The position numbers and the translations under genes were made by a program. Under the pieces are notes generated by a model. It did no database searches and was not told where the DNA came from. It was given only the letters and a program-made list of their open reading frames with translations. From Candidatus Obscuribacterales bacterium (GTDB lineage Bacteria; Cyanobacteriota; Vampirovibrionia; Obscuribacterales; Obscuribacteraceae): DNA of 64,000 bases. Below, one piece after another: positions 1 through 64,000 of the stretch (the stretch's first letter is position 1; every line of letters starts with the position of its first letter). The stretch is from positions 248,001 through 312,000 of the forward strand of contig JARLHI010000057.1 in NCBI GenBank assembly GCA_031292355.1, in the 5' to 3' direction.

Positions 1-977
1 GCTCCGCCGCAAGCGAGCAGGCGCAAGCTTGGTCCTAATTCTCGATGGAGCGGCGCAAAGAGCGTCTTGCCAATGTGAATTCCCCACTGCCTGCACACCC
101 AGATGCTGAAGAGAAGTAAGTAATTAAATAGAATTGCCTTAACTGGAGTACTCATTAATCTCTGTTCGATCGTGTTTAACAGAGCCGTATATAATCTAGG
201 CACGCCAATGATCGCCGTTACTTCTCCATCGTGAATCGCTCGTATAAGATGAGGACCAGTCAACGATTCAGGTATGACGATGGGTACGCCGAGAGTTAGC
301 GGATATAACATGCCAACTACAAAAGGATAAGTGTGATGCAACGGAAGCGGCAATAAAAAGTGGTCGCTTGCATTTATAATTTGCAACTCGACCAGTGCAT
401 TGATCTGAAACATAATGTTGCCAACAGTCAGGGGCACGCCTTTGGGCGCTCCTACCGTGCCTGAAGTGTAAAACAAGACTGCGATATCCGAATCACTTCG
501 ATACGGCAACGTGGACTCAGTATTTTCAAAGTTTCTAGGAATAAGTTGTTTCCAGGAACATTCCCCAGCATCGTCGTCCAACACTCTTAAAGCTGAATTT
601 ACGTCAATCTCAGATGCCCGCAATTGTTTTGCTTTTTCTGCCGTTGTGAACACAAACTTGGGATTAAGGTCGCGCAGAATATTTTGTACAGTCAAATCAT
701 CAAGTTGAGCATCCAATGGCACTACTATAACGCCAGCTTGCAATGCTGCCAAACAGACAATAATCCATTCAGGTTGGACAGGTGCAAACAGGACGATGTA
801 ATCAGAATTACCAGCACCGGCTTGACGCAATCCCATCGCCATCTTTTTAATGGCTTCGCCCAATTCGTTGTATGACCAGGTTCGCACCCCCGCTTTTTGA
901 AAAGAGAGAATTGCCGTACGCTGCATCCAGCACGGTAACGCATCAAGAATGGATTGTATCGAAGAAAAGTTTTTCAT
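1..977 (-). CDS. AMP-dependent acyl-CoA synthetase, 3' end beyond window
   Basis: About 325 residues read on the minus strand without interruption from an ATG at 977 to the window edge, so the C-terminal half is missing. The P-loop of the adenylate-forming superfamily (FYTSGTVGAPKGVPLT, about residues 170-185) is clear. It is followed by a PLPLHHTYPFVVG segment typical of long-chain acyl-CoA synthetases. Enzymes of this family adenylate a fatty acid with ATP and transfer it to CoA or another acceptor. The N-terminus has the usual 'VRTWSYNELGEAIKKMAMGLRQAG' layout of the family, given here only as a fragment. No strong ribosome binding site precedes the ATG. The acceptor (CoA or ACP) and chain length cannot be told from this part. 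It lies downstream of the hsp20 gene on the same strand, separated by a hairpin. Confidence 0.85.
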   Translation of the reverse strand, partial: MKNFSSIQSILDALPCWMQRTAILSFQKAGVRTWSYNELGEAIKKMAMGLRQAGAGNSDYIVLFAPVQPEWIIVCLAALQAGVIVVPLDAQLDDLTVQNILRDLNPKFVFTTAEKAKQLRASEIDVNSALRVLDDDAGECSWKQLIPRNFENTESTLPYRSDSDIAVLFYTSGTVGAPKGVPLTVGNIMFQINALVELQIINASDHFLLPLPLHHTYPFVVGMLYPLTLGVPIVIPESLTGPHLIRAIHDGEVTAIIGVPRLYTALLNTIEQRLMSTPVKAILFNYLLLFSIWVCRQWGIHIGKTLFAPLHRELGPSLRLLACGG

Positions 978-1032
978 TTTAATACACTTCTAAAATTGAA
1001 AGACAGCCCGAAGTCTAGTCCTCTTGAGCGCT

Positions 1033-1072
1033 GGCAAGGCGACGTGCGCCAAGTTAAGCACCTCGCCTTGCC
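1033..1072. terminator. Imperfect hairpin between hsp20 and acyl-CoA synthetase genes
   Basis: GGCAAGGCGA at 1033-1042 pairs with TCGCCTTGCC at 1063-1072. An inner GTGC/GCAC stem follows after one mismatch, leaving a loop of about 10 bases. It sits just after the hsp20 stop on the minus strand. No T-run follows on either side, so it may be a Rho-dependent or mRNA-stabilising structure rather than a classical terminator. Confidence 0.5.
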
Positions 1073-1106
1073 GTCTAGGCTCCAGCAGTATCTGGTATCG
1101 CTCGCT

Positions 1107-1616
1107 TTAGACGGACTTAACAGGAATGCTCTTCGCTGCCCTATGTTGCTCAACGGACCTAGGCATTTTGATTGAAAGAACGCCGTTCTTATAAATTGCC
1201 TCAGACTTATCCATCTCTATCTCGTAAGGCAACGGAATCGTGCGTGTGAACGAACCAAACTGACGCTCCATCCGATAACAACCTTTCTCGCTGTCTTCTT
1301 TCTCTTGTTTTTTCTCACCAGAAATTGTAAGCAAATCACGATTGATCGAAATTTCGACATCCTTCTCGGTCATGCCTGGTAGCTCTACTTTTACGAGAAG
1401 TTCCTTGTCGGTTTCGGTCATATCTACTCGCGGTGTCACATCTCCCCAAAATTTCTCGTTGGCAAAATTAGGCAATTGGTCAAGACTTTCCCACGTCGGC
1501 GAACGGAAGAAATCATCGAAAATCCTATTCATCTCGCGCTGTAGTGAATAGAGAGGCTGCTCTTGTTCACGCTGCATGGGTACCTTTCTGCCTGTCCACG
1601 GTGCCAAATTAAACAT
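1107..1616 (-). CDS. Hsp20/alpha-crystallin small heat shock protein
   Basis: 169 residues. The alpha-crystallin domain occupies about residues 58-155. It has the diagnostic VDMTETDKELLVKVELPGM start, the LLTISGEKK beta strand and the closing motif YKNGVLSIKMPR (A-x-x-x-NGVL). Small heat shock proteins are ATP-independent cytoplasmic holdases that bind unfolding proteins. A GGAG ribosome binding site lies 9 bases before the ATG. It is one of two hsp20 genes in the window (the other is at 19762); the two proteins share the KNGVL and KKxEKE stretches but differ in their N-termini, which usually determine oligomer and client choice. Confidence 0.95.
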   Translation of the reverse strand: MFNLAPWTGRKVPMQREQEQPLYSLQREMNRIFDDFFRSPTWESLDQLPNFANEKFWGDVTPRVDMTETDKELLVKVELPGMTEKDVEISINRDLLTISGEKKQEKEDSEKGCYRMERQFGSFTRTIPLPYEIEMDKSEAIYKNGVLSIKMPRSVEQHRAAKSIPVKSV

Positions 1617-1657
1617 AATCTTGATTCTCCTATAGTTTGGTATTTTCGATAACCGAT

Positions 1658-1999
1658 TTATAACGAGAATTGCCTTGACATATCTCGCTCAAGCTGGGGC
1701 ATGATACTCGTCTCACCGTCAAACTCAAGTTCGATAGCGCGGACGATGGAAGTTCTGGCTCTCTCAGGAAGATCGGTTTCAAATATTGCAAACGATATAG
1801 AACCCAGATGCTCTTTTTGCAATTCATCAATGTCTATACATTGACCTGAGCGATATAGCGATTCCGAGTGCCCAACCGATAGTAGTTCGAAGTCTCCCGG
1901 AAACTGGTGGACAAGAGCGTAGACACCTGGCTTGTCTACTAGATCAGACGCCACAATATTGGGTCCATCAAATTCAAGCATGCCGATGTATATGCCCAT
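1658..1999 (-). CDS. Small hypothetical protein, faint GIY-YIG-like pattern
   Basis: 113 residues, unrecognised. The stretch PGVYALVHQF...ELLSVGHSESL (about residues 24-47) recalls the spacing of GIY-YIG nuclease motifs (GVY..., then a second aromatic/Gly strand). The tyrosine of the YIG half and a clear catalytic arginine are not evident, so an active nuclease is doubtful. It is encoded just upstream of hsp20 on the same strand with a gap of about 40 bases, so the two may be co-transcribed. Start ATG is at 1999. Confidence 0.55.
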   Translation of the reverse strand: MGIYIGMLEFDGPNIVASDLVDKPGVYALVHQFPGDFELLSVGHSESLYRSGQCIDIDELQKEHLGSISFAIFETDLPERARTSIVRAIELEFDGETSIMPQLERDMSRQFSL

Positions 2000-2047
2000 A
2001 CCACTAGTCCTTTGTTGAAGCTTGATCTTTAAAAATCAAAGTATTTC

Positions 2048-2386
2048 TTAGGAACTTTTCTTGTTCGAAAGTCTCTGCGAAGCTGGTAAAAGTCCAAATT
2101 TAGAGAGTACCTTGCTTGAAAAATCTCCATCACAGCGTATTACCAATTCTTTTGGTGACCAGCTCGCAGGCTGCTGATCGTCGAAACCCAGCTCGAACAA
2201 GAGGCAACGAAGATCAGCAAGCGAACAATCACACCGACAACCGACACGCAGTCCCGCGCCATTTGGCGCGAAATACATATATGGCGGTTCAGAACTCAAT
2301 GTGAGCATGCCTTGAACTTTCATCATCAATTGCCTCGTGGCTACACAACTATCTTCGAGCATTTCTGCTACATGATCCTCGTCCAT
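2048..2386 (-). CDS. Hypothetical cytoplasmic protein, cysteine-rich centre
   Basis: 112 residues, family not recognised. It is acidic at the N-terminus (MDEDHVAEMLEDS). A central VGCRCDCSLADLRC cluster holds four cysteines within about 13 residues, which could be a redox or metal site. No signal peptide or membrane helix is visible. It lies 48 bases upstream of the 1658-1999 gene on the same strand and may belong to one transcript with that gene and hsp20. Confidence 0.5.
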   Translation of the reverse strand: MDEDHVAEMLEDSCVATRQLMMKVQGMLTLSSEPPYMYFAPNGAGLRVGCRCDCSLADLRCLLFELGFDDQQPASWSPKELVIRCDGDFSSKVLSKFGLLPASQRLSNKKSS

Positions 2387-2842
2387 TAGAACGAGCTTTG
2401 AACCTCATGAAGGACCATCTTTCGGTATTCAGCGGCAGACATAGCGATTAAGAATGAACACTATCGGCATGTATGAATGTTCACTCGTCGACAAAACCGT
2501 TAAAGGATGATGACCTTCTAGAATTCACGGGCGAAAACATCCCGCATCGTCAAGGACCTCTTCCGTACGTCACCTAAGCCGGTAGAACTTGAGCGGCATA
2601 CGTTTTTTATTGTCGCTCTAAAGGATGATTCATAGCAGAAATCGCGATTGCAACTCATATAGACCAATGGGCCAAACGGGCGATAGAAACCAATCAGCTT
2701 ATTGATAGGCTGGTGAGGTCGTAAGTTGTGCCAGGGAGCCATGAGCGTTTGTCATTTAGCAGTGCAAATCAATAGCAACAAACGAACTTTTCGCGAGGCC
2801 GAACAATCTGGACGAGAAAAAGACTTTAACCGAGGACAAAAA
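2387..2842. other. Intergenic stretch, no confident gene
   Basis: 456 bases between a minus-strand and a plus-strand gene, so probably a divergent promoter region. A 74-codon open frame on the minus strand (2518-2742) has no ribosome binding site and no recognisable protein features. A short TGAACA/TGTTCA inverted repeat occurs near 2455-2485. Nothing else can be supported. Confidence 0.4.
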
Positions 2843-3082
2843 ATGCAAAATACGAAACAACCCACTATCGCGAAAAACCGTACCTGTCAGCGACATTTGA
2901 ACACAAGACAAGAAGAAATCGCCAAAAGGGCTTTTCAGATTTTCTTAGCTGAAGGATGTCCAACGGGGCGCGCTTTAGACAACTGGTGCGAGGCAGAGTT
3001 CGAATACGAGCTAGAAAAGTACCAGCGGCCTCCTATGCCTTGCGGGTGCGGGCACAATAACGACAACAACAGCCATCCTTAA
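2843..3082 (+). CDS. DUF2934 family small protein
   Basis: 79 residues. I chose the ATG at 2843 because GAGG lies about 8 bases upstream and the DUF2934 pattern begins soon after. The core RQEEIAKRAFQIFLAEGCPTG...W.EAE.EL follows the DUF2934 consensus (I...AY.i.e.eG.p.G...dhW..AE.el), here with Cys in the loop. The C-terminus (MPCGCGHNNDNNSHP) has a CxCxH cluster. Function is unknown in the family; such proteins often accompany stress genes. An upstream in-frame ATG at 2726 lacks a ribosome binding site. Confidence 0.75.
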   Translation: MQNTKQPTIAKNRTCQRHLNTRQEEIAKRAFQIFLAEGCPTGRALDNWCEAEFEYELEKYQRPPMPCGCGHNNDNNSHP

Positions 3083-3135
3083 GGCATCGTGCAACTGTTT
3101 CAGGATTAGCAAGCGCACCTCGAAATCGTTTTTCT

Positions 3136-3321
3136 TCATACTGCTGGTAAAAAAATTTGTTTTCCGTACTCCGTGCTCAGAACGTAAGCGCCGGATATTA
3201 CGGCGATAGATAAAACAATTACAGGTGGCAAAGGAAGGAGCTCCAGTGGTCCTGCCATGGGCGTATATGGAAGAACCAGCGCAAATGCAATCGCGATCAA
3301 ATTAGCAATTATCGTCCGCAT
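3136..3321 (-). CDS. Stand-alone C-terminal segment of a P-type cation ATPase
   Basis: 61 residues with two membrane helices. The arrangement LPYTPMAGPLELLPLPPVIV... followed by Y.LSTEYGKQIF matches the last two transmembrane helices of MgtA-type and Ca-type P-type ATPases (cation ATPase C-terminal domain: 'PYTPLA..LGF.PLPP......Y....E..K..F'). No catalytic part (DKTGT) exists nearby, and an in-frame stop lies just before the ATG. It is therefore either the remnant of a deleted transporter gene or an independent small membrane protein. No clear ribosome binding site. Confidence 0.5.
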   Translation of the reverse strand: MRTIIANLIAIAFALVLPYTPMAGPLELLPLPPVIVLSIAVISGAYVLSTEYGKQIFLPAV

Positions 3322-3582
3322 GTTGGTCGACTAAGAAAAAATGGTTTGTGCTGCGCTTTTGAGTGAAAAAGGAAATTCAAACAGCAAAAGTCAGATGATC
3401 AAAAACACTCTGTGATTGGCTCAGAATCAGTGTTACTACGCATCCAACATTTTGTAGACAAAAAAGATCTGCGGTGCCTTCGATGCGGGTAGAATCAGCA
3501 ATGATGGCACATTGATCATTCTTCGGTCTACCGATAACAAGCTCGAATTGAACCACCACCAGAAAATGGCAAAAAACACTAT

Positions 3583-4404
3583 TTACTTTCGGCTCGGGAG
3601 CGTCATCAGGTAGTCGGCAATTTTTGTAGCCTCTTCTGGTGTTGCCTTGAATTTCGGCATTGATGTCGGCACAAGCTCAAAAAATTTATCAGTCGTTAAA
3701 GCCTGGGCTTGAGCATCTGTAACCTGCCCAGCAAGGAAATCCTTGCTACGAAAGGCACCGATGCCGTCCAAAGTTGGGCCTATAAGTCCACCCGATTGTT
3801 CGATTTGGTGACACCGAGCACAAGCGAATTTTCCATATAGTTGTTTGCCTTCTTCACTGGACGCCGATTTAGGTTCCGGAACAAAGTCTGGTTTGACTAT
3901 CGGCACTTCCTCAAGTTCAGAACTATGCCGAGTCACAGCAAAGCCAGCGGAAGGTTCCGGAAGCGTCAACAAGAATGCCACCAGTGGTTTGACCATATTG
4001 TCGGGCAACCGAATATGAGGAGTGAGATTCTGCACATCTCCTTTAGTCAATTTGGCATAGGTTGCGATAGCGTCAGGTCTATCGCTTAAACGAGCAGACA
4101 AAAACTTAGCGTCATGATGGCTACCTATGCCATCTAACATCGGACCGATAGAAGCGCCATCATTGTTTATCGAATGACACGCGGCACAATGGACTTGCGC
4201 GTAATATGCTTCCCCTTGCTTGCTTTCATCCGAGTTCGGTGGTGGCGTGTAAGCTCTCGGCTTAATAAGAATAGTCTTAGTGCCACCCTGCTTTTTTGTA
4301 GTCTTGCCCGGCGACTGCGCCTCGCCGGGTCTAAAGAAGCTAACAAGTAGGAGGGTTACGAAAACTCCAGCTGCGATCTGCGTGGTTGTAAAAATTTTGT
4401 TCAC
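3583..4404 (-). CDS. Membrane-anchored or secreted diheme cytochrome c
   Basis: About 273 residues. An N-terminal hydrophobic segment (AAGVFVTLLLVSFF) acts as signal or anchor. A proline/lysine-rich linker follows, then two class I cytochrome c domains with heme motifs CAACH and CARCH. Each is followed by a GPMLDGIG or GPTLDGIG loop and a later Met region (MPKF) expected to supply the axial Met. The family transfers electrons outside the cytoplasmic membrane. A GTG at 4404 with AAGGC upstream is my preferred start; an in-frame TTG at 4422 adds six residues. It is a paralogue of the gene at 20727-21551. Its electron partners are not in the window. Confidence 0.88.
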   Translation of the reverse strand: MNKIFTTTQIAAGVFVTLLLVSFFRPGEAQSPGKTTKKQGGTKTILIKPRAYTPPPNSDESKQGEAYYAQVHCAACHSINNDGASIGPMLDGIGSHHDAKFLSARLSDRPDAIATYAKLTKGDVQNLTPHIRLPDNMVKPLVAFLLTLPEPSAGFAVTRHSSELEEVPIVKPDFVPEPKSASSEEGKQLYGKFACARCHQIEQSGGLIGPTLDGIGAFRSKDFLAGQVTDAQAQALTTDKFFELVPTSMPKFKATPEEATKIADYLMTLPSRK

Positions 4405-4586
4405 TGTTTTGCCTTGCTGCAATGAGTTCTAAACGAGACAAATTCCTTCAAGGGATGAAGCTCTATGGAGTGTTCTTCAGCCACCATGTCAAAATGATGC
4501 AGCAGCGATATGAGCAAGCTACCAAGATTAGTTAAAGTGTACTCCGGTTTTTCCTTCCCGTCATGCGGCCTTACCAGCTATGGTGA

Positions 4587-5105
4587 TCAATCAGTCCAGT
4601 AAACCTTTACATTTGTATCAGTTCGCTTGATCTCAAGATTACCTTTAAAAGCTTGTTTCAGCTCTTTGCCAATGCGTTCTGCGAGAAATTTTGTCGTCGT
4701 CATTACATGGATAATGCCATCCTCTTCCGTCGCCCCGGCAATCTTGGCAGTAGGGTTCTTGTACCAGCATCGACCTTCAGTGTGTTTTATAAGTGCTACT
4801 ATTTCGCCGCATAGCTCCGCAAAGCGTGAGTTCGCCAGAATCAGTTCTCCTTCAAACAATTCTTGCTCGACTCTTGAACACCCCGGACACAAGGTCTGAC
4901 TGGCGCTCTTATCTAGTTTGAGAGCATGTTCTTGCGCTGGAGCAATGTACCAATGCTTATGGAAATTGACCGCGCCGCATACGCGGCAATAGCTATGACC
5001 CGGTTGAACCTGAAAGGCTCGATGATGCTGCTCCGGCTTGACTCGATGATGCTCGGGAGCATTGCTCTTGAAAGACACTGCCGGGGTGGTATCACTCTTG
5101 CTCAT
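4587..5105 (-). CDS. BCAM0308-like zinc-ribbon protein
   Basis: 172 residues from the ATG at 5105, chosen because GGAGAG lies about 7 bases upstream; an alternative start 13 codons further lacks one. The centre has YCRVCGAVNFHKHWY and, about 45 residues later, LCPGCSRVE, that is two CxxC pairs forming a probable zinc ribbon. The C-terminal half (EGRCWYKNPTAKI...VYWTD) resembles an NMD3-like RNA-protein fold. From memory this layout matches the BCAM0308 family, named from a gene of the Burkholderia low-oxygen-activated locus. No function is established. The family assignment is likely but unverified here. Confidence 0.6.
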   Translation of the reverse strand: MSKSDTTPAVSFKSNAPEHHRVKPEQHHRAFQVQPGHSYCRVCGAVNFHKHWYIAPAQEHALKLDKSASQTLCPGCSRVEQELFEGELILANSRFAELCGEIVALIKHTEGRCWYKNPTAKIAGATEEDGIIHVMTTTKFLAERIGKELKQAFKGNLEIKRTDTNVKVYWTD

Positions 5106-5182
5106 CAATTCTCTCCTACTACTGGATCGATGGAATACTCTCATTGTCTTCAGTCCCGATCCAATTTACAAAGGCATTTCGA

Positions 5183-5197
5183 TTGATATCTAATCAA
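5183..5197. promoter_or_regulatory. FNR-box-like inverted repeat TTGAT-N5-ATCAA
   Basis: TTGATATCTAATCAA lies about 78 bases upstream of the BCAM0308-like start. The half sites match the FNR/CRP-family consensus TTGAT...ATCAA, but the spacer is 5 rather than 4 bases. Binding is therefore uncertain. Confidence 0.25.
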
Positions 5198-5282
5198 CCG
5201 TTTGAACGAGATATTTTTGACTAGATTGCCAGGGAAAATACTCCATTAGGAGCACGCCGGATTTATCCTCAAGGAGCATAAA

Positions 5283-5324
5283 TTGCAACGGCAAATCTTG
5301 GACGATAAGGAGCGTGCAATTTAA
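5283..5324 (+). CDS. Candidate 13-residue leader ORF
   Basis: A TTG start with AAGGAG 6 bases upstream (5271-5276) opens a 13-codon frame (MQRQILDDKERAI). Its TAA overlaps the ATG of the next micro-ORF as TAATG. No homologue can be claimed. The support is the ribosome binding site and the overlap only. Confidence 0.25.
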   Translation: MQRQILDDKERAI

Positions 5325-5383
5325 TGACAGCTGTAGCCAAGCTTCTGGAGCCATCAGCGAGTGCATCATCTTTCAAGGAATAA
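5324..5383 (+). CDS. Candidate 19-residue leader ORF
   Basis: ATG at 5324 is preceded by AGGAG (about 5308-5312) and reads 19 codons to TAA at 5381-5383, six bases before the ATG of the next gene. The ribosome binding site of that next gene (AAGGA) lies inside the last two codons here. Ribosomes terminating on this frame could therefore open or reload the downstream site (translational coupling). Inference from layout. Confidence 0.3.
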   Translation: MTAVAKLLEPSASASSFKE

Positions 5384-5389
5384 TCAAAT

Positions 5390-5806
5390 ATGACAAATGT
5401 AATCGGCGAAGAGCTTTATAGCAAATATCTCGACATAGTAGTTGATGCATGTAGACGTCATCAACAGGCACGCTTAGAGATGTTGCTGCCTGGAGCAGTA
5501 TTCGATGCTGAATACAACCAAGTGCTCGACGAACGCCTCGTTTTGGTCATGCTTTCTTTAGCAAACTCATTCGTTGCGGACGGGTCCATCGACAAAGCAC
5601 GAAAACTTTATAAGGACCTGATTCAATTGAAGAAAAGCATCAGAACATATGAGCCTTTCGACAATTTTGCCTTTGAACAATTAGCGCTGCAGAATGTTTC
5701 TGTCCGGTCCCAACAGCAGACACAGAATGCATGGAGCAACTTGGTTGCCAAAGTAAGAAACCTGATACCGTTTATAATGCCATCGGCCAGATATGTCATG
5801 CATTGA
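5390..5806 (+). CDS. Hypothetical helical (TPR-like) protein
   Basis: 138 residues, no family recognised. The middle (LVMLSLANSFVADGSIDKARKLYKDLIQLKKS) looks like one and a half tetratricopeptide units, suggesting protein binding. A charged N-terminal helix and a more hydrophobic C-terminus (LIPFIMPSARY) flank it. The start has AAGGA about 10 bases upstream. It is preceded by two micro-ORFs and followed after about 110 bases by the desaturase gene on the same strand. Confidence 0.6.
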   Translation: MTNVIGEELYSKYLDIVVDACRRHQQARLEMLLPGAVFDAEYNQVLDERLVLVMLSLANSFVADGSIDKARKLYKDLIQLKKSIRTYEPFDNFAFEQLALQNVSVRSQQQTQNAWSNLVAKVRNLIPFIMPSARYVMH

Positions 5807-5917
5807 AACAGAGTATTTCTTAGCGCCGATCATCGCCTGCTACCCGAGCACGAATCAACTGCGAAAAAAAACTGTTGAACCAATAAAGAGATGCAAGCTC
5901 TCCAATAAGGAAAGAAA

Positions 5918-6733
5918 ATGCTTTCTGCCACAAGCATAGTAGACCACCCCCAAATCTCGACTTTCATTGCCGTCTTTGTAATTTCCTATTGGTGGCACAT
6001 GATGGGAGTTACGATCGGCTATCACAGGTTGTTATCGCATAGATCGTTTCGATGTCCGAAATTGGTCGAGTACTTTTGGGTGCTTGGAGGCTATCTGGCG
6101 TTCGAAGGCTCACCGATATGGTGGGCGGCAATACACCGGGCTCACCACCGCTATGTAGATCAGCCAAGAGATCCTCATTCGCCCAGACAACGAGGATGGA
6201 AATACGCCTACATTGGCTGGATCAAAGAGCCAGGCTATCCTGACTATATAAATCCCCCAAGACAGGCCAAAGACTTGTTGAAAGACCAGCTTTATGCCTG
6301 GTTAGAACAAGGCGGCGACTGGCGAAAAGCGCATAGGCTCTCTGCGAAAATAAACTTGGCTTTTAGATGTTTACTCTGGCTGTCTTGCGGATGGATCGTG
6401 ATGGTGGCAAATTTTGCGGCCGCTTTGATAGTCCAACAAATTCCCCTCATGTTGAATGTCATCTGTCACATTCCCAAGCTCGGCTACAAAAACTACCCGA
6501 CACCCGATGACAGCGTCAATGTCTGGTGGGTTGCTGTTCTTACAGCTGGCGAAGGCTGGCACAACAACCATCATGCATTTCCTGGTTCTGCGCGCAGTGG
6601 TCTTAAACCGCACGAAATCGACCCTTCCTGGCTTATGCTGCTTATGATGAAAATGTTCGGCTTAGTCAGTTGGATGCACGAAGAATCTGTACGCTCCAAA
6701 TACAGACAACCTCATGAAGCGGTCGAGGGCTGA
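5918..6733 (+). CDS. Membrane fatty-acid desaturase (acyl-CoA delta-9 type)
   Basis: 271 residues with the three histidine boxes of the DesC/stearoyl-CoA desaturase family: HRLLSH at 36-41, HRAHH at 73-77 and HNNHH at 215-219. These bind the di-iron centre that inserts a cis double bond using O2. Hydrophobic segments near residues 15-35, 150-175 and 175-190 fit a polytopic membrane enzyme. A clear AAGGA ribosome binding site precedes the ATG. The enzyme needs oxygen, and it sits directly upstream of a stressosome whose sensor is a globin, so its membrane-fluidity role may respond to oxygen or cold (inference). Confidence 0.92.
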   Translation: MLSATSIVDHPQISTFIAVFVISYWWHMMGVTIGYHRLLSHRSFRCPKLVEYFWVLGGYLAFEGSPIWWAAIHRAHHRYVDQPRDPHSPRQRGWKYAYIGWIKEPGYPDYINPPRQAKDLLKDQLYAWLEQGGDWRKAHRLSAKINLAFRCLLWLSCGWIVMVANFAAALIVQQIPLMLNVICHIPKLGYKNYPTPDDSVNVWWVAVLTAGEGWHNNHHAFPGSARSGLKPHEIDPSWLMLLMMKMFGLVSWMHEESVRSKYRQPHEAVEG

Positions 6734-6928
6734 CCACAAAAAAGCTGCTCAGGAAGATGAACAATTATCGACAGACCAGTTAGACCCAAAGCTCATATCG
6801 TCCGACCTGGATGTTAGACTACTTGTGTTTTATCAAGTGCTTTCAGTGTATTCGACACTCTATCCTGCCAGACTCGTGCCAGGAAGCAGTTGGTTAATTG
6901 GCGTATGTAGAACATGAGGGACTAAGAG

Positions 6929-7882
6929 ATGGTTTCAAAGAGCAGCCCTGGCATTCAAGGGGATACTGCGTTTGAGGGAACAGACATTACGCCTCAGGAA
7001 GTCGAAAGACGCCGTGCGTTCCTCGAGTTCACGGAGACAGATATACAAAAGCTCTCCGAAATCCGCGAGTTTTCAAAAGACAACGTCATAGAAATTGTCG
7101 AGGAATTCTATAAGCACCTGTTGTCCTTTCCCGACACCCGAGCTTTTTTCCAGGACCCCAAAGTCCTCAGTAGGGTAAAAACAGCTCAAACCGAATACTT
7201 CCTTCAGCTTACAGCAGGAAACTATGGAGACGATTACGTCAAAGGTCGACTCAGGATTGGCAGAATCCATCAAAACATCGGTCTTAAGTTTGACACTTAC
7301 CTGGGTTCTTACAGGCGCTACCTGGAATCCTTTGCCAGGAAACTGTTTGACAGCTTTAAGAACAAGCCGGAGCAGGCACTAGAGTCTTACATCTCGATGT
7401 TGAAACTGGTATTTTTGGACATCGGTCTATCAATGGATTGTTATCTGCGTACGATTCGTCTGCAGACAGAAGCAATCAGGGAGTTGGCCACGCCGGTGTT
7501 GCAGGTCCGCGAAGGATTGTTGATTTCTCCAATAATCGGTGTGATCGACACACAACGAGCCAGGCAACTTACAGAAGCTATCCTCTGGGGAATCCGGCAA
7601 CAACGAGCCAAAGTGGTGGTGATCGATATTACCGGGGTACCGGTAGTTGACTCAAAAGTTGCCAACCATCTTGTCCAGACAGTGGAGGCTGCTCGCCTGA
7701 TGGGGGCAACAGCTATCCTCACCGGAATTTCTCCAGAGATTGCACAAACCTTGGTCGTTCTCGGTGTGAATCTGACGTCGGTGCGGACTGTAGCCGATCT
7801 TCAGGGAGGAATAGAGGAAGGTGAACGCCACCTGGGATATAGAGTGCTTAAACCCGATGCCCATCACGCTCAGGAAAAATAG
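6929..7882 (+). CDS. rsbR: Globin-coupled RsbR stressosome sensor (protoglobin-STAS)
   Basis: 317 residues. Residues 25-180 form a globin-coupled-sensor domain; RIGRIHQNIGLKFDTYLGSY contains the probable proximal heme histidine, H114. Residues 190-305 form a STAS domain with IGVIDTQRA, VVVIDITGVPVVDSKVANHL and ISPEIAQTLVVLG, closely following Bacillus RsbR. The Ser after VVD and the Thr in AQT fall where RsbT phosphorylates the family (from memory of the alignment). RsbR and RsbS build the cytoplasmic stressosome, and a heme globin in RsbR implies sensing of O2, NO or CO. First gene of the rsbRST-rsbX-kinase operon; the gap to rsbS is 3 bases. Its globin is a paralogue of that in the kinase at 29748. 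Confidence 0.93.
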   Translation: MVSKSSPGIQGDTAFEGTDITPQEVERRRAFLEFTETDIQKLSEIREFSKDNVIEIVEEFYKHLLSFPDTRAFFQDPKVLSRVKTAQTEYFLQLTAGNYGDDYVKGRLRIGRIHQNIGLKFDTYLGSYRRYLESFARKLFDSFKNKPEQALESYISMLKLVFLDIGLSMDCYLRTIRLQTEAIRELATPVLQVREGLLISPIIGVIDTQRARQLTEAILWGIRQQRAKVVVIDITGVPVVDSKVANHLVQTVEAARLMGATAILTGISPEIAQTLVVLGVNLTSVRTVADLQGGIEEGERHLGYRVLKPDAHHAQEK

Positions 7883-7885
7883 ATT

Positions 7886-8260
7886 ATGCCAGTGCCAATT
7901 CTCAAGCAAGGAAGTCTTCTTATAGCAACGCTACAAGCGGCGCTTACAGATAAAGACTGGTTGGAATTTCAAGTGGAGCTTACAAGGCTCGTCGGAGTCC
8001 ACCGCTCAAGCGGCGTAATTTTGGATGTGACAGTCCTTGATGTACTCGATTCGTTTGCGACCAGAAGTCTGAGAAACATTGCCGAAATGGTCAAACTAAG
8101 AGGTGCTCGAGCAGTCGTTGTCGGCATACATCCCGATGTCGCATTCACAATGGTGCAACTCGGGCTGACACTGCATGGAATCGATACCGCAATTGATCTT
8201 GAACACGGCCTTTTCTTATTGGGCGCCACGATTGTAGGTCTTACTAATTCGTATGGATGA
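7886..8260 (+). CDS. rsbS: RsbS stressosome scaffold/antagonist
   Basis: 124 residues, a single STAS domain. The segment LDVTVLDVLDSFATRSLRN carries the serine (in DSF) that RsbT phosphorylates in known RsbS proteins to release itself. GIHPDVAFTMVQLGL is the second STAS signature. In the resting stressosome RsbS, with RsbR, holds the kinase RsbT. Its stop overlaps the rsbT start by 8 bases, indicating coupled translation. Confidence 0.93.
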   Translation: MPVPILKQGSLLIATLQAALTDKDWLEFQVELTRLVGVHRSSGVILDVTVLDVLDSFATRSLRNIAEMVKLRGARAVVVGIHPDVAFTMVQLGLTLHGIDTAIDLEHGLFLLGATIVGLTNSYG

Positions 8261-8657
8261 AATTAGACTGCCGATTTTCGATGAAACTGATATCGTAGAT
8301 GCACGACAGCAAGGCCGGAAGCTCGGTACCACTTTGGGATTCTCAGGCAGCGAGCTAACACTAATAGCAACCGCCATTTCAGAAATTGCACGAAATATAG
8401 TTGTCTATGCCAAAGAAGGCTACATCACGCTTTCGATTGTGGGCACCGCCTCAAAGCACGGGCTTCTTGTATTAGCAGAGGATAACGGTCCTGGTATCGC
8501 GGATCTATCGCTCGCCATGACGGATGGTTATTCGACCCACAAGAGTCTTGGACTTGGACTTCCGGGGGCTAAACGACTCATGGACGAATTTGAAATTGAG
8601 TCTTCACCTGGCAAAGGCACCGTGATTAGGATGATTAAATGGAAGCAGCGGCAATGA
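8253..8657 (+). CDS. rsbT: RsbT serine/threonine kinase (switch kinase)
   Basis: 134 residues of GHKL/HATPase fold: SEIARNIVVYAKEG is the N box, AEDNGPGI the G1 box, and GLGLPGAKRLMDEF with GKGTVI the G2 region. RsbT phosphorylates RsbS and RsbR on stress, leaves the complex and activates a partner through an RsbU_N domain. Here that partner is probably the kinase two genes downstream. Overlaps both rsbS and rsbX. Confidence 0.93.
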   Translation: MDEIRLPIFDETDIVDARQQGRKLGTTLGFSGSELTLIATAISEIARNIVVYAKEGYITLSIVGTASKHGLLVLAEDNGPGIADLSLAMTDGYSTHKSLGLGLPGAKRLMDEFEIESSPGKGTVIRMIKWKQRQ

Positions 8658-9274
8658 CGCGCTCATCAGAGCATATAGGCTTTATCGATTGGGCTGTGGC
8701 TTCCCAGGTGCATCCACATGAGCTGGTTTGTGGTGATGCCTACTGTGTCACTCAGATTGCAAACGGTGTAGTCATTTGTGTTATCGATGGCTTGGGACAC
8801 GGACCGGAAGCTGCTGAAGCTTCTCGTGCGGCCATTGCCACGATATCAAATCATAAAGACGATGCAGCTGAAGAGATTGTAGCCCGGTGCCACGATGCAT
8901 TGAAGGCCACTCGCGGTGCCGTCCTCAGCCTTGCGATTGTAGATAGCGTACACAATCGTCTGAGTTGGGTTGGAATTGGCAATATCGAAGGGATACTGCT
9001 ACATGGAGAGGCTCAACACGAGTGGCTGCCACTGCGTGCTGGCATCGTGGGTTGTCGCATGCCAGGCATTAGGGCCATAGAAATGCCGATCTCCCCAGGT
9101 GACTTGTTAATCATGTTCTCCGACGGTATCACAAGTCACGTACTTGATCCCATACACATTAATCGGGAACCTGTAGAAGTGGCCGAACGCATAATTCGCA
9201 CGCATATCCGGCGCACCGATGACGCGCTCGTTTTGGTTGCCAGGTATCTCGGTAATACTGAATCCATAGGTTAG
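8654..9274 (+). CDS. rsbX: RsbX-like PP2C phosphatase
   Basis: 206 residues from the ATG at 8654, which forms a 4-base ATGA overlap with rsbT (an in-frame ATG at 8639 adds five residues). SpoIIE/PP2C motifs are GDAY near the N-terminus, CVIDGLGHG and IMFSDGI, giving the metal-binding aspartates. RsbX resets the stressosome by dephosphorylating RsbS and RsbR. Length (about 200) and lack of extra domains fit RsbX rather than RsbU. Confidence 0.88.
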   Translation: MTRSSEHIGFIDWAVASQVHPHELVCGDAYCVTQIANGVVICVIDGLGHGPEAAEASRAAIATISNHKDDAAEEIVARCHDALKATRGAVLSLAIVDSVHNRLSWVGIGNIEGILLHGEAQHEWLPLRAGIVGCRMPGIRAIEMPISPGDLLIMFSDGITSHVLDPIHINREPVEVAERIIRTHIRRTDDALVLVARYLGNTESIG

Positions 9275-9282
9275 ACGCTAAG

Positions 9283-10308
9283 TTGCACGATCAGTATAAG
9301 ACGATTCTTTTGCACTATATTGCCGAAGGCGGAGAGCCAGGCTTGGAACTTGCCTACGAATTCGGGCGGCAAGCAATAGAACAAGGGATCAGCATACTCC
9401 AGATAGTCGATGCTCATTACAGTGCACTGAGTGATGTTTTAGCCAGCTCAGGCACAGCTCAAGATGTAATCATCACTCAAAGGGCAGGGAATTTGCTGAA
9501 AGAAGCACTCGGTCCTTTTGAAATGACCCAGAGGGGCTATAGAGATACCATTGACTTGCTTCGTAACCAGAATCTAAAGCTTGCGGAGCTTCTCGAAGAG
9601 CGCTCAAAGTTAATTCAGCAGCGAGAAGATTTTATGTTGGTTGTCACTCACGATCTAAAGACACCGATCACAGCCGCGAACAGATGCTTGACCCTGATGC
9701 TGGACGGCGATTTCGGACCGATGAGTTCTGAGCAGATCGATCTTTTATCCAACCTGAAAGATAGTAACCAGCGAATGTTCACAATGGTCAAAAATCTGCT
9801 GGATGTACACAGGTATGACCAGTCAACTCCAATTCTTTGTCTCAAGGAAGTCGATTCTCACTTGCTTATGGTATCAGCAATCAAAGCATTTACGCTGGCG
9901 GCACGGACTGGCGATGTTGAACTGCACATGGCAGAGACAGAAGATCTTCATTCAGTTCTTGCTGACGAAGGGGCGATCCAACATGTGCTGGCAAATCTCA
10001 TTGATAACGCGATTAAGTTCACGCCGACAGGCGGTGTGATTACTGTGTCCGCGCGAAATTCTGGTTCACACGTTACTTTTGAGGTAAGAGATACAGGCAG
10101 CGGCATTGACCAGGAAGATTTACCCAAGCTGTTTCAAAGATTTTTTCAATCGGCAACCGGTCTCAAACAGTACACCGGTACCGGACTGGGTCTGTACCTC
10201 TGTCAGCAGATTATGAAGGCGCATGGTGGCGAAATCCGCTGTGAAAGCCAACCTGATGTCGGCACCACATTTATCTTTAGCCTTGTTGCGTACAACAATC
10301 AGCAATGA
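9283..10308 (+). CDS. Sensor histidine kinase with RsbU_N-like N-terminus
   Basis: 341 residues, TTG start 8 bases after rsbX. Residues 1-90 (YKTILLHYIAEGGEPGLE...QGISILQIVDAHYSAL...) resemble the RsbU N-terminal domain, the docking site for RsbT. A short coiled coil (about 92-115) follows, then HisKA with phospho-acceptor H123 in VVTHDLKTPITAANR. The HATPase_c has NLIDNAIKF, DTGSGI and GTGLGLYLC. There is no membrane segment, so it acts in the cytoplasm. Position and domain make it the likely RsbT target in place of the PP2C RsbU. No response regulator follows; the NarL-type regulator at 28859 is a candidate. The kinase core closely resembles that of the globin kinase at 29748. Confidence 0.85.
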   Translation: MHDQYKTILLHYIAEGGEPGLELAYEFGRQAIEQGISILQIVDAHYSALSDVLASSGTAQDVIITQRAGNLLKEALGPFEMTQRGYRDTIDLLRNQNLKLAELLEERSKLIQQREDFMLVVTHDLKTPITAANRCLTLMLDGDFGPMSSEQIDLLSNLKDSNQRMFTMVKNLLDVHRYDQSTPILCLKEVDSHLLMVSAIKAFTLAARTGDVELHMAETEDLHSVLADEGAIQHVLANLIDNAIKFTPTGGVITVSARNSGSHVTFEVRDTGSGIDQEDLPKLFQRFFQSATGLKQYTGTGLGLYLCQQIMKAHGGEIRCESQPDVGTTFIFSLVAYNNQQ

Positions 10309-10366
10309 AGGCGATACTACATACCCGTAATTTCAATTGTAGCGAAGCAGGGACGCGTCTACTTCC

Positions 10367-10528
10367 CTAACGCTTGCAATCTACCCTTGCCCTTCTTCCG
10401 GTGAACAGATTAACCACAAACACAATTAGAGCCACCGCGAGTAGTGCGTGAATGAAGGAGCCGCCGATATGTGCCACCAACCCAACTATCCAGAACAGAA
10501 TTAGCAGAGATATCAACGTGTAAATCAT
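10367..10528 (-). CDS. lmo0937-family small membrane protein
   Basis: 53 residues. The order MIYTLISLLILFWIVGLV - HIGGSFIH - LLAVALIVFVV - LFTGRR matches the lmo0937 family: two membrane helices, a central Gly-Gly loop and a basic tail. GAGGA lies about 6 bases before the ATG at 10528. Function unknown; the family is widespread in stress and stationary-phase gene sets. It is directly downstream of the GlsB-like gene on the same strand (gap 54 bases), so the pair probably forms an envelope-stress operon. Confidence 0.82.
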   Translation of the reverse strand: MIYTLISLLILFWIVGLVAHIGGSFIHALLAVALIVFVVNLFTGRRARVDCKR

Positions 10529-10582
10529 AAAAGTATCCTCTGTCCTATATGTGAACGGACTATTTGCGTTTGGTTCTGTTGA

Positions 10583-10849
10583 CTAAGCACTCCGCCCCCT
10601 AAAGCCTCGCGAACAAAACGAAAGTAAGAAAACCAGTATTGCTGAGCCAAGAATGCAAGGAACTAGCGCAACATCGGCGAAGTCTGGTCCCACATGACCG
10701 ATCAAACTGCCCCCAATCCAGGCGCCAATAATACCGACGATAGCTGACGTCAGAAAACCACCAGGAACAGAATTAGGCACCAGGCGTTCCGCTAAGAAAG
10801 CGCACACAGACGCGACTATCAGAAAAAGGATGAAACTAAGTATGCCCAT
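10583..10849 (-). CDS. GlsB/YeaQ/YmgE family stress-response membrane protein
   Basis: 88 residues with three predicted helices. The glycine-rich signature VPGGFLTSAIVGIIGAWIGG is typical of the transglycosylase-associated/GlsB family. GGAG precedes the ATG. Members are small inner-membrane proteins induced by general stress; their biochemical role is not settled. It pairs with the lmo0937-like gene and converges on the stressosome operon. Confidence 0.88.
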   Translation of the reverse strand: MGILSFILFLIVASVCAFLAERLVPNSVPGGFLTSAIVGIIGAWIGGSLIGHVGPDFADVALVPCILGSAILVFLLSFCSRGFRGRSA

Positions 10850-11148
10850 GATTTAACTCCTACTGTTTGTGTTTCTGTTACTGCAATGTATTGCATCAAT
10901 TATTCGCAGGACCGGTGACACTCGCGGTCGAGACTTAAAGACTGCGTCATAGTCTCTACTATGTCATTTCTCTAAAAAACGCGAATCGTCATTTCGGATA
11001 ATCTGCGATGGACCCAAATCTGCAATCGACTAAGCAAACAACTCGCGCGTCCGATCGAATGAAAAAAGTGACTACTACTGATGACACAGCAATAGGCGAT
11101 TAACAAACGTCTTCCAACTAATAGAAGTAACTTGGTATAGATTAGGTT

Positions 11149-12402
11149 ATGCTGAAGGACCAATGTCGTCGAAAGCACCGGTATCACGTGACAGTTCTTA
11201 AATTCTTTACGTTGCTAGCGATCGGCATTCTTTCGCTCACTCTAGATAGCAGCAGCTGTTTCGCAGAAAATGTCTCAACTCAAACTTGCCTTTTAGTACC
11301 GCCACGAGCTGTTAACAAAATTCCGGTCGGCATGGAATTTTATCAATTTGACAGTACTCCTTTAGGGCACAGAGAGCCAGTAGTTCTTATTCACGGCTTG
11401 CTCGGTGAATCACATCCCTATTTCAGGTGGCAAAAACTAGCCCAATATCTAGGTCAAGACATTCAGTTTCGAAATCGTTATAAAATCTATTTAGCTCGAT
11501 ACAATACTCAATCGCCGCGCGAAGAGTTGACTCGAACGTTCATTGCAGATTTGCATGACTTCAGTCGCGGGCATAGCATTACCATTGTAACGATCAGCAT
11601 GTCTGGTGCCATCATTCATGATGCAATGAAAGATCCGGCAATCAATAAATCAATTACAAAGGTTTTGACTCTTGGCGCTTTTTTTCAAGGCTCACCGCTA
11701 TTCTGCTCCGACTGGATGAAACAGACCATAAGGAAGACTCACCTCTTTCCACTGACGAAGGAAGAGAGGGTTCTAGCATACGATTTATATTTCTCTCGAC
11801 ACAAGAACCTCTTAGCAGACTACAAATGGAGAGATACCAATTGGCAGGTACGATCAAATATTCAGTTACCTTCTTCATTCAAAGAACCTGGCGATGAAGT
11901 ATCCAGCAATATTGACCAGAAATTCGTTGTCTACGCAGGTTTTATCCGCAGCGAGTATTTTCCCATCGTTTACGGTCGTTTGCATCAATTCGTAGTGTCT
12001 CCCTTAACGTTTATTTTTACCACATTGCCAGCGCACCTCGGTTTTGAGCATTCGGCGCTACGCTTTCTCAATAGCCTAATAGCAAGCTCTGCACTAACGA
12101 CGAACGACATGCAAGACGACGTTTATGCTCTCAATGATGGTATCAGCCCAATCTCCAGTGGATTGCTCTTAGCACATTCTCAAATAGAGAATACTAAATT
12201 CGATGGAGACGATTATTTCACCTATTTAAAGGAACACAGCAACGCAAGAAAGGCTCGTGTTTTCGCCAATGTCGATCATTTGACCTTCATAGAAGGCCGG
12301 GGATTGAATCAACCATTCAAGGCTGTCACAGATGTACTCTCGAAGGACGAAAAGCCACGACCTATCTTTGCTTGGATTTTGACAGATCTACTCGAAGAAT
12401 AA
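11149..12402 (+). CDS. Secreted alpha/beta-hydrolase (lipase-like)
   Basis: 417 residues. An N-terminal hydrophobic helix (VLKFFTLLAIGILSLTL) ending in SCFA-EN is a likely signal peptide. VVLIHGLLGE is the HG oxyanion motif of lipases. About 90 residues later TIVTISMSGAIIHDAM occupies the nucleophile-elbow place, but the usual G-x-S-x-G glycines are Thr and Ser. VFANVDHLTF near the C-terminus offers the catalytic His. A lipase or esterase of exported type is likely; the substrate is unknown. Convergent with the glycosyltransferase gene at 12431. Confidence 0.65.
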   Translation: MLKDQCRRKHRYHVTVLKFFTLLAIGILSLTLDSSSCFAENVSTQTCLLVPPRAVNKIPVGMEFYQFDSTPLGHREPVVLIHGLLGESHPYFRWQKLAQYLGQDIQFRNRYKIYLARYNTQSPREELTRTFIADLHDFSRGHSITIVTISMSGAIIHDAMKDPAINKSITKVLTLGAFFQGSPLFCSDWMKQTIRKTHLFPLTKEERVLAYDLYFSRHKNLLADYKWRDTNWQVRSNIQLPSSFKEPGDEVSSNIDQKFVVYAGFIRSEYFPIVYGRLHQFVVSPLTFIFTTLPAHLGFEHSALRFLNSLIASSALTTNDMQDDVYALNDGISPISSGLLLAHSQIENTKFDGDDYFTYLKEHSNARKARVFANVDHLTFIEGRGLNQPFKAVTDVLSKDEKPRPIFAWILTDLLEE

Positions 12403-12430
12403 AGTGGAAAATTGTGGTGGCAAGCAACCA

Positions 12431-13642
12431 CTAAGCCAGAGACTCACTCAAGCTATCTACAGTTTTAAAGCATTGATCGTGCATCATTTCGGTCATAATA
12501 ATTCTGGCGATGCTCTCAGTTGCGTCCGTTTTATCCAGTGAGTGCTCTGATGTTATAGGTGTGCTATCACGCACACTTGGAGCCCTCAAATTGTTGACGA
12601 TAGGCACAATGTCTTCAGCTTGCCGTATAGCCTGACAGACCCCGCAAGACAACAGCATTGAGGCGGTACCGCGTTCCTGCGGCATTACTCCCCCAACCAT
12701 CTCAAAAGCAATTGGTAGACGCCTGGCAATTGCTTCGAAGGTCGTTAAGCCACCAGGTTTTGTCACCAACAAATCGCATGCATTCATCAATTCGTTCATG
12801 TCGTCCACGCGGGGTAAGACAACCGTGGGAAATGTCACCTGCCAGCTCAAGCAACGAATAGCTTCATTGAGTTTAGCGTTTCTTCCACAAATAACGATGA
12901 CCTGAATCTTGCGTCTGACCTCTGCTAGCTTGTTGTAGATTTCCGTAATTTTTCCTCCACCGGCTTCACCAGCACACAAGCAGATCGTCAAAATATCCGG
13001 CTGCAAGTTGAATTTTCTCAAGAAATCGGCTCGGCTTTGCTTACACGGTCTAGAGAAACGACTAGACACGGGCATACCCACAATTTTGACTTTAGAGGCG
13101 TCCAGTCCCAACGCCAGCACTTTGTTTCTCGCTAAATCGTTCGGAACCAATGTCAAATTAGCATCACGACAAGCCCAGCCGCTCCAGAATTGATCGCTTG
13201 GATCTGTGAGAACAACGATTAACTTTGGCTTTTTACCAAATTCCGTTTCGTCGATTGCTCTTTTTAGAAAGTGATTGATCATAGGATGCACAGAAACAAT
13301 GATGTCTGGTCGGGTACGCATCAGAAGCCCTTGCGCATACTTTTTGCTCAACCAATAGCCAGGCTCCCACTCGTTCGGCTTCAGCCATTCTATAAAGGCA
13401 TAGAAATAGTCAAGCCACTGAGGATAATGCTGCTCAAGAAAATTATAAGCATTTTCAAACATTAGATGCACAAAGCTGCTAGGAGCAATCACATCCTCGC
13501 AAATCACATTGATCTTCGTCGTTTCTTTTGATTGTAGGGAAACTTCTGCGATTGCTTCAGAAATTGCGGCAGCAGCACTTTTATGTCCACTTCCAGTGCG
13601 CGCAAAACAAATCAGTACGGTTTTGCTTTCCTGTACATTCAT
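12431..13642 (-). CDS. MGDG-synthase-like diacylglycerol glycosyltransferase (GT28)
   Basis: 403 residues. The N-terminal domain has FARTGSGHKSAAAAI, the monogalactosyldiacylglycerol-synthase-type N-terminal motif. The C-terminal GT28 domain has LCAGEAGGG and TKPGGLTTFEAIARRLPI, the nucleotide-sugar site. Such enzymes transfer sugar from UDP-sugar to diacylglycerol at the inner membrane face (YpfP/MGD family). ATG at 13642 overlaps the upstream USP stop as ATGA, so the two are translated together. An upstream TTG (13651) is a weaker start. Pairing of a membrane-glycolipid enzyme with a USP suggests lipid change under stress (inference). Confidence 0.82.
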   Translation of the reverse strand: MNVQESKTVLICFARTGSGHKSAAAAISEAIAEVSLQSKETTKINVICEDVIAPSSFVHLMFENAYNFLEQHYPQWLDYFYAFIEWLKPNEWEPGYWLSKKYAQGLLMRTRPDIIVSVHPMINHFLKRAIDETEFGKKPKLIVVLTDPSDQFWSGWACRDANLTLVPNDLARNKVLALGLDASKVKIVGMPVSSRFSRPCKQSRADFLRKFNLQPDILTICLCAGEAGGGKITEIYNKLAEVRRKIQVIVICGRNAKLNEAIRCLSWQVTFPTVVLPRVDDMNELMNACDLLVTKPGGLTTFEAIARRLPIAFEMVGGVMPQERGTASMLLSCGVCQAIRQAEDIVPIVNNLRAPSVRDSTPITSEHSLDKTDATESIARIIMTEMMHDQCFKTVDSLSESLA

Positions 13643-14175
13643 TTGCAGCAATCAACCTCAGTAAAATTATCGCAGTGTTCAGCTTGAGCACTGCCCAAAG
13701 GTTTTCTTTTCACGGGGCGCTCTTTGACGATGGTCACGGAGCAATTTACTCCTTGCAAAACTTTTTCTGAAACAGACTTCCGCTTGGCCGACAGAGGATC
13801 TGACTTGTCACGACAACCAATGAAAATCTCATCTGCATGCCATGTACCAGCCAATTTGATTATTGTATCTGCAATATTGCCTTCGGTTACAAACGATTTG
13901 ATGTTATCCAAATGCAAGTCTCCTTTCAATTCAGCAACAGAATACTCAACAAGCTCTGTAAGGAAATGCAGGCGAATGAGTGATGACGCTCCGTAAGCAC
14001 TATGTGGATAACGCTTTTCAGAGATAGGATCCACATCTGAAGATTCAGCAATACTCACCACCAAAATTTCAGTATCTTTTGGCCAGCATCGTGTTTTCAA
14101 ATATCGCCGCACTGACATCGACGATTGAGAATCATCGATTGCAACAAGAACTCTCACTGCACGATTATGCTTCAT
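13639..14175 (-). CDS. Universal stress protein, divergent (no ATP-loop)
   Basis: 178 residues. The N-terminal VRVLVAIDDSQSSM and C-terminal VNCSVTIVKE frame a USP fold. In place of the ATP-binding G-x2-G-x9-G(S/T) stretch it reads GCRDKSDPLSAKRKSVSEKV, lacking the glycines, so it probably does not bind ATP. It also has a 25-residue tail ending in two cysteines. It is the first gene of a two-gene unit with the glycosyltransferase, and is divergent from the USP at 14340 across a 164-base promoter region. Confidence 0.8.
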   Translation of the reverse strand: MKHNRAVRVLVAIDDSQSSMSVRRYLKTRCWPKDTEILVVSIAESSDVDPISEKRYPHSAYGASSLIRLHFLTELVEYSVAELKGDLHLDNIKSFVTEGNIADTIIKLAGTWHADEIFIGCRDKSDPLSAKRKSVSEKVLQGVNCSVTIVKERPVKRKPLGSAQAEHCDNFTEVDCCK

Positions 14176-14270
14176 CTCCGCCCGCCCGTAAACAAAAACA
14201 CATAACTATTTTGTGTCTATGGAGAACATAATAGTCGGCGCACAATGATTCGGCATCATCACAACGAATC

Positions 14271-14286
14271 AATCGTTCGAACGATT
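14271..14286. promoter_or_regulatory. Perfect 16-bp palindrome between divergent USP genes
   Basis: AATCGTTCGAACGATT is fully self-complementary and lies 95 bases upstream of the minus-strand USP and 53 bases upstream of the plus-strand USP. The size and symmetry fit an operator for a dimeric regulator. The regulator is unknown. Confidence 0.45.
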
Positions 14287-14315
14287 CCAGCAAAACATAG
14301 TTTGAGTAATCTTGT

Positions 14316-14339
14316 GTAATTACGACAGCAGGTAATTAC
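14316..14339. promoter_or_regulatory. Two GTAATTAC palindromes abutting the USP start
   Basis: GTAATTAC occurs at 14316-14323 and again at 14332-14339, with centres 16 bases apart, the second ending right before the ATG. The same octamer occurs at 19729-19736 upstream of the second hsp20 gene. The site could be an operator or could affect ribosome access. Confidence 0.35.
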
Positions 14340-14834
14340 ATGAAAATTCTCATCGCGACAGACGGCTCAGAATGCTCTGAAATAGCTCTAAAACATGTAC
14401 TAGACGACCGAAGCCTACCAATTGACTGCGAATTTAGAGTCATTTCTGTTGTCGAAGGCATTGTCACCATGTATCCGATGGGTGGCTACTATGACGTCTC
14501 GTTATTAGAAGCAGAGAAAGCTTTACAACAGGACAGAATCAATGACGTAGCCAATATTGTTGCCAGACTGAAGCAACAATATCCACGAGCGACGGCCGAT
14601 GGTCATGTTTACCCTGGCCATCCCGCTGACCAAATCCTAGAAGCCGCCGACAAATGGTGTGCGGATCTCATCGTCCTTGGTTCTCATGGCAGGCGAGGTT
14701 TCAGTCATTTCTTGATGGGTAGCGTTGCTGAAAAAGTCGCACGGGAAGCGAAGTGTACGGTGGAAGTGATACGCAAGCCTCCAGTGACCTCAGAAAAGAA
14801 GAAAGCAAGCGACACATTATTATCGCGAAAATAG
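14340..14834 (+). CDS. Universal stress protein (ATP-binding type)
   Basis: 164 residues, a single USP domain: MKILIATDGSECSEIALKHV at the start and LIVLGSHGRRGFSHFLMGSVAEKVAREAKCTVEVIR at 110-150, with the intact G-x2-G-x9-G(S) ATP loop. Cytoplasmic, probably a dimer. USPs of this type bind ATP and modulate survival under oxygen or nutrient limitation. No strong ribosome binding site is visible, only AGCAGG overlapping a GTAATTAC palindrome. Followed 16 bases later by an unknown exported protein and then ftsH, suggesting a stress operon. Confidence 0.93.
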   Translation: MKILIATDGSECSEIALKHVLDDRSLPIDCEFRVISVVEGIVTMYPMGGYYDVSLLEAEKALQQDRINDVANIVARLKQQYPRATADGHVYPGHPADQILEAADKWCADLIVLGSHGRRGFSHFLMGSVAEKVAREAKCTVEVIRKPPVTSEKKKASDTLLSRK

Positions 14835-14850
14835 TATTCAGCCATTCCCT

Positions 14851-15633
14851 ATGTCCGATCCCTTATCCGACTCTTCGAGGACAGCGATTTTGCTACGAAT
14901 TAAAAGTTATTTCGCTCAGACAGTCGTTTTGAGCATAATCAGTACGATTTCCTTCTGTGGTGACGCACAAGCAATGCTCATGCCCGATGCTCTCGACGCT
15001 GCTGTGCAAAAAAAGTCAAATGGCTTAAAAGAATTCGCCCATTCATCAACAGTCAATTCAACCAGAGATAAGAACCAGTGGCTACAAATACCAGCATGGC
15101 TAGCAGGCACTTGGTGTTCTAGCGACACCATAGAAGTACACCCAGACAAAACCGCAGCCAATGGCAAAAATATCAGTGTGAATCTAAAATTGATAGCGTT
15201 TTACAAAATCGGTACAGCCAAAGACTTAAAAGGTCGCATCTGGCAATACGTAAGCGTACCACCTGAAAGTGTGCCCATCGGTGGTCTTGTCGAAGAAAGA
15301 ACACTGCAACATTGCGAAATCGTCAACGTAGGCCCAAATATCATAGAAATTAGAACAGTTTTTAGAGTGCAAGAAAATGATGCACGGACGGGCGTTTGTT
15401 ACGGTGACATCATCGAGAGATCAAACGTTACTCACAAATACCTGTCTCCCAATCACATGTTGACCTCCGTTGTCTTGAGTGACTACGACTGCGAAGGTCA
15501 TCTTTTAGACTCTTTTTCAAAATCATGCTTGGAAATACGGGTCAAACCTTTTCAATCTTCCACTCTAGGCGAACTTCAACAATCATTCGATGAGTTCATC
15601 AATCAACTCAACCAAAATAGGAACAATAGATAA
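14851..15633 (+). CDS. Exported unknown protein, 'WLxxPxWLxGTWC' family, copy 1
   Basis: 260 residues, not recognised as a named family. An N-terminal hydrophobic stretch (TVVLSIISTISFCGDAQA) looks like a signal peptide. The region WLQIPAWLAGTWCSSD (about residues 74-89) is shared with the gene at 18749-19477 (WIQIPKWLTGTWCEY). So are later IWQY, an R..V.....DARTG element and an ..F..F..QL ending. These suggest a lipocalin-like or other beta-rich extracytoplasmic fold; GTW is common at the start of lipocalin strands. It is 3 bases upstream of ftsH, so co-translated with it. Confidence 0.7.
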   Translation: MSDPLSDSSRTAILLRIKSYFAQTVVLSIISTISFCGDAQAMLMPDALDAAVQKKSNGLKEFAHSSTVNSTRDKNQWLQIPAWLAGTWCSSDTIEVHPDKTAANGKNISVNLKLIAFYKIGTAKDLKGRIWQYVSVPPESVPIGGLVEERTLQHCEIVNVGPNIIEIRTVFRVQENDARTGVCYGDIIERSNVTHKYLSPNHMLTSVVLSDYDCEGHLLDSFSKSCLEIRVKPFQSSTLGELQQSFDEFINQLNQNRNNR

Positions 15634-15636
15634 CAA

Positions 15637-17502
15637 ATGCCGGAAAAAAGCGATAACAAAAATCAAGGCTCTCCCTGGCTTATGTTCAGTTTGGTCTGGC
15701 TTTCGTTGATTCTATTTAGTTGGTTGATTACCTCTCTAACTACGGCGCACATTCAATACAGCAAATTCATCAATTTGCTCAACCAAAACCAAATCAAAGA
15801 AGTAGAAATTAGCGATAAGGAACTAAGCGGAACCTATATCGATCCAAAAAGCAAAAAGGAAATTCAGTTCCAGACGGGTAGAGTGCCAGCTGATTTGGCT
15901 GCGCAATTGCAGGCTAAAGATGTTGTATTTAGCCGATCAGTAGACACTCCTGAACTAATCAAATGGCTCGTTCCGCTATTTCTATTTCTTTTAATATTGA
16001 AAGCTTTCGAGCACCAACTCCCCGGCGCCGATTCAGCCCCGGCCAATCCCTTTAATTTTGGTAAAAGTAGAGCCCGACTCTACAAAGAAAAAGATGTTCG
16101 CATAACCTTCAAAGATGTCGCAGGCATTGATGAAGTCAAAGCCGAACTCGAAGAGATTATTGATTTTTTGAAAAACCCAGAGAAGTTTCGAAAGCTCGGT
16201 GGTCGATTGCCCAAAGGAATTCTGCTTGTCGGTCCTCCTGGCACAGGGAAAACACTTCTGGCTAAAGCAGTAGCAGGAGAAACAAAACGTCCATTTTTGT
16301 TCATCACCGGTTCTGAATTTGTCGAACTGTACGTTGGCGTTGGAGCGGCACGTGTTCGCGACCTGTTTCAACAAGCACTCGAAAATGCCCCGTGCATAAT
16401 ATTCATAGATGAGCTGGACGCTCTGGGCCGCGCGAGAGGCAATAGTGCATTTGCCGGTGGACACGACGAAAAAGAACAAACACTAAATCAATTACTGGCT
16501 GAGCTTGATGGCTTCGATCCAAGACAGGGCGTCATCCTACTTGCTGCTACCAACAGACCAGAAATACTTGATCCAGCACTCTTGCGGGCAGGAAGATTTG
16601 ATCGACAAATTCTTGTCGACCGACCAGATAAGATTGGACGGGTGCAAATTTTGCAAGTGCATATGAAGACTGTCACGCTTGATGCCAGTGTTAAGCCAGA
16701 AGAAATTGCGGCGATGACTACAGGATTTACAGGAGCAGAATTAGCGAATCTGGTCAACGAAGCCGCTTTGCTCGCAGCCAGAAGATCTGCTGAAAGCATC
16801 ATGCCTGCAGATTTCCAAAACGCGTTCGAACGCATAGTCGCTGGTCTGGAAAAGAAAAATAGAGTGATTAAAATCGAAGAGAGAAAAATAGTGGCATTCC
16901 ATGAGATGGGACACGCTTTGGTTGGACTATTTTTAAACGAACACGATCCAGTAGAAAAAGTATCAATCATACCCCGGGGTATCAGCGCACTCGGTTACAC
17001 CATGCAAAGACCGCAAGAAGATCGGTATTTGCTCACAGAGAACGAACTCAAAACCAAACTAGCGATCCTAATGGGAGGAACAGCGGCCGAACAAGTTCAA
17101 TTCAACTTGAAGTCAACGGGCTCGGCTGATGACCTGGAAAAAGCGACCGAACTGGCCAGGCATATGGTCAGTCAGTTCGGTATGTCGCAAAATTTGGGCA
17201 TGGCAGTTTATGAAAGCGGACCAAGAAATCTAAACGCCAACAATGAGTTTAACGGTTCCATAAACAAGAATTGCAGTGAGAGGACTGCCCGAGAAATTGA
17301 TTGTGAAATTCGCTCACTAATTAACGAAGCTTTCAATACAGCTACTGAGATTCTCGTCTCGCATAAGTTTGCTCTAGATGCAGGCGCTCAAATGCTAATC
17401 GAAAAAGAAACTCTATCACGCGATGAGTTGATAACAATCAAAAATATGAGCCCTACCGAATCATTTGAACCTGGTGTTAAAAGACTTGCCCCAATCAGTT
17501 AG
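15637..17502 (+). CDS. ftsH: FtsH-type AAA+ zinc metalloprotease
   Basis: 621 residues. Two membrane helices (about 13-34 and 107-122) flank a small periplasmic domain. AAA+ module: Walker A GPPGTGKT at 199-206, Walker B IIFIDE at 254-259, second region of homology [18 protein letters not shown]. Protease: HEMGH at 422-426 with a downstream acidic ligand expected in [13 protein letters not shown]. FtsH degrades misfolded membrane and regulatory proteins in an ATP-dependent hexamer. The pore segment reads ELYVGVGA rather than the common EMFVGVGA. It lies in a cluster with USPs, so this copy is probably a stress-specific paralogue rather than the housekeeping one (inference). Confidence 0.95.
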
Positions 17503-17621
17503 TCTAAAGTCAATCTTTCGATGACGCGACTAGTCATTCAGAATGAAGGCAGCAATTCAGCAATTTGAGAACATTGTGTAAATAAGTAGTCAGTAAGTGG
17601 TAAGTCAGCGGAGAAAACCGG

Positions 17622-18638
17622 ATGAAAATTTTAGTGCCAATCGAAGACCCGTTCTTCGCAGTTTGTGTAGTCGATTTCATCAACCATCATGTATGGCCGG
17701 CAAAAACCGAATTTCTAGTCACACATGTGATCGAGCCATTTTATCTGGATGAAGCTCAACAGCCCGCTTTTGCGCCACTGTTGAAAATTTCACCGCAAAG
17801 CATTATCGATGAAGCCTTGAGCCTTGTTCGTGCGGTGTCGCAGGCTATAAACAATGCAAACCCTCAAGCAACGGTAACCGAAGATGTCGTTGAGTCCGAA
17901 GTTGTCGGTCAAATTAAACACGTTGCCGAAAAGTGGCCCGCCGATTTAGTCATCATGGGCTCACACGGTCGCAGCGGATTCAATCATTTTTTTCTGGGCA
18001 GCGTCGCTCTTGAAGTGGCAAGCGAAATACAAACTCCACTTCTTCTCATCAAACCAGATAGAAAAACAATAAAAGCAAGCGATGATTTACTCTCCACGAA
18101 ATTAACTCAGGCGTCGTTTCAAGCGTCGTTGGACAAACTTGCCTTGGCACGCAAACCGGCAAAAGTGTTTGTTGCACTTGACGAGACAGATTTATCAAAA
18201 CAGATAATTGATTTTTGCCTTAAGCACAAATGGTCAGAACAGGCGGAATTCAAATTATTCAGCACCATTGACGAGCGGCCATTTTTCTTGGTACCAAAAG
18301 CAACCACAGAAAAAATCTCAGAAGAATTGATCGAAGGACAGAAAATTAAATTATCGAACTATGCACAGTTACTGAAAGAGCAGTTGGCTCCGAAATCAGT
18401 CACCACTGAGGTCGAGTTCGGCGCTCCCCGCAAAAATCTCATCGTTGCTTCCACAGCGTGGGACGCGGATCTGCTGGTGGTAGGCAATCATGTCAAAAAG
18501 TCCGGCACATCTGCCTTATGTGGAGTAGCCATGGCTTCTTTATGCGCAGCTCCATGCTCGGTTCTGTTAATCAAAGAAAATATCAAACAGAACGACCAAT
18601 TGATTGCGCAAAAAGCGGCTGTAGCTTCAGCGAAGTAG
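17622..18638 (+). CDS. Tandem-domain universal stress protein
   Basis: 338 residues with two USP domains. Domain 1 (1-150) begins MKILVPIEDPFFAVCVVDF and has an intact loop MGSHGRSGFNHFFLGSVALEVASE. Domain 2 (about 178-320) begins KVFVALDETDLSKQIIDF but its loop reads VGNHVKKSGTSALCGVAMASLCAA, lacking the canonical spacing, so only the first half probably binds ATP. GGAG precedes the ATG. Transcription likely ends at the strong hairpin at 18676-18734. Confidence 0.9.
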   Translation: MKILVPIEDPFFAVCVVDFINHHVWPAKTEFLVTHVIEPFYLDEAQQPAFAPLLKISPQSIIDEALSLVRAVSQAINNANPQATVTEDVVESEVVGQIKHVAEKWPADLVIMGSHGRSGFNHFFLGSVALEVASEIQTPLLLIKPDRKTIKASDDLLSTKLTQASFQASLDKLALARKPAKVFVALDETDLSKQIIDFCLKHKWSEQAEFKLFSTIDERPFFLVPKATTEKISEELIEGQKIKLSNYAQLLKEQLAPKSVTTEVEFGAPRKNLIVASTAWDADLLVVGNHVKKSGTSALCGVAMASLCAAPCSVLLIKENIKQNDQLIAQKAAVASAK

Positions 18639-18675
18639 ACAGAACTCAGCACTTCGTGCCGAAATTTGTCTCTCA

Positions 18676-18734
18676 GTGTGCACCCCATGCTATGCAACCT
18701 TCTCATCGTTGCTTCCTTAGCATGGGGTGCACAC
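18676..18734. terminator. Perfect 17-bp inverted repeat, bidirectional terminator
   Basis: GTGTGCACCCCATGCTA (18676-18692) pairs exactly with 18718-18734. Inside the 25-base loop a second GCAAC/GTTGC stem can form. It lies between convergent genes. Only a modest T-rich tract follows, so it may also be recognised as a protein site or structured RNA. Confidence 0.7.
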
Positions 18735-18748
18735 TTGTTGATTCTGAT

Positions 18749-19477
18749 TTACTTCTGCAAAAACTGCTGAAACTTTCGCTCTAACTCTTCGCTATCAGAA
18801 GGAATAAACTCTGTCAGGCGAACACCGCTACCAGATTGCTCTGTACGACTGACCAGCGTATTATCCAGGTTATAACGATACGTTGTTGTGTGGATACGAA
18901 TTTTGCCATCGGCAATTGGCAGATAGGTACTCAATACTTTTTGCCGAAATTTCTCTTTCTCTGTTCCCGTGCGAGCATCGCTTACGACCACTTCAGCTGT
19001 GGACAAAATCGAAAAACCATTTTGTAATGAAGCTACTTGCTTAAATAGGTCGACTGTTTGTCTCTCTATTGACCCAGACCGCTCGATCTGACGCTGCCAG
19101 GGTACGCCTGCATATTGCCAAAATGTCCCACTCTTATCGATCTTCATACCGAAATCAAGAATTCTTATTTCTGATGGTTTGCCTGGCAGCCCTTTATTGG
19201 CGACTTGAGAATCCACTTCCGTCTCAATTGGTGCATTTAGATATTCACACCAGGTGCCGGTAAGCCACTTGGGGATTTGTATCCAGTCATTGCTTGGAGA
19301 AGCGTAGCGATATTCAGTCTTTGGAAGCATTGCTGAGATTTCATTTGGTGCAGTTAGTCCAAACTCGTTTCTCATTTCCCCTGCTAACGCTGCATTAAAA
19401 ATACCGAAAAGCAGCACGGCGATTGAAACGCCAGTGGTTTGACCAACAAGATGCATTCGCTTTATTTGAGTGGTCAT
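18749..19477 (-). CDS. Exported unknown protein, 'WLxxPxWLxGTWC' family, copy 2
   Basis: 242 residues from the ATG at 19477, preferred because a signal-like helix (LVGQTTGVSIAVLLFGIFNAALA) follows directly; an open frame extends further upstream to 19660 but that part looks non-coding. Shared with the gene at 14851: WIQIPKWLTGTWCEY, FWQYAGVPWQRQIERSG (compare IWQYVSVPPESVP), VVVSDARTG and a C-terminal ELERKFQQFLQK. Probably periplasmic or surface-exposed; function unknown. It is transcribed toward the 18676 hairpin, opposite to the USP. Confidence 0.68.
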   Translation of the reverse strand: MTTQIKRMHLVGQTTGVSIAVLLFGIFNAALAGEMRNEFGLTAPNEISAMLPKTEYRYASPSNDWIQIPKWLTGTWCEYLNAPIETEVDSQVANKGLPGKPSEIRILDFGMKIDKSGTFWQYAGVPWQRQIERSGSIERQTVDLFKQVASLQNGFSILSTAEVVVSDARTGTEKEKFRQKVLSTYLPIADGKIRIHTTTYRYNLDNTLVSRTEQSGSGVRLTEFIPSDSEELERKFQQFLQK

Positions 19478-19728
19478 TTTAAAAGTTACCTGCATTTTGA
19501 AGAGTGCTAACGATGTGAGGATACAGACACCATTATCGATATTAGGTTGCGCCGGCACATCAATCAAAAGATTGAGCATAACAATACAAACGGTACCAAG
19601 ACTATTTGCGGATGGATTATTGCATTCCCTCCTACTGATCGGCCGCACGATTGATAACAAGCAACGCCCAAGCGGTCAAACTAAACGAGTTGGAGTTCAT
19701 GCAGAAGACAGAGCATTCGAGCTCCTGC

Positions 19729-19736
19729 GTAATTAC
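19729..19736. promoter_or_regulatory. GTAATTAC palindrome upstream of hsp20
   Basis: Third copy of the octamer also found twice at 14316-14339, here 26 bases before the hsp20 start. A shared operator for stress genes is possible but unproven. Confidence 0.25.
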
Positions 19737-19761
19737 AAATTTAAACTACAGAGGCTTTCAA

Positions 19762-20259
19762 ATGAAGAATGCAATTGCCACAAAAGAAAAAACATCGAAT
19801 GGTCACGTTACGCATAGTCGCTCATCTCTTGCGCATCGATTTCAACACGAAATGAACAAATTATTTGACGATTTTGGCCAGGGATTTGGACTGTTTCACA
19901 ATGAAGGTAAAGATGGATTTGCCGGCTGTGAAGCCAAAATTGACGTCAAAGATGCTGACCATAAAATCATTGTCACAGCCGAAGTGCCTGGCGTAGAATT
20001 ACAAGATCTGGAAATAACAGCAACTCCAAATTACCTCAGTATCTCTGGCGAGAAGAAAGCTGAAAAAGAAGAGAAAGAAAAAGGCTATTACCGCATGGAG
20101 CGTGAATATGGTTATTTTCGTCGTGTCATCCCAATGCCTTGCGAGATAGATAAAGATAAAGTGGACGCGACCTTCAAAAACGGCGTGCTCACGATATCAC
20201 TACCGAAAACTCTTAGTGCCTTGGAGCAACAACAAAAAGTAACCGTCAAAGCTGGTTAA
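19762..20259 (+). CDS. Hsp20/alpha-crystallin small heat shock protein, second copy
   Basis: 165 residues from the ATG at 19762, chosen for AGAGG about 8 bases upstream; the frame is open to 19651 but lacks a start signal there. The alpha-crystallin domain has IDVKDADHKIIVTAEVPGVELQDLEI, YLSISGEKKAEKEEKEKGYY and FKNGVLTISLPK. The N-terminal arm has HRFQHEMNKLFDDFGQGF. ATP-independent holdase chaperone. A clean intrinsic terminator follows at 20281. Confidence 0.95.
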   Translation: MKNAIATKEKTSNGHVTHSRSSLAHRFQHEMNKLFDDFGQGFGLFHNEGKDGFAGCEAKIDVKDADHKIIVTAEVPGVELQDLEITATPNYLSISGEKKAEKEEKEKGYYRMEREYGYFRRVIPMPCEIDKDKVDATFKNGVLTISLPKTLSALEQQQKVTVKAG

Positions 20260-20280
20260 AAAGTTAGATCGTTAGAAAAC

Positions 20281-20317
20281 AAAAAAAGCGCATCCTCGAT
20301 TCAGGCTGCGCTTTTTC
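20281..20317. terminator. Intrinsic terminator, bidirectional
   Basis: AAAAAGCGCA (20283-20292) pairs with TGCGCTTTTT (20307-20316), with an inner CCT/AGG stem. The A-run and T-run on either side allow termination of both hsp20 (+) and the yegP-like gene (-). Confidence 0.85.
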
Positions 20318-20360
20318 TTCGACTTAACTTTGACTGACTGCAATAACCATTTACCTAAAC

Positions 20361-20588
20361 TTATGGTTGCTGGCTATAGTGCTCGACTGGCTCATGCATA
20401 TGATAATGTTCACCAGTCCGGTCATCAACTGACGCGTCCTGTGCCTCGTCCTTGATAGCTCTAATGCCGTTTTCAGCATGCTGCTTAGTCGTATACATTT
20501 GAGATTGCAAGACAATTTTATTATTGTCAGATTTGAGCACGAACCAATATTGCGAAGACTCATTTTTTCGAATAACGAATTTAGCCAT
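20361..20588 (-). CDS. YegP/DUF1508 family protein
   Basis: 75 residues from the ATG at 20588, with AGGTGA just upstream. One DUF1508 unit: MAKFVIRKNESSQYWFVLKSDN, then QSQMYTTKQHAENGIRAIKDEA. Escherichia YegP has two such repeats; this protein has one plus a histidine-rich tail (EHYHMHEPVEHYS). Function is unknown; a small soluble protein often found with stress genes. Convergent with hsp20. Confidence 0.85.
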   Translation of the reverse strand: MAKFVIRKNESSQYWFVLKSDNNKIVLQSQMYTTKQHAENGIRAIKDEAQDASVDDRTGEHYHMHEPVEHYSQQP

Positions 20589-20726
20589 TTCAATCACCTG
20601 CAAGAAGAATAATTATAAGGTCCTTGATACGACACGAAACTGTGTAACACGGACTCCAATATAAATTATGCAAAAAGTAGTGAGTTACCACATCGTTCTT
20701 TCGACGAATCATCCGTCAATTCAGAT

Positions 20727-21551
20727 TTACTCCGTTTTCTGATTTTTGTCAGGAAGAGACATGATGAAATCTGTGACCTGCTTTATGTCGCTCTTTGTGA
20801 GATTGGAAGGTGGCATCACCGTCCCACGCTCGCCATATTCGTCAGGCATTTTTTGAATGAAAAATTCGGAATTGGTAATTCGCTCTTGCACATATGACCG
20901 ATTACGCCGGTTGCTCTCGCCATCAAGAGCAGGAGCAAAATGTCCGCCAAGATTTCCTACTGAGTGACAAGAGAGACACCCATGCGACATAAAAGCCGAT
21001 TTTCCTTTTTCGATGTCTTCTATTTTACTCTCGCCATTACGGTTTGAATTTTTCGATTCATTCTGTTCGGCTTCCTCAGCACCATTTACGATACTGTGTT
21101 TAAGCACTCGATACCCTGCGTCAGACTCGGGAATGGTCATTAGATAAGAGGTGATAAGGCGTGCCTCACGAGGCACCAGTCTTGGATGTTCCAACAATTC
21201 TTGACCTGGATACAGATGCCTGAATTGCTTCACTTCAGCTGCTGAGTTAGTGATTCTGGCCAAAATAAATGCTCGGCTGCGGTGAGCGCCAATACCATCG
21301 AAGGGCGGAGCAAGACACCCGCCGGCTCCGGCAATAGAATGGCAGCTCGCGCAGTTCTCTCTTTCATAAGCCATGCGCCCGGCACTGCTAGTAGGAGTGC
21401 TGCTGTCAGCCTTGTAAAGCGTAGGGTTGATGAAAATCGATTGAGAGCCAGGAAGTCCAGTGACAGACGTGACAGTCACAAAGGAGCACGTTGTTAGCAT
21501 GGCAATCATTAGACTGCGACTGAAACCTGTTTTTAGCACTTTGACATCCAA
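20727..21551 (-). CDS. Diheme cytochrome c, second paralogue
   Basis: 274 residues. The N-terminal hydrophobic stretch (SLMIAMLTTCSFVTVTSVTG) is a signal peptide or anchor. Two heme-c motifs, CASCH and CLSCH, are each followed by a P-x-DGIGAHRS or PALDGESNRRNRS loop, and a VMPP Met-containing loop lies near the end. Same two-domain plan as 3583-4404 (FINPTLY, LMTIPE, LPD shared positions). Probably an extracytoplasmic electron carrier. The C-terminal MPPSNLTKSDIKQVTDFIMSLP is typical for class I domains. Confidence 0.88.
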   Translation of the reverse strand: MDVKVLKTGFSRSLMIAMLTTCSFVTVTSVTGLPGSQSIFINPTLYKADSSTPTSSAGRMAYERENCASCHSIAGAGGCLAPPFDGIGAHRSRAFILARITNSAAEVKQFRHLYPGQELLEHPRLVPREARLITSYLMTIPESDAGYRVLKHSIVNGAEEAEQNESKNSNRNGESKIEDIEKGKSAFMSHGCLSCHSVGNLGGHFAPALDGESNRRNRSYVQERITNSEFFIQKMPDEYGERGTVMPPSNLTKSDIKQVTDFIMSLPDKNQKTE

Positions 21552-21600
21552 GACGAAACGCGACTATACACCACACTTTAGTTCATGCAGTCCTCCATTA

Positions 21601-21620
21601 AATCGGCCTCAAGGCCGATT
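21601..21620. repeat. Tight 9-bp hairpin upstream of the cytochrome gene
   Basis: AATCGGCCT and AGGCCGATT are separated by two bases. It lies 50 bases upstream of the cytochrome start and 147 bases upstream of the divergent acetyltransferase. It could be an operator or an mRNA 5' structure. Confidence 0.4.
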
Positions 21621-21766
21621 CACATATATCGACATACTTTGGTGACCCAAGCTCCTACATCGCTTGAATGATGCAAGAACACAAGAGTTATGCGAGTATA
21701 GGCAAAAGAGTTCTTTGCATAGAGCCCGCCTGAATAATCGGTGGCAAACATCATTACGGAGGACCG

Positions 21767-22405
21767 ATGACAGACACGATCCGCAAATCAGTCCTCCCAC
21801 CGCAAGCATTTACGGCCGTCGCGCTTGAAATCGAATCATTGCCGGCGCTAAAGCCGAAGATGATTGCTACCATCAAGGCGAAAGATTATTGCGTTCGTGA
21901 AGAAACCCTTGATGGACGAATGTTGACGATACGTGGCATTCGCAGTGATGACAAAGAAATGCTACAAGAAGGCATGCATCACCTGAGCAAAGAATCTATC
22001 TATGCTCGTTTTTTCACATTCAAGTCAGAGCTGACAGACAATGAACTAAAATATTTCACCGAAGTAGATTTCGTCAATCACGTTGCATTAGTGGCATCGT
22101 TAGATACTCCAGCTGGTGAACGCCCGGTCGGCGTTGGGCGTTATATCATTCCCGATAAAGTGCCAAAGGAAAACAAAGCTGAACTCGCTTTCACCGTCGA
22201 CGACGAGTATCAGGGGCTCGGTATAGGTACCATTCTAATGAAGCACCTGATCGTTATAGGTAGAGCCAATCGGATCGAGAGATTCGTGGCTTATGTCATG
22301 CCGGATAACCGACGCATGCGCGATGTCTTGCGTCGTGCGGGACTGCCCATCAAATACAAACAAGATTCTGCTGGCATACTAGAAATTACGCTCACCCTCG
22401 AATGA
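21767..22405 (+). CDS. GNAT acetyltransferase, protein-acetylase-like
   Basis: 212 residues. The GNAT domain spans about 50-200: MLTIRGIRSDDKEMLQEGMHHLSKES at its start, and LAFTVDDEYQGLGIGTILMKHLI as the acetyl-CoA motif A (Q/R-x2-G-x-G/A). The opening 'R.IR..D...L..G...LS..S.Y.RFF' matches GNAT modules of Pat-type lysine acetyltransferases. A strong GGAGGA site lies upstream. Placement among USPs and next to PEP synthase suggests post-translational control of metabolism, but no cyclic-nucleotide domain is attached here. Confidence 0.85.
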   Translation: MTDTIRKSVLPPQAFTAVALEIESLPALKPKMIATIKAKDYCVREETLDGRMLTIRGIRSDDKEMLQEGMHHLSKESIYARFFTFKSELTDNELKYFTEVDFVNHVALVASLDTPAGERPVGVGRYIIPDKVPKENKAELAFTVDDEYQGLGIGTILMKHLIVIGRANRIERFVAYVMPDNRRMRDVLRRAGLPIKYKQDSAGILEITLTLE

Positions 22406-22559
22406 TCTCGATTGAAGCTGGCTATTTATGGGATGTAGCTGAGTTTGCAGCGCTCGCCATGAGCATAATAGAAGCTACAAAAACATTCAAACGCCGACGC
22501 AAATTGTGTGACCTTTAAAACGGTATTTGCAACATTATACATTGCTGAATTTAGGGAAT

Positions 22560-23063
22560 TTATTTGCTCTCCGCTGGCAAAGCTTCGCCCGTGTTTATCT
22601 CACAAACTGACTGTGGCATATCCTCTTCTGTAATAGAAACGTCTAAATAGCTTAATTGCGATGGTTTGACGATAGCCACAGAACAATCCGCTTTAGCGGT
22701 CACAGCTAGAGCGACGCTACCCAAAAGCAATCGCTCGAGACCTTTACGTCCATGAGAGCCCATGACGATCAAATCGGCATTCGCTTCTTTCGCTTGACTC
22801 AAAATCGATGATGATGCTTTTCCAGAAGTTAAAGCTTTTTCGACGCTGAGTTCTGGATTGTGAAGCTTCAATTCATAGACAATGTCTTCGAGAAGTTTGA
22901 CCTGCCGAGCGACAAATTTGTCTTTCCAATCAGGCGTTGCATCAACAGGCTCAACTACACACATCACCAGAACGCGGGTCTCAGCCGGCCACTTACGACT
23001 CCGCATAAAATCAACGATTGCGTCTCCAAAATATCGGTCAGACAGTGCTATCAAGATATTCAT
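22560..23063 (-). CDS. Universal stress protein (ATP-binding type)
   Basis: 167 residues: MNILIALSDRYFGDAIVDFM, then VMGSHGRKGLERLLLGSVALAVTAKADCSVAIVK with the intact nucleotide loop. The 20-residue acidic C-terminal tail is not part of the fold. Divergent from ppsA with 319 bases between the two starts. Ribosome binding site is weak. Confidence 0.92.
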   Translation of the reverse strand: MNILIALSDRYFGDAIVDFMRSRKWPAETRVLVMCVVEPVDATPDWKDKFVARQVKLLEDIVYELKLHNPELSVEKALTSGKASSSILSQAKEANADLIVMGSHGRKGLERLLLGSVALAVTAKADCSVAIVKPSQLSYLDVSITEEDMPQSVCEINTGEALPAESK

Positions 23064-23382
23064 TGTTTAAAGCCCATTGCAGAATTCGACCTGTGGTGTT
23101 TTAGAAAGCGCGCATTTGCAGTAGCGAATCGTTTAGCGGCTCAAACCATTGTCACTCAGTCAGCGATAACGAACATCATTCAGCAGATTGACTTTTCCCT
23201 TACATCAATCATCCGATCAGACGACATAGACAGGCAAAGGATCAGCAATTACGACGCAGGTAGACACTGCGGACGATGTTGGTTCAAAAGCACTGGCGTT
23301 AATATTCACATTGGTGGCTCCTGGAAAGAAGTGTCACCATCGACGCTTGAATAATGAATTCAACCAGAACATAGAGGGCACA
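23064..23382. other. Divergent promoter region between USP and ppsA
   Basis: 319 bases without a supported gene. The frame of ppsA is open upstream to 23311, but no start signal is seen there. No clear palindrome was found. Confidence 0.4.
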
Positions 23383-25791
23383 ATGACAGATTACATACGT
23401 TTCTTTAATCAGATCAATCTTAGTGACGTTGCACTGGTGGGCGGTAAAAATGCATCTCTTGGTGAGCTGACGCAAGCAATGGAACGAAACGGTATCAATG
23501 TGCCACCGGGATTTGCCATTACGTCCGAAGCTTATGATGCGTTATTGAACGAGGGAAAAATCAAAGAGCGTTTATACAAGGTACTCGAGAATGTCGACAA
23601 GAATAATATCGACTCTTTGAGAACGCGAGCACAAGAGGCGAGAGACCTGATTAAAAATGCTGGCTTGCCACCTCAAGTAGCAGAACAAATAAAGTCCGCC
23701 TACAAACAGCTCATTGACGGCTGGGAAGGACGTTGCGACGTGGCAGTGCGTTCGAGCGCCACTGCTGAAGATTTGCCAAACGCCTCCTTTGCCGGTCAAC
23801 AGGAGTCTTTTGTCAATGTCTGCGGTGAAGCGCAACTGCTTGACTCATGTCTGAACTGTTTCGCATCGCTATTTACCGACCGAGCGATCGTTTATCGCAT
23901 TGACAATGGCTTTGACCATTTATCAGTCAAGCTTTCTATCGGCGTTCAACAGATGGTACGCTCAGATCTGGCAAGCTCGGGAGTAATTTTTACACTTGAT
24001 CCCGAAAGTGGCTTTCGCAATGTCGTCTTGGTTACTTCCGCTTACGGACTGGGTGAGAGTGTTGTCGGTGGTCTTGTAGATCCTGACGAATTCCTGGTAT
24101 ACAAGCCAACCTTAGATTACGCGTTCTGTCCGATAATTCGCACTAAATGCGGTGCAAAACAGACGTCTATTATTTACGACAAAAATTCACGCGGAACGAC
24201 TAAAACTATTTCTGTGCCAGAAGAACAGTCTATACGTTATAGCTTGAACAATACTGAAGTGGTCCAACTTGCCCGCTGGGCATGTGCTATCGAGAAACAT
24301 TATTCGCAGCGCTATGGGCACGATACACCCATGGATATCGAGTGGGCCAAAGATGGCCAGTCGCAAGAATTGTTCATAGTTCAAGCTCGCCCAGAAACAG
24401 TGCAATCGCGAAAGTCAAAAGACAATTTAATCTCTTACACTCTAAAAGGAACAAGCGAAGTTCTTTTGAAAGGTCGTTCTATAGGTGAACAGATTGGTAC
24501 TGGCACAGCGCGTGTGATCAGTTCGCTGGAAGACCTCTCGCAATTTGAAGACGGCGATGTGCTAGTTGCAGAAATGACTGATCCTGATTGGGAACCAGTA
24601 ATGAAGAGAGCAGGCGCCATAGTCACCAGCCGCGGAGGTCGAACCTGCCACGCAGCCATTGTCAGCAGAGAATTGGGGGTCCCTTGTATTGTCGGTACCA
24701 CAAATGCCACTGAAGCTCTCACGACTGGACAATCAGTAACGGTTTGCTGCGCAGAAGGAGCCGTCGGGAAGGTATATGCAGGTATCCTCAAATACTCTCG
24801 CGATGAGATCGTTGTTAGTGGGTTGCCTCTGACGCGCACAAAAATCATGGTTAATTCAGCAAACCCCGAACATGCCTTTAAGCTGTCGCAATTACCCGTC
24901 GCCGGAGTAGGACTCGCTCGTGAGGAATTCATCATTGCCAACGAGGTGAAGGTACATCCGTTGGCGCTGACCAGATTCAACGAGCTGAAAGATACTGACG
25001 CCATCAAAGAAATTGAACGCCTAACTCGCGGATACGCTAGCAAAGAATCGTACTTTGTTCATAAACTAGCTCAAGGAATCGGTACGATTGCCGCCGCTTT
25101 TTATCCCCGTGATGTCATAGTGCGCCTTTCCGATTTCAAAACAAATGAGTACGCAAACCTCATTGGAGGTAGGCAATTCGAACCGACAGAAGATAATCCA
25201 ATGATTGGTTTTAGAGGTGCTTCACGCTATTACAGCGAGCTCTATCGCGACGGCTTTGCTCTTGAATGTCAGGCTCTGCAAATGGTACGCAAAGAAATGG
25301 GTTTAACCAATCTAAAGGTGATGATTCCATTTTGTCGCACAGTTGATGAGGCGAAACATGTAATTGCCGAGATGGAAAGTCATGGATTGGTTCAGCACGA
25401 GGAAGGGTTAGAACTATACGTAATGTGCGAATTGCCTTCTAACGTTCTTTTGATCGACCGCTTTGCTCAAATCTTCGATGGCTTCTCCATTGGCTCGAAC
25501 GACCTTACGCAGCTTATATTGGGTGTAGACCGCGATTCTGAAATACTCAGTGACCTTTTCGATGAAAGGAACGAGGCTGTTTTGCGGGCAATTAAACAAG
25601 CAATCGATGGTGCGCACCTTTACAAGAGAAAGATCGGCATCTGCGGGCAGGCACCCAGTGATTATCCCGAATTTACAAAGTTCTTGATTGATTGCGGGAT
25701 TGATAGTATCTCTCTCAGCGAAGACGCGGTGATCAAGACACTGTTAATGGTGGCAGACAGCGAAAATCGACAAAGTTTAGCGCATGCTTAA
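23383..25791 (+). CDS. ppsA: Phosphoenolpyruvate synthase
   Basis: 802 residues from the ATG at 23383 (AGGG upstream). The N-terminal ATP-binding domain begins YIRFFNQINLSDVALVGGKNASLGE and has RSSATAEDLPNASFAGQQESF. The swivelling phosphohistidine domain has SRGGRTCHAAIVSRELGVP with catalytic H423. The C-terminal PEP/pyruvate TIM barrel has MIGFRGASRY, MCELPSN, IGSNDLTQ and GICGQAPSDYPEF with the active-site Cys. Reaction: pyruvate + ATP + water to PEP + AMP + phosphate, for gluconeogenesis. Full length for the family. The neighbouring USPs suggest induction during energy limitation (inference). Confidence 0.97.
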   Translation: MTDYIRFFNQINLSDVALVGGKNASLGELTQAMERNGINVPPGFAITSEAYDALLNEGKIKERLYKVLENVDKNNIDSLRTRAQEARDLIKNAGLPPQVAEQIKSAYKQLIDGWEGRCDVAVRSSATAEDLPNASFAGQQESFVNVCGEAQLLDSCLNCFASLFTDRAIVYRIDNGFDHLSVKLSIGVQQMVRSDLASSGVIFTLDPESGFRNVVLVTSAYGLGESVVGGLVDPDEFLVYKPTLDYAFCPIIRTKCGAKQTSIIYDKNSRGTTKTISVPEEQSIRYSLNNTEVVQLARWACAIEKHYSQRYGHDTPMDIEWAKDGQSQELFIVQARPETVQSRKSKDNLISYTLKGTSEVLLKGRSIGEQIGTGTARVISSLEDLSQFEDGDVLVAEMTDPDWEPVMKRAGAIVTSRGGRTCHAAIVSRELGVPCIVGTTNATEALTTGQSVTVCCAEGAVGKVYAGILKYSRDEIVVSGLPLTRTKIMVNSANPEHAFKLSQLPVAGVGLAREEFIIANEVKVHPLALTRFNELKDTDAIKEIERLTRGYASKESYFVHKLAQGIGTIAAAFYPRDVIVRLSDFKTNEYANLIGGRQFEPTEDNPMIGFRGASRYYSELYRDGFALECQALQMVRKEMGLTNLKVMIPFCRTVDEAKHVIAEMESHGLVQHEEGLELYVMCELPSNVLLIDRFAQIFDGFSIGSNDLTQLILGVDRDSEILSDLFDERNEAVLRAIKQAIDGAHLYKRKIGICGQAPSDYPEFTKFLIDCGIDSISLSEDAVIKTLLMVADSENRQSLAHA

Positions 25792-25881
25792 CTGTCATCG
25801 TAAAAAGATCGTTCGATTGGCCGAATAAATAGAACAACGATTTCGCTATCTTTAAAGCATCACAAAGAAGGCACGTTTGTC

Positions 25882-26109
25882 ATGTACTTTTCCCTTCACG
25901 ACGCAAAGAAAGCGGTCTATATATTCTTTGGCATTTTAGGAATAAGTCTTATCATTATCTCTACTTTGCAATACAACTCGGACTGCAATGCGGAGGATCC
26001 AATTTCATCCTACATCAGTTCTGTAGCTCTTTTGCTAACAGGAATCGGCAACATATTTTTCAGTTTCGAAGCATATTTGCTGCGCAACGAAGAGGATATC
26101 TGGCAGTGA
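25882..26109 (+). CDS. Small two-helix membrane protein
   Basis: 75 residues, unrecognised. Hydrophobic segments at about 12-29 (VYIFFGILGISLIIIST) and 45-66 suggest two membrane helices, with a cysteine and acidic residues between them and a charged tail. AAGG lies about 10 bases before the ATG. It lies between ppsA and a USP gene on the same strand. Confidence 0.6.
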   Translation: MYFSLHDAKKAVYIFFGILGISLIIISTLQYNSDCNAEDPISSYISSVALLLTGIGNIFFSFEAYLLRNEEDIWQ

Positions 26110-26252
26110 CTGCTTGCAATACAGTCGTTAGCAGAGACATCGCGCCTTCGTCCCTACGAATGATAACGACAATTTTGATCTTAGCCCTTTCGATTGATGA
26201 AAATTTAGTGTCTCGGTAGCACAATGTTTATATCTACTCTGGTGAGGACAAC

Positions 26253-26747
26253 ATGAAAATCTTGATTGCTATCGATGACTCTCCTTGTTCACTTTTTGCC
26301 TTTGATTCGGTACTGCAACGCACCTGGCCAGCTGGTAGCGAGTTCAAAGTCTTGTCGATGGTCGAGCCCCTCATCTCGCACTACGATTTCGCTGCCGTTT
26401 ATCCAATTGAATCAATGCTTGAGGCCGAACACCAAAGACTAAAACATGCAAGAGAAATGGTTGCTGAAAAAGTCTCCAAACTCAAACTGATAGCAGACTC
26501 AGATGGCGTCTCTGGCGACGTCCTGGAAGGTTCAGTGCCAGAAGGAATCGTGCAAAAAGCTGGCGAGTGGGGAGCTGATCTAATCGTTGTCGGCTCGCAT
26601 GGGCGTAGAGGATTGAAAAAATTCATGCTTGGCAGCGTTGCAGAAAAGGTTGTGGTCAATGCACACTGCTCGGTAGAGATAGTTAGAGACAATCATAAAC
26701 ATGCCACGCTGATCGATGAAAAAATGTCTGCTTCAACAATGAGCTGA
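26253..26747 (+). CDS. Universal stress protein (ATP-binding type)
   Basis: 164 residues: MKILIAIDDSPCSLFAFDSV and VVGSHGRRGLKKFMLGSVAEKVVVNAHCSVEIVR, an intact ATP loop. Strong GGTGAGGA site. Very similar in plan to the USP at 14340. Thirteen bases separate it from the next USP gene, so the pair is probably one operon and may form heterodimers (inference). Confidence 0.94.
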   Translation: MKILIAIDDSPCSLFAFDSVLQRTWPAGSEFKVLSMVEPLISHYDFAAVYPIESMLEAEHQRLKHAREMVAEKVSKLKLIADSDGVSGDVLEGSVPEGIVQKAGEWGADLIVVGSHGRRGLKKFMLGSVAEKVVVNAHCSVEIVRDNHKHATLIDEKMSASTMS

Positions 26748-26760
26748 TTGGGAGTTTTCG

Positions 26761-27270
26761 ATGAAAATAATAGTTGCGGTTGATCAAACCAATAATTGGC
26801 AAGAGATCATCGATTCTGTGACCAGGTCTTGCTGGCCAAATGACGCTCAATTTAAGGTATTGACAGTCGTTGAGCCAATTCCCAACGATGCTCAAAATTC
26901 CCCAATCGTCAATGCATGTGCGAAGCAAATCGAATCTCAAAAACGCAAACACGCTGAAAAGATATTGTCATTGGCAAGAACACGGCTAATCGAATGTCTG
27001 CGAGATGCCCAAGTGCACACAGAATTACGCGAAGGAGCAGCCGCTATAGAAATTCTCGAGGCGGCTACTCAATGGATGCCGGATAAAATTATTGTAGGAG
27101 CTCACGGAGCTAATCCCAATCGTTTGCTTCCTGGACGTCTCTCTCGCTCTGTCGCGCGGCATGCTATTTGTTCTGTAGAAATTGTACGGCTGAAATCCAC
27201 AGCTTCTGCCTCGCTGGATGACATGTCAAAGGCTGCCTTAATCACTGCAGAACCAATGGCACGAACCTAG
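26761..27270 (+). CDS. Universal stress protein, altered nucleotide loop
   Basis: 169 residues: MKIIVAVDQTNNWQEIIDSV at the start. The loop reads VGAHGANPNRLLPGRLSRSVARHAICSVEIVR: first glycines kept, but charged residues after HG and the GS pair replaced. ATP binding is uncertain. Tandem with 26253. Confidence 0.88.
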   Translation: MKIIVAVDQTNNWQEIIDSVTRSCWPNDAQFKVLTVVEPIPNDAQNSPIVNACAKQIESQKRKHAEKILSLARTRLIECLRDAQVHTELREGAAAIEILEAATQWMPDKIIVGAHGANPNRLLPGRLSRSVARHAICSVEIVRLKSTASASLDDMSKAALITAEPMART

Positions 27271-27311
27271 ATGCAGCCGGTCTCTTCGAGAGATTCACAG
27301 GTAATTGAAGC

Positions 27312-27737
27312 ATGGAGAAGCAATGTCAGGACTGTCAACAAATCTGCAAAAAACTCGCAGACGGTGAACAGCCCTCTAGCTATTACTACTCGTATTTGAG
27401 CCCTGCGCAGGTCATTGCCATTTGTGACAAAGGCATAAAAGAGCACAACGGGTTTTGGTTAAACACCGAGGATTCAGCAGTCAGTTTTGGAAATCAGCTG
27501 GCGGTAATGATGGACGCCGTAGGAAGCGTCAAAAATTCCTCATACCCAGAAGTTGTGTTCATCATCCAGGCTGAGGTTGATGAAAGCACACGCACTAAAA
27601 TGTGGATTCGTTATGGTACTCCATCCGTATTATGTGCTGCCACGCCCATTGTTACTGAGCTCACAATTCTCATTCAAAGATTGTTGCGCAGTCTTGGTGA
27701 AGCAGAACGAGTGGAGCATGACAAATATCACTTCTGA
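27312..27737 (+). CDS. Hypothetical protein with N-terminal cysteine pair
   Basis: 141 residues, family unknown. It starts MEKQCQDCQQICKKLADGEQ, with a CxxCxxxC group that might bind metal. The rest alternates hydrophobic strands and helices (AQVIAICDKGIKEH, EVVFIIQAEVDEST) and lacks membrane segments. It is 41 bases downstream of the USP pair and likely in the same transcript. Confidence 0.6.
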   Translation: MEKQCQDCQQICKKLADGEQPSSYYYSYLSPAQVIAICDKGIKEHNGFWLNTEDSAVSFGNQLAVMMDAVGSVKNSSYPEVVFIIQAEVDESTRTKMWIRYGTPSVLCAATPIVTELTILIQRLLRSLGEAERVEHDKYHF

Positions 27738-27774
27738 GCCAGTTACTCCGTGAAAATAGTGTGTGCCTTTTTAG

Positions 27775-28302
27775 TCAATAGTTGTGGGCAATAGTCGACT
27801 CAGCTTGGCCTCTCGTGATGGGCGAAATGGCTTCGTGTCCCGACCATTCATTGATCATTTCAATTAAGCTCAGCTGTCCAGCAGGGGTGACTGTCTCGAC
27901 GCCGTCGCTCAGAGTAATTAACACTTTGCCGGAATGAAATAATCTTTCTACCAGCGGGCGCAGATCTGTCAAACGGTCACTCGGGTGACAAACAAATTGA
28001 TCCAGAGCAGTAGCGATTATACCGTCGTTTTTTTTCAGTCCATTAAGGGCTTCCTGTAGTCCGAATGAAGGTCTGTCGGAATCCACTTCCGTGAAACCGA
28101 TCAGATGGTGCTCGTTCATCAGGCAATATTCACGGATCATATTTCGCTGTTCGCGCACACTCACCGGGCTGCCCCCAGTTCGCAGATAACCTATTAATCG
28201 CAACTTTCTGTGTAACATGTCCTGCTCTCCCGAGTTCCCGCTAACTCCATTCTGTACTGAACAGGATGATCCCTCATCCTTCTTCAGGCTGAACTTGCCC
28301 AA
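27775..28302 (-). CDS. Serine-recombinase (resolvase)-like catalytic-domain protein, probably inactive
   Basis: 175 residues. The stretch LIGYLRTGGSPVSVREQRNMIREYC follows the resolvase N-terminal pattern (Y.R.S...Q..Q...i..yc). DSDRPSFGLQEALNGLKKNDGIIATALDQFVCHPSDRL corresponds to the 'D..SG...LQ...l.l...D.lvv..lDR..R' part. The conserved serine after YxR lies in an altered GGS context, and the key DR..R appears as LDQFVCHP. No DNA-binding tail is present. A regulatory or degenerate relative is likelier than a working recombinase. No inverted repeats or cargo are evident around it. Confidence 0.55.
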   Translation of the reverse strand: MGKFSLKKDEGSSCSVQNGVSGNSGEQDMLHRKLRLIGYLRTGGSPVSVREQRNMIREYCLMNEHHLIGFTEVDSDRPSFGLQEALNGLKKNDGIIATALDQFVCHPSDRLTDLRPLVERLFHSGKVLITLSDGVETVTPAGQLSLIEMINEWSGHEAISPITRGQAESTIAHNY

Positions 28303-28399
28303 TATCTTCCTGCCTATTCGCCTGAATAATGGATCTTAAGGAGGATAAATGACCACGCGATCAGTTGGACAATAATTGAGAAGAATAGGAGCGATTGAT

Positions 28400-28852
28400 A
28401 TGAAAATTTTGTTGCCCGTTTATAGCAGTGACGACGCCAAACTCATCGTAGATTTTGTCTGCAATTACCGCTGGCCCCCACATCCTAGTTTCGCCTTGAT
28501 TCATGTCGTAGACGATACCACCAATGACAAAACTGCAGGCTTAACACGGTCTTCTGCTGAAAGTTTGATTGCGGTGCTAGTAAAACGTTTGACTGCATTA
28601 TTACCAGCAGCTGAAATTAGCTGGAAAATTGTCAGTGGAGAAACCGTTTTAGAAATAGTCACCATGGCGAATAATTGGGAAGCTGATATGATTGTAATGG
28701 GTTACCGTAAGCGCAATGGTATTCATGACTGTGCAATTGCAAGCGTTTCCAAGGCTGTAGCGATGCAGGCACCGTGTTCAGTGGCAATAATTAGCCCACC
28801 AAAACACAGATCGGCTCGTTCACTAGACAATTCTATTGCAGCAATCCACTGA
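28400..28852 (+). CDS. Universal stress protein, degenerate nucleotide loop
   Basis: 150 residues from the ATG at 28400 (GGAG 8 bases upstream). MKILLPVYSSDDAKLIVDFV, then MIVMGYRKRNGIHDCAIASVSKAVAMQAPCSVAII. The GSHGRxG motif is GYRKRNG and the following GS is AS, so ATP binding is doubtful. Convergent with the NarL-type regulator gene, 6 bases apart. Confidence 0.85.
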   Translation: MKILLPVYSSDDAKLIVDFVCNYRWPPHPSFALIHVVDDTTNDKTAGLTRSSAESLIAVLVKRLTALLPAAEISWKIVSGETVLEIVTMANNWEADMIVMGYRKRNGIHDCAIASVSKAVAMQAPCSVAIISPPKHRSARSLDNSIAAIH

Positions 28853-28858
28853 CAAAGG

Positions 28859-29623
28859 CTAAATCAGTCCACGTCTCATAGCGTGAACGGCAGCTTGTGT
28901 ACGGTCGTCAACCGACAATTTGTTGAGGATATTGCGAACGTGTGTTTTAGCAGTTGGCAAAGAAATTATGAGTTTGTCAGCTATGCCTTGATTAGAAAGT
29001 CCTTCGACAATTAGCGTCAAGACTTCAGTTTCTCTCGGTGACAAAGCTTCTGGGGCTGGCCGATCAAATGTTTTAGCAGTCGTCGTCTGAGCTACTGGAG
29101 CTGGATTTTTCATTGATGATTCGCTCAAGACTGCTTCGGTCATCACCGGCTCAATCGTTGCTGCTTCAGTCGTTGTTGAATAGAGTCGTAAAACTTTTGC
29201 AGCTATAGATTCATCCAACCAGGCGTCACCGGCGCTGACAGCGCGAATAGCCACGAAAAGTCTTTCTGGCTCCACATCCTTGAGGCAGTACCCCGAGGCT
29301 CCGGACGCAAGGGAAGCCATGATGTCGCGATCATTGTCGTGCTGAGTAAGCATTATTATGCGAACTTGTGGATTTTTTTCAACAATTGCTTTCGCTGCTT
29401 GTATACCGTTCATCTTCGGCATGCCAACGTCCATCAAAATTACATCGGGCATGAGACTTTCAGCCATCTCGATAGCTTCGAGGCCGTTAGTTGCCTCGCC
29501 AATGACATTGATATCGTCAGTTCTCTTTATAACCGTTTTTAGGCCAATTCGCGTCAGAGCGTGGTCTTCTACAAGCAATACATTGATCATTCTTACACTT
29601 TCACTAATTTGTGTTTCAGGCAC
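28859..29623 (-). CDS. NarL/FixJ-family response regulator
   Basis: 254 residues from a GTG; an internal ATG at 29590 (MINVLLVEDH) is an alternative, and neither has a strong ribosome binding site. The receiver domain has VLLVEDH (acidic pocket), ILMDVGMPKMNG (phospho-acceptor Asp) and MLTQHD. A roughly 60-residue Thr/Pro/Ala-rich linker follows, longer than usual. The LuxR-type helix-turn-helix is LSPRETEVLTLIVEGLSNQGIADKLIISLPTAKTHVRNILNKL. It is divergent from the globin kinase at 29748 with about 125 bases between, making that kinase its likely partner; the stressosome kinase is a second candidate. Confidence 0.93.
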   Translation of the reverse strand: MPETQISESVRMINVLLVEDHALTRIGLKTVIKRTDDINVIGEATNGLEAIEMAESLMPDVILMDVGMPKMNGIQAAKAIVEKNPQVRIIMLTQHDNDRDIMASLASGASGYCLKDVEPERLFVAIRAVSAGDAWLDESIAAKVLRLYSTTTEAATIEPVMTEAVLSESSMKNPAPVAQTTTAKTFDRPAPEALSPRETEVLTLIVEGLSNQGIADKLIISLPTAKTHVRNILNKLSVDDRTQAAVHAMRRGLI

Positions 29624-29747
29624 TTCAAAATGACAACCGGAATGGTTTGATTATAAGCTATTTTCGCATGCGCTGGCTAACGTAGTACAGTGTGCACGAT
29701 CGACTTGATGACCGGGGAGCCCTTTCCAATAGTGAGGTGAATGACTG

Positions 29748-31340
29748 ATGCCTGATTCTGACACTGTGTATGGATTGAGCGAGGCCGAGATAATTCAACG
29801 CAAGCAATGGTTGGAATTTGGAGAAGCCGACGAAAAAGTCATTAAAGAAACAATTGACCCGCTTTTAACGGGCCAGATTGAAAACTTGATTGAAAACATG
29901 TATGCGCATTTTCTCTCATTTGAAGAAACGCGTAGTTTTTTTCCGGATGAAATGACGCTTAAGCGTGCGCAGGGCGCTCAAGCCAAATACTTCACTCGAT
30001 TAACCAAAGGCAATTACGACTCTGACTATGTGGCGGATAGGCTGCGGGTGGGCTCCACTCATCAGCGAATTGAGCTTGATCCAAAGTGGTATTTAGGCGC
30101 CTACAACCGTATTTTCAACTGGTTTCTGCCTCGATTGAGTGAGCGCTTTGTTAACTCACCGAGTGAATATAATTTTGCCGTCTCAGCCTTAATGAAGCTG
30201 ATTTTCTTGGACATGGGGCTAGCAATTGATTGTTACATTCACGAGAAGGAAGCATCAATTAGGAAGCACAGAGACGCAATCCACGATTTGGAAACCGAGC
30301 GAAAGGTCACTCAATCTATTCTGGGCAACGCTCCAATCGGCATAGTCAATGTTAACGAAGAGCTTAAATGCGTCGCGTGCAACGGCCAATTTGTGGAGTT
30401 CGTCAAACAGAATGATCGCTCGGCTATCATCGGTCAATCACTTTTTGACATCGCGCCAGCTCTTAACCGCTCTCTTTTTGAAGAAGTACTGACGACAGGC
30501 GTGGCATGTACTCGTTCAGCCGACATGTTGCAATTCGACCCCTCAACTCCAGACGAAAATTACTGGGACTGGTCAACCTGGCCGGTAAAGGAGAAAACTA
30601 AAATCACGGGTCTGATAGCAATTTTTGCCAATACGACCGATAGGGTCATATTGCAGCAGCAGCGCGAGGACTTTGTTGCCACTTTGACTCATGACTTAAA
30701 AACGCCAGTGCTAGCTACTAATCGTACGATAAGATTTTTGTTGGAAGGAGATTTTGGAGAGATCACCGAATCGCAACGAGAGATTCTCGACATCATGCTG
30801 CAGAGCAATACCTCACTCTACAGTCTAGTACAGACTTTGCTCGATGTTTACCAATTTGATAGCGGTGTCAAAAAACTACAGCTCCACCGGTGCAACCTTT
30901 CTTCGCTTGTGGCGCAAATGGTTGCCGAAATTATGCCTCTAGCTCAGAGCAAGCAGATCGAGCTAAAATGTGTTCTGCCGGAAAACTCATCGGAAGTCCG
31001 TTGCGATGATGATGAGATTCGTCGGGTAATTCAAAACCTCATTGATAATTCTCTTAAATTCACTCCTGATGGTGGCACAATCACCGTCTCTATGTCCCAG
31101 GACGACAATCGTTCAATTGTGTCCGTGACGGACACAGGCCAAGGTATTCTGCCAGAACACAAAGCCAAATTGTTTCAACGTTTCTGGCAGGGCGAGTCAA
31201 CCGGACGCTATTATGCAAGCACGGGACTGGGACTTTATCTATGCCGACGAATTATAGAAAGTCATAGCGGCAGAATCTGGTGCGAAAGCACTTTTGGAGA
31301 AGGAAGTACATTTTTCTTCGAGCTACCAAACTCAATTTGA
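29748..31340 (+). CDS. Globin-coupled histidine kinase (protoglobin-PAS-HisKA-HATPase)
   Basis: 530 residues. Residues 12-165 form a globin sensor with the probable proximal histidine H105 in RVGSTHQRIELDPKWYLGAY. A PAS domain follows (about 183-300: ILGNAPIGIVNVNEELKCVACNGQF). The HisKA has H315 in TLTHDLKTPVLATNR; the HATPase_c has NLIDNSLKF, DTGQGI and STGLGLYLC. No membrane helices, so a soluble heme sensor of O2, NO or CO. The globin resembles that of RsbR at 6929 and the kinase core that of the 9283 kinase, implying duplication and domain exchange. It is divergent from a NarL regulator. Confidence 0.94.
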   Translation: MPDSDTVYGLSEAEIIQRKQWLEFGEADEKVIKETIDPLLTGQIENLIENMYAHFLSFEETRSFFPDEMTLKRAQGAQAKYFTRLTKGNYDSDYVADRLRVGSTHQRIELDPKWYLGAYNRIFNWFLPRLSERFVNSPSEYNFAVSALMKLIFLDMGLAIDCYIHEKEASIRKHRDAIHDLETERKVTQSILGNAPIGIVNVNEELKCVACNGQFVEFVKQNDRSAIIGQSLFDIAPALNRSLFEEVLTTGVACTRSADMLQFDPSTPDENYWDWSTWPVKEKTKITGLIAIFANTTDRVILQQQREDFVATLTHDLKTPVLATNRTIRFLLEGDFGEITESQREILDIMLQSNTSLYSLVQTLLDVYQFDSGVKKLQLHRCNLSSLVAQMVAEIMPLAQSKQIELKCVLPENSSEVRCDDDEIRRVIQNLIDNSLKFTPDGGTITVSMSQDDNRSIVSVTDTGQGILPEHKAKLFQRFWQGESTGRYYASTGLGLYLCRRIIESHSGRIWCESTFGEGSTFFFELPNSI

Positions 31341-31341
31341 T

Positions 31342-32238
31342 TTACTTACTCGCTGAAAGTTCTTTTTCGTTCTCTCTCATATTGCTTTTGGCGAAGCCTG
31401 GAGGTAAAAGCAATATAGAGGCTGGCGACGTAATACCAAACAAGTCGTGAACCAACATACCTCCAGACGTCACCCGTCCCTCAAGCGTTTGAGCCGTTGG
31501 AATAACCAAAACTGTATCAGCAGAGACATCAACAGCGACAGCAAAAGGTTCATCGCCATCTGTGCCATCGGAGCACAGCACTTTAACTGTACTGTCTACA
31601 ACTTTTTTTACGCCTCGCACCAAATTATCAACGTTCAAATCTTCGCCAACACAAAAAATCTCTGGAAGCAATTTTGCAGACTTCGCTAAACTGCAAAATT
31701 CCGCCATCAATTCTGCATTAAAAGTCGCAACGTCAACAATTAGACGCGCCTTTTGGATGTTCTTCTCGGATGCCACAATAAGTAATGGGCATGCGCACAC
31801 AGCTGCCAATCGCTTTGTTAGACTGCTACGATAATACGAACCGTTTTTGGAGTGACCGTGCAGATTGTGACGGCGACCTGTAATTATGAGATTGTAGTTG
31901 CTAGACCTCTCGAAAATTTCATGCACTGGATCACCCTCGACGATTGTGCATTCAGGTGCAGTCTGAGATGCCTGTGCTCGAGTTTCGAATGAAGATAATA
32001 GAGCTTCCGAAATCGAACGCAGGGAAGCCTTGATCTGTTCAAATGCATTTACGTATGGCCCGCTGCCAATCAAGCCAGGAGCTCCGCATTCTAACAATGC
32101 CCAGATCGATTTAGTATCAATTACAGATATCGCTGTCAGTTTGGCGTGTTCATATTCGCTTAGTGATAGGGCGATATTTGTTGCTGACAAAGATTCTCTG
32201 GAACCATCAAGGGCCAATAAATAATTTCGACACGACAT
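31342..32238 (-). CDS. Tandem-domain universal stress protein
   Basis: 298 residues. Domain 1 begins YLLALDGSRESLSATNIAL and ends with NLIITGRRHNLHGHSKNGSYYRSSLTKRLAAVCACPLLIV, a loop with an insertion but recognisable USP form. Domain 2 (about 165-285) is strongly diverged (KARLIVDVATFNAELMAEF, SILLLPP). Transcribed toward the globin kinase; the two stop codons are one base apart. Confidence 0.82.
   Translation of the reverse strand: MSCRNYLLALDGSRESLSATNIALSLSEYEHAKLTAISVIDTKSIWALLECGAPGLIGSGPYVNAFEQIKASLRSISEALLSSFETRAQASQTAPECTIVEGDPVHEIFERSSNYNLIITGRRHNLHGHSKNGSYYRSSLTKRLAAVCACPLLIVASEKNIQKARLIVDVATFNAELMAEFCSLAKSAKLLPEIFCVGEDLNVDNLVRGVKKVVDSTVKVLCSDGTDGDEPFAVAVDVSADTVLVIPTAQTLEGRVTSGGMLVHDLFGITSPASILLLPPGFAKSNMRENEKELSASK
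31379..31416. terminator. 11-bp hairpin inside the USP 3' coding end
   Basis: ATATTGCTTTT (31379-31389) pairs with AAAAGCAATAT (31406-31416) around a 16-base loop. It is positioned to stop plus-strand transcription from the globin kinase just after its stop, but lies within the coding sequence of the convergent USP. Confidence 0.45.
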
Positions 32239-32294
32239 AAAATCACCTGTTTAATGAGAAGAAGCAAGGTATTACTGTAACTATGTGCTGAGAG

Positions 32295-32594
32295 TCATTC
32301 GTCGAGACCGCCGTAAAAGATGACATGTGTTAAACCAGCAACAAGCTGTCCGACAGCCGCCCCCACGGTCGCACCGGCGACAGTACACATCATGATAGTG
32401 CTTTGCAAAAATGGTGTCACTGCACCTTCCAAGCTGAAGAAAGCCACCGTGCCACCAAGGATGATACCCAGTGAAATCCAGCCAGTCATGAGCAATGCTA
32501 ACTGTTGTTCGCTAGCTAAGATATCGGCTGACTTGGATGATTCGCAAAGGTTATCAGAATGTTCAAAATTATTCAGTGCAGTTGCGTTTGACAT
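32295..32594 (-). CDS. Small membrane protein, two glycine-rich helices
   Basis: 99 residues from the ATG at 32594 (AGGA upstream). Two hydrophobic segments, LLMTGWISLGIILGGTVAFF and IMMCTVAGATVGAAVGQLVAGL, hold GxxxG-type repeats that favour helix packing. The N-terminal third is hydrophilic. No named family is recognised. It lies upstream of the tandem USP on the same strand. Confidence 0.65.
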   Translation of the reverse strand: MSNATALNNFEHSDNLCESSKSADILASEQQLALLMTGWISLGIILGGTVAFFSLEGAVTPFLQSTIMMCTVAGATVGAAVGQLVAGLTHVIFYGGLDE

Positions 32595-32751
32595 ATCTCG
32601 TCCTCGCTTAGTTATGAACTGGCAAACGATGTCGTTCCTAGGGTGTATCTGAGGAATCGACTCTTTAAGATTCGCATAGACCAAGAATCAGGACATCAGT
32701 CAGCAGGTTGATTAATCGCCGGCGAATGTTCTGACCAGAGAAATGACTAAT

Positions 32752-33201
32752 TCATAGGGATGACCGACTATTTGGCAGTGAGGTGCCCGCTTCATCGAGA
32801 CATTGCAACACGAGATCCAGGACCACTGGAGCTGAACCAGAGCAATTTGATGCGCGGCAAGTGATCCAACTACTGCTTGCCCCAACTGTTCTTGCTGATT
32901 TTTCATTCTCGGCTTGATACTGCTCCAGCAATGACGTTAGCCGAGCAGAGAGCTGTTTTAGACTCTCCGGCTTTTGTTCCGAAAAAATTCGACGAGCAGT
33001 AACCAGCGCTTCGCAATTCATTTCCGCCATTTTTCCGGGCAAAACAACAGGTTCAGACGTGAGCCGCAAACCAAACTCTTGTGCAGCAGCGCAGATAGCT
33101 TCAGCACAGGTTCGCCCCAAGAGCAACTGGTTATATACAGCTAAACGTGCGTGTGGATACTTGAGCTTCATCGTGTTCACTGAAAGGGTGAGTGTTTCCA
33201 T
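32752..33201 (-). CDS. Hypothetical protein, possible frameshift near C-terminus
   Basis: 149 residues, unrecognised. The first 100 residues are a plausible helical protein (YPHARLAVYNQLLLGRTCAEAICAAAQEFG, LKQLSARLTSLLEQYQAENEK). The last 45 look less protein-like. An overlapping frame ending at 32712 gives an alternative C-terminus (IVGHPYELVISLVRTFAGD), so a sequencing or genuine frameshift is possible. No ribosome binding site is evident. Confidence 0.4.
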   Translation of the reverse strand: METLTLSVNTMKLKYPHARLAVYNQLLLGRTCAEAICAAAQEFGLRLTSEPVVLPGKMAEMNCEALVTARRIFSEQKPESLKQLSARLTSLLEQYQAENEKSARTVGASSSWITCRASNCSGSAPVVLDLVLQCLDEAGTSLPNSRSSL

Positions 33202-33630
33202 TGTGTCTAAATAAGCGACATGGTTTCATCGCTCTAGAGGTCTATCTCTGATGAATAATTCGCCAATACTAAAGTCAACGTCCAAGTTGCAACCATAACA
33301 ACCACTCCTTCATACCATTGCCAGTAGTGGCCGACAAAGTAATGATGCGCAATCGCGGATTTATAGAAAGAGCCCTCTGCTTGCAAAGTTCAAGATCACC
33401 TGAAGCCCACATCCAGGACAGTGCCTTTAATTCGAACAGACCAAGCTTCTGAATTAGCCTTACACTAGCACCATTGTTCTTGTTCGCTGCCTACAAATCA
33501 TCCATCGAGCGGACTAGTCATGATTCGAGTTAATTTTATGAGCCAAACGATGGAGGGCGTTAGTCGATGCCTCGGCTAAGCTGAATCAACGACGACATGC
33601 GCAGAGCCCACAGCACAAGAGGTTTGTGAA
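33202..33630. other. Intergenic stretch with a possible tiny membrane ORF
   Basis: 429 bases between divergent genes. On the minus strand a TTG at 33386 opens 50 codons to a stop at 33234. It contains HHYFVGHYWQWYEGVVV and then a hydrophobic helix; an internal ATG there has GAAGGAG upstream. Coding status is unsure. No other feature was found. Confidence 0.3.
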
Positions 33631-35388
33631 ATGATCAATTCCATCACAAATGCCTTACCAAAACAGACGTCAAGATACCTGGCAATAGCATTTGACTATG
33701 ACGGAACCCTCGCCAACGATGGGCATGTAGCTGAAGATGTAATCTTGGCGTTACGGGAAGTGGTTCGTTCTGGACGACGCCTCATTCTGGTGACTGGACG
33801 TAGATTGGAAGAGCTCCTTAAAGTTTTTCAAGCAGTGGACATCTTTGACGTTGCGGTTTGTGAGAATGGAGCCCTTCTCTATACGCCATCAACAAAGGCG
33901 ATAAAGATGCTTGCACCACCTCCTACACAAGACTTAGTTCAAGCGATTCAAGCAAAAGGCGTAACACCGATAGAACTGGGGCGCTCAATTATTGCAACAT
34001 GGCGCCCAAATGAAGAGAGAGTCCTTGAAGTTATTCAGGAGCTTGGCTCCGACTGGCAAATTACTTTTAATAAGCGTGCCGTTATGGTGTTACCACCTGG
34101 TATCAATAAAGCAAGCGGACTGACAGCGGCTTTGCGTCAGCTCGGTTTATCCCGCCACAACGTCATCGGCGTCGGTGATGCCGAAAATGACATTGCCTTC
34201 TTGAATCTGTGCGAGTGCTCTGCTGCCGTCGCCAATGCTCTTCCTGTACTGAAATCGCAAGCTGATTTAGCAACCAAATCTGACCATGGCTTTGGTGTTA
34301 TCGAATTGATCGAAGACTTGCTAACAAACAAACTGTCCGATCATTCCATTACACGACACGATCTTCTTCTTGGCACAACGGCAGGTGGTGAGTCAGTAAC
34401 ATTTAGCTCTGACAATATTACGATTCTGCTGGCTGGACCTTCTCAAAGTGGCAAATCTACAATCTGTCGCTCACTGATAAAACAATTTGCAGAAAATGGC
34501 TATCAATATTGCGCAATCGATCCTGAAGGGGATCACGACCGCACCTCAGATGCCCTGACGATCGGAAACAGTCACTATCCACCCGACATAGACGACATAC
34601 TGCTAGCGCTCGAAAATCCAGAAGAAAGCGTAGTTGTTAATATGCTTGGTCTGGCATTTTCTGATCGTCCAAGTTTTGTCGCTCGCTTACTTTTTGAGCT
34701 GCAAAAAATGCGCCAAACTCTCGGACATCCCCATTGGATAATAATTGACGAGGCACATCATGTGTTGCATCCTTACTGGGATGAAACAATCAAACCGGCC
34801 TGGGAAGGTGGCGGAGCCAATATCCTCGTCACAATAGATCCTCGCGAGATCTCTTCGTCTGTCCTTTCCTCAGTAGACCTGGCTATAGCCGTTGGTCAAG
34901 ACCCGGCTTCAACCTTGTCCTACCTTGCCGAAACGGTTAACCAGAGCCCACCAAACGTCCCCAAGAATACGCTCGGTTGGGGAGAAGCAATCGCCTGGTT
35001 TCGACACAATTATGGAGAGCCCCTACTCTTAAAGATCGCCTGCTCAGCGCATGAACGAAAACGTCATGCTCGCAAATATGCATACGGGGACGTCGGCAAA
35101 GAAAGAAGCTTCTACTTCACAGGAGCAGATAAGCGCCTGAATATCAAAGTGCAGAATCTGATTCTGTTTATGCAAGTGGCTGAGGGCCTTGACGAATCAA
35201 CCTGGTTATTTCACTTGAGAAATGGCGATTACTCAAACTGGTTTGACAATGTCATTCATGACAGCACCCTTGCGAGCGAGACTCGCAAAGTGGAAAGAAA
35301 TACACACATCGGTGCAAGGGAAAGCCGAAGTCTAATTAAAGAGTTAATCGAACGACGCTACACACTGCCCTCGCGACTCTTCACTTAA
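33631..35388 (+). CDS. HAD phosphatase / P-loop ATPase fusion
   Basis: 585 residues in three parts. Residues 15-235: a HAD-IIB (Cof-type) phosphatase, with FDYDGTLAND (nucleophile Asp), LVTGRR, a lysine in RAVMVLPPGINKASGL and GVGDAENDIAFL. Residues about 245-460: an ATPase of HerA/DUF87 type, with Walker A GPSQSGKSTI, IDPEGDHD and Walker B IIIDEAHH. Residues about 485-585: a C-terminal domain (RSFYFTGADKRLNIKVQNL..., DESTWLFHLRNGDYSNWF) that from memory accompanies such HAD proteins in Actinobacteria. Cytoplasmic; substrate unknown. A sugar-phosphate or nucleotide-metabolite phosphatase regulated by the ATPase is a guess. Confidence 0.85.
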   Translation: MINSITNALPKQTSRYLAIAFDYDGTLANDGHVAEDVILALREVVRSGRRLILVTGRRLEELLKVFQAVDIFDVAVCENGALLYTPSTKAIKMLAPPPTQDLVQAIQAKGVTPIELGRSIIATWRPNEERVLEVIQELGSDWQITFNKRAVMVLPPGINKASGLTAALRQLGLSRHNVIGVGDAENDIAFLNLCECSAAVANALPVLKSQADLATKSDHGFGVIELIEDLLTNKLSDHSITRHDLLLGTTAGGESVTFSSDNITILLAGPSQSGKSTICRSLIKQFAENGYQYCAIDPEGDHDRTSDALTIGNSHYPPDIDDILLALENPEESVVVNMLGLAFSDRPSFVARLLFELQKMRQTLGHPHWIIIDEAHHVLHPYWDETIKPAWEGGGANILVTIDPREISSSVLSSVDLAIAVGQDPASTLSYLAETVNQSPPNVPKNTLGWGEAIAWFRHNYGEPLLLKIACSAHERKRHARKYAYGDVGKERSFYFTGADKRLNIKVQNLILFMQVAEGLDESTWLFHLRNGDYSNWFDNVIHDSTLASETRKVERNTHIGARESRSLIKELIERRYTLPSRLFT

Positions 35389-35501
35389 AGATCGCACCGT
35401 TCAATCTCACAAAAAAATACTACTCACGGATGATACGCATTTAGAACAATGCATGATATCTAGAATGGGGATAAATTATGTCGCGAGAAGAGGAGACTCA
35501 T

Positions 35502-36299
35502 ATGCAATGCACAGACGCTTCGACAGTAGATCTATCGAGCGCCGGCCGGAAAGATTGGAATGCGCACATGGAGATGGGTCGCTTAGCCTTCAAAAATGGC
35601 TTCTTCAAGGCGGCCTCACGGAATTTCCGAAAAGCCATGTCAAAAGTAGACGACCTAAACCTTGGAGATGAGCTCAGGGCCTGCACTCTATTGCGAGTTG
35701 CTCAATGCGAACTCAAACTCGGGATGTTGGAAGACGCAGAATCGACTTTTAAAGAAGTACTCCGTTTCGATCAAATTCATACAGGACAGCATGGCTATGA
35801 CGTTGCAATCGATATGAGCGAACTTGCTATGCTTTATTTCAAAACGGGGGGTTTAGGCCAAGCAGAAAGTTTGCTTAAAGAAGCCCTTCGCACTCTGGAA
35901 CGTTTGCAAGCCCCGACTGCGCCGGCACATGTTGAAGCTCTGAAAAATTTAGGGATTGTCCAATGCCGGGAAGGACATTTGGACGATGCTGAAAAATGCT
36001 TAAACCGAGCTATTTGTCTTTGTTCAGATTTCGGTAGCGACAATCAGCTTTACCCTAAGATTCTGGCAGCCATGTCTGCATTAGCGGCTGAACGCGGCAA
36101 GCTCGACGAAGCCGGCGAGTTGATTGAGAAGGCCATTGAAAAACTAGAAATGGCGACAGGTGGACAGCATCCAGATCTCGCGGATGTGCTCGACCTCGCT
36201 GCCAACATCCTTTCTCGCAACGGCCGCCAATCAGAAGTAGCGGCTCTGCAAGAAAGGGCAGAACATATTCGTCAACGCATGCGTAAAATTGACAATTAG
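35502..36299 (+). CDS. TPR repeat protein
   Basis: 265 residues from the ATG at 35502, preceded by GAGGAG at ideal spacing (an upstream ATG at 35478 adds eight residues). About five tetratricopeptide units, for example ELRACTLLRVAQCELKLGMLEDAESTFKEVL, VDIAMLYFKTGGLGQAESLLKEAL and VEALKNLGIVQCREGHLDDAEKCLNRAI. Soluble scaffold, partners unknown. It lies 140 bases upstream of the hydrogenase operon on the same strand, possibly unrelated. Confidence 0.88.
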   Translation: MQCTDASTVDLSSAGRKDWNAHMEMGRLAFKNGFFKAASRNFRKAMSKVDDLNLGDELRACTLLRVAQCELKLGMLEDAESTFKEVLRFDQIHTGQHGYDVAIDMSELAMLYFKTGGLGQAESLLKEALRTLERLQAPTAPAHVEALKNLGIVQCREGHLDDAEKCLNRAICLCSDFGSDNQLYPKILAAMSALAAERGKLDEAGELIEKAIEKLEMATGGQHPDLADVLDLAANILSRNGRQSEVAALQERAEHIRQRMRKIDN

Positions 36300-36438
36300 C
36301 CAAAGTCTTCAACACGCAATCAATCTGAGATATCTCCTCGAAAGATAAATTGCAGGACAATATCCATCTTTCAACTGATGCTACACTGCATCGTTCAATG
36401 GTCAAATTGACTACAGAAGGATTAACTAGAGGTTTGCA

Positions 36439-36945
36439 TTGTTAGGGAAAGAAGCGTCCAAGGCACCGCTTGCACCACCATCGCCAGACAAACGCTGGCG
36501 TCTGATCGATGCGACCATGCGTAAGCACGGTTACAAACCTTCAACACTAATCGAAACTTTGCACACAGCACAACAATCGTTTGGCTATCTCGACGAATAT
36601 GCACTTAGATACGTGGCGAAAAGCCTGACGGTTCCTCTGAGCAAAGTATATGGCGTCGCGACTTTCTATAACCTTTTCAGGCTAAAGCCGCAAGGAGAAC
36701 ACACATGCGTTGTTTGCCTTGGCACGGCCTGTTACATAAAAGGTGCGGCAAAAATACTCTCGGCAGTCGAACAGACGACGCATGTGCAAATGGGTCAAAC
36801 CACTGCCGATAACAAAATTTCTCTTTTGACGGCCAGGTGTTTGGGAGCCTGCGGCATAGCCCCTGCTGCCGTTTTAGATGAACAAGTAATAGGAAATCTG
36901 ACGCCACAAATGATTCAAGACAAGTTAAAGCAGTGGACTGAGTAA
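36439..36945 (+). CDS. hoxE: Bidirectional hydrogenase diaphorase subunit HoxE
   Basis: 168 residues, TTG start with AGAGG about 8 bases upstream; no ATG fits. NuoE-like thioredoxin fold with a [2Fe-2S] site built from CLGTACYIKGA and ARCLGACGIAPA cysteines. YGVATFYNLFRLKP is a family signature. HoxE links the diaphorase to electron carriers in cyanobacterial-type group 3d [NiFe] hydrogenases. First gene of hoxEFUYH-hoxW; its stop is immediately followed by the hoxF ATG. Confidence 0.95.
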   Translation: MLGKEASKAPLAPPSPDKRWRLIDATMRKHGYKPSTLIETLHTAQQSFGYLDEYALRYVAKSLTVPLSKVYGVATFYNLFRLKPQGEHTCVVCLGTACYIKGAAKILSAVEQTTHVQMGQTTADNKISLLTARCLGACGIAPAAVLDEQVIGNLTPQMIQDKLKQWTE

Positions 36946-38628
36946 ATGACTGCAAACCACACTATTTGCACAAATAAAGAAGAACTCGCCGAATTAAAAG
37001 AACGCGAGCTACAAAAGCAAGCCGCATTTAAACACCGTGTTTTCGTGTGCATGGGTACGGCTTGTCAATCCTGCCAAAGTTCAGACGTATTACATAGTCT
37101 TGAAGCGGAAGTGAAGGCTCGAGGTTTAGATGATCAGTATCTGGTCACCGAAGGAGGTTGCCAAGGCAATTGCACACAAGCGCCGCTTGTTTCTGTACAG
37201 CCCAACGACTGCCTCTACGAGCGTGTTAAGCCCTCTGATGCAAAAGAGATCATTGAAAGAATCGATTCGACCGTTGAGCGACTCAGTTGCGATATGAGCT
37301 CTCATTTCTTTGCCAAACAAAAACGAATCGTCACTGAGTTTCGCGGATTGCTCAATCCGAATCATATAGAAGATTACATCGCAGCCGGCGGTTATACCGC
37401 ACTTTTTCGAGTTTTAAACGAATTTTCCAAAGAACAAGTCATACAAGAAATTCGCAAAAGCGGTTTGAGAGGACGCGGAGGAGCTGGTTATCCCACGGGT
37501 TTGAAGTGGAGCACAGTCGCAAAGGCCCTAGGCGCCATAAAATATGTCGTATGCAATGCAGACGAGGGTGACCCAGGCGCATTTATGAATCGCAGTGTGC
37601 TAGAAGATTATCCTTTCAAGGTTCTCGAGGGCATGACCATAGCAGCCTATGCTGTTGGCGCTAGCAAAGGTTACGTCTATTTGCGCGCGGAATATCCTCT
37701 AGCTGTAAAACGCCTTGAGGCAGCCATTGTAAGCGCTCGTCAGCATGGATTTCTGGGGAACAATATTGGCGGCACTGCATTTACTTTCGATCTTGAAATA
37801 CGACTTGGTGCTGGTGCTTTCGTCTGCGGTGAAGAGACGGCTTTGATTTCATCAATTGAAGGCGGACGCGGCCTGCCCTGTCCTCGTCCACCATATCCAG
37901 CAGAGTCAGGTCTCTGGGGCTGCCCAACTTTAATCAATAATGTTGAAACACATGCCACCATTGCCTCCATTATCAACAATGGAGCCGATTGGTATAGCTC
38001 TATAGGCACAGAAAAAAGTAAAGGGACTAAGACATTCGCCTTAAGCGGACGGATCAAAAACACCGGACTGATAGAAATACCTTTAGGAACCAGTCTCAAA
38101 GAGGTAATTTTCGATATTGGCGGCGGTGTTCCGGACGGCCATCGGTTCAAGGCGGTGCAAACTGGTGGTCCTGCCGGTGGTTGCATTCCCGAAACACTAC
38201 TCGATACACCTATTGATTACGAGTCTTTGCAAACATTAGGCTCTTTTATGGGATCGGGTGGCATGATCGTCATGGATGACACATCATGTATGGTGGATGT
38301 GGCTAAATTTTTCATGCAGTTTTGCGCCAGTGAATCTTGTGGCAAATGCGTTCCATGCCGCGTCGGCACGGTTCATATGCATACCATTTTAGAGCGTATC
38401 ACCAAAGGCGAAGCGACACTTGCCGACCTTGCCCAGCTAGAAACTTTATGCGATGTAGTAAAAGACACCAGTCTTTGCGGACTCGGGCAGGGCGCACCAA
38501 ATCCGGTGCTCAGCACTCTCAAGTTCTTCCGTGGAGAATATCTTGCCCATATCATTAACCGCACCTGTTTAGCAGGCGTTTGCGCGCCCGTTGGTCAGGA
38601 TTTGAGAAAACCAACATGCTCGCTTTAG
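36946..38628 (+). CDS. hoxF: Bidirectional hydrogenase diaphorase subunit HoxF
   Basis: 560 residues. The N-terminal thioredoxin-like [2Fe-2S] domain has MGTACQSCQSS and GGCQGNCTQAP. A NuoF core follows: SGLRGRGGAGYPTGLKW for FMN, NADEGDPGAFMNR for NAD, and a C-terminal [4Fe-4S] site SCGKCVPCR plus a later Cys in TSLCGLG. It oxidises or reduces NAD(P)H and passes electrons to HoxU and the hydrogenase. The C-terminus lacks the extra ferredoxin domain seen in some homologues. Confidence 0.97.
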   Translation: MTANHTICTNKEELAELKERELQKQAAFKHRVFVCMGTACQSCQSSDVLHSLEAEVKARGLDDQYLVTEGGCQGNCTQAPLVSVQPNDCLYERVKPSDAKEIIERIDSTVERLSCDMSSHFFAKQKRIVTEFRGLLNPNHIEDYIAAGGYTALFRVLNEFSKEQVIQEIRKSGLRGRGGAGYPTGLKWSTVAKALGAIKYVVCNADEGDPGAFMNRSVLEDYPFKVLEGMTIAAYAVGASKGYVYLRAEYPLAVKRLEAAIVSARQHGFLGNNIGGTAFTFDLEIRLGAGAFVCGEETALISSIEGGRGLPCPRPPYPAESGLWGCPTLINNVETHATIASIINNGADWYSSIGTEKSKGTKTFALSGRIKNTGLIEIPLGTSLKEVIFDIGGGVPDGHRFKAVQTGGPAGGCIPETLLDTPIDYESLQTLGSFMGSGGMIVMDDTSCMVDVAKFFMQFCASESCGKCVPCRVGTVHMHTILERITKGEATLADLAQLETLCDVVKDTSLCGLGQGAPNPVLSTLKFFRGEYLAHIINRTCLAGVCAPVGQDLRKPTCSL

Positions 38629-38667
38629 CTCAATTATTCGAAAAATCACTTTTGGAGAAACCTTAAT

Positions 38668-39378
38668 ATGCGAGTCGTTACTCTCACCATTAATGGACAC
38701 GAAGTGAGCGCCAGAGAGGATGAAACAATCCTCGAGGTAGCGAAGTCTCATGAAATCAAGATCCCTACTCTCTGTCAGCTCGATGGTTTATCGTCCTGGG
38801 GAGGATGTAGGCTCTGCCTGGTGGAGGTGCAAGGGAGCAACAAACTTCAGCCCGCTTGTGTCTCAAGAATTGCCGAAGGCATGGTGATAGAGACTGAAAC
38901 AGACAAACTAAACATGTACCGCCAAACAATAGTTGAGATGCTTTTCACCGAGGGCAATCACATCTGTTCAGTGTGCGTATCAAACGGAAATTGCGAACTG
39001 CAGGATGTCAGCCAGGAACTCAAAATTGACCATATTTCCTTACCATATCGATATCCGGCGCGCTCGCTTGATGCGTCACACGAGCTTTTCACCTTCGATC
39101 CAAACCGTTGTATTTTATGCACGCGTTGCGTGCGCGTATGCGATGAAGTAGAAGGGGCCCACACCTGGGACGTCAGTGGGCGTGGCATTGAATCTAGCCT
39201 GATCACTGACTTACATGAACCATGGGGCGAAGCATCAAGCTGCACCAGCTGTGGCAAATGCGTTGAGGTTTGTCCGACCGGCGCCCTTTTCGAAAATGGA
39301 AAAGGGGCAGGCGAAATGACGAAGCAGACCGAATTTCTTGTGCATCGACTGGAATTGAGGTCAAAACATGATGAATGA
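38668..39378 (+). CDS. hoxU: Bidirectional hydrogenase iron-sulfur subunit HoxU
   Basis: 236 residues. The N-terminal [2Fe-2S] ferredoxin domain has CQLDGLSSWGGCRLCLVEV and a later C. The NuoG-type His-Cys [4Fe-4S] motif is HICSVCVSNGNC. Two more [4Fe-4S] clusters are CILCTRCVRVCDE and CTSCGKCVEVCP. HoxU wires the diaphorase to HoxY. It starts 39 bases after hoxF and overlaps hoxY by 11 bases. Confidence 0.96.
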   Translation: MRVVTLTINGHEVSAREDETILEVAKSHEIKIPTLCQLDGLSSWGGCRLCLVEVQGSNKLQPACVSRIAEGMVIETETDKLNMYRQTIVEMLFTEGNHICSVCVSNGNCELQDVSQELKIDHISLPYRYPARSLDASHELFTFDPNRCILCTRCVRVCDEVEGAHTWDVSGRGIESSLITDLHEPWGEASSCTSCGKCVEVCPTGALFENGKGAGEMTKQTEFLVHRLELRSKHDE

Positions 39379-39895
39379 GAAAAAAAAATTCGCAACTGTT
39401 TGGCTGGACGGTTGCTCGGGCTGCCATATGTCGTTTCTCGACCTGGATGAACGTCTGCTTGATCTGCTTTTACAAGTGGATCTTGTGTACAGCCCTCTCG
39501 TTGATTTTAAGGAATTTCCAGAACTCGTCGATATAACACTGGTTGAAGGTGCTATTAGCAGCGAAGGAGATGCAGAAAAAATTCTTCGAATCCGTGAGCA
39601 CACAAAAATTCTTGTTTCATTAGGTGACTGCGCTGTTACAGCAAACGTCCCCTCCATGAGAAATCCAATCGGCGTCAATGCCATCCTGGAGAGAGTAAGC
39701 GCATATGGACTGCCCAAGCAACCAACCGACGTACCCTTGCTTTGTACCTGGGCACAGCCGGTTCACACAGCCGTAAAAGTTGATGTCTTTGTCCCAGGTT
39801 GCCCGCCTTCAGCTGACACAATCTTTTATGTACTGCAAGAATTGTTAGCCGGACGATTGCCTGATGTGACCGCCCACACTCGATTTGGCGCATAA
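39368..39895 (+). CDS. hoxY: [NiFe] hydrogenase small subunit HoxY
   Basis: 175 residues. [17 protein letters not shown] gives the first two cysteines of the proximal [4Fe-4S] cluster; [16 protein letters not shown] and [15 protein letters not shown] give the others. The short length without a signal peptide is typical of cytoplasmic group 3d. Start overlaps hoxU. Confidence 0.96.
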
Positions 39896-39911
39896 GAGAG
39901 ATAAAATTAAA

Positions 39912-41324
39912 ATGTCCAAAACAATAGTCATAGACCCTGTTACTCGCATCGAGGGACACGCAAAAATCACAATCCATCTTGATGATTGCGGCGAAGTTGA
40001 AAACGCTTTTTTCCATGTGACACAACTTCGAGGTTTTGAAAAGTTTGCCGAAGGACGTCCTTTTGCTGAGATGCCTTCTCTTATGTCACGAATTTGCGGT
40101 ATTTGTCCTGTCAGTCACTTAATAGCCTCAGCAAAAGCATGCGATATGTTGATGGCTGTGCAGATTCCTCCGGTTGCCGCGCAACTTAGAAGAATCATCA
40201 ACCTTGCTCAGATCGCTCAATCACACGCACTCAGTTTTTTCTATCTTTCCTCACCGGATTTTGTCTTCGGCATGGATGGTGATCCCAAACAAAGAAATAT
40301 CGTCGGTTTGGCGCAAAACATGCCAGAGCTAATTCGCGATGGTATCCATTTGAGAAAAACTGGACAGACCATAATAGAATTGCTCGGCGACAAAAAAATC
40401 CATCCAGGCTGGGTTGTCGCAGGAGGCGTGAATAAGCCGCTCTCAAAAATGCACCGCGAAGAAATCCAGGCAATGCTGCCAGATGCCATTGCTATCGCCG
40501 AGAAAAACCTGCAATGGTTTATCGAACAAATGCCTCGCTTTGATGTGGAAATTTCTGCATTTGCAAAAGTCGAGTCAATGTACATGAGCCTTCAAGGCAA
40601 AGACGGTCAACTTGAAACCTACGATGGCAGCCTGTGTTTGACGGATAGCAGTGGCAATGCGGTGGTGAATGGGCTTGCCTCTGAGGACTACGGCTCCATC
40701 ATAGAAGAAAAAATAACACCAAATAGTTATCTCAAATCACCCTATTACAAACCACATGGTTTTCCGAACGGAATGTACAGAGTCGGTCCACTAGCTCGTT
40801 TGCATAATGCGCAAAGTTGCGGGACGCCGCGTGCGGATAAAGCCTTGACTCGATTCAAACAAGCGAATTCTAGAAGCTCGTTCTACTACCACTACGCAAG
40901 ATTAATAGAAATACTTTATGCCTTCGAAAAAATCGAACAAATACTTGCCGACGAAAGTATCTTAAACGACCACGTAAGAGCCCATGCAAGCCCCAACGCT
41001 TACGAGGGCTTTGGTGTAGCCGAAGCGCCTAGAGGCACCTTGATGCATCATTACAAAATCGACAAAAACGGACTGATCACCTATGCAGACCTTATTATTG
41101 CGACAGGACACAACAATTTAGCAATGAATCGTGAGATTACTGAAACAGCACGTTTTTTCATCAAAGGTGGCAAATTTACCGAAGGAATTCTCAATCGGGT
41201 GGAAGCAGCCATTCGCGCCTACGACCCCTGTTTGAGCTGCTCAACTCATGCCTTCGGACAAATGCCTTTGCATATTGAACTGAGGTCGTCATCGGGCACT
41301 TTATTGGATGAATTAAAACGTTGA
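39912..41324 (+). CDS. hoxH: [NiFe] hydrogenase large subunit HoxH
   Basis: 470 residues from the ATG at 39912 (AGAG upstream), a better start than one nine codons earlier. The nickel ligands are [10 protein letters not shown] (L1) and [12 protein letters not shown] (L2). The tail after the final His ([11 protein letters not shown]...) is the C-terminal peptide removed by HoxW during maturation. Catalyses H2 to 2H+ + 2e-, reversibly with NAD(P). The hyp nickel-insertion genes are not in the window and must be elsewhere. Confidence 0.97.
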
Positions 41325-41776
41325 AGTGGCTTGTAATTGGATATGGCAACAGCCTTTGTGCCGATGATGGATTTGGCGTCGCCGTTGCCGAATCACTGTG
41401 CGACAACCTGCCGAACACCCCTTCTATTAGCGTCATTGCGCAAATGCAGCTTCTACCTGAACTTGTTGAACAAATCAAAGAAAGCGAAGGCGTAATTTTT
41501 GTGGACGCGGACTTAGAAACGCCTAAAGGCAAGCTCAACCTTTTCAGGCTTGACGATAAATATGGCGCGAAACGTCACATCAACAAAATTGTCTTGAGTC
41601 ATCAATGCTCACCCTTTGATTTAATAGCAACAACGTCAGCTCTGTACGGAGTCCAGCCACAGGCCTGGTTACTTACTACGGGCGGCATAAATTTTACGCT
41701 GGGCGAGCAAATGTCTAAGAGTGTGGCATTACTGGTTAAAGAGGCCGTCAGCAAAATTCTCGCTATTACCAGGTAG
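41321..41776 (+). CDS. hoxW: Hydrogenase maturation protease HoxW
   Basis: 151 residues, TTG start overlapping the hoxH stop by 4 bases. The HycI/HoxW signature WLVIGYGNSLCADDGFGVAVAESL at the N-terminus and the later VDADLE and VLSHQCSPFDL match the peptidase that cuts the HoxH C-terminus after nickel insertion. Last gene of the hydrogenase operon. Confidence 0.93.
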   Translation: MKWLVIGYGNSLCADDGFGVAVAESLCDNLPNTPSISVIAQMQLLPELVEQIKESEGVIFVDADLETPKGKLNLFRLDDKYGAKRHINKIVLSHQCSPFDLIATTSALYGVQPQAWLLTTGGINFTLGEQMSKSVALLVKEAVSKILAITR

Positions 41777-41783
41777 AGTTAAA

Positions 41784-41805
41784 AAGCAATTCAGCAAAGT
41801 TGCTT
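41784..41805 (-). terminator. Short terminator-like hairpin at the GNAT 3' end
   Basis: AAGCAA (41784-41789) pairs with TTGCTT (41800-41805). On the minus strand the stem is followed by a T-run. Part of the stem lies in the last codons of the acetyltransferase. Confidence 0.4.
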
Positions 41806-42390
41806 AAACCACAGCAGTTGAATTTCATCTGGCCGCTTAGGATATGCGAAGCGATTAATCGCGCCCAGCTCACAGCCCTGGCGTTGATAAAATTTGCAGG
41901 CGGCGATGTTATTATTTTGCGTTTCAATTTTGAGCTGATCGCACCCGCGCTCTAATGCCCATTTTTCTACAGCAGCAAAAAGCAAGGCACCAATACCTTG
42001 CTGACGAAAATCCTCTGCTACACGCAGGTCCCAGAGCACAGCTTGACCAGGCCGATCGATCATATTCACCTCGGCGCAATCGTACGCGATAACGGCCCCA
42101 CCGACCCGCAATCCTTCCGAGCGAGCTACCATAAAACCCCAGCTTTTGAGATCAAATCGTTTTGACCAATCCTTGGGAGCATCACCTTCGCTCGCATCAT
42201 ACTCTTTTATTTCCGGAGCCGCTAAGAGCTTTTCTGTCAAGAGTAAGCCACCAAATCCACTCTTGGCTATATCCAGCTCCAGCAGTCGATCATATTGAAA
42301 AGCAATGGAAACGTTCGCTTGTTCCGCGATAGTAGCTATCGACTCTTCTTTTATGTCAACTTGTGGAAAATCATAGCCATCTTTTCGCAT
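41791..42390 (-). CDS. GNAT acetyltransferase, streptothricin-acetyltransferase-like
   Basis: 199 residues. LWDLRVAEDFRQQGIGALLFAAVEKWALERGCDQLKIETQNNNIAACKFYQRQGCELG contains the acetyl-CoA loop (RQQGIG) and the 'ETQNNN.ACKFY...G..LG' ending, followed by DEIQLLWF. From memory this pattern is shared by streptothricin N-acetyltransferases (Sat). The true substrate may be another amine. Convergent with hoxW. Confidence 0.8.
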   Translation of the reverse strand: MRKDGYDFPQVDIKEESIATIAEQANVSIAFQYDRLLELDIAKSGFGGLLLTEKLLAAPEIKEYDASEGDAPKDWSKRFDLKSWGFMVARSEGLRVGGAVIAYDCAEVNMIDRPGQAVLWDLRVAEDFRQQGIGALLFAAVEKWALERGCDQLKIETQNNNIAACKFYQRQGCELGAINRFAYPKRPDEIQLLWFKQLC

Positions 42391-42428
42391 AACTATGATT
42401 TTACCTGGTCCAAAAGTATTACCGCAAA

Positions 42429-42974
42429 TTATTTCGTCGCCGAACGTTGTTCTGAATTCAGACTATCCGGCACACTCATATTCGGAAAACCGAGGCGACG
42501 CTTCAAATCTGCAATTCTAAGTTCAGCAAGCCCACCTTGCGTTGTCTGCAGGTCGCTTTCTCCAAACAGGGCAGCGACGGTCGATGCGACAGTCGGCACA
42601 TTCGTAGCAGGGATCCAGTTTTTGATCGCTCCACGCAACTGCTCCACCGAGACCGGCTTGAACAGAAAGTCGTCCATACCAGAAGAGATACAGGCCGCTC
42701 TGTCTGTATAACCGGTGACGCCGATGATTGGAGTTCGTGTGCGGTGATCCCGATGTTCAAATTCGCGAATTCTTTTGGTAGCCTCGATGCCATCCAGATT
42801 AGGCATCATTACATCCATAAAAATCAAATCGTAATTTTCATTCTGCACCGCACTCACCGCCTGCAGACCATCTTCTACGAGATCTGGCACTATATCGAGA
42901 AGCATCAGCTGCTGTGCTACGACTTTTCTTACTACCGCAGAATCATCGGCCAGCAGTACTTTGTAGTTTTCCAT
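42429..42974 (-). CDS. Single-domain response regulator (CheY-like receiver)
   Basis: 181 residues: VLLADDSAVVRKVVAQQL, IFMDVMMPNLDGIEATKRI (phospho-acceptor Asp), IIGVTGYT and FLFKPVS form a complete receiver. The remaining 60 residues have no recognised output domain. GGAG precedes the ATG, inside the end of the kinase gene; the two overlap by 32 bases. Together they resemble a hybrid kinase split into two proteins. Confidence 0.92.
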   Translation of the reverse strand: MENYKVLLADDSAVVRKVVAQQLMLLDIVPDLVEDGLQAVSAVQNENYDLIFMDVMMPNLDGIEATKRIREFEHRDHRTRTPIIGVTGYTDRAACISSGMDDFLFKPVSVEQLRGAIKNWIPATNVPTVASTVAALFGESDLQTTQGGLAELRIADLKRRLGFPNMSVPDSLNSEQRSATK

Positions 42975-44412
42975 CGTTTACTCCAGTACGGAACATGAAC
43001 CAGAAAATCGAGCCACCATTTGGCTCACTTAAGACTTCAATTTGACCATCCATCATCTGAGCAAACCGCTTTGCTATGTATAGACTGAGACCGGCACCTC
43101 CAAAGTTCCGTCGGATGCTTCCATCAACTTGGACAAATGGTAAAAAGAGCTTTTTCAGTCCTTCCTCGTCAATACCAATGCCCGTGTCGGCAACCGTTAT
43201 ACGGATGAGGTCTTGAACTCTCTCTATACTGATTTGCACGCCTCCCAGGTCAGTGAATTTGATGGCATTAGACACAAGCGTTTGCAAGATCTGGCTGACT
43301 TTGTCTTGATCTGCAATGACGATCTCAGGAACAGCTGGTTCCTCAGATATAATCAAAGACAGATTTTTTAGAGAAGCTGCGGCTCTGTTTCTGTTTGCGA
43401 CTTCAAGAATGGCTTTGCGCAAGTCAAAGGGCTCCACGTTCAATACCATTTCAGAACGTTGCAAACGAGAAAAATTGAGCAAATCATTCAAGACTGCAAG
43501 CAATTCTTGTGACGAAGAAAGAAGCAGGCTTGAGTAATCGCCGGCTGCGTCCGGCAATGAAAGATGATTGAGCAATTCGGCAGCTCCCAAAATTCCAGTC
43601 ATAGGTGTGCGTATCTCGTGACTGATATTAGCCATGAATTGAGCTTTTAAAGCATTGGATTGATGAGCCTCAGTAAGAGCGTCATAGGCTACTAATTCGG
43701 CCGCCTTAGTGCGATCCACTTCTGCCTGCAGAGAAAGTATTTTTGCCTGGTCTTTCTTCATCACAACACGCAAGGTGATTATGCTAAAGCTGATGGTCAA
43801 CAGCGCAATTAGCACTAGCAACACTCTTGTACCGGCTGACTGCTCAGTCAAATCGGTAAGCGCATTACTTCTTTTCTGCAAAAAAGACATCTGCCTTTTT
43901 TCAATGAAACTCAATGTTTCATCGAGTTCTTTTTTAGCTTGATCTTGCCTGTGTAAAGAGACTAGAGATAGCGATGGTTGTTTGACCAATTCATCGTTGA
44001 AAGCAATTGCTCTATTTAATCGGGGCCACATTTCTGTCTGTAAAATGTAGCGCGATAGCGGGCGACGCGCGAGCAAAGTCGAGTCGAGCGCTTCCGCAAG
44101 AAGAGTGCTTCGTGTCTGCTTGTAGGCGTTTAGATATTTCGGTTCCTTCGTAAGTAAATAACTACGCACGCTCATATCGGCTCTGGCTACGCTAATTAGC
44201 ATTTGTTGCGCACTACGATAAACATCGCGTGTGTGACTGACACCGACGAAAGCATCTTCTTCGCGATTAGAAATCAATAAAAGCAGCAAAGCAGAGCCAG
44301 CCACCGCCAGCAAAGCGACAAATAGCGAAGAAAAATCATTAACGGTAACGGCATAATTCGCCCTTTTGCTGTGACGCTTTGGGTTCCATCGTGCCAGTAG
44401 TGCAGAGTTCAT
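42943..44412 (-). CDS. CHASE3 membrane histidine kinase
   Basis: 489 residues from the ATG at 44412 (GGATGG upstream; an upstream start at 44487 is possible). Helix 1 (LFVALLAVAGSALLLLL) and helix 2 (VLLVLIALLTISFSIITL) bound an extracytoplasmic CHASE3 domain (VGVSHTRDVYRSAQQML...SYLLTKEPKYLNAYKQTR). A coiled coil leads to HisKA (FMANISHEIRTPMTGILGAAELL) and HATPase_c (LVSNAIKF, DTGIGI, GGAGLSLYIAKR). The ligand is unknown. Transcribed with the receiver gene. Confidence 0.92.
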   Translation of the reverse strand: MNSALLARWNPKRHSKRANYAVTVNDFSSLFVALLAVAGSALLLLLISNREEDAFVGVSHTRDVYRSAQQMLISVARADMSVRSYLLTKEPKYLNAYKQTRSTLLAEALDSTLLARRPLSRYILQTEMWPRLNRAIAFNDELVKQPSLSLVSLHRQDQAKKELDETLSFIEKRQMSFLQKRSNALTDLTEQSAGTRVLLVLIALLTISFSIITLRVVMKKDQAKILSLQAEVDRTKAAELVAYDALTEAHQSNALKAQFMANISHEIRTPMTGILGAAELLNHLSLPDAAGDYSSLLLSSSQELLAVLNDLLNFSRLQRSEMVLNVEPFDLRKAILEVANRNRAAASLKNLSLIISEEPAVPEIVIADQDKVSQILQTLVSNAIKFTDLGGVQISIERVQDLIRITVADTGIGIDEEGLKKLFLPFVQVDGSIRRNFGGAGLSLYIAKRFAQMMDGQIEVLSEPNGGSIFWFMFRTGVNDGKLQSTAGR

Positions 44413-44558
44413 CGACCATCCGAATTCAGAGCTTACTGTCAATATAACTCTAAATACATGCTCAGGTTGTGATCGACTTGTGAACAATCGACTACAAGCG
44501 CGAAAATTTATATCAACGCAAATTGAGCATCTATGAGGCTTTCAGGGCAGAGCAAAAA

Positions 44559-45896
44559 CTAGTGAATATGTATATTCGCTTCTTTGCGATACTCTTCCAT
44601 TTTGTCCCACTCGAGAACTTCAGGACGCGAAGTAATAAGCTGATTCCAGGTGATATGTGGTCGGCCTGTATCTACCTGAACCATCGTGATGCAATCGTTG
44701 ACCGGACACACAGTTGAGCACAACGCACAACCCACGCAGTCTTCGGCGCGCACGACTGGACGCAATCTATCGTTTGCTTCATTGGTGAGTTTGAGATCTT
44801 TTAAATCAATGCATTGATGAGCGGCATCGTTACAAGCGATAAAACACAGATTGCACTGAATGCATTTGCTTTGATTGATTTCGGCAACCGACTGAAATCC
44901 CAGGTCGAAATCTCCAAAAGAAGAAATGCGAGGCAGAGATTTGCCGATGAAATCATTGACCGACTGAAAGCCTTTGTCGTCCATCCAGTTAGACATGCCA
45001 TCGATCATGTCCTCGACTATGCGAAAACCCCAGTGCATTACAGCAGTGGCGACCTGTACGCTGCTTGCTCCAAGAAGCATAAACTCAACAGCATCCTGCC
45101 AGGTTTCAACACCACCCATACCAGAGATGGGCAATCTCAAACGTTGAATTTCTGGATCGGCAGCTACTGCGCTGAGTAAGTGCAGAGCAATTGGCTTTAC
45201 AGCAGGACCAGCATATCCTCCATGACCGCCTTTACCACCGACATTAGGACGTAACTCAAAGGTGTCTAAATCAACGCCCATAATGCTATTGATGGTGTTG
45301 ATTAAGGATAGAGCACTAGCTCCGCCTTTAGCCGCGGCTCTTGCTGGCACGACAATGTCGGTGACATTAGGCGTCAATTTGACAATTACTGGCTTGGTCG
45401 CCACCTCCATCACCCACTCGGTGACCATGCAAGTGTATTCAGGCACTTGACCCATTGCGGATCCCATGCCTCTTTCAGACATACCGTGAGGGCAGCCAAA
45501 ATTCAACTCAAAGCCATCACAACCGGTCTCTTCAGAGCGTCGAATAACATCTTGCCAGGCTTCTTTTTTTGATTCAACCATGGCTGAAACAATGACAGCG
45601 TGCTCTGGGAAATTCCGCTTCACTTCAGCGATTTCTTTTAAATTCAATTCGATCGGTCGATCGCTAATTAGCTCCACATTATTGAGACCGATGATTTTAC
45701 TGCCTTTGTAATCGATGGTGCCGTAACGATTGCTGACGTTCAAAACGGGAGCACCGATTGTCTTCCAGACAGCGCCTCCCCAGCCTTGCTCAAATGCCTT
45801 TTGCACCTGATAGGCCGAATTACTTGGAGGCGCTGAAGCTAACCAGAAGGGATTAGGCGATTTGATACCAGCAAAGTCTACTTTTAAATCAGCCAT
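44559..45896 (-). CDS. preA: NAD-dependent dihydropyrimidine dehydrogenase subunit PreA
   Basis: 445 residues from the ATG at 45896 (GAAGGG upstream). FMN-binding TIM barrel of the dihydroorotate dehydrogenase type (NPFWLASAPPSN, VSAMVESKKE, NFGCPHGMSERGMGSAMGQVPE, IVKLTPN, LPISGMGGVETW). Two C-terminal [4Fe-4S] motifs follow: CIQCNLCFIACND and CVGCALCSTVCPV. It reduces uracil or thymine. Where many dihydropyrimidine dehydrogenases have a catalytic Cys (ACGQ) this protein has Met148 (AMGQ); see findings. It follows preT with a 1-base gap. Last gene of the operon. Confidence 0.92.
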   Translation of the reverse strand: MADLKVDFAGIKSPNPFWLASAPPSNSAYQVQKAFEQGWGGAVWKTIGAPVLNVSNRYGTIDYKGSKIIGLNNVELISDRPIELNLKEIAEVKRNFPEHAVIVSAMVESKKEAWQDVIRRSEETGCDGFELNFGCPHGMSERGMGSAMGQVPEYTCMVTEWVMEVATKPVIVKLTPNVTDIVVPARAAAKGGASALSLINTINSIMGVDLDTFELRPNVGGKGGHGGYAGPAVKPIALHLLSAVAADPEIQRLRLPISGMGGVETWQDAVEFMLLGASSVQVATAVMHWGFRIVEDMIDGMSNWMDDKGFQSVNDFIGKSLPRISSFGDFDLGFQSVAEINQSKCIQCNLCFIACNDAAHQCIDLKDLKLTNEANDRLRPVVRAEDCVGCALCSTVCPVNDCITMVQVDTGRPHITWNQLITSRPEVLEWDKMEEYRKEANIHIH

Positions 45897-45897
45897 A

Positions 45898-47304
45898 CTA
45901 TTCGCCCTTCGCTTGAACTGGAGAGGAAACACTTGCCGTATTGGAGTTACTCAATAAGTTATGAATGCCTTTAGCGGCGATTTTGCCATCTTGCACCGCC
46001 ATCACAGTTGATGCCTCACCGTGACTACGAATACAATCGCCACCAGCAAATATTTTAGGGTGATCCGTGGCATTGGTTAGTGGATCAACAGCAATATAGC
46101 CTTTGGTTGTTTTGATACCAAATTGAGCCAATCGTTCGGTGACAGAAGTGTGCTTTTTCTGGCCGATGGCTTTAATCACCATGTCGCAAGGCATAACAAA
46201 TTCGGAACCAGGTACGGGTTCTGGCGCTCTTCTACCGGAGGCGTCAGGAGGACCTAAATCCATGCGCAAGCACTCGAGACCTTCTACATTCTTCTCGCCA
46301 ATCACTCTGACCGGCTGAGAAAGAAAAGAAAAGCCAACACCCTCTCGCAAAGCAAATTCGTATTCGAAGTGATAAGCAGGCATTTCTGCTTCGGAGCGTC
46401 GATAAACTATCGTTACTCTTTCTGCTCCCAGCCGTCTTGCAATAGTGGCACAGTCAATAGCTGTGTTGCCGGCGCCAATTACACAAATTCTTTGTCCAAA
46501 TTTTATTGATGATAGTTCTTTCGTTTTTGTCTCTTCAATAAAGTCTAACCCGTCGACGACACCAGAAAGTGTCTCACCGACAATTCCCAGATCGGGTACA
46601 GCACCCAGGCCTACGCTGACAAATACAGCATCAAAATCTTTGAGCAGTCGCTCGAATGTGATATCGACGCCAACAGTCACATTATTTTCGAATTTGACAC
46701 CCATCTCTTCAATCATGTGCACTTCAGCAAGGCTTACTTCTACAGGTTCGCGAAAAACTACGATGCCATAAGTATCGAGCCCCCCCGACAATTGCTTTCG
46801 CTCGAAGCAAGTGACGTCGTAACCGAGCTTCGCCAGCTCTCCTCCGCAAGAAAGACCAGCTGGACCAGCACCAACGACAGCTACTTTAAAGCCGTTGTCT
46901 TTTCCCTTTTGAAAAAATTTGATTTCTTTGTTGCGAGCGTAGTCCATGGCATAACGCTGCAACCGGCCGATGGCAATGGGCTTGTGGTCTTCTTGCAGCA
47001 CACAGGCACCTTCGCACAATTCTTCAACCGGGCACACACGAGAACATGAAGCACCAAGCAAATTCGCCTCGAGAATGGTTCTCGCCGAGCCTTTGACGTT
47101 ACTGGTGGAAATTTTCTTGATGAAAGTTGGAATATCAATATGTGTCGGACAGGCCACCATGCACGGTGCGTCATAGCAATAGAGACAACGATTCGCCTCT
47201 TGAACCGCTTCGCGTGCCGTCAAAACAGGATGGACTTCCTGAAAACGCTCTTCAAGATCCATTTCCCACGCTTTATATTTTGCAGGTTTATAATGTTCGG
47301 CCAT
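45898..47304 (-). CDS. preT: NAD-dependent dihydropyrimidine dehydrogenase subunit PreT
   Basis: 468 residues from the ATG at 47304; a TTG four codons earlier is possible. The N-terminal Fe-S domain has CLYCYDAPCMVACPTHID and CSRVCPVEELCEGAC. It is followed by FAD (VVGAGPAGLSCGGELAKLG) and NADH (VIGAGNTAIDCATIARRLGAERV) Rossmann folds, as in glutamate synthase small subunits. The pairing with preA and the N-terminal cysteine set support PreT, which passes electrons from NADH to PreA. Confidence 0.92.
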   Translation of the reverse strand: MAEHYKPAKYKAWEMDLEERFQEVHPVLTAREAVQEANRCLYCYDAPCMVACPTHIDIPTFIKKISTSNVKGSARTILEANLLGASCSRVCPVEELCEGACVLQEDHKPIAIGRLQRYAMDYARNKEIKFFQKGKDNGFKVAVVGAGPAGLSCGGELAKLGYDVTCFERKQLSGGLDTYGIVVFREPVEVSLAEVHMIEEMGVKFENNVTVGVDITFERLLKDFDAVFVSVGLGAVPDLGIVGETLSGVVDGLDFIEETKTKELSSIKFGQRICVIGAGNTAIDCATIARRLGAERVTIVYRRSEAEMPAYHFEYEFALREGVGFSFLSQPVRVIGEKNVEGLECLRMDLGPPDASGRRAPEPVPGSEFVMPCDMVIKAIGQKKHTSVTERLAQFGIKTTKGYIAVDPLTNATDHPKIFAGGDCIRSHGEASTVMAVQDGKIAAKGIHNLLSNSNTASVSSPVQAKGE

Positions 47305-47349
47305 TTTTTTTCTCAATGCAGAAGAATTATTTGACTTGAGCCGTTTCGG

Positions 47350-47393
47350 TTAAAGATAGAGTTAAAGATAGAGTTAAAGATCGTCTTAAAGAT
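47350..47393. repeat. Four tandem 12-bp repeats after the nitrilase stop
   Basis: TTAAAGAT occurs at 47350, 47362, 47374 and 47386, exactly 12 bases apart; intervening bases are mostly AGAG or CGTC. The array lies between preT and the amidohydrolase gene. On the minus strand it continues the reading frame of the upstream gene beyond its TAA with repeating Ile-Phe-Asn-Ser codons. Confidence 0.85.
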
Positions 47394-47399
47394 CGCAAT

Positions 47400-48287
47400 T
47401 TAAAGTGCAACGAGTGAATCGTAAGTTTCAGGACGACGATCTCTATAGAACTGCCAGGTTTGACGCACTTCTTCAATCTCATCGAGGTTTAAATCACAGC
47501 TAATCAATTCTTCCTTATCGCGACTGGCTTGGGCGATAATTTGACCGCGGGGATTGCAGAAATAGCTAGAACCATAAAATTCACCGATATTCCATGGTGC
47601 TTCTGTGCCAACGCGATTGATAGCGCCGACGAAATAGCCATTGGCCGCAGCGTGCGCTGGTTGCTCGAGCTTCCACAAATATTCAGACAAGCCGGCAACT
47701 GTAGCTGATGGATTGAAAACAATCTCCGCTCCAGCTAAACCAAGCGCGCGGGCACCTTCTGGAAAATGTCGATCGTAACAGATGTAGACGCCGATGGTGG
47801 CATATTGGGTTTTAAAAACAGGATAGCCAAGGTTGCCTGGTCGGAAGTAGAATTTTTCCCAGAAACCAGGCGCCACTTGCGGTATATGCGATTTGCGATA
47901 TTTACCAAGGTAAGTGCCATCAGCGTCGATGACTGCGGCGGTATTATAGAGGATGCCTTTTTGTTCCTTCTCATAGAGGGGAACAACGAGAACCATCGAA
48001 TATTTCTTGGCAATTTCCTTTAACTGAGTAGTTGTCGGTCCATCTGGAATCGCTTCCGCTGCGTCATACCATGTCGAATTCTGCTCTGCGCAAAAATACG
48101 GGCCGTTGAAGATTTCCTGATAACAAAGAATTTTGACACCTTTGTCATAGGCGTCTTTTGTATATTTGAGATGTTTCTCCAGCATCGATTCTTGAATTCG
48201 AGCGATAGTTTTTTTATCAGTGCCATTGCCAGTAGTGGCAATATCATTTTTGGTCTGGATTAAGCCGCAATTGACCACATTCGACAT
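47400..48287 (-). CDS. Nitrilase-superfamily beta-ureidopropionase
   Basis: 295 residues. Catalytic triad Glu-Lys-Cys: CYQEIF, KYRKSHIP and YICYDRHFPEGAR. The pattern matches N-carbamyl-beta-alanine amidohydrolases (HFPEGARALGLAGAEIVFNPSA). Reaction: N-carbamoyl-beta-alanine to beta-alanine, CO2 and ammonia, the last hydrolytic step of reductive pyrimidine breakdown. GGAG precedes the ATG. Second gene of the operon. Confidence 0.93.
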   Translation of the reverse strand: MSNVVNCGLIQTKNDIATTGNGTDKKTIARIQESMLEKHLKYTKDAYDKGVKILCYQEIFNGPYFCAEQNSTWYDAAEAIPDGPTTTQLKEIAKKYSMVLVVPLYEKEQKGILYNTAAVIDADGTYLGKYRKSHIPQVAPGFWEKFYFRPGNLGYPVFKTQYATIGVYICYDRHFPEGARALGLAGAEIVFNPSATVAGLSEYLWKLEQPAHAAANGYFVGAINRVGTEAPWNIGEFYGSSYFCNPRGQIIAQASRDKEELISCDLNLDEIEEVRQTWQFYRDRRPETYDSLVAL

Positions 48288-48352
48288 CAGTGCATTCTCC
48301 TAACGAAACCAGTGAATAAATCCGCGATCAATTGTGAACGCTCGAGAAAAGG

Positions 48353-49660
48353 CTAGGCAACAGGAATTTTAGCGGTTTTCTCGAGGGTCTTCTTTAAGGT
48401 GGAAAGCATTGTGTCAGCATTTTCCTTTGTGATGCACATCGGTGGCTTGATGCGAATTGTGCAGCCATAGAGTCCACCCTTACCCAGAATCACACCAGCA
48501 TTTTTGGCTTCCTCTACGATATATGCAGCTTCTTTAGCCATGGGCTCTTTATTTGGACCGGCAATTTCCACGCCAAGCATGAGACCTTTGCCGCGAATAT
48601 CGGCCAGAATCGGAAACGACTTTTGCAGATCTTTTAAACCATCGACGATATATTGACCGACCACTTTGGCATTTTGCGAAAGTTTCTCTTCCTCTATGGT
48701 TTCCAACACGGCAAGAGCGGTTGTAGACGAAATGGGATTGCCGCCAAAAGTGTTGATTTGCTGTTTTTGGCCGTGGCTGGCAATTTCATCGGTGGTGATG
48801 AATGCACCAATAGGCAGTCCATTAGCTAGCCCCTTAGCCATAGTGATAAAATCTGGTTGTACACCGTACTCGGTGATACCAAACCAGTGATTGCCAGTGC
48901 GGCCAACTCCAGTTTGCACTTCGTCAGCAATGAATAAAACACCATATTTTTCCAGAATCTTTTTCACTTGTTTGAAATATTCCGGATGCGGTGTAATAGC
49001 TCCACCGACTCCTTGAATGGGTTCGGCGATCATCACGGCAGGTTTGCCGCTCGTTTGCGTTTGAATGACTCGCTCGACGTCCTGGGCACATTCCAAATTG
49101 CAGCTTTCTGGTTTTTGACCAAAAGGACAGCGGAAGCAATAGCAGTTTTCGGCAAAAGCGATGCCTGCTGCAGGCATTAAATCTGGTCGCCAGTTGTGAT
49201 TGGAAGTCAAACTTGATGCCAGGTGCGATTCACCATGATAAGAGTGCTTCAAAACAATCACTTCATTTCTGCCTGATGCCAGTTTAGCCAGGCGTATAGC
49301 AGCTTCATTGGCTTCCGTGCCCGAATTAGTGACAAATGTTTTGCACAGGTTGCCTGGCGCAATCTCAGCTAATTTTTCAGCAAGGTCAACCATCGGCTGT
49401 GTCATGAAAATCGTCGATGTATGCTGCAAGGTCTGCACTTGCTCGACGGTTTTTGCAGCCACTTTAGGATGGCAATGACCGACGCTGACCGTGACTATAC
49501 CGGCAAACATATCGAGGTATTCTTTCCCCGTTTCATCATAGAGAAACTGCATCTTTCCACGCACCAAATGCGGTGGATCAGAATAGAGGTGTTTGACACC
49601 TGGGACAATAAACTTGTCCCGCTTCTTTCTTAAATCCTCGCGACTGAGAAAGGTTTTCAC
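48353..49660 (-). CDS. Class III PLP aminotransferase (beta-alanine/AGXT2-like)
   Basis: 435 residues. GTG start at 49660, chosen because AGGAGG lies about 5 bases upstream; a GTG two codons earlier overlaps that site. Motifs: FVTNSGTEANEAAIRLAKL, HSYHGES, ADEVQTGVGRTG and the PLP lysine in ITMAKGLANGLPIGAF. A Cys-rich insert (CYCFRCPFGQKPESCNLEC) is found in AGXT2-like enzymes. Likely moves the amino group of beta-alanine to an oxo acid. First gene of the operon. Confidence 0.92.
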   Translation of the reverse strand: MKTFLSREDLRKKRDKFIVPGVKHLYSDPPHLVRGKMQFLYDETGKEYLDMFAGIVTVSVGHCHPKVAAKTVEQVQTLQHTSTIFMTQPMVDLAEKLAEIAPGNLCKTFVTNSGTEANEAAIRLAKLASGRNEVIVLKHSYHGESHLASSLTSNHNWRPDLMPAAGIAFAENCYCFRCPFGQKPESCNLECAQDVERVIQTQTSGKPAVMIAEPIQGVGGAITPHPEYFKQVKKILEKYGVLFIADEVQTGVGRTGNHWFGITEYGVQPDFITMAKGLANGLPIGAFITTDEIASHGQKQQINTFGGNPISSTTALAVLETIEEEKLSQNAKVVGQYIVDGLKDLQKSFPILADIRGKGLMLGVEIAGPNKEPMAKEAAYIVEEAKNAGVILGKGGLYGCTIRIKPPMCITKENADTMLSTLKKTLEKTAKIPVA

Positions 49661-50000
49661 GGCCACCTCCTGAAATCAAAATGAAAAATAAAGACCACGC
49701 CGTTATCGCCGCAACAGATTTGCTTCGAACGTGCCGAGATGCCAGAGTCAATTGCAGTTCTATATCTAAAGATGTAACAAATAGTACCCAGTCATTGTAA
49801 ACAAGGTCAACAGTTCTTGATTAATGCTTGCTCATTGCTCGTAAAATACTGCTTTGAGAAAGTGGCTCGATGATTCCTTCCCAGTGGATGGAGACAACGG
49901 CATCAATTATTTTTCGCTAAGGCTGTTGGAAACTGACCTTCGAAAGATCTGTTTCACTCGGTTTGACATTCGTTCTCCATCTATATGTACCTGTGGCTCT
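49661..50000. other. Divergent promoter region, no gene supported
   Basis: 340 bases between the aminotransferase and a plus-strand acetyltransferase. The acetyltransferase frame is open upstream to a TTG at 49854, but the protein family does not extend there. Confidence 0.4.
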
Positions 50001-50522
50001 ATGAATTCTGCCATCACGCTCACTCCATTTCAGACAGGCTCTCCTCTTTTAGAGACGGCGACGCAAATTTACACTGAAACCTGGAGCTTCAATTTTGAAG
50101 ACACTATCGATTTCGTGCGCTGGTACGCGGAATGTCGCGGCTTTGTTGGTTTTGTTGCGACCAAAGACGAAATTCCAGTAGCCATGGGCTTTGGCATAGA
50201 GTCCATTCCGGGCAACTGGTGGCACGACATCGTCACGACGGCCGTCGGGCGCGACAATCCAGCCTTGAGAAATGCCTGGGCATTGGTTGAATTCTGTGTC
50301 CTGGAAAAATATCGCAACGAAGGCGTTGGCACTCTTTTGCACGACAAACTCTTAGAAACGCAAGTTTATCCCCGTCTGCTTTTATCAACTCGCGTCGAAA
50401 ACGAGGGAGCAAGGCGCTTTTACGAACGAAAGCACTGGCAGTGTCTGCACCCTGGTGTCGTATTTGGAGCCGGCGAACCGGCTTATATGATCATGAGCCG
50501 AGATACCAAGCTGCAAAAATGA
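50001..50522 (+). CDS. GNAT acetyltransferase
   Basis: 173 residues from the ATG at 50001, where the GNAT fold begins (ITLTPFQTGSPLLETATQIYTETW). LVEFCVLEKYRNEGVGTLLHDKLLE is the acetyl-CoA motif, and LLLSTRVENEGARRFYERKHW is the C-terminal part. Substrate unknown. No clear ribosome binding site. A short inverted repeat follows the stop. Confidence 0.78.
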   Translation: MNSAITLTPFQTGSPLLETATQIYTETWSFNFEDTIDFVRWYAECRGFVGFVATKDEIPVAMGFGIESIPGNWWHDIVTTAVGRDNPALRNAWALVEFCVLEKYRNEGVGTLLHDKLLETQVYPRLLLSTRVENEGARRFYERKHWQCLHPGVVFGAGEPAYMIMSRDTKLQK

Positions 50523-50544
50523 ACAAATCAACAGTTATTTGTTC
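50521..50544. terminator. 8-bp inverted repeat after the GNAT gene
   Basis: GAACAAAT (50521-50528) pairs with ATTTGTTC (50537-50544), beginning within the stop codon. AT-rich and without a T-run, so a weak terminator at best. Confidence 0.35.
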
Positions 50545-50624
50545 ATTACTAGTTCGATACTCAAGAAGCTTGTTCCTTGACACCGGGCTTTGCCGATTGA
50601 TAGGATTGCTTTCCTGGCTGCTTT

Positions 50625-50697
50625 GGGTTCGTAGCTCAGCCGGTAGAGCACTCGGCTTTTAACCGAATGGTCGTGCGTTCGAATCGCACCGGACCCA
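50625..50697 (+). tRNA. tRNA-Lys (TTT anticodon)
   Basis: 73 bases. Acceptor GGGTTCG pairs with CGGACCC (one G-T pair) plus discriminator A. D arm GCTC...GAGC. Anticodon loop CTTTTAA gives UUU. T arm GTGCG-TTCGAAT-CGCAC. The first anticodon-stem pair is a C-A mismatch. The CCA end is not encoded. Confidence 0.95.
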
Positions 50698-50724
50698 AAT
50701 TTTTTCCAATTGAATAGATGCTTC

Positions 50725-51186
50725 TCACCACGGGAAATTAGTTCGGAAGAACAGTGGCACTCCCCCGGTGGTCAATCCCTGCGTGAAATCAACTACTGCA
50801 ACCTGCACTCCGCGATCTTCAAATGAAGTCGGATAGAGATATAAGGAAGCAGAGAATGTTTTCACTGCACCACGGCGAGTGGCGCCTTCGCCGAGCATGA
50901 AGACGGCTTCAAGACCACGAGGTGTCTTGATTGGTGCATCAAGCTCAAAATATTTTTCAAGAATGAGATCCTCACCGTATGGCGGTGGTTCGTCAAAATC
51001 GATGGGATTGTTGTGCGTAGTCCATTGCCACAATACGTGGTCTGTGCCCGCTTTTTTCAAAGTGACATTAAGACGCGGAAACCAGAGATCAGGAGAATCT
51101 GATTCGCGATAGACGCTTAGTCTTCCTCTTGTCAAAGCTGGACGGTCAAGAAGCATTTCCCGACCAAGAGCGTCAATTTCATCCAT
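50725..51186 (-). CDS. Hypothetical protein
   Basis: 153 residues, family not recognised. No signal peptide or membrane helix. The middle is rich in aromatic and beta-type stretches (LWFPRLNVTLKKAGTDHVLWQWTTHNN, LEAVFMLGEGATRRG), suggesting a beta-sandwich. GGAG lies 12 bases before the ATG. It lies between tRNA-Lys and the LRR gene. Confidence 0.6.
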   Translation of the reverse strand: MDEIDALGREMLLDRPALTRGRLSVYRESDSPDLWFPRLNVTLKKAGTDHVLWQWTTHNNPIDFDEPPPYGEDLILEKYFELDAPIKTPRGLEAVFMLGEGATRRGAVKTFSASLYLYPTSFEDRGVQVAVVDFTQGLTTGGVPLFFRTNFPW

Positions 51187-51325
51187 GTGCTTGGAGTCTC
51201 CTTTGCGACTTCAGTAAAGCATATAGCATGTTTAAGTCTCTGTCATTTAAGCAAGCCAAGTAAGACAATATCACTTGGTCATTTAAACGATTGAACTGAC
51301 ACGCCTTAAATCGGATAATAGGACC

Positions 51326-52837
51326 ATGCCCAGCGAACATCGAGTGCTTAGATTTCCCCATCGCCGCTCTGTCGGTACGCTTTTCGTCGCCGATGAAAGC
51401 CAACCGGAAGAATGGGAATTATTGAGTCAGGTGCGCGGTCTCATCGTTGCGCCCGAAAATCAGCCAATCAAATGGACCTGGCTAGAAGAAGCCCGCGGCA
51501 ATGTGACGATTCCTTCTGGCGTCAAAGTCAAATTGAAAATAAGCGGCAATGGCTCCGGCAGTCTTGCGCCCTTACAAACCTTGAAACCGGACGACTTGCA
51601 TACTCTAGATCTCAGTCGCTCCGAAATTATCGACGTTAGCCTTTCCCATATCCAGGACCTATCATCGTTGAAAGTGCTTGAGCTTACGGCGACCAATGTC
51701 ACCGATGCGGCACTTGCGCATTTACCGGGCTTGACCAGTTTGCAAGGGCTCGGTTTGAGTCATTGTCAAATATCTGGACGGGGACTGATTCATCTGGAAA
51801 GTCTTACATCGCTGAGAGAACTCTGGCTCAGTGGTGCTGATTTGATAGACGAAGAAATGGTGCATTTGCAACCTTTCAAAAATCTCGTGCAACTCGGTTT
51901 AAGCTCGACTCGAATTTCTGATGCTGGACTGGAAAAACTCGCACCATTAAAACAGTTGATGCGACTCTATCTTTTCAATACGCAGGTAACAAGACCCGGC
52001 GCGGAAAATTTTCGAACCATCGTGCCTGGTTGCAGAGTCAAATGGAAAGCGCGCATCACCGACGAGGAAAGCACCATTGAAGATCCTGCAAACATTCTCA
52101 ATGCAGCAATATCTGAAACGGCACAGCTTCCTGGCGGATTGCTTGATATTTTGCAGATGCCTGTCGATGAAGTTGCGTTCTCCGAAAAAGAAGGTGCCGC
52201 CGCCCGCGTTGAAGAAAGCGCACAATCAACACCGCTAAAACCTACGTCATCAGCGAGCGACGGTCAAATTGCAGGCAGTCAGAATAAAATTCCAGCAAGA
52301 CATGCTAAAGCTGCTGAAAAACATCATCAGATGCATACGCTTGAAGACGAGCGCAGCGACGAAAAAACTAAAAACGCCACCGTACACGTTATGGACGAAG
52401 ACTTATTTTGGCAATTAATCGAGTCATTCAACTGGCAAAATGTCGGTGATGACGAAGCGGTGATGGAGCCTGCAATTAAGGCACTGAGCCAATTGAGTAA
52501 CAAAGACATCTGTACGTTTGCCGATTTGCTGTCCGAGAAAATGCACAGACTAGACAGCCAGCTTTTCGCCCGAGAGATAGGCAATGCATGCTACACAGGT
52601 GGCGACGAATATTTTTCAGAAAAATGGTTTGTTTCGGCCAGATGTTGCGCTATCGTCAATGGACGAGAATTCTACACCAAAGTGCTAAGCGATCCTGCAT
52701 GCATGCCCAAAGACCTGGAATTTGATGCTGTTTTAGAACTGGCAGCCCGTGCCTACGAAAGAAAAACACAAAAGAAATTCGCGTATTTGCCGAGATTCAA
52801 CTATGAAACCTTTGCCAATAAAAACGGCTGGAAATAA
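51326..52837 (+). CDS. Leucine-rich-repeat protein with C-terminal DUF4240
   Basis: 503 residues. Residues 90-225 contain about six leucine-rich repeats of the 'L..L.L..T.ITD..L..L..L..L' kind (for example LKVLELTATNVTDAALAHLPGLTSLQGLGLS). A charged low-complexity linker (240-350) follows. The C-terminal domain (about 352-490: MDEDLFWQLIESFNWQN..., CYTGGDEYFSEKWFVSARCC) matches DUF4240. LRR domains bind proteins, so this could deliver the DUF4240 domain to a target. No signal peptide. Followed after 5 bases by the alkA-like gene. Confidence 0.82.
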   Translation: MPSEHRVLRFPHRRSVGTLFVADESQPEEWELLSQVRGLIVAPENQPIKWTWLEEARGNVTIPSGVKVKLKISGNGSGSLAPLQTLKPDDLHTLDLSRSEIIDVSLSHIQDLSSLKVLELTATNVTDAALAHLPGLTSLQGLGLSHCQISGRGLIHLESLTSLRELWLSGADLIDEEMVHLQPFKNLVQLGLSSTRISDAGLEKLAPLKQLMRLYLFNTQVTRPGAENFRTIVPGCRVKWKARITDEESTIEDPANILNAAISETAQLPGGLLDILQMPVDEVAFSEKEGAAARVEESAQSTPLKPTSSASDGQIAGSQNKIPARHAKAAEKHHQMHTLEDERSDEKTKNATVHVMDEDLFWQLIESFNWQNVGDDEAVMEPAIKALSQLSNKDICTFADLLSEKMHRLDSQLFAREIGNACYTGGDEYFSEKWFVSARCCAIVNGREFYTKVLSDPACMPKDLEFDAVLELAARAYERKTQKKFAYLPRFNYETFANKNGWK

Positions 52838-52842
52838 AATTG

Positions 52843-53703
52843 ATGCCGAGCAAAAACGTTAGTAAGTCCACCAGAGAATCGGCTGCAGAAGACTTGATTA
52901 AGCAGTCAAAAAAAGCCATGAAGCACCTCTCCAAAGTCGATGCGAAATTGGGCACTCTCATCGAGGAAGTCGGTCCATTCACCCTAGAAATCGCCCACTT
53001 ACAAAGTTCATTTGAAGCACTCGCCCGTTCAATTGTTTACCAGCAACTGGCTGGTGCAGCCGCTGCAAGCATCTTCAATCGAGTGCGAACGCTCATTAGC
53101 GAAACAGCGTTTCCAACGCCAGACGAGCTTCTTGCCTTACCTGAGGCCACCGTGCGCGCAGCCGGTTTATCGCGCTCGAAAACGCTTGCACTGCTTGACC
53201 TCGCTGAAAAGACGAAAGCTGGTCTCGTGCCAGAACCAGAGCAGATGCAATCAATGAGCGACGTTGAGATCATTGCTGCTTTAACATCCATCCGCGGCAT
53301 CGGTCCGTGGACTGTAGAGATGCTTTTGATATTTCGACTCGGTCGACTGGACGTCATGCCCGCAACAGATTATGGCGTTCGCAAGGGGTTTGCGCTCACT
53401 TACGGCAAATTAAAAAGAACTGCCACCAAATCGGTAAAGAAAACCACCACAGCAGCTAGCAAACCGCCAGACGATTTGCCGACGCCGAAGGAACTAACTG
53501 ATTACGCGGAAATCTGGCGCCCTTATCGCTCGATTGCCAGCTGGTATATGTGGCGCGCAGTCGAGCTGCATCAAGCCCGAACCAAGTTAGAAAATCAAAG
53601 TGCTCCCCCAAAAGCACATAAAAAAACGCCACCTAAAAAAGTAGCACAACTAAAAGCAGCAGAAAAGAAGACGACTGCAACGAAAGCGAGGAGCCGTAAG
53701 TGA
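52843..53703 (+). CDS. DNA-3-methyladenine glycosylase II (AlkA-type)
   Basis: 286 residues. HhH-GPD fold: SFEALARSIVYQQLAGAAAASIFNRV, then ALTSIRGIGPWTVEMLLIFRLGRLDVMPATDYGVRKG with helix-hairpin-helix and the catalytic Asp (ATD). IWRPYRSIASWYMWRAV completes the family pattern. Removes alkylated bases to start base-excision repair. The N-terminal 40 residues and the C-terminal 45 (Lys-rich, AKKKT/PPKK-like) are extra and probably bind DNA. Start ATG at 52843, with a TTG just before. Overlaps the next gene by 4 bases. Confidence 0.92.
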   Translation: MPSKNVSKSTRESAAEDLIKQSKKAMKHLSKVDAKLGTLIEEVGPFTLEIAHLQSSFEALARSIVYQQLAGAAAASIFNRVRTLISETAFPTPDELLALPEATVRAAGLSRSKTLALLDLAEKTKAGLVPEPEQMQSMSDVEIIAALTSIRGIGPWTVEMLLIFRLGRLDVMPATDYGVRKGFALTYGKLKRTATKSVKKTTTAASKPPDDLPTPKELTDYAEIWRPYRSIASWYMWRAVELHQARTKLENQSAPPKAHKKTPPKKVAQLKAAEKKTTATKARSRK

Positions 53704-54821
53704 AAGGTGTTTTTACGTCCAGCAAAGTAAGTCCAGGAAAATCGGTGGCAATGATTGCAACTATCTTGCTTTCAATCAATGCCGGTGCTTTTGCTGAAGT
53801 TCAAACGCCTGCCGCAAGAGCTGCTGCTGCTAGCGCCGTGCCAGATTCGCCTGAAAAAACCCGTCTTTTGAAAATAGTCGAGCAGTGTGATGAAGCCATA
53901 GCCAGCAACAGCGGAAATTTCAAAGCGTACGTTGACAGAGCGCACGCTTTTTTCGATCTGGGCAATTTTGCGCTCGCGGCTGAGGATTTATCATGGGCTC
54001 TTCAGCTGAACCCCACCGATGGCCGCTGGTTTATCTGGCGTGCAAAATGCTATTCGAAACTCGATAAAGACGATCTCGCTATGGCCGATGCCAATCAAGC
54101 CATCAAAATGGCATCAGATTCAGTGCCTGCTTATTTGACGCGTGGTGATTTGTTTGTAAAGTCCAAACAATATTCGCAGGCCATTGCTGATTACACCAAG
54201 GCTATCAGCATCGACGGTAAAAACGCGGTAGCTCTAACGAAACGTGCAGCTGCCTATAAGGCCTCAGGCGACGAAACAGATGCAGAAAAAGATACGCAAG
54301 CAGCAGCAGCCATAGCGCCACCTCCAGTCGAAACAACTGTTGCATCCACTACTACCGGTGCTACTGATGACACAACCAAACAAAACGCTAGTGTTACTAT
54401 CGCCACAACTGATAGTACAACTCCCACTTCAGATCCAGCGACTGCACTTAAAACCACATCAATTAATTTGAAAGAAATCATTTTTGGCAAGTTCGAAAAT
54501 CCGGAAAAGTCGGTGCAGAATTTGACTGCAGCAATCAGCGTCAGTCCTCTCGATCAAAGTTTGATCTATAAACGCGCTCAAGCCTATATTCAGCTCGGCA
54601 AATTGGACAACGCGCTGAATGATCTGATGAACGCCATTCAAAACAATCCCAATAATTCCAACCTCTATATCGCTCGCGCCTGGTTGTACGACACAATGGG
54701 TAATCCCGCCATGGCTCAACAAGACGTGACTCAAGCTCACTTTTGCAATCCAACTTTATCCAAAGACGTAACCCTAGACAATATTGCAGCAACTCATTTG
54801 AAAAAAGAGAAGAGCAAATGA
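53700..54821 (+). CDS. Exported TPR repeat protein
   Basis: 373 residues, GTG start with GGAG upstream, overlapping the glycosylase stop. Signal peptide (VAMIATILLSINAGAFA-E). Three N-terminal TPR units (FKAYVDRAHAFFDLGNFALAAEDLSWALQLNP and following), a Thr/Ala-rich linker (about 200-255), then two more TPRs (LIYKRAQAYIQLGKLDNALNDLMNAIQNNP). Likely a periplasmic protein-interaction factor. Its stop overlaps the next start as ATGA. Confidence 0.85.
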   Translation: MKGVFTSSKVSPGKSVAMIATILLSINAGAFAEVQTPAARAAAASAVPDSPEKTRLLKIVEQCDEAIASNSGNFKAYVDRAHAFFDLGNFALAAEDLSWALQLNPTDGRWFIWRAKCYSKLDKDDLAMADANQAIKMASDSVPAYLTRGDLFVKSKQYSQAIADYTKAISIDGKNAVALTKRAAAYKASGDETDAEKDTQAAAAIAPPPVETTVASTTTGATDDTTKQNASVTIATTDSTTPTSDPATALKTTSINLKEIIFGKFENPEKSVQNLTAAISVSPLDQSLIYKRAQAYIQLGKLDNALNDLMNAIQNNPNNSNLYIARAWLYDTMGNPAMAQQDVTQAHFCNPTLSKDVTLDNIAATHLKKEKSK

Positions 54822-56059
54822 CAGCTCCAGCGATGTTCAAAAAAAACACTGTGATACTACTAACGATACTGAGCATATTGGTATCACTTTCTTTTGATTG
54901 CGCCCTAGCAAATGCTCAATCCAGCGACAAAGGCGAGAGCGAACCTACGCCTTCAGCTCAAGACCTGAGCGTAGTTAGCTACGTGACCTGGTGGTCGCAC
55001 GATGCAACAGGCTATCACCCGGCGATTTATCTTCGGTACGAAAATGACAGCGCCCGCGATTTAAGTGGTACTTTGATTCGCTTTCAGTGCCGCTTCACCG
55101 ATTTGCGCAATGGCTATGTTACTGTCGCCCGCAAAGAGATGCGCACTGATCTCGCACGATTTCGGCAGCGATACGTAATCATGCGAGGACCGGCACAGTT
55201 TGAACTTCCAATCGACGAAAACGCGTGGCCAAATATAGAATGCAAAGCGATGAGTCGTATCGGCGAGGTCGGCGATGAAGGCACGCAAGAGTTGCTTCTA
55301 TGTAAACTAGATTCAATTACCATGACCGATGACGAAGCTTTAGAGAAACTGAACAAACAAGACGACATTCGCAAAGGGCGAATGAGCGCTGCAAACAAAG
55401 CGCGCAAACACGGTCGCGGCGATGCTGTAGCCGACGCACCTCTGTCTCCTCAAGCTCCTGCCTTGCCGTTAAATGGAACGAACGCAAACAAAACACAATC
55501 CAGCAAAAACGGTGGCAAGCCCACCGGCAATCTGGATTTTTCTATTAAAGCGAAAGGACCTGGTCTAGGTGATGACTTTTTTGACTTCGAGCAAGCCTTT
55601 GGTCGTCCGATCGAAACTGACCCAGGCTCAACAAAATGGACCTGGGCTCATTATCGCGAACCCGATAGTTCCGATGTCTATGCTGGAGCGCGCAAACCAG
55701 GTAGCAAAGCAAATGTCATTATTTCTTCAGTGCGCAGCAACAAACCTCTGTCAGACTCTCAACTGAGCACTATCGCTCACGCTTACGCGGGGAAATTCAA
55801 GTCACAGGCACTTGGCAATTTCACGCACACTGTGCGTTACCTTTCTACTGGACGCGTACAAATGACCAAGATGAGCGCACCAAGCTTTCATTTGTCGGCA
55901 TACAATGTCGACAATACAGCCGATCCAACAGTCAATAATTACGTCTTGATTCTATCAATGCTACCGGTCGGCGACGAAACGTCAGTCGTCACTGAAATTA
56001 AGCGCAGCCGCATATTGAAATTCGTCACGACTATGGTCGGCGACCTTGACCGAGAATAA
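54818..56059 (+). CDS. Exported hypothetical protein
   Basis: 413 residues from the ATG at 54818 (ATGA overlap with the TPR gene). Signal peptide (TVILLTILSILVSLSFDCALA-NA). The N-terminal domain (about 45-180, VVSYVTWWSHDATGYHPAIYLRYENDS...) looks like a beta-rich fold; a basic/Asn linker separates it from a C-terminal domain (about 250-410). No known family. Co-expressed with the TPR protein, so they may act together in the envelope. Confidence 0.7.
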   Translation: MTAPAMFKKNTVILLTILSILVSLSFDCALANAQSSDKGESEPTPSAQDLSVVSYVTWWSHDATGYHPAIYLRYENDSARDLSGTLIRFQCRFTDLRNGYVTVARKEMRTDLARFRQRYVIMRGPAQFELPIDENAWPNIECKAMSRIGEVGDEGTQELLLCKLDSITMTDDEALEKLNKQDDIRKGRMSAANKARKHGRGDAVADAPLSPQAPALPLNGTNANKTQSSKNGGKPTGNLDFSIKAKGPGLGDDFFDFEQAFGRPIETDPGSTKWTWAHYREPDSSDVYAGARKPGSKANVIISSVRSNKPLSDSQLSTIAHAYAGKFKSQALGNFTHTVRYLSTGRVQMTKMSAPSFHLSAYNVDNTADPTVNNYVLILSMLPVGDETSVVTEIKRSRILKFVTTMVGDLDRE

Positions 56060-56168
56060 TTAGGCGAATTGGACAATGAGACAGAGAAAATGAAATCTTT
56101 CCCTCTCGATAACTTCTATATTAAGATCTATAATTCTGTTTGATATAGGTTTATGTGAGGAATTTTCA

Positions 56169-57263
56169 ATGCCGGTGGCGCAGCCTGATATACAGCCTGT
56201 AATCAGAACCATTGTCGATGATGAGCCCGTGAAAGCATTGCCTCCGAAGCCCAAAACAGCAGTTGACTATTTCCCCAGTGGACTCGTTTTGTCGCTGGCG
56301 AAACCCTATCTAGCTGGTCAGTCCGCACAAGAAGCATTAGCAATTGCTCATTCCAATTTTTCCGAGAATCAATTCACTGGCACTCTTGACATACTCGGTG
56401 AAGACGCGCAAAACGACGCTGACTGCGAAGATTCTGTTCAGCACTATATCGACTTAGTTGATCGGATCAGCAGCGATCCATTACCTGCAAATTCAGTTAG
56501 AGAACAATTATCGGTGTCGTTCAAGCCGTCAATGTTCAGCACAATGGCTCCTGGCGCTGCATCTTCCACATCAAAGGCTCTTGACGATGCTTTCGATCGC
56601 ATCATGCGCGTAGTCGATTACGGTGCCAAGCACAATATTCGCATGACGCTCGAAGCCGAAGATCATCGATGGACCAATTTTCAGCTCGAAGCCTACTTCG
56701 CATTGATCAATGCTGGCTATAGCAATCTGGGCACAGTCTTGCAAACGCGGCTGTTTCGCACAATCAAAGATTTGCAGCGCTTCGACAGCCGCATGCGAGT
56801 ACGACTCGTCATCGGTATCTATAATGAACCTGCTCAAATTGCCCATACCGACAAAAACGTAATGAAGCAACTGGTCGTTCAATTCGCCCAAGAGCTGCTT
56901 GGCAAAGGCGTTTACACTGAAATAGCTTCGCACGATATAAAGCTTATCGACAATTTCTACGAAACGGTTGTTATCCCCAACCGTCTTTCACCCTACAATT
57001 TCGAACATCAATTTTTGCAGGGCGTGCCCAGAGTAAAGCTGGAAAGAGAGCTCGTTTCCGGTCAGTATTTTGAAAAGTTCAAACAACGGAACGAACAGTC
57101 GGATACTCAGTTTATCGAACAATTGCAAAAAGACGGCGCTCTGGTCAGAATGTACCTTCCGTTTGGATCGGCGAGAGTCTCGGGAGCCTACTGTCGCCGT
57201 CGTTTAATCGAAAATCCCAATATGATTATTTTCGGAATGAAAAATTTCCTGGGCATTCAATAG
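56169..57263 (+). CDS. Proline dehydrogenase
   Basis: 364 residues. TIM-barrel signatures of the PRODH/PutA domain: FTGTLDILGED, LSVSFKPSMFS, MTLEAEDHRWTNFQLEAYF, LQTRLFRTIKDL, RVRLVIGIYNEPAQIA, EIASHDIKLI, FEHQFLQGV and VRMYLPFGSARVSGAYCRRRLIENP. FAD-dependent conversion of proline to pyrroline-5-carboxylate. The C-terminal RR...ENP binds substrate. The P5C dehydrogenase is not in the window. Convergent with the GH3 gene, 10 bases apart. Confidence 0.93.
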   Translation: MPVAQPDIQPVIRTIVDDEPVKALPPKPKTAVDYFPSGLVLSLAKPYLAGQSAQEALAIAHSNFSENQFTGTLDILGEDAQNDADCEDSVQHYIDLVDRISSDPLPANSVREQLSVSFKPSMFSTMAPGAASSTSKALDDAFDRIMRVVDYGAKHNIRMTLEAEDHRWTNFQLEAYFALINAGYSNLGTVLQTRLFRTIKDLQRFDSRMRVRLVIGIYNEPAQIAHTDKNVMKQLVVQFAQELLGKGVYTEIASHDIKLIDNFYETVVIPNRLSPYNFEHQFLQGVPRVKLERELVSGQYFEKFKQRNEQSDTQFIEQLQKDGALVRMYLPFGSARVSGAYCRRRLIENPNMIIFGMKNFLGIQ

Positions 57264-57273
57264 ACAAGCCGCT

Positions 57274-58935
57274 TTAGACTTTCGATAAAGATTCAATGGA
57301 TTGCTTGATTGAGTCTTTGGGCTGCAAATGACTGATTTTGATTTGAGCATCTGGAACTCCACCTGCGACCATTTGTTTGCGCAGGTCTTCATAAATGCCC
57401 GAACGAAGCACTCGCACCGTTAGTGGTGCCAAACGCTGCGACTCACGTTTAGTGGCATATTCAATATTATGCAAACCGAGCTGAGTATCAACCTCAATCG
57501 CCAATTGTTCAGCTTCATCCTCTGAAACAGAATTCTCGCCTTTCGTCAGTTCAATCCACAGCTGGTAATGAGGTTCTGGTCTAAATTCTGGCACGACTGT
57601 GAAAAAGTTAACTCTAAAGCCAGAGTCGCGAGCCGCCTGGGCGACGGCGTTAGTGACTTGAGATTCGGTAATTTTTTCGCCCGTAAAAGACGAAATATTG
57701 CCACCTTTGTGCATGAATTCCAGAAGCGGTGTCTGATTATGGAACCCCACCACTTTAACGATGTCGTTGAGGTTGTAGCGATACAGGCCGCCTGACGTCG
57801 TAAATAAAATGAAATAGCTTTTGCCAATTTCTAGCTCATCGACCACGTACACGCGCGGATGAGCATTCGCCATTTCTTCTTCGAGAACGAATTCAAAAAA
57901 GTGCGATCTAATTGAAAGCATTTGTTCAGTGGGCGACAGACAAACAGTTCCACGCCCTTCACTTGCACCGTATGTGATATCACACACAGGCAAGTCGCCA
58001 AAGTAATGCGGAAAATCTTGCAGGTAAAAGGCAGCAGCGGCTTTGGTCCAACAAGAAATCAAACTCAAATCGGGCCAGACCTTATATGGCAGAAATTCGC
58101 CCTGCTCGAGCAGTGACCGCAAGATAGCCGCGCGTTTCGGCTGCGGTTTCAGAAAACTGCGGACGGCTTTTTCAATTTTTTCAGGAAGAGGCTTCGGCGG
58201 ATTGAGTGTCCCTTCATCTATATCTCTGATCAAAGCCGAGGCATAAGTCGACAACCGTCGACCCAAAATCATGATTGTGCTTGGATTGAGCGTGTAAATT
58301 GATGTAATTGGCAGAATTAGGGCAAGACGGAGCAGTGTGTAATAGCGACTCTCATAATCCTGTATGAGAAATACTTCGTAAGGAATAGGCGAAACGTATT
58401 TCTTGATAAACTTCGGCTCTTCCAGGTACAGTCGCCCTGAGATTGCTCCGCAGGGAATGCCTGCTGATGTGCGATCTTCTTCAGCTGGCGAAAATACTGA
58501 AAGGCTTACGCCTTTTGCAAGCGAAGGATAATGCTTTAAAAGGTTGAAACCAGAAACGATTGACGCTCTTCTAAATTCTTTGACGTATGCGCGAGTGATT
58601 GGAATGAGCTTACGCGAGCCAGTCGTGCCACTGGTTGTGGCAAACATAAAGGGGCTCTCAGCTGTCAAAACATTTTGACGTCCTTCGCTTGCCGCATTTA
58701 TATAAGGTTGAAGCGAATCGTAGTCGTTGATAGGAACTGCGTTTTGAAAATCTTCAATGGACTTGATCGAGGTGAAACCGTGCTTTTGGCCGTACTCCGT
58801 GTCAGCGTTTCGTTTGAGCATGTCTAGCAGCAAAGAAAGCTGCGCTGCACGCGGGTTGCGCGAATCTCTTTCGAGAGCTTTCACCTCGCGCCCAGCAGTG
58901 AGAGCGAAGGCTTTATAAAGTAAGCCACGTAACAT
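57274..58935 (-). CDS. GH3-family acyl-acid amido synthetase
   Basis: 553 residues. GH3 plan: ESPFMFATTSGTTGSRKLIPIT is the ATP loop; YGASEGRGTVCLSP, LVELGKSYFILFTTSGGLYRYNLNDIVKV-type and FTGEKITESQV complete it. GH3 enzymes adenylate carboxylates and join them to amino acids (in plants jasmonate or auxin). Bacterial substrates are mostly unknown. It is neighbour to a glycosyltransferase and the megasynthase, hinting at specialised lipid or acyl metabolism (inference). Confidence 0.93.
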   Translation of the reverse strand: MLRGLLYKAFALTAGREVKALERDSRNPRAAQLSLLLDMLKRNADTEYGQKHGFTSIKSIEDFQNAVPINDYDSLQPYINAASEGRQNVLTAESPFMFATTSGTTGSRKLIPITRAYVKEFRRASIVSGFNLLKHYPSLAKGVSLSVFSPAEEDRTSAGIPCGAISGRLYLEEPKFIKKYVSPIPYEVFLIQDYESRYYTLLRLALILPITSIYTLNPSTIMILGRRLSTYASALIRDIDEGTLNPPKPLPEKIEKAVRSFLKPQPKRAAILRSLLEQGEFLPYKVWPDLSLISCWTKAAAAFYLQDFPHYFGDLPVCDITYGASEGRGTVCLSPTEQMLSIRSHFFEFVLEEEMANAHPRVYVVDELEIGKSYFILFTTSGGLYRYNLNDIVKVVGFHNQTPLLEFMHKGGNISSFTGEKITESQVTNAVAQAARDSGFRVNFFTVVPEFRPEPHYQLWIELTKGENSVSEDEAEQLAIEVDTQLGLHNIEYATKRESQRLAPLTVRVLRSGIYEDLRKQMVAGGVPDAQIKISHLQPKDSIKQSIESLSKV

Positions 58936-59087
58936 ATTGCTCTACCTGAGAAGCTGCCTGAGAAATTAGTTAGCTGAACTTTAGCGGAAATCGTTGCCAA
59001 TACTGAAGTGTGAGAGCCCTATACTTTACAATCTTCAAGACAATCTTACGGCTATAGCTAGCCAACATAATCGGTTTACGAGTCTAA

Positions 59088-60365
59088 ATGATAGTTTTCC
59101 TTGGTTTAGTTACGCTCTTTGCGACGATCGCTCAATGGGTTTCATTTCGTCGATTGTTTACGTATGTCCAAAAGGAGCTGCATTTTAAGCCGGGCACTTA
59201 TTTGCCCAGAGCGACTGTGATTTTGCCATGCAAAGGTCTGGACCCCGGTTTTGCTGAAAACATTGGCAAACTAATGCAGCAGCAATACACAGACGCTGAC
59301 GGCATTCCGCAATTTGAAGTAATTTTTGCAGTTGCTGAAGAATCAGACCCTGCTTACAGTCATTTAAAAAAAATTGTCGATCAGGAAAAAAATGTCAAAA
59401 CGAAAATCGTTGTAGCTGGCATTGATAGTCGTCGAGCGCAAAAGGTCAATAATCAGTTGGCGGCTCTCGAGCAAATGTCGAACGAATCTGCCGTAATCGT
59501 CTTTGTCGACTCGGACGTGATTGCCCGCAAAGACTTTCTGCGCTATTTAACGGCTCATCTCAATGATCCGACCGTCGGCGCAACAACGGGATATCGCTTC
59601 TATATACCATTTGGACATAACTGGGCGCCCTTGCTTCGCTCTTTGTGGAATCGCATGTCAGCCTGGGAGATGGCCGATCCAGGATACGCCTTTGCTTGGG
59701 GCGGTGCGATGGCTATCACGCGCGAGAATTTCGCGGCCGCAAAAATAGCTCAAGCGTGGGAAAGGTCCTGTGATGACGATTTAGCTCTGACAACGGCAGT
59801 AAAAGGTCTGGGACTTAAAGTGCGCTTCGTGCCGCAGTGCCTGGTTGCCTCAAATGGCGACGGTTCAGTTGCAGAAATCATTGAATGGACAAATAGACAG
59901 CTAATCTTAACCAAGGTTTACTACCCGAAGCTCTGGCGCAAGGCGATATATCGAGCGAGCATATTGACGGCATGGCTGATAGCTGTTCTATCCAGCGTTG
60001 TCATGGCTTTCGCCCATTGGGACCCACATTTCCTACTGGCCACTTGCACAGGTTTGACCCTTTTACCGGTCGAAATCTGGTTTCTTTTGCAGGCTCAGAA
60101 GCTTTGGTACGAAGTCCTGTTAAGTAATTCCCGAATGAATTCAGATATCACCGAAAACCTTGTACTACAGCCTGATTACGGCGATCCTGGCGACGAAAAA
60201 ATGAATAAAGCCTACGCTGATTCTTTCTGGAAATTTACGTTGGCTTTACCGCTTGCCCATTTGGTTTTGCCCTGGATGACCCTTTATTCGGTCATTACAA
60301 ACCGTATAAAGTGGCGTGGCATCAACTATGAGCTCAAAAGTCCCACTGAGACAGTGACAATTTGA
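59088..60365 (+). CDS. Membrane glycosyltransferase, ceramide-glucosyltransferase/HpnI-like (GT2)
   Basis: 425 residues. N-terminal helix (VFLGLVTLFATIAQWVSF); GT2 domain with TVILPCKGLDPGF, VFVDSDVI (DxD), ATTGYRF, CDDDLALTTAVKG and RQLILTKVYYPKLW (QxxRW variant). Two or more C-terminal helices (ILTAWLIAVLSSVVMAF, LALPLAHLVLPWMTLY). Members add sugars to ceramide or hopanoid lipids. Lipid acceptor unknown. Divergent from the GH3 gene. Confidence 0.88.
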   Translation: MIVFLGLVTLFATIAQWVSFRRLFTYVQKELHFKPGTYLPRATVILPCKGLDPGFAENIGKLMQQQYTDADGIPQFEVIFAVAEESDPAYSHLKKIVDQEKNVKTKIVVAGIDSRRAQKVNNQLAALEQMSNESAVIVFVDSDVIARKDFLRYLTAHLNDPTVGATTGYRFYIPFGHNWAPLLRSLWNRMSAWEMADPGYAFAWGGAMAITRENFAAAKIAQAWERSCDDDLALTTAVKGLGLKVRFVPQCLVASNGDGSVAEIIEWTNRQLILTKVYYPKLWRKAIYRASILTAWLIAVLSSVVMAFAHWDPHFLLATCTGLTLLPVEIWFLLQAQKLWYEVLLSNSRMNSDITENLVLQPDYGDPGDEKMNKAYADSFWKFTLALPLAHLVLPWMTLYSVITNRIKWRGINYELKSPTETVTI

Positions 60366-60572
60366 TAAGTCAGCCTCATCTTCTTTACTGCTCAGCCCCA
60401 CCTTCTAGATATTCATGTTAAAACCTATCCAATGGACTGAACACGCCCGCCCTTTATACTTCTTAGGTTATTCTTGGCCATCACCAGTACTTCCTCAGTT
60501 TTTTGCCCTGATTGCTTTGAGGTCCTGATGTCTCAATCTCCCCCAAGAATTACTGGCACGAGAGGCTAGCAA

Positions 60573-63500
60573 ATGTCGAGCTTTGGAATCATTGCGGTAA
60601 CTCCACCGTCTTTCGCACAGCGCGAAACATTCGAGCGACGCTCACAAGGTGGCACGTTCCAATTGCACGACGCAGCCATTGCATCGGCTGCGAGCAGAGC
60701 TGGCGAAATAGGCGTTATCAACCTGGAATTTGAGAATGTTTCGGCTCCAAGCTGCGGAGATAGTGTCCGAGCCGCAGTTCAAGCAATTTTAAAGCATGCA
60801 GGCACCAAATGCGGTGTCAAATGCACACTCGACCAGGTTGACCAATTGAAGGTGGTCTGGCAGGCGCTTGCTGAAGCTGAGCTTGGTTCCGCTGCGGTTG
60901 CTCCGACTGATGAGCTTTCAAGCAATGTCGTCATTTTGACGTCCGGTTCAGCCAAGGGCTCCTGGAAAAAAGCAGTTCAACAACTCAAAGCTCATAAACT
61001 GCGGGTATTCGCCGAATGCGTCAGTCTTGCCGAAGCTCAAAATGCAGTCGGCAATGGCGTCGACGTTGTCATCGCTAAGGGGCATGAGGCCGCTGGCCGT
61101 ACGGGGCAACAGACGACCTACGTGCTGATTCAGGAATTAGTAACTCAGTTATCTGTACCGGTCTGGGCTCAAGGTGGTATCGGCATTCATACAGCCGCCG
61201 CCTGCTACGCCGCCGGAGCCCAAGGAATCGTTCTCGACTCACAATTATTGCTGACCAAAGAATCACACCTACCTTTAACCATCAAGCAAAAAATAGCCTC
61301 ACTTGACGGCACCGAAACTAGCTGGTTGCCTACTGGTAAAGACGAAGGTCTGCGCATTTACGCCAGACAAGGTCACCCAATCATAGAAATGCGCCAGGCA
61401 TATGATGCCAGTTTGCGTTCAGACAAAAAAGCAAAATCAGAAGATCGGCTGCAAGCAGTTCATCAGGCAGTCGTCGAATTCGGCACCAAAGAGTCTTCCG
61501 CTGATCGCGTCTGGTTGTTTGGCCAAGATATTTGCTTTGCCAACCGTCTGGCGACGCAGTATTCCACAGTTGCCGGCGTATTGCAGGCAATTCGTTTGTC
61601 GTTATCAGAACACATTGAAGATGCGGTTTCATCAAAACCGCTGGCTGAAGGATCGCCCATGGCAATTTCGCATGGCACGCGTTTTCCTTTGGTTCAAGGA
61701 GCGATGACTCGCGTTTCTGACACTGCTGAATTTGCAAATAGTGTAGCCGTTGGTGGCGCATTACCATTTCTCGCGCTAGCTTTAATGCGTGAGGGTGAAG
61801 TAGAAACTCTCGTTTCGCAAACAAAAGAAATGCTCGGCGAAAAAGCCTGGGGTGTTGGTTTGCTTGGTTTCGTGCCAACTGAATTACGCCAGGAACAACT
61901 AGCTGTTGTAAGAAAGTACAAGCCGCCGTTTGCTCTCATTGCCGGTGGTCGTCCAGATCAGGCAAAAGCTCTCGAAGAAATAGGCATCAAAACTTATTTG
62001 CATGTGCCATCACCAGCCTTACTAGAATCATTTATAGAAATGGGCTCACGCCGCTTCATTTTTGAAGGCAAAGAGTGCGGAGGTCACGTTGGACCACGCT
62101 CAAGCTTTGTTCTCTGGGAAGCGATGATCGATTTGCTACTACGATCGATTGGCACCGGTGGTGGTGCTTATCACATTTTATTTGCTGGCGGTATTCACGA
62201 TAAATTGTCATCAGCAATGGTGGCAGCGATGGCAGGTCCTCTGGCCAAACGTGGAGTAAAAGTTGGTGGCTTAATGGGCACCGCTTATCTCTTCACAAAA
62301 GAAGCTGTGGAAAGTGGTGCGATCGTGGATAAATTCCAGGCAGCGGCGATTGAATGTAAGCAGACCGTGCTTCTGGAAACAGGACCTGGACACGCTATTC
62401 GTTGCATCGAATCTCCATATAAACGCATCTTTGATGAAAAGCGCGAAGAGCTGATTTTACTCAATAAAACCAGAGACGAAGTTCGAGAAGAACTAGAGCT
62501 GATGAACCTTGGTCGTTTGCGCATTGCCAGCAAAGGTGTTACCCGCGCAAACGCAACGAACACTGACAAAAATCAAAGCAAAGAACAAATTATTGCCGAT
62601 CTCAAAACTGAAGGCACCACAAAAGCCAGAAGCGCCAGTGCTCTGGAAAAACTTTCACACGAAAAACAGTGGTCTGATGGTATGTATATGATCGGGCAAA
62701 TTGCTTCAATGCATGAAAAAGTCTGCACGATTGAAGAACTGCATAAAGATGTTTCAGTAGAAGGCACGCAATTGCTGTCTGTTTTTGCAGCCGAACAAAA
62801 AATCTCTAAACTGGACAAACTAGCGAAAGCATCGCAATCTGAACCAATCGCTATCGTTGGAATGTCATGCTTATTTCCCAAGGCCACCGATTTAGAAACT
62901 TACTGGCGCAACATTCTCGAAAAAGTGGATGGCATCACTGAAGTTCCATTTGAACAATGGGACTGGCATGAATTATATGATCCAAATCCGTTGACTCCCG
63001 ATAAGGTCTATTCCAAATGGGGCGGTTTCCTTGAAGACTTCCGCTTCGACCCTACTGTATATGGAATTCCGCCAAGCTCTTTGAGCTCTCTCGATCCGAT
63101 GCAGATTTTGCTTCTGGAAGTAACCAAAGCAGCACTTGCGGATGCTGGTTATGCTGAAAGACAATTTCCCAAAGAAAAAACATCGGTGGTTCTGGCCAGT
63201 TCTGGTCACGGTCCCATTACTGCTCTTTATTCATTACGTTCGATGCTTGGCTGGAAGTTATCAGATTTAGACGATGCTACCAAAGAGCATATTAAAGGCA
63301 AATTGCCTGAATGGACTGAGGATTCATTCCCAGGTTATTTAGGGAATGTCACTGCCGGACGTGTTGCTAATCGCTTCGACCTTGGCGGTATCAACTTTGC
63401 CATCGACGCCGCTTGCGCATCATCGCTTGCTGCTTTGTATGTAGCAATGGCAGATTTGCGCAGTGGCAACAGTGATGTTGCTTTCTTGTGTGCTGCCGAC

Positions 63501-64000
63501 ACTCACAATCAACCGGGTGATTATCTCAGCTTCAGCAAAACACATGCGTTTTCACCCACAGGACATTGCCGCACTTTCGATGCCACCGCTGATGGTATTG
63601 CCATAAGTGAAGGTATCGCCATGCTCGTGCTCAAACGTTTGAGTGACGCCGAGCGTGATGGCGACCGTATTTATGCAGTCGTAAAAGGTGCTGGTGGCTC
63701 AAGCGATGGACGTGCTCTCAGTTTGACAGCACCAAGACCCGCTGGTCAGGTCGCCGCGTTAGATCGCGCTTACGAAGACGCTGGCGTTTCTCCTTCCACT
63801 GTTACTCTCGTTGAAGCTCACGGCACAGGTACCGTTGCTGGAGACCGTGCTGAAATCGAAGCGCTCAAAACAGTTTTTGAAGCCTCGGGTGCTGAAAAAC
63901 GAGCCTGCGCTGTAGGTTCTGTCAAAACCATGATTGGCCACTCAAAAGCCACAGCGGGTCTTGCCTCAATTATCAAAGTTGCCAAAGCTTTGCACCACAA
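60573..64000 (+). CDS. Type I megasynthase: two NMO-like domains plus ketosynthase, 3' end beyond window
   Basis: 1142 residues are visible, without a stop; AGAGG precedes the ATG at 60573. Region 1-270: nitronate-monooxygenase-like flavin barrel (VIAKGHEAAGRTG, VWAQGGIGIHTAAACYAAGAQG). Region 365-620: a second, fuller NMO/enoyl-reductase (GTRFPLVQGAMTRVSD, EGKECGGHVGPRSS, LFAGGIHD, GTAYLFTKEA), like PfaD of polyunsaturated-fatty-acid synthases. A linker follows, then a ketosynthase from about residue 757 (EPIAIVGMSCLFP) with Cys948 in DAACASSLAAL, EAHGTGT and VGSVKTMIGHSKATAG, the full C-H-H set. Further acyltransferase, ACP or reductase domains probably follow. The product is unknown; a polyunsaturated or glycolipid acyl chain is plausible. 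Confidence 0.9.
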   Translation, partial: MSSFGIIAVTPPSFAQRETFERRSQGGTFQLHDAAIASAASRAGEIGVINLEFENVSAPSCGDSVRAAVQAILKHAGTKCGVKCTLDQVDQLKVVWQALAEAELGSAAVAPTDELSSNVVILTSGSAKGSWKKAVQQLKAHKLRVFAECVSLAEAQNAVGNGVDVVIAKGHEAAGRTGQQTTYVLIQELVTQLSVPVWAQGGIGIHTAAACYAAGAQGIVLDSQLLLTKESHLPLTIKQKIASLDGTETSWLPTGKDEGLRIYARQGHPIIEMRQAYDASLRSDKKAKSEDRLQAVHQAVVEFGTKESSADRVWLFGQDICFANRLATQYSTVAGVLQAIRLSLSEHIEDAVSSKPLAEGSPMAISHGTRFPLVQGAMTRVSDTAEFANSVAVGGALPFLALALMREGEVETLVSQTKEMLGEKAWGVGLLGFVPTELRQEQLAVVRKYKPPFALIAGGRPDQAKALEEIGIKTYLHVPSPALLESFIEMGSRRFIFEGKECGGHVGPRSSFVLWEAMIDLLLRSIGTGGGAYHILFAGGIHDKLSSAMVAAMAGPLAKRGVKVGGLMGTAYLFTKEAVESGAIVDKFQAAAIECKQTVLLETGPGHAIRCIESPYKRIFDEKREELILLNKTRDEVREELELMNLGRLRIASKGVTRANATNTDKNQSKEQIIADLKTEGTTKARSASALEKLSHEKQWSDGMYMIGQIASMHEKVCTIEELHKDVSVEGTQLLSVFAAEQKISKLDKLAKASQSEPIAIVGMSCLFPKATDLETYWRNILEKVDGITEVPFEQWDWHELYDPNPLTPDKVYSKWGGFLEDFRFDPTVYGIPPSSLSSLDPMQILLLEVTKAALADAGYAERQFPKEKTSVVLASSGHGPITALYSLRSMLGWKLSDLDDATKEHIKGKLPEWTEDSFPGYLGNVTAGRVANRFDLGGINFAIDAACASSLAALYVAMADLRSGNSDVAFLCAADTHNQPGDYLSFSKTHAFSPTGHCRTFDATADGIAISEGIAMLVLKRLSDAERDGDRIYAVVKGAGGSSDGRALSLTAPRPAGQVAALDRAYEDAGVSPSTVTLVEAHGTGTVAGDRAEIEALKTVFEASGAEKRACAVGSVKTMIGHSKATAGLASIIKVAKALHH

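Follow-up and report, generated by a model that had tools for sequence, protein, structure and literature searches.

A globin stressosome operon with an RsbU_N histidine kinase as its likely output in Candidatus Obscuribacterales

A stressosome operon of five genes, rsbR-rsbS-rsbT-rsbX-histidine kinase, was found on the plus strand of a contig from a Candidatus Obscuribacterales bacterium (window 6929-10308 by open reading frame positions, Table 1; the window is the whole stretch of 64,000 nucleotides that was analysed). The analysis confirmed it as a globin stressosome operon ending in a kinase gene. The preferred reading, given a probability of about 0.8, is that of a minimal globin stressosome in which the histidine kinase is switched by docking of RsbT on its RsbU_N domain. 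The earlier note on this DNA described the five genes as overlapping or nearly touching, and all the open reading frames were indeed present with a spacing of -19 to +8 bp: a 3-bp gap between rsbR and rsbS, an 8-bp overlap of rsbS with rsbT, a 19-bp overlap of rsbT with rsbX and an 8-bp gap before the kinase gene. A scan of the operon for promoter and terminator consensus sequences gave nothing above chance. The operon, with its domains, the sole RsbU_N and RsbT matches of its genome and its order kept in relatives, is far beyond chance.

Table 1. Features of the stressosome operon in the window
Feature	Position	Strand	Basis
rsbR: predicted haem protoglobin (residues 23-175) and STAS (189-281)	6929..7882	+	Pfam; structure alignment
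rsbS: single STAS domain	7886..8260	+	Pfam
rsbT: GHKL switch kinase	8253..8657	+	Pfam
rsbX: single-domain SpoIIE-type PP2C, predicted feedback phosphatase	8639..9274	+	Pfam; metal-site motifs
Soluble histidine kinase: RsbU_N, continuous helical linker, HisKA, HATPase_c; TTG start	9283..10308	+	Pfam; AlphaFold
Predicted RsbU_N docking/dimerisation domain of kinase, residues 4-80	9292..9522	+	PF08673; four-helix model

The N-terminal domain of the kinase was identified with the Pfam profile PF08673 (RsbU_N). Residues 4-80 matched positions 2-73 of the 75 in the profile with an E-value of 1e-11 and 45.2 bits, against a curated cut-off of 25.5 bits, and the fragment 1-126 by itself gave an E-value of 1.3e-12. 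A single-sequence PDB search with the same N-terminus reached RsbU at only E=0.036, and the Pfam profile was taken as decisive instead. The remaining Pfam matches were HisKA (9e-8) and HATPase_c (3.2e-32), and no receiver domain was found in the kinase by Pfam. The H-box His123, the N-box Asn242 and the G-box motifs DTGSG and GTGLG are those of a HisKA-type histidine kinase, which is PhoR/PnpS/WalK-like. Residues 1-116 were modelled by AlphaFold2 as four helices with a mean pLDDT of 97. In the full-length AlphaFold model (mean pLDDT 84) helix 4 runs unbroken from residue 58 to 140, across the linker and the phospho-acceptor His123. Foldseek with the four-helix model returned six RsbU_N chains within the top 20, 2j6y, 1w53 and 2j70 among them (best rank 3, probability 0.66-0.85, TM 0.61-0.63 on target length); as their E-values were at least 0.77 and no solved structure was matched significantly, the fold comparison is only suggestive. 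The earlier note had likened this N-terminus to the RsbT-docking domain of RsbU. The profile bears out the likeness, and on the structural side the high-confidence four-helix model agrees with it, while the third-ranked RsbU_N match fell short of a significant E-value. Profile, predicted structure, conserved synteny and the exact co-occurrence with RsbT described below agree in pointing to a putative RsbT-docking domain.

The proteins encoded upstream of the kinase were also analysed. RsbR matched Protoglobin (1.3e-34) and STAS (1.6e-14) and aligned with the RsbR structure of Vibrio vulnificus (7o0i) over most of its length with an E-value of 8.9e-47. From this alignment the candidate haem ligands are Tyr61 (distal) and His114 (proximal), and gas sensing by RsbR is plausible since the globin keeps the haem-binding histidine and tyrosine. 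The claim that the sensor is a haem globin stands as a prediction from the Protoglobin match and these two residues. Motifs gave Thr188 and Thr208 of RsbR and Ser56 of RsbS as candidate phosphorylation sites for RsbT. RsbS matched STAS (2.8e-10), and RsbX matched the SpoIIE PP2C family (1.7e-13) with the metal-site motifs DGLGHG, SDG and DD. Judged by sequence, the four adjacent genes form a globin RSTX module, namely a globin-STAS RsbR, a STAS RsbS, a GHKL RsbT and a short PP2C RsbX.

RsbT itself matched HATPase_c (1.1e-10) and keeps the ATP-site residues N48 and D77. In Bacillus subtilis, Arg19, Arg23 and Asp92 of RsbT contact RsbU (PMC12143880); these correspond by alignment to Arg18, Arg22 and Asp91 of the window RsbT, the B. 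subtilis numbering being transferred via Bacillaceae RsbT sequences (L142, L150). On the kinase side, Tyr28 of RsbU is not conserved, and Arg94, which would pair with Asp91 of RsbT, is a possible counterpart of RsbU Arg91, the alignment having a gap of about four residues before that position. Kinases from Alphaproteobacteria have lost the equivalent of Arg91, though their RsbT proteins retain the aspartate. Covariation of RsbT Asp92 with RsbU Arg91 was dropped as evidence for docking because the Arg91 equivalent is both uncertain here and missing from those kinases.

The HDLKT sequence at His123 keeps the HD-x-x-T motif, which is typical of bifunctional HisKA kinases. The best-studied pair of RsbT and RsbU_N is that of B. 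subtilis, in which RsbT activates RsbU via RsbU_N and the linker (PMC12143880). In the mechanism proposed here, RsbR with its haem globin would build the stressosome together with RsbS and hold RsbT. A change of the haem ligand, most likely O2 by analogy with Vibrio RsbR but possibly NO or CO, would lead RsbT to phosphorylate RsbR and RsbS and then to leave. The released RsbT would dock both on the four-helix dimer of RsbU_N and on the helical linker, which runs straight to His123, and would order or re-phase the coiled coil, switching the balance of kinase and phosphatase activity. The kinase would then phosphorylate a response regulator encoded elsewhere, and RsbX would reset the stressosome by dephosphorylating RsbR and RsbS. 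Binding of RsbT might instead turn the kinase off or bias it toward phosphatase activity; the conserved HD-x-x-T motif favours this sign, a change in linker phase or rigidity could stabilise either state, and the authors of the RsbU study note that the linker is modelled differently in PP2C and in kinases (PMC12143880). The activation of RsbU in B. subtilis speaks against it, and this sign is considered rather unlikely.

The length of the linker was counted from the near-invariant glutamate of helix 4 (E74 in the window kinase) to the phospho-histidine, for those RsbU_N-HisKA kinases that have no further domain in between. Nine length classes were obtained (42, 46, 49, 60, 63, 65, 70, 74 and 88 residues), the window kinase and its operon relatives having 49. 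All but one of the nine fit 7n or 7n+4, the exception being the 65 residues of L077. Under uniform phases the chance of eight in nine is about 0.002 if the pair has the form {a, a+4} and 0.006 if every pair is allowed, for a small set in which the {7n, 7n+4} pairing was spotted after the fact. As 7n+4 corresponds to a coiled-coil stutter, these lengths are in keeping with a dimeric helix whose phase has to be maintained. Linker periodicity is known in other kinases; for this reason, and given the small set and the post hoc pairing, the result supports signal passing down a dimeric coiled coil and is no discovery of a new rule.

The genome of 6.6 Mb contained a single RsbU_N match, the kinase, and a single RsbT-like match, the one in the same operon. 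With just three STAS matches in the genome, two of them being RsbR and RsbS of the operon, the wiring looks one-to-one. The same order of genes occurs in three further genomes of the family, G028 (L062), G011 (L064) and G442 (L065), with protein identities of 72-74% for RsbR, 82-86% for RsbS, 68-73% for RsbT, 44-50% for RsbX and 50-58% for the kinase. Among the 41 family genomes tested RsbU_N was found in four, and these are exactly the ones with the close RsbT type (68-73% identity) in the R-S-T-X-HK order. Other genomes of the family carry a different R-S-T-T-X-kinase locus (L066, L067) and RsbU_N was not found in them; the docking domain therefore tracks this RsbT type and not stressosome genes generally.

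The proteins of the different locus (L066:6233-10775, L067:7050-11565) are an RsbR that lacks this globin, an RsbS, a pair of RsbT-like proteins, a fusion of HATPase with PP2C, and a kinase that has an RsbT-like ATPase domain at its N-terminus. A further RsbT homologue, divergent (59-61% identical) and with no adjoining rsbR or rsbS, was seen in G028 (L062:11649-13330) and G011 (L063:5191-5613). In G028 it lies about 1 kb from rsbR, and the next gene encodes a histidine kinase whose N-terminus is not RsbU_N and possibly consists of membrane helices. In G011 a caspase-domain protein (Peptidase_C14, L064:3997-6048) is encoded about 50 bp downstream of the operon kinase on the same strand.

Histidine kinases with RsbU_N were also observed in other families of the phylum (L070:7762-9348, L073:8426-9595, L074:2259-3515 and L072:7133-8344). 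The kinases of L070, L073 and L074 have as a common neighbour a gene for a CBS/hemolysin-like membrane protein, and no RsbT adjoined any of the four within the locus stretch examined. Such kinases of the phylum's other families (L070, L073, L074), and the fact that RsbU_N by itself is a dimeric four-helix bundle, would suit a kinase that is merely co-transcribed and whose RsbU_N is a plain dimerisation domain no longer binding RsbT. Within the family RsbT and RsbU_N co-occur exactly, and the tight operon order is conserved across four genomes and distant phyla; both facts argue against this reading, and it is held to be improbable.

The output of the kinase would lie elsewhere in the genome, which has 139 receiver (REC) matches. 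No cognate response regulator was found alongside the kinase, neither in the locus nor within about 19 kb. The closest receivers of the contig lie at about 29.2 and 42.6 kb of the window, roughly 19 and 32 kb further downstream than the kinase, which makes it an orphan kinase; with no adjacent regulator, the phosphorelay is incomplete as seen. Genes for cytochrome c (two haem-c stretches) and universal stress proteins were observed near the operon (window 3583-4422, 13639-14834), likewise in G028 (L062:3787-5983, 16402-16914), and a universal stress protein gene in G442 (L065:15888-16370). These neighbours may hint at a respiratory or anoxia setting. Photosystem II reaction-centre genes are absent from the genome of the window and from the sampled members of its class and are present elsewhere in the phylum, which points to a non-photosynthetic class within Cyanobacteriota.

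The wider distribution was surveyed by scanning named genomes, a set without the relatives of the window genome, with an RsbT alignment and annotating the matches, and the arrangement proved to be widespread. An RsbU_N HMM built for this work with the linker included strayed onto the coiled coils of RsbR; it served for candidate finding alone, and the counts come from Pfam. RsbU_N was present in 35 of the 44 sampled named genomes having a related RsbT. Globin R, S, T and X together with a RsbU_N-HisKA-HATPase_c kinase were found in a Rhodospirillales MAG (L077), a Bradyrhizobium MAG (L078), an Acetobacteraceae MAG (L097) and Tritonibacter (L101), and apparently the same arrangement in Phaeobacter (L109) and Leisingera (L113), the RsbU_N score of the latter (24.2 bits) being just under the cut-off. 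In Acidobacteria and the gammaproteobacterium L104, RsbU_N-HisKA_3 kinases come after an R protein that has no full globin match to the window RsbR. Noviherbaspirillum (L076, L087) has a globin R with a RsbU_N-PAS-GAF-GGDEF-EAL output, and a mycobacterium (L117) a RsbU_N-PAS-PP2C protein. RsbU_N is rare overall; in a sample of 385 genomes from the class to which L078 belongs it occurred in five, of which two were already known. In the same class, L159:84-3009 carries S-T-X and then a hybrid kinase, RsbU_N-HisKA-HATPase_c-REC, a docking-domain kinase having its own receiver.

The wiring of a stressosome to a histidine kinase, whose novelty the earlier note implied, was already published in 2022 and 2025 (PMC9237108, PMC12143880), and this literature places RsbU_N kinases and cyclases in stressosome operons. 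In the work of Heinz et al. (2022), signalling proteins with RsbU_N and HisKA/REC phosphorelays come after globin RSTX modules; the authors took this as strongly suggesting stressosome-dependent signalling and listed Cyanobacteria among the hosts of such modules (PMC9237108). Their modules from Vibrio vulnificus, Dongia, Ruegeria and others (Fig. 3) share with the window the order globin rsbR, rsbS, rsbT, rsbX and signalling gene; the output carries RsbU_N in some alpha-, beta- and gammaproteobacteria, whereas that of V. vulnificus is without it. No interaction was seen there between RsbT and the downstream kinase-like protein (PMC9237108), which counts against the preferred reading, though for an output that lacks RsbU_N. 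It is very improbable that RsbT acts enzymatically by phosphorylating Ser/Thr of the kinase, as Heinz et al. proposed for downstream kinases without RsbU_N (PMC9237108), for although RsbT does phosphorylate Ser/Thr of STAS proteins and the window RsbT keeps its ATP-site residues, the kinase has the domain that RsbT binds as an allosteric partner in B. subtilis, and with a docking domain present its transient phosphorylation is unnecessary.

Switching by docking, the preferred reading, has further published counterparts. The eLife 2025 study of RsbU reports histidine kinases with RsbU_N from stressosome operons and includes a model of one such kinase (PMC12143880). An example from that study, 'NreB' MBI3545564.1, shares RsbU_N, a helical coiled-coil linker and a histidine kinase with the window protein, and such kinases occur in rsbT operons; going by its NreB annotation it is probably of HisKA_3 type, while the window kinase is of HisKA type. 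In the stressosome-GGDEF system of Moorella thermoacetica (MtG), for which PMC12143880 cites Quin et al. 2012, RsbT and RsbU_N likewise control a non-phosphatase output, which is a diguanylate cyclase in place of a histidine kinase. The B. subtilis RsbRST-RsbU-sigmaB system also has RsbR, RsbS, RsbT, RsbX and an RsbU_N output, but its globin RsbR is non-haem and it signals through a PP2C to RsbV/RsbW/sigmaB. What is new here is the host lineage, which belongs to the cyanobacterial phylum but is non-photosynthetic, in comparison with the RSTX hosts of Heinz et al., the orphan kinase, unlike L101, where a single receiver protein directly follows the kinase, and unlike L109 and L113, which also have an adjacent receiver protein, and the linker lengths keeping coiled-coil phase (7n or 7n+4).

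The published RsbT-RsbU_N-kinase wiring is thereby extended to a group of Cyanobacteriota that does not photosynthesise. The compact system, with one RsbT, one RsbU_N and one globin RsbR, is suited to an assay of the predicted switching of the kinase by RsbT, and the phase pattern of the linkers gives a concrete and testable indication that kinases follow the same coiled-coil logic. In a wider picture, an oxygen-sensing stressosome would drive an orphan kinase feeding one or several distant regulators in non-photosynthetic Cyanobacteriota, and outputs on which RsbT docks (two classes of kinase, GGDEF-EAL, PP2C and PAS) would be exchanged behind one docking domain across bacteria with the linker held to 7n or 7n+4; the odds that both parts hold together are put at about even.
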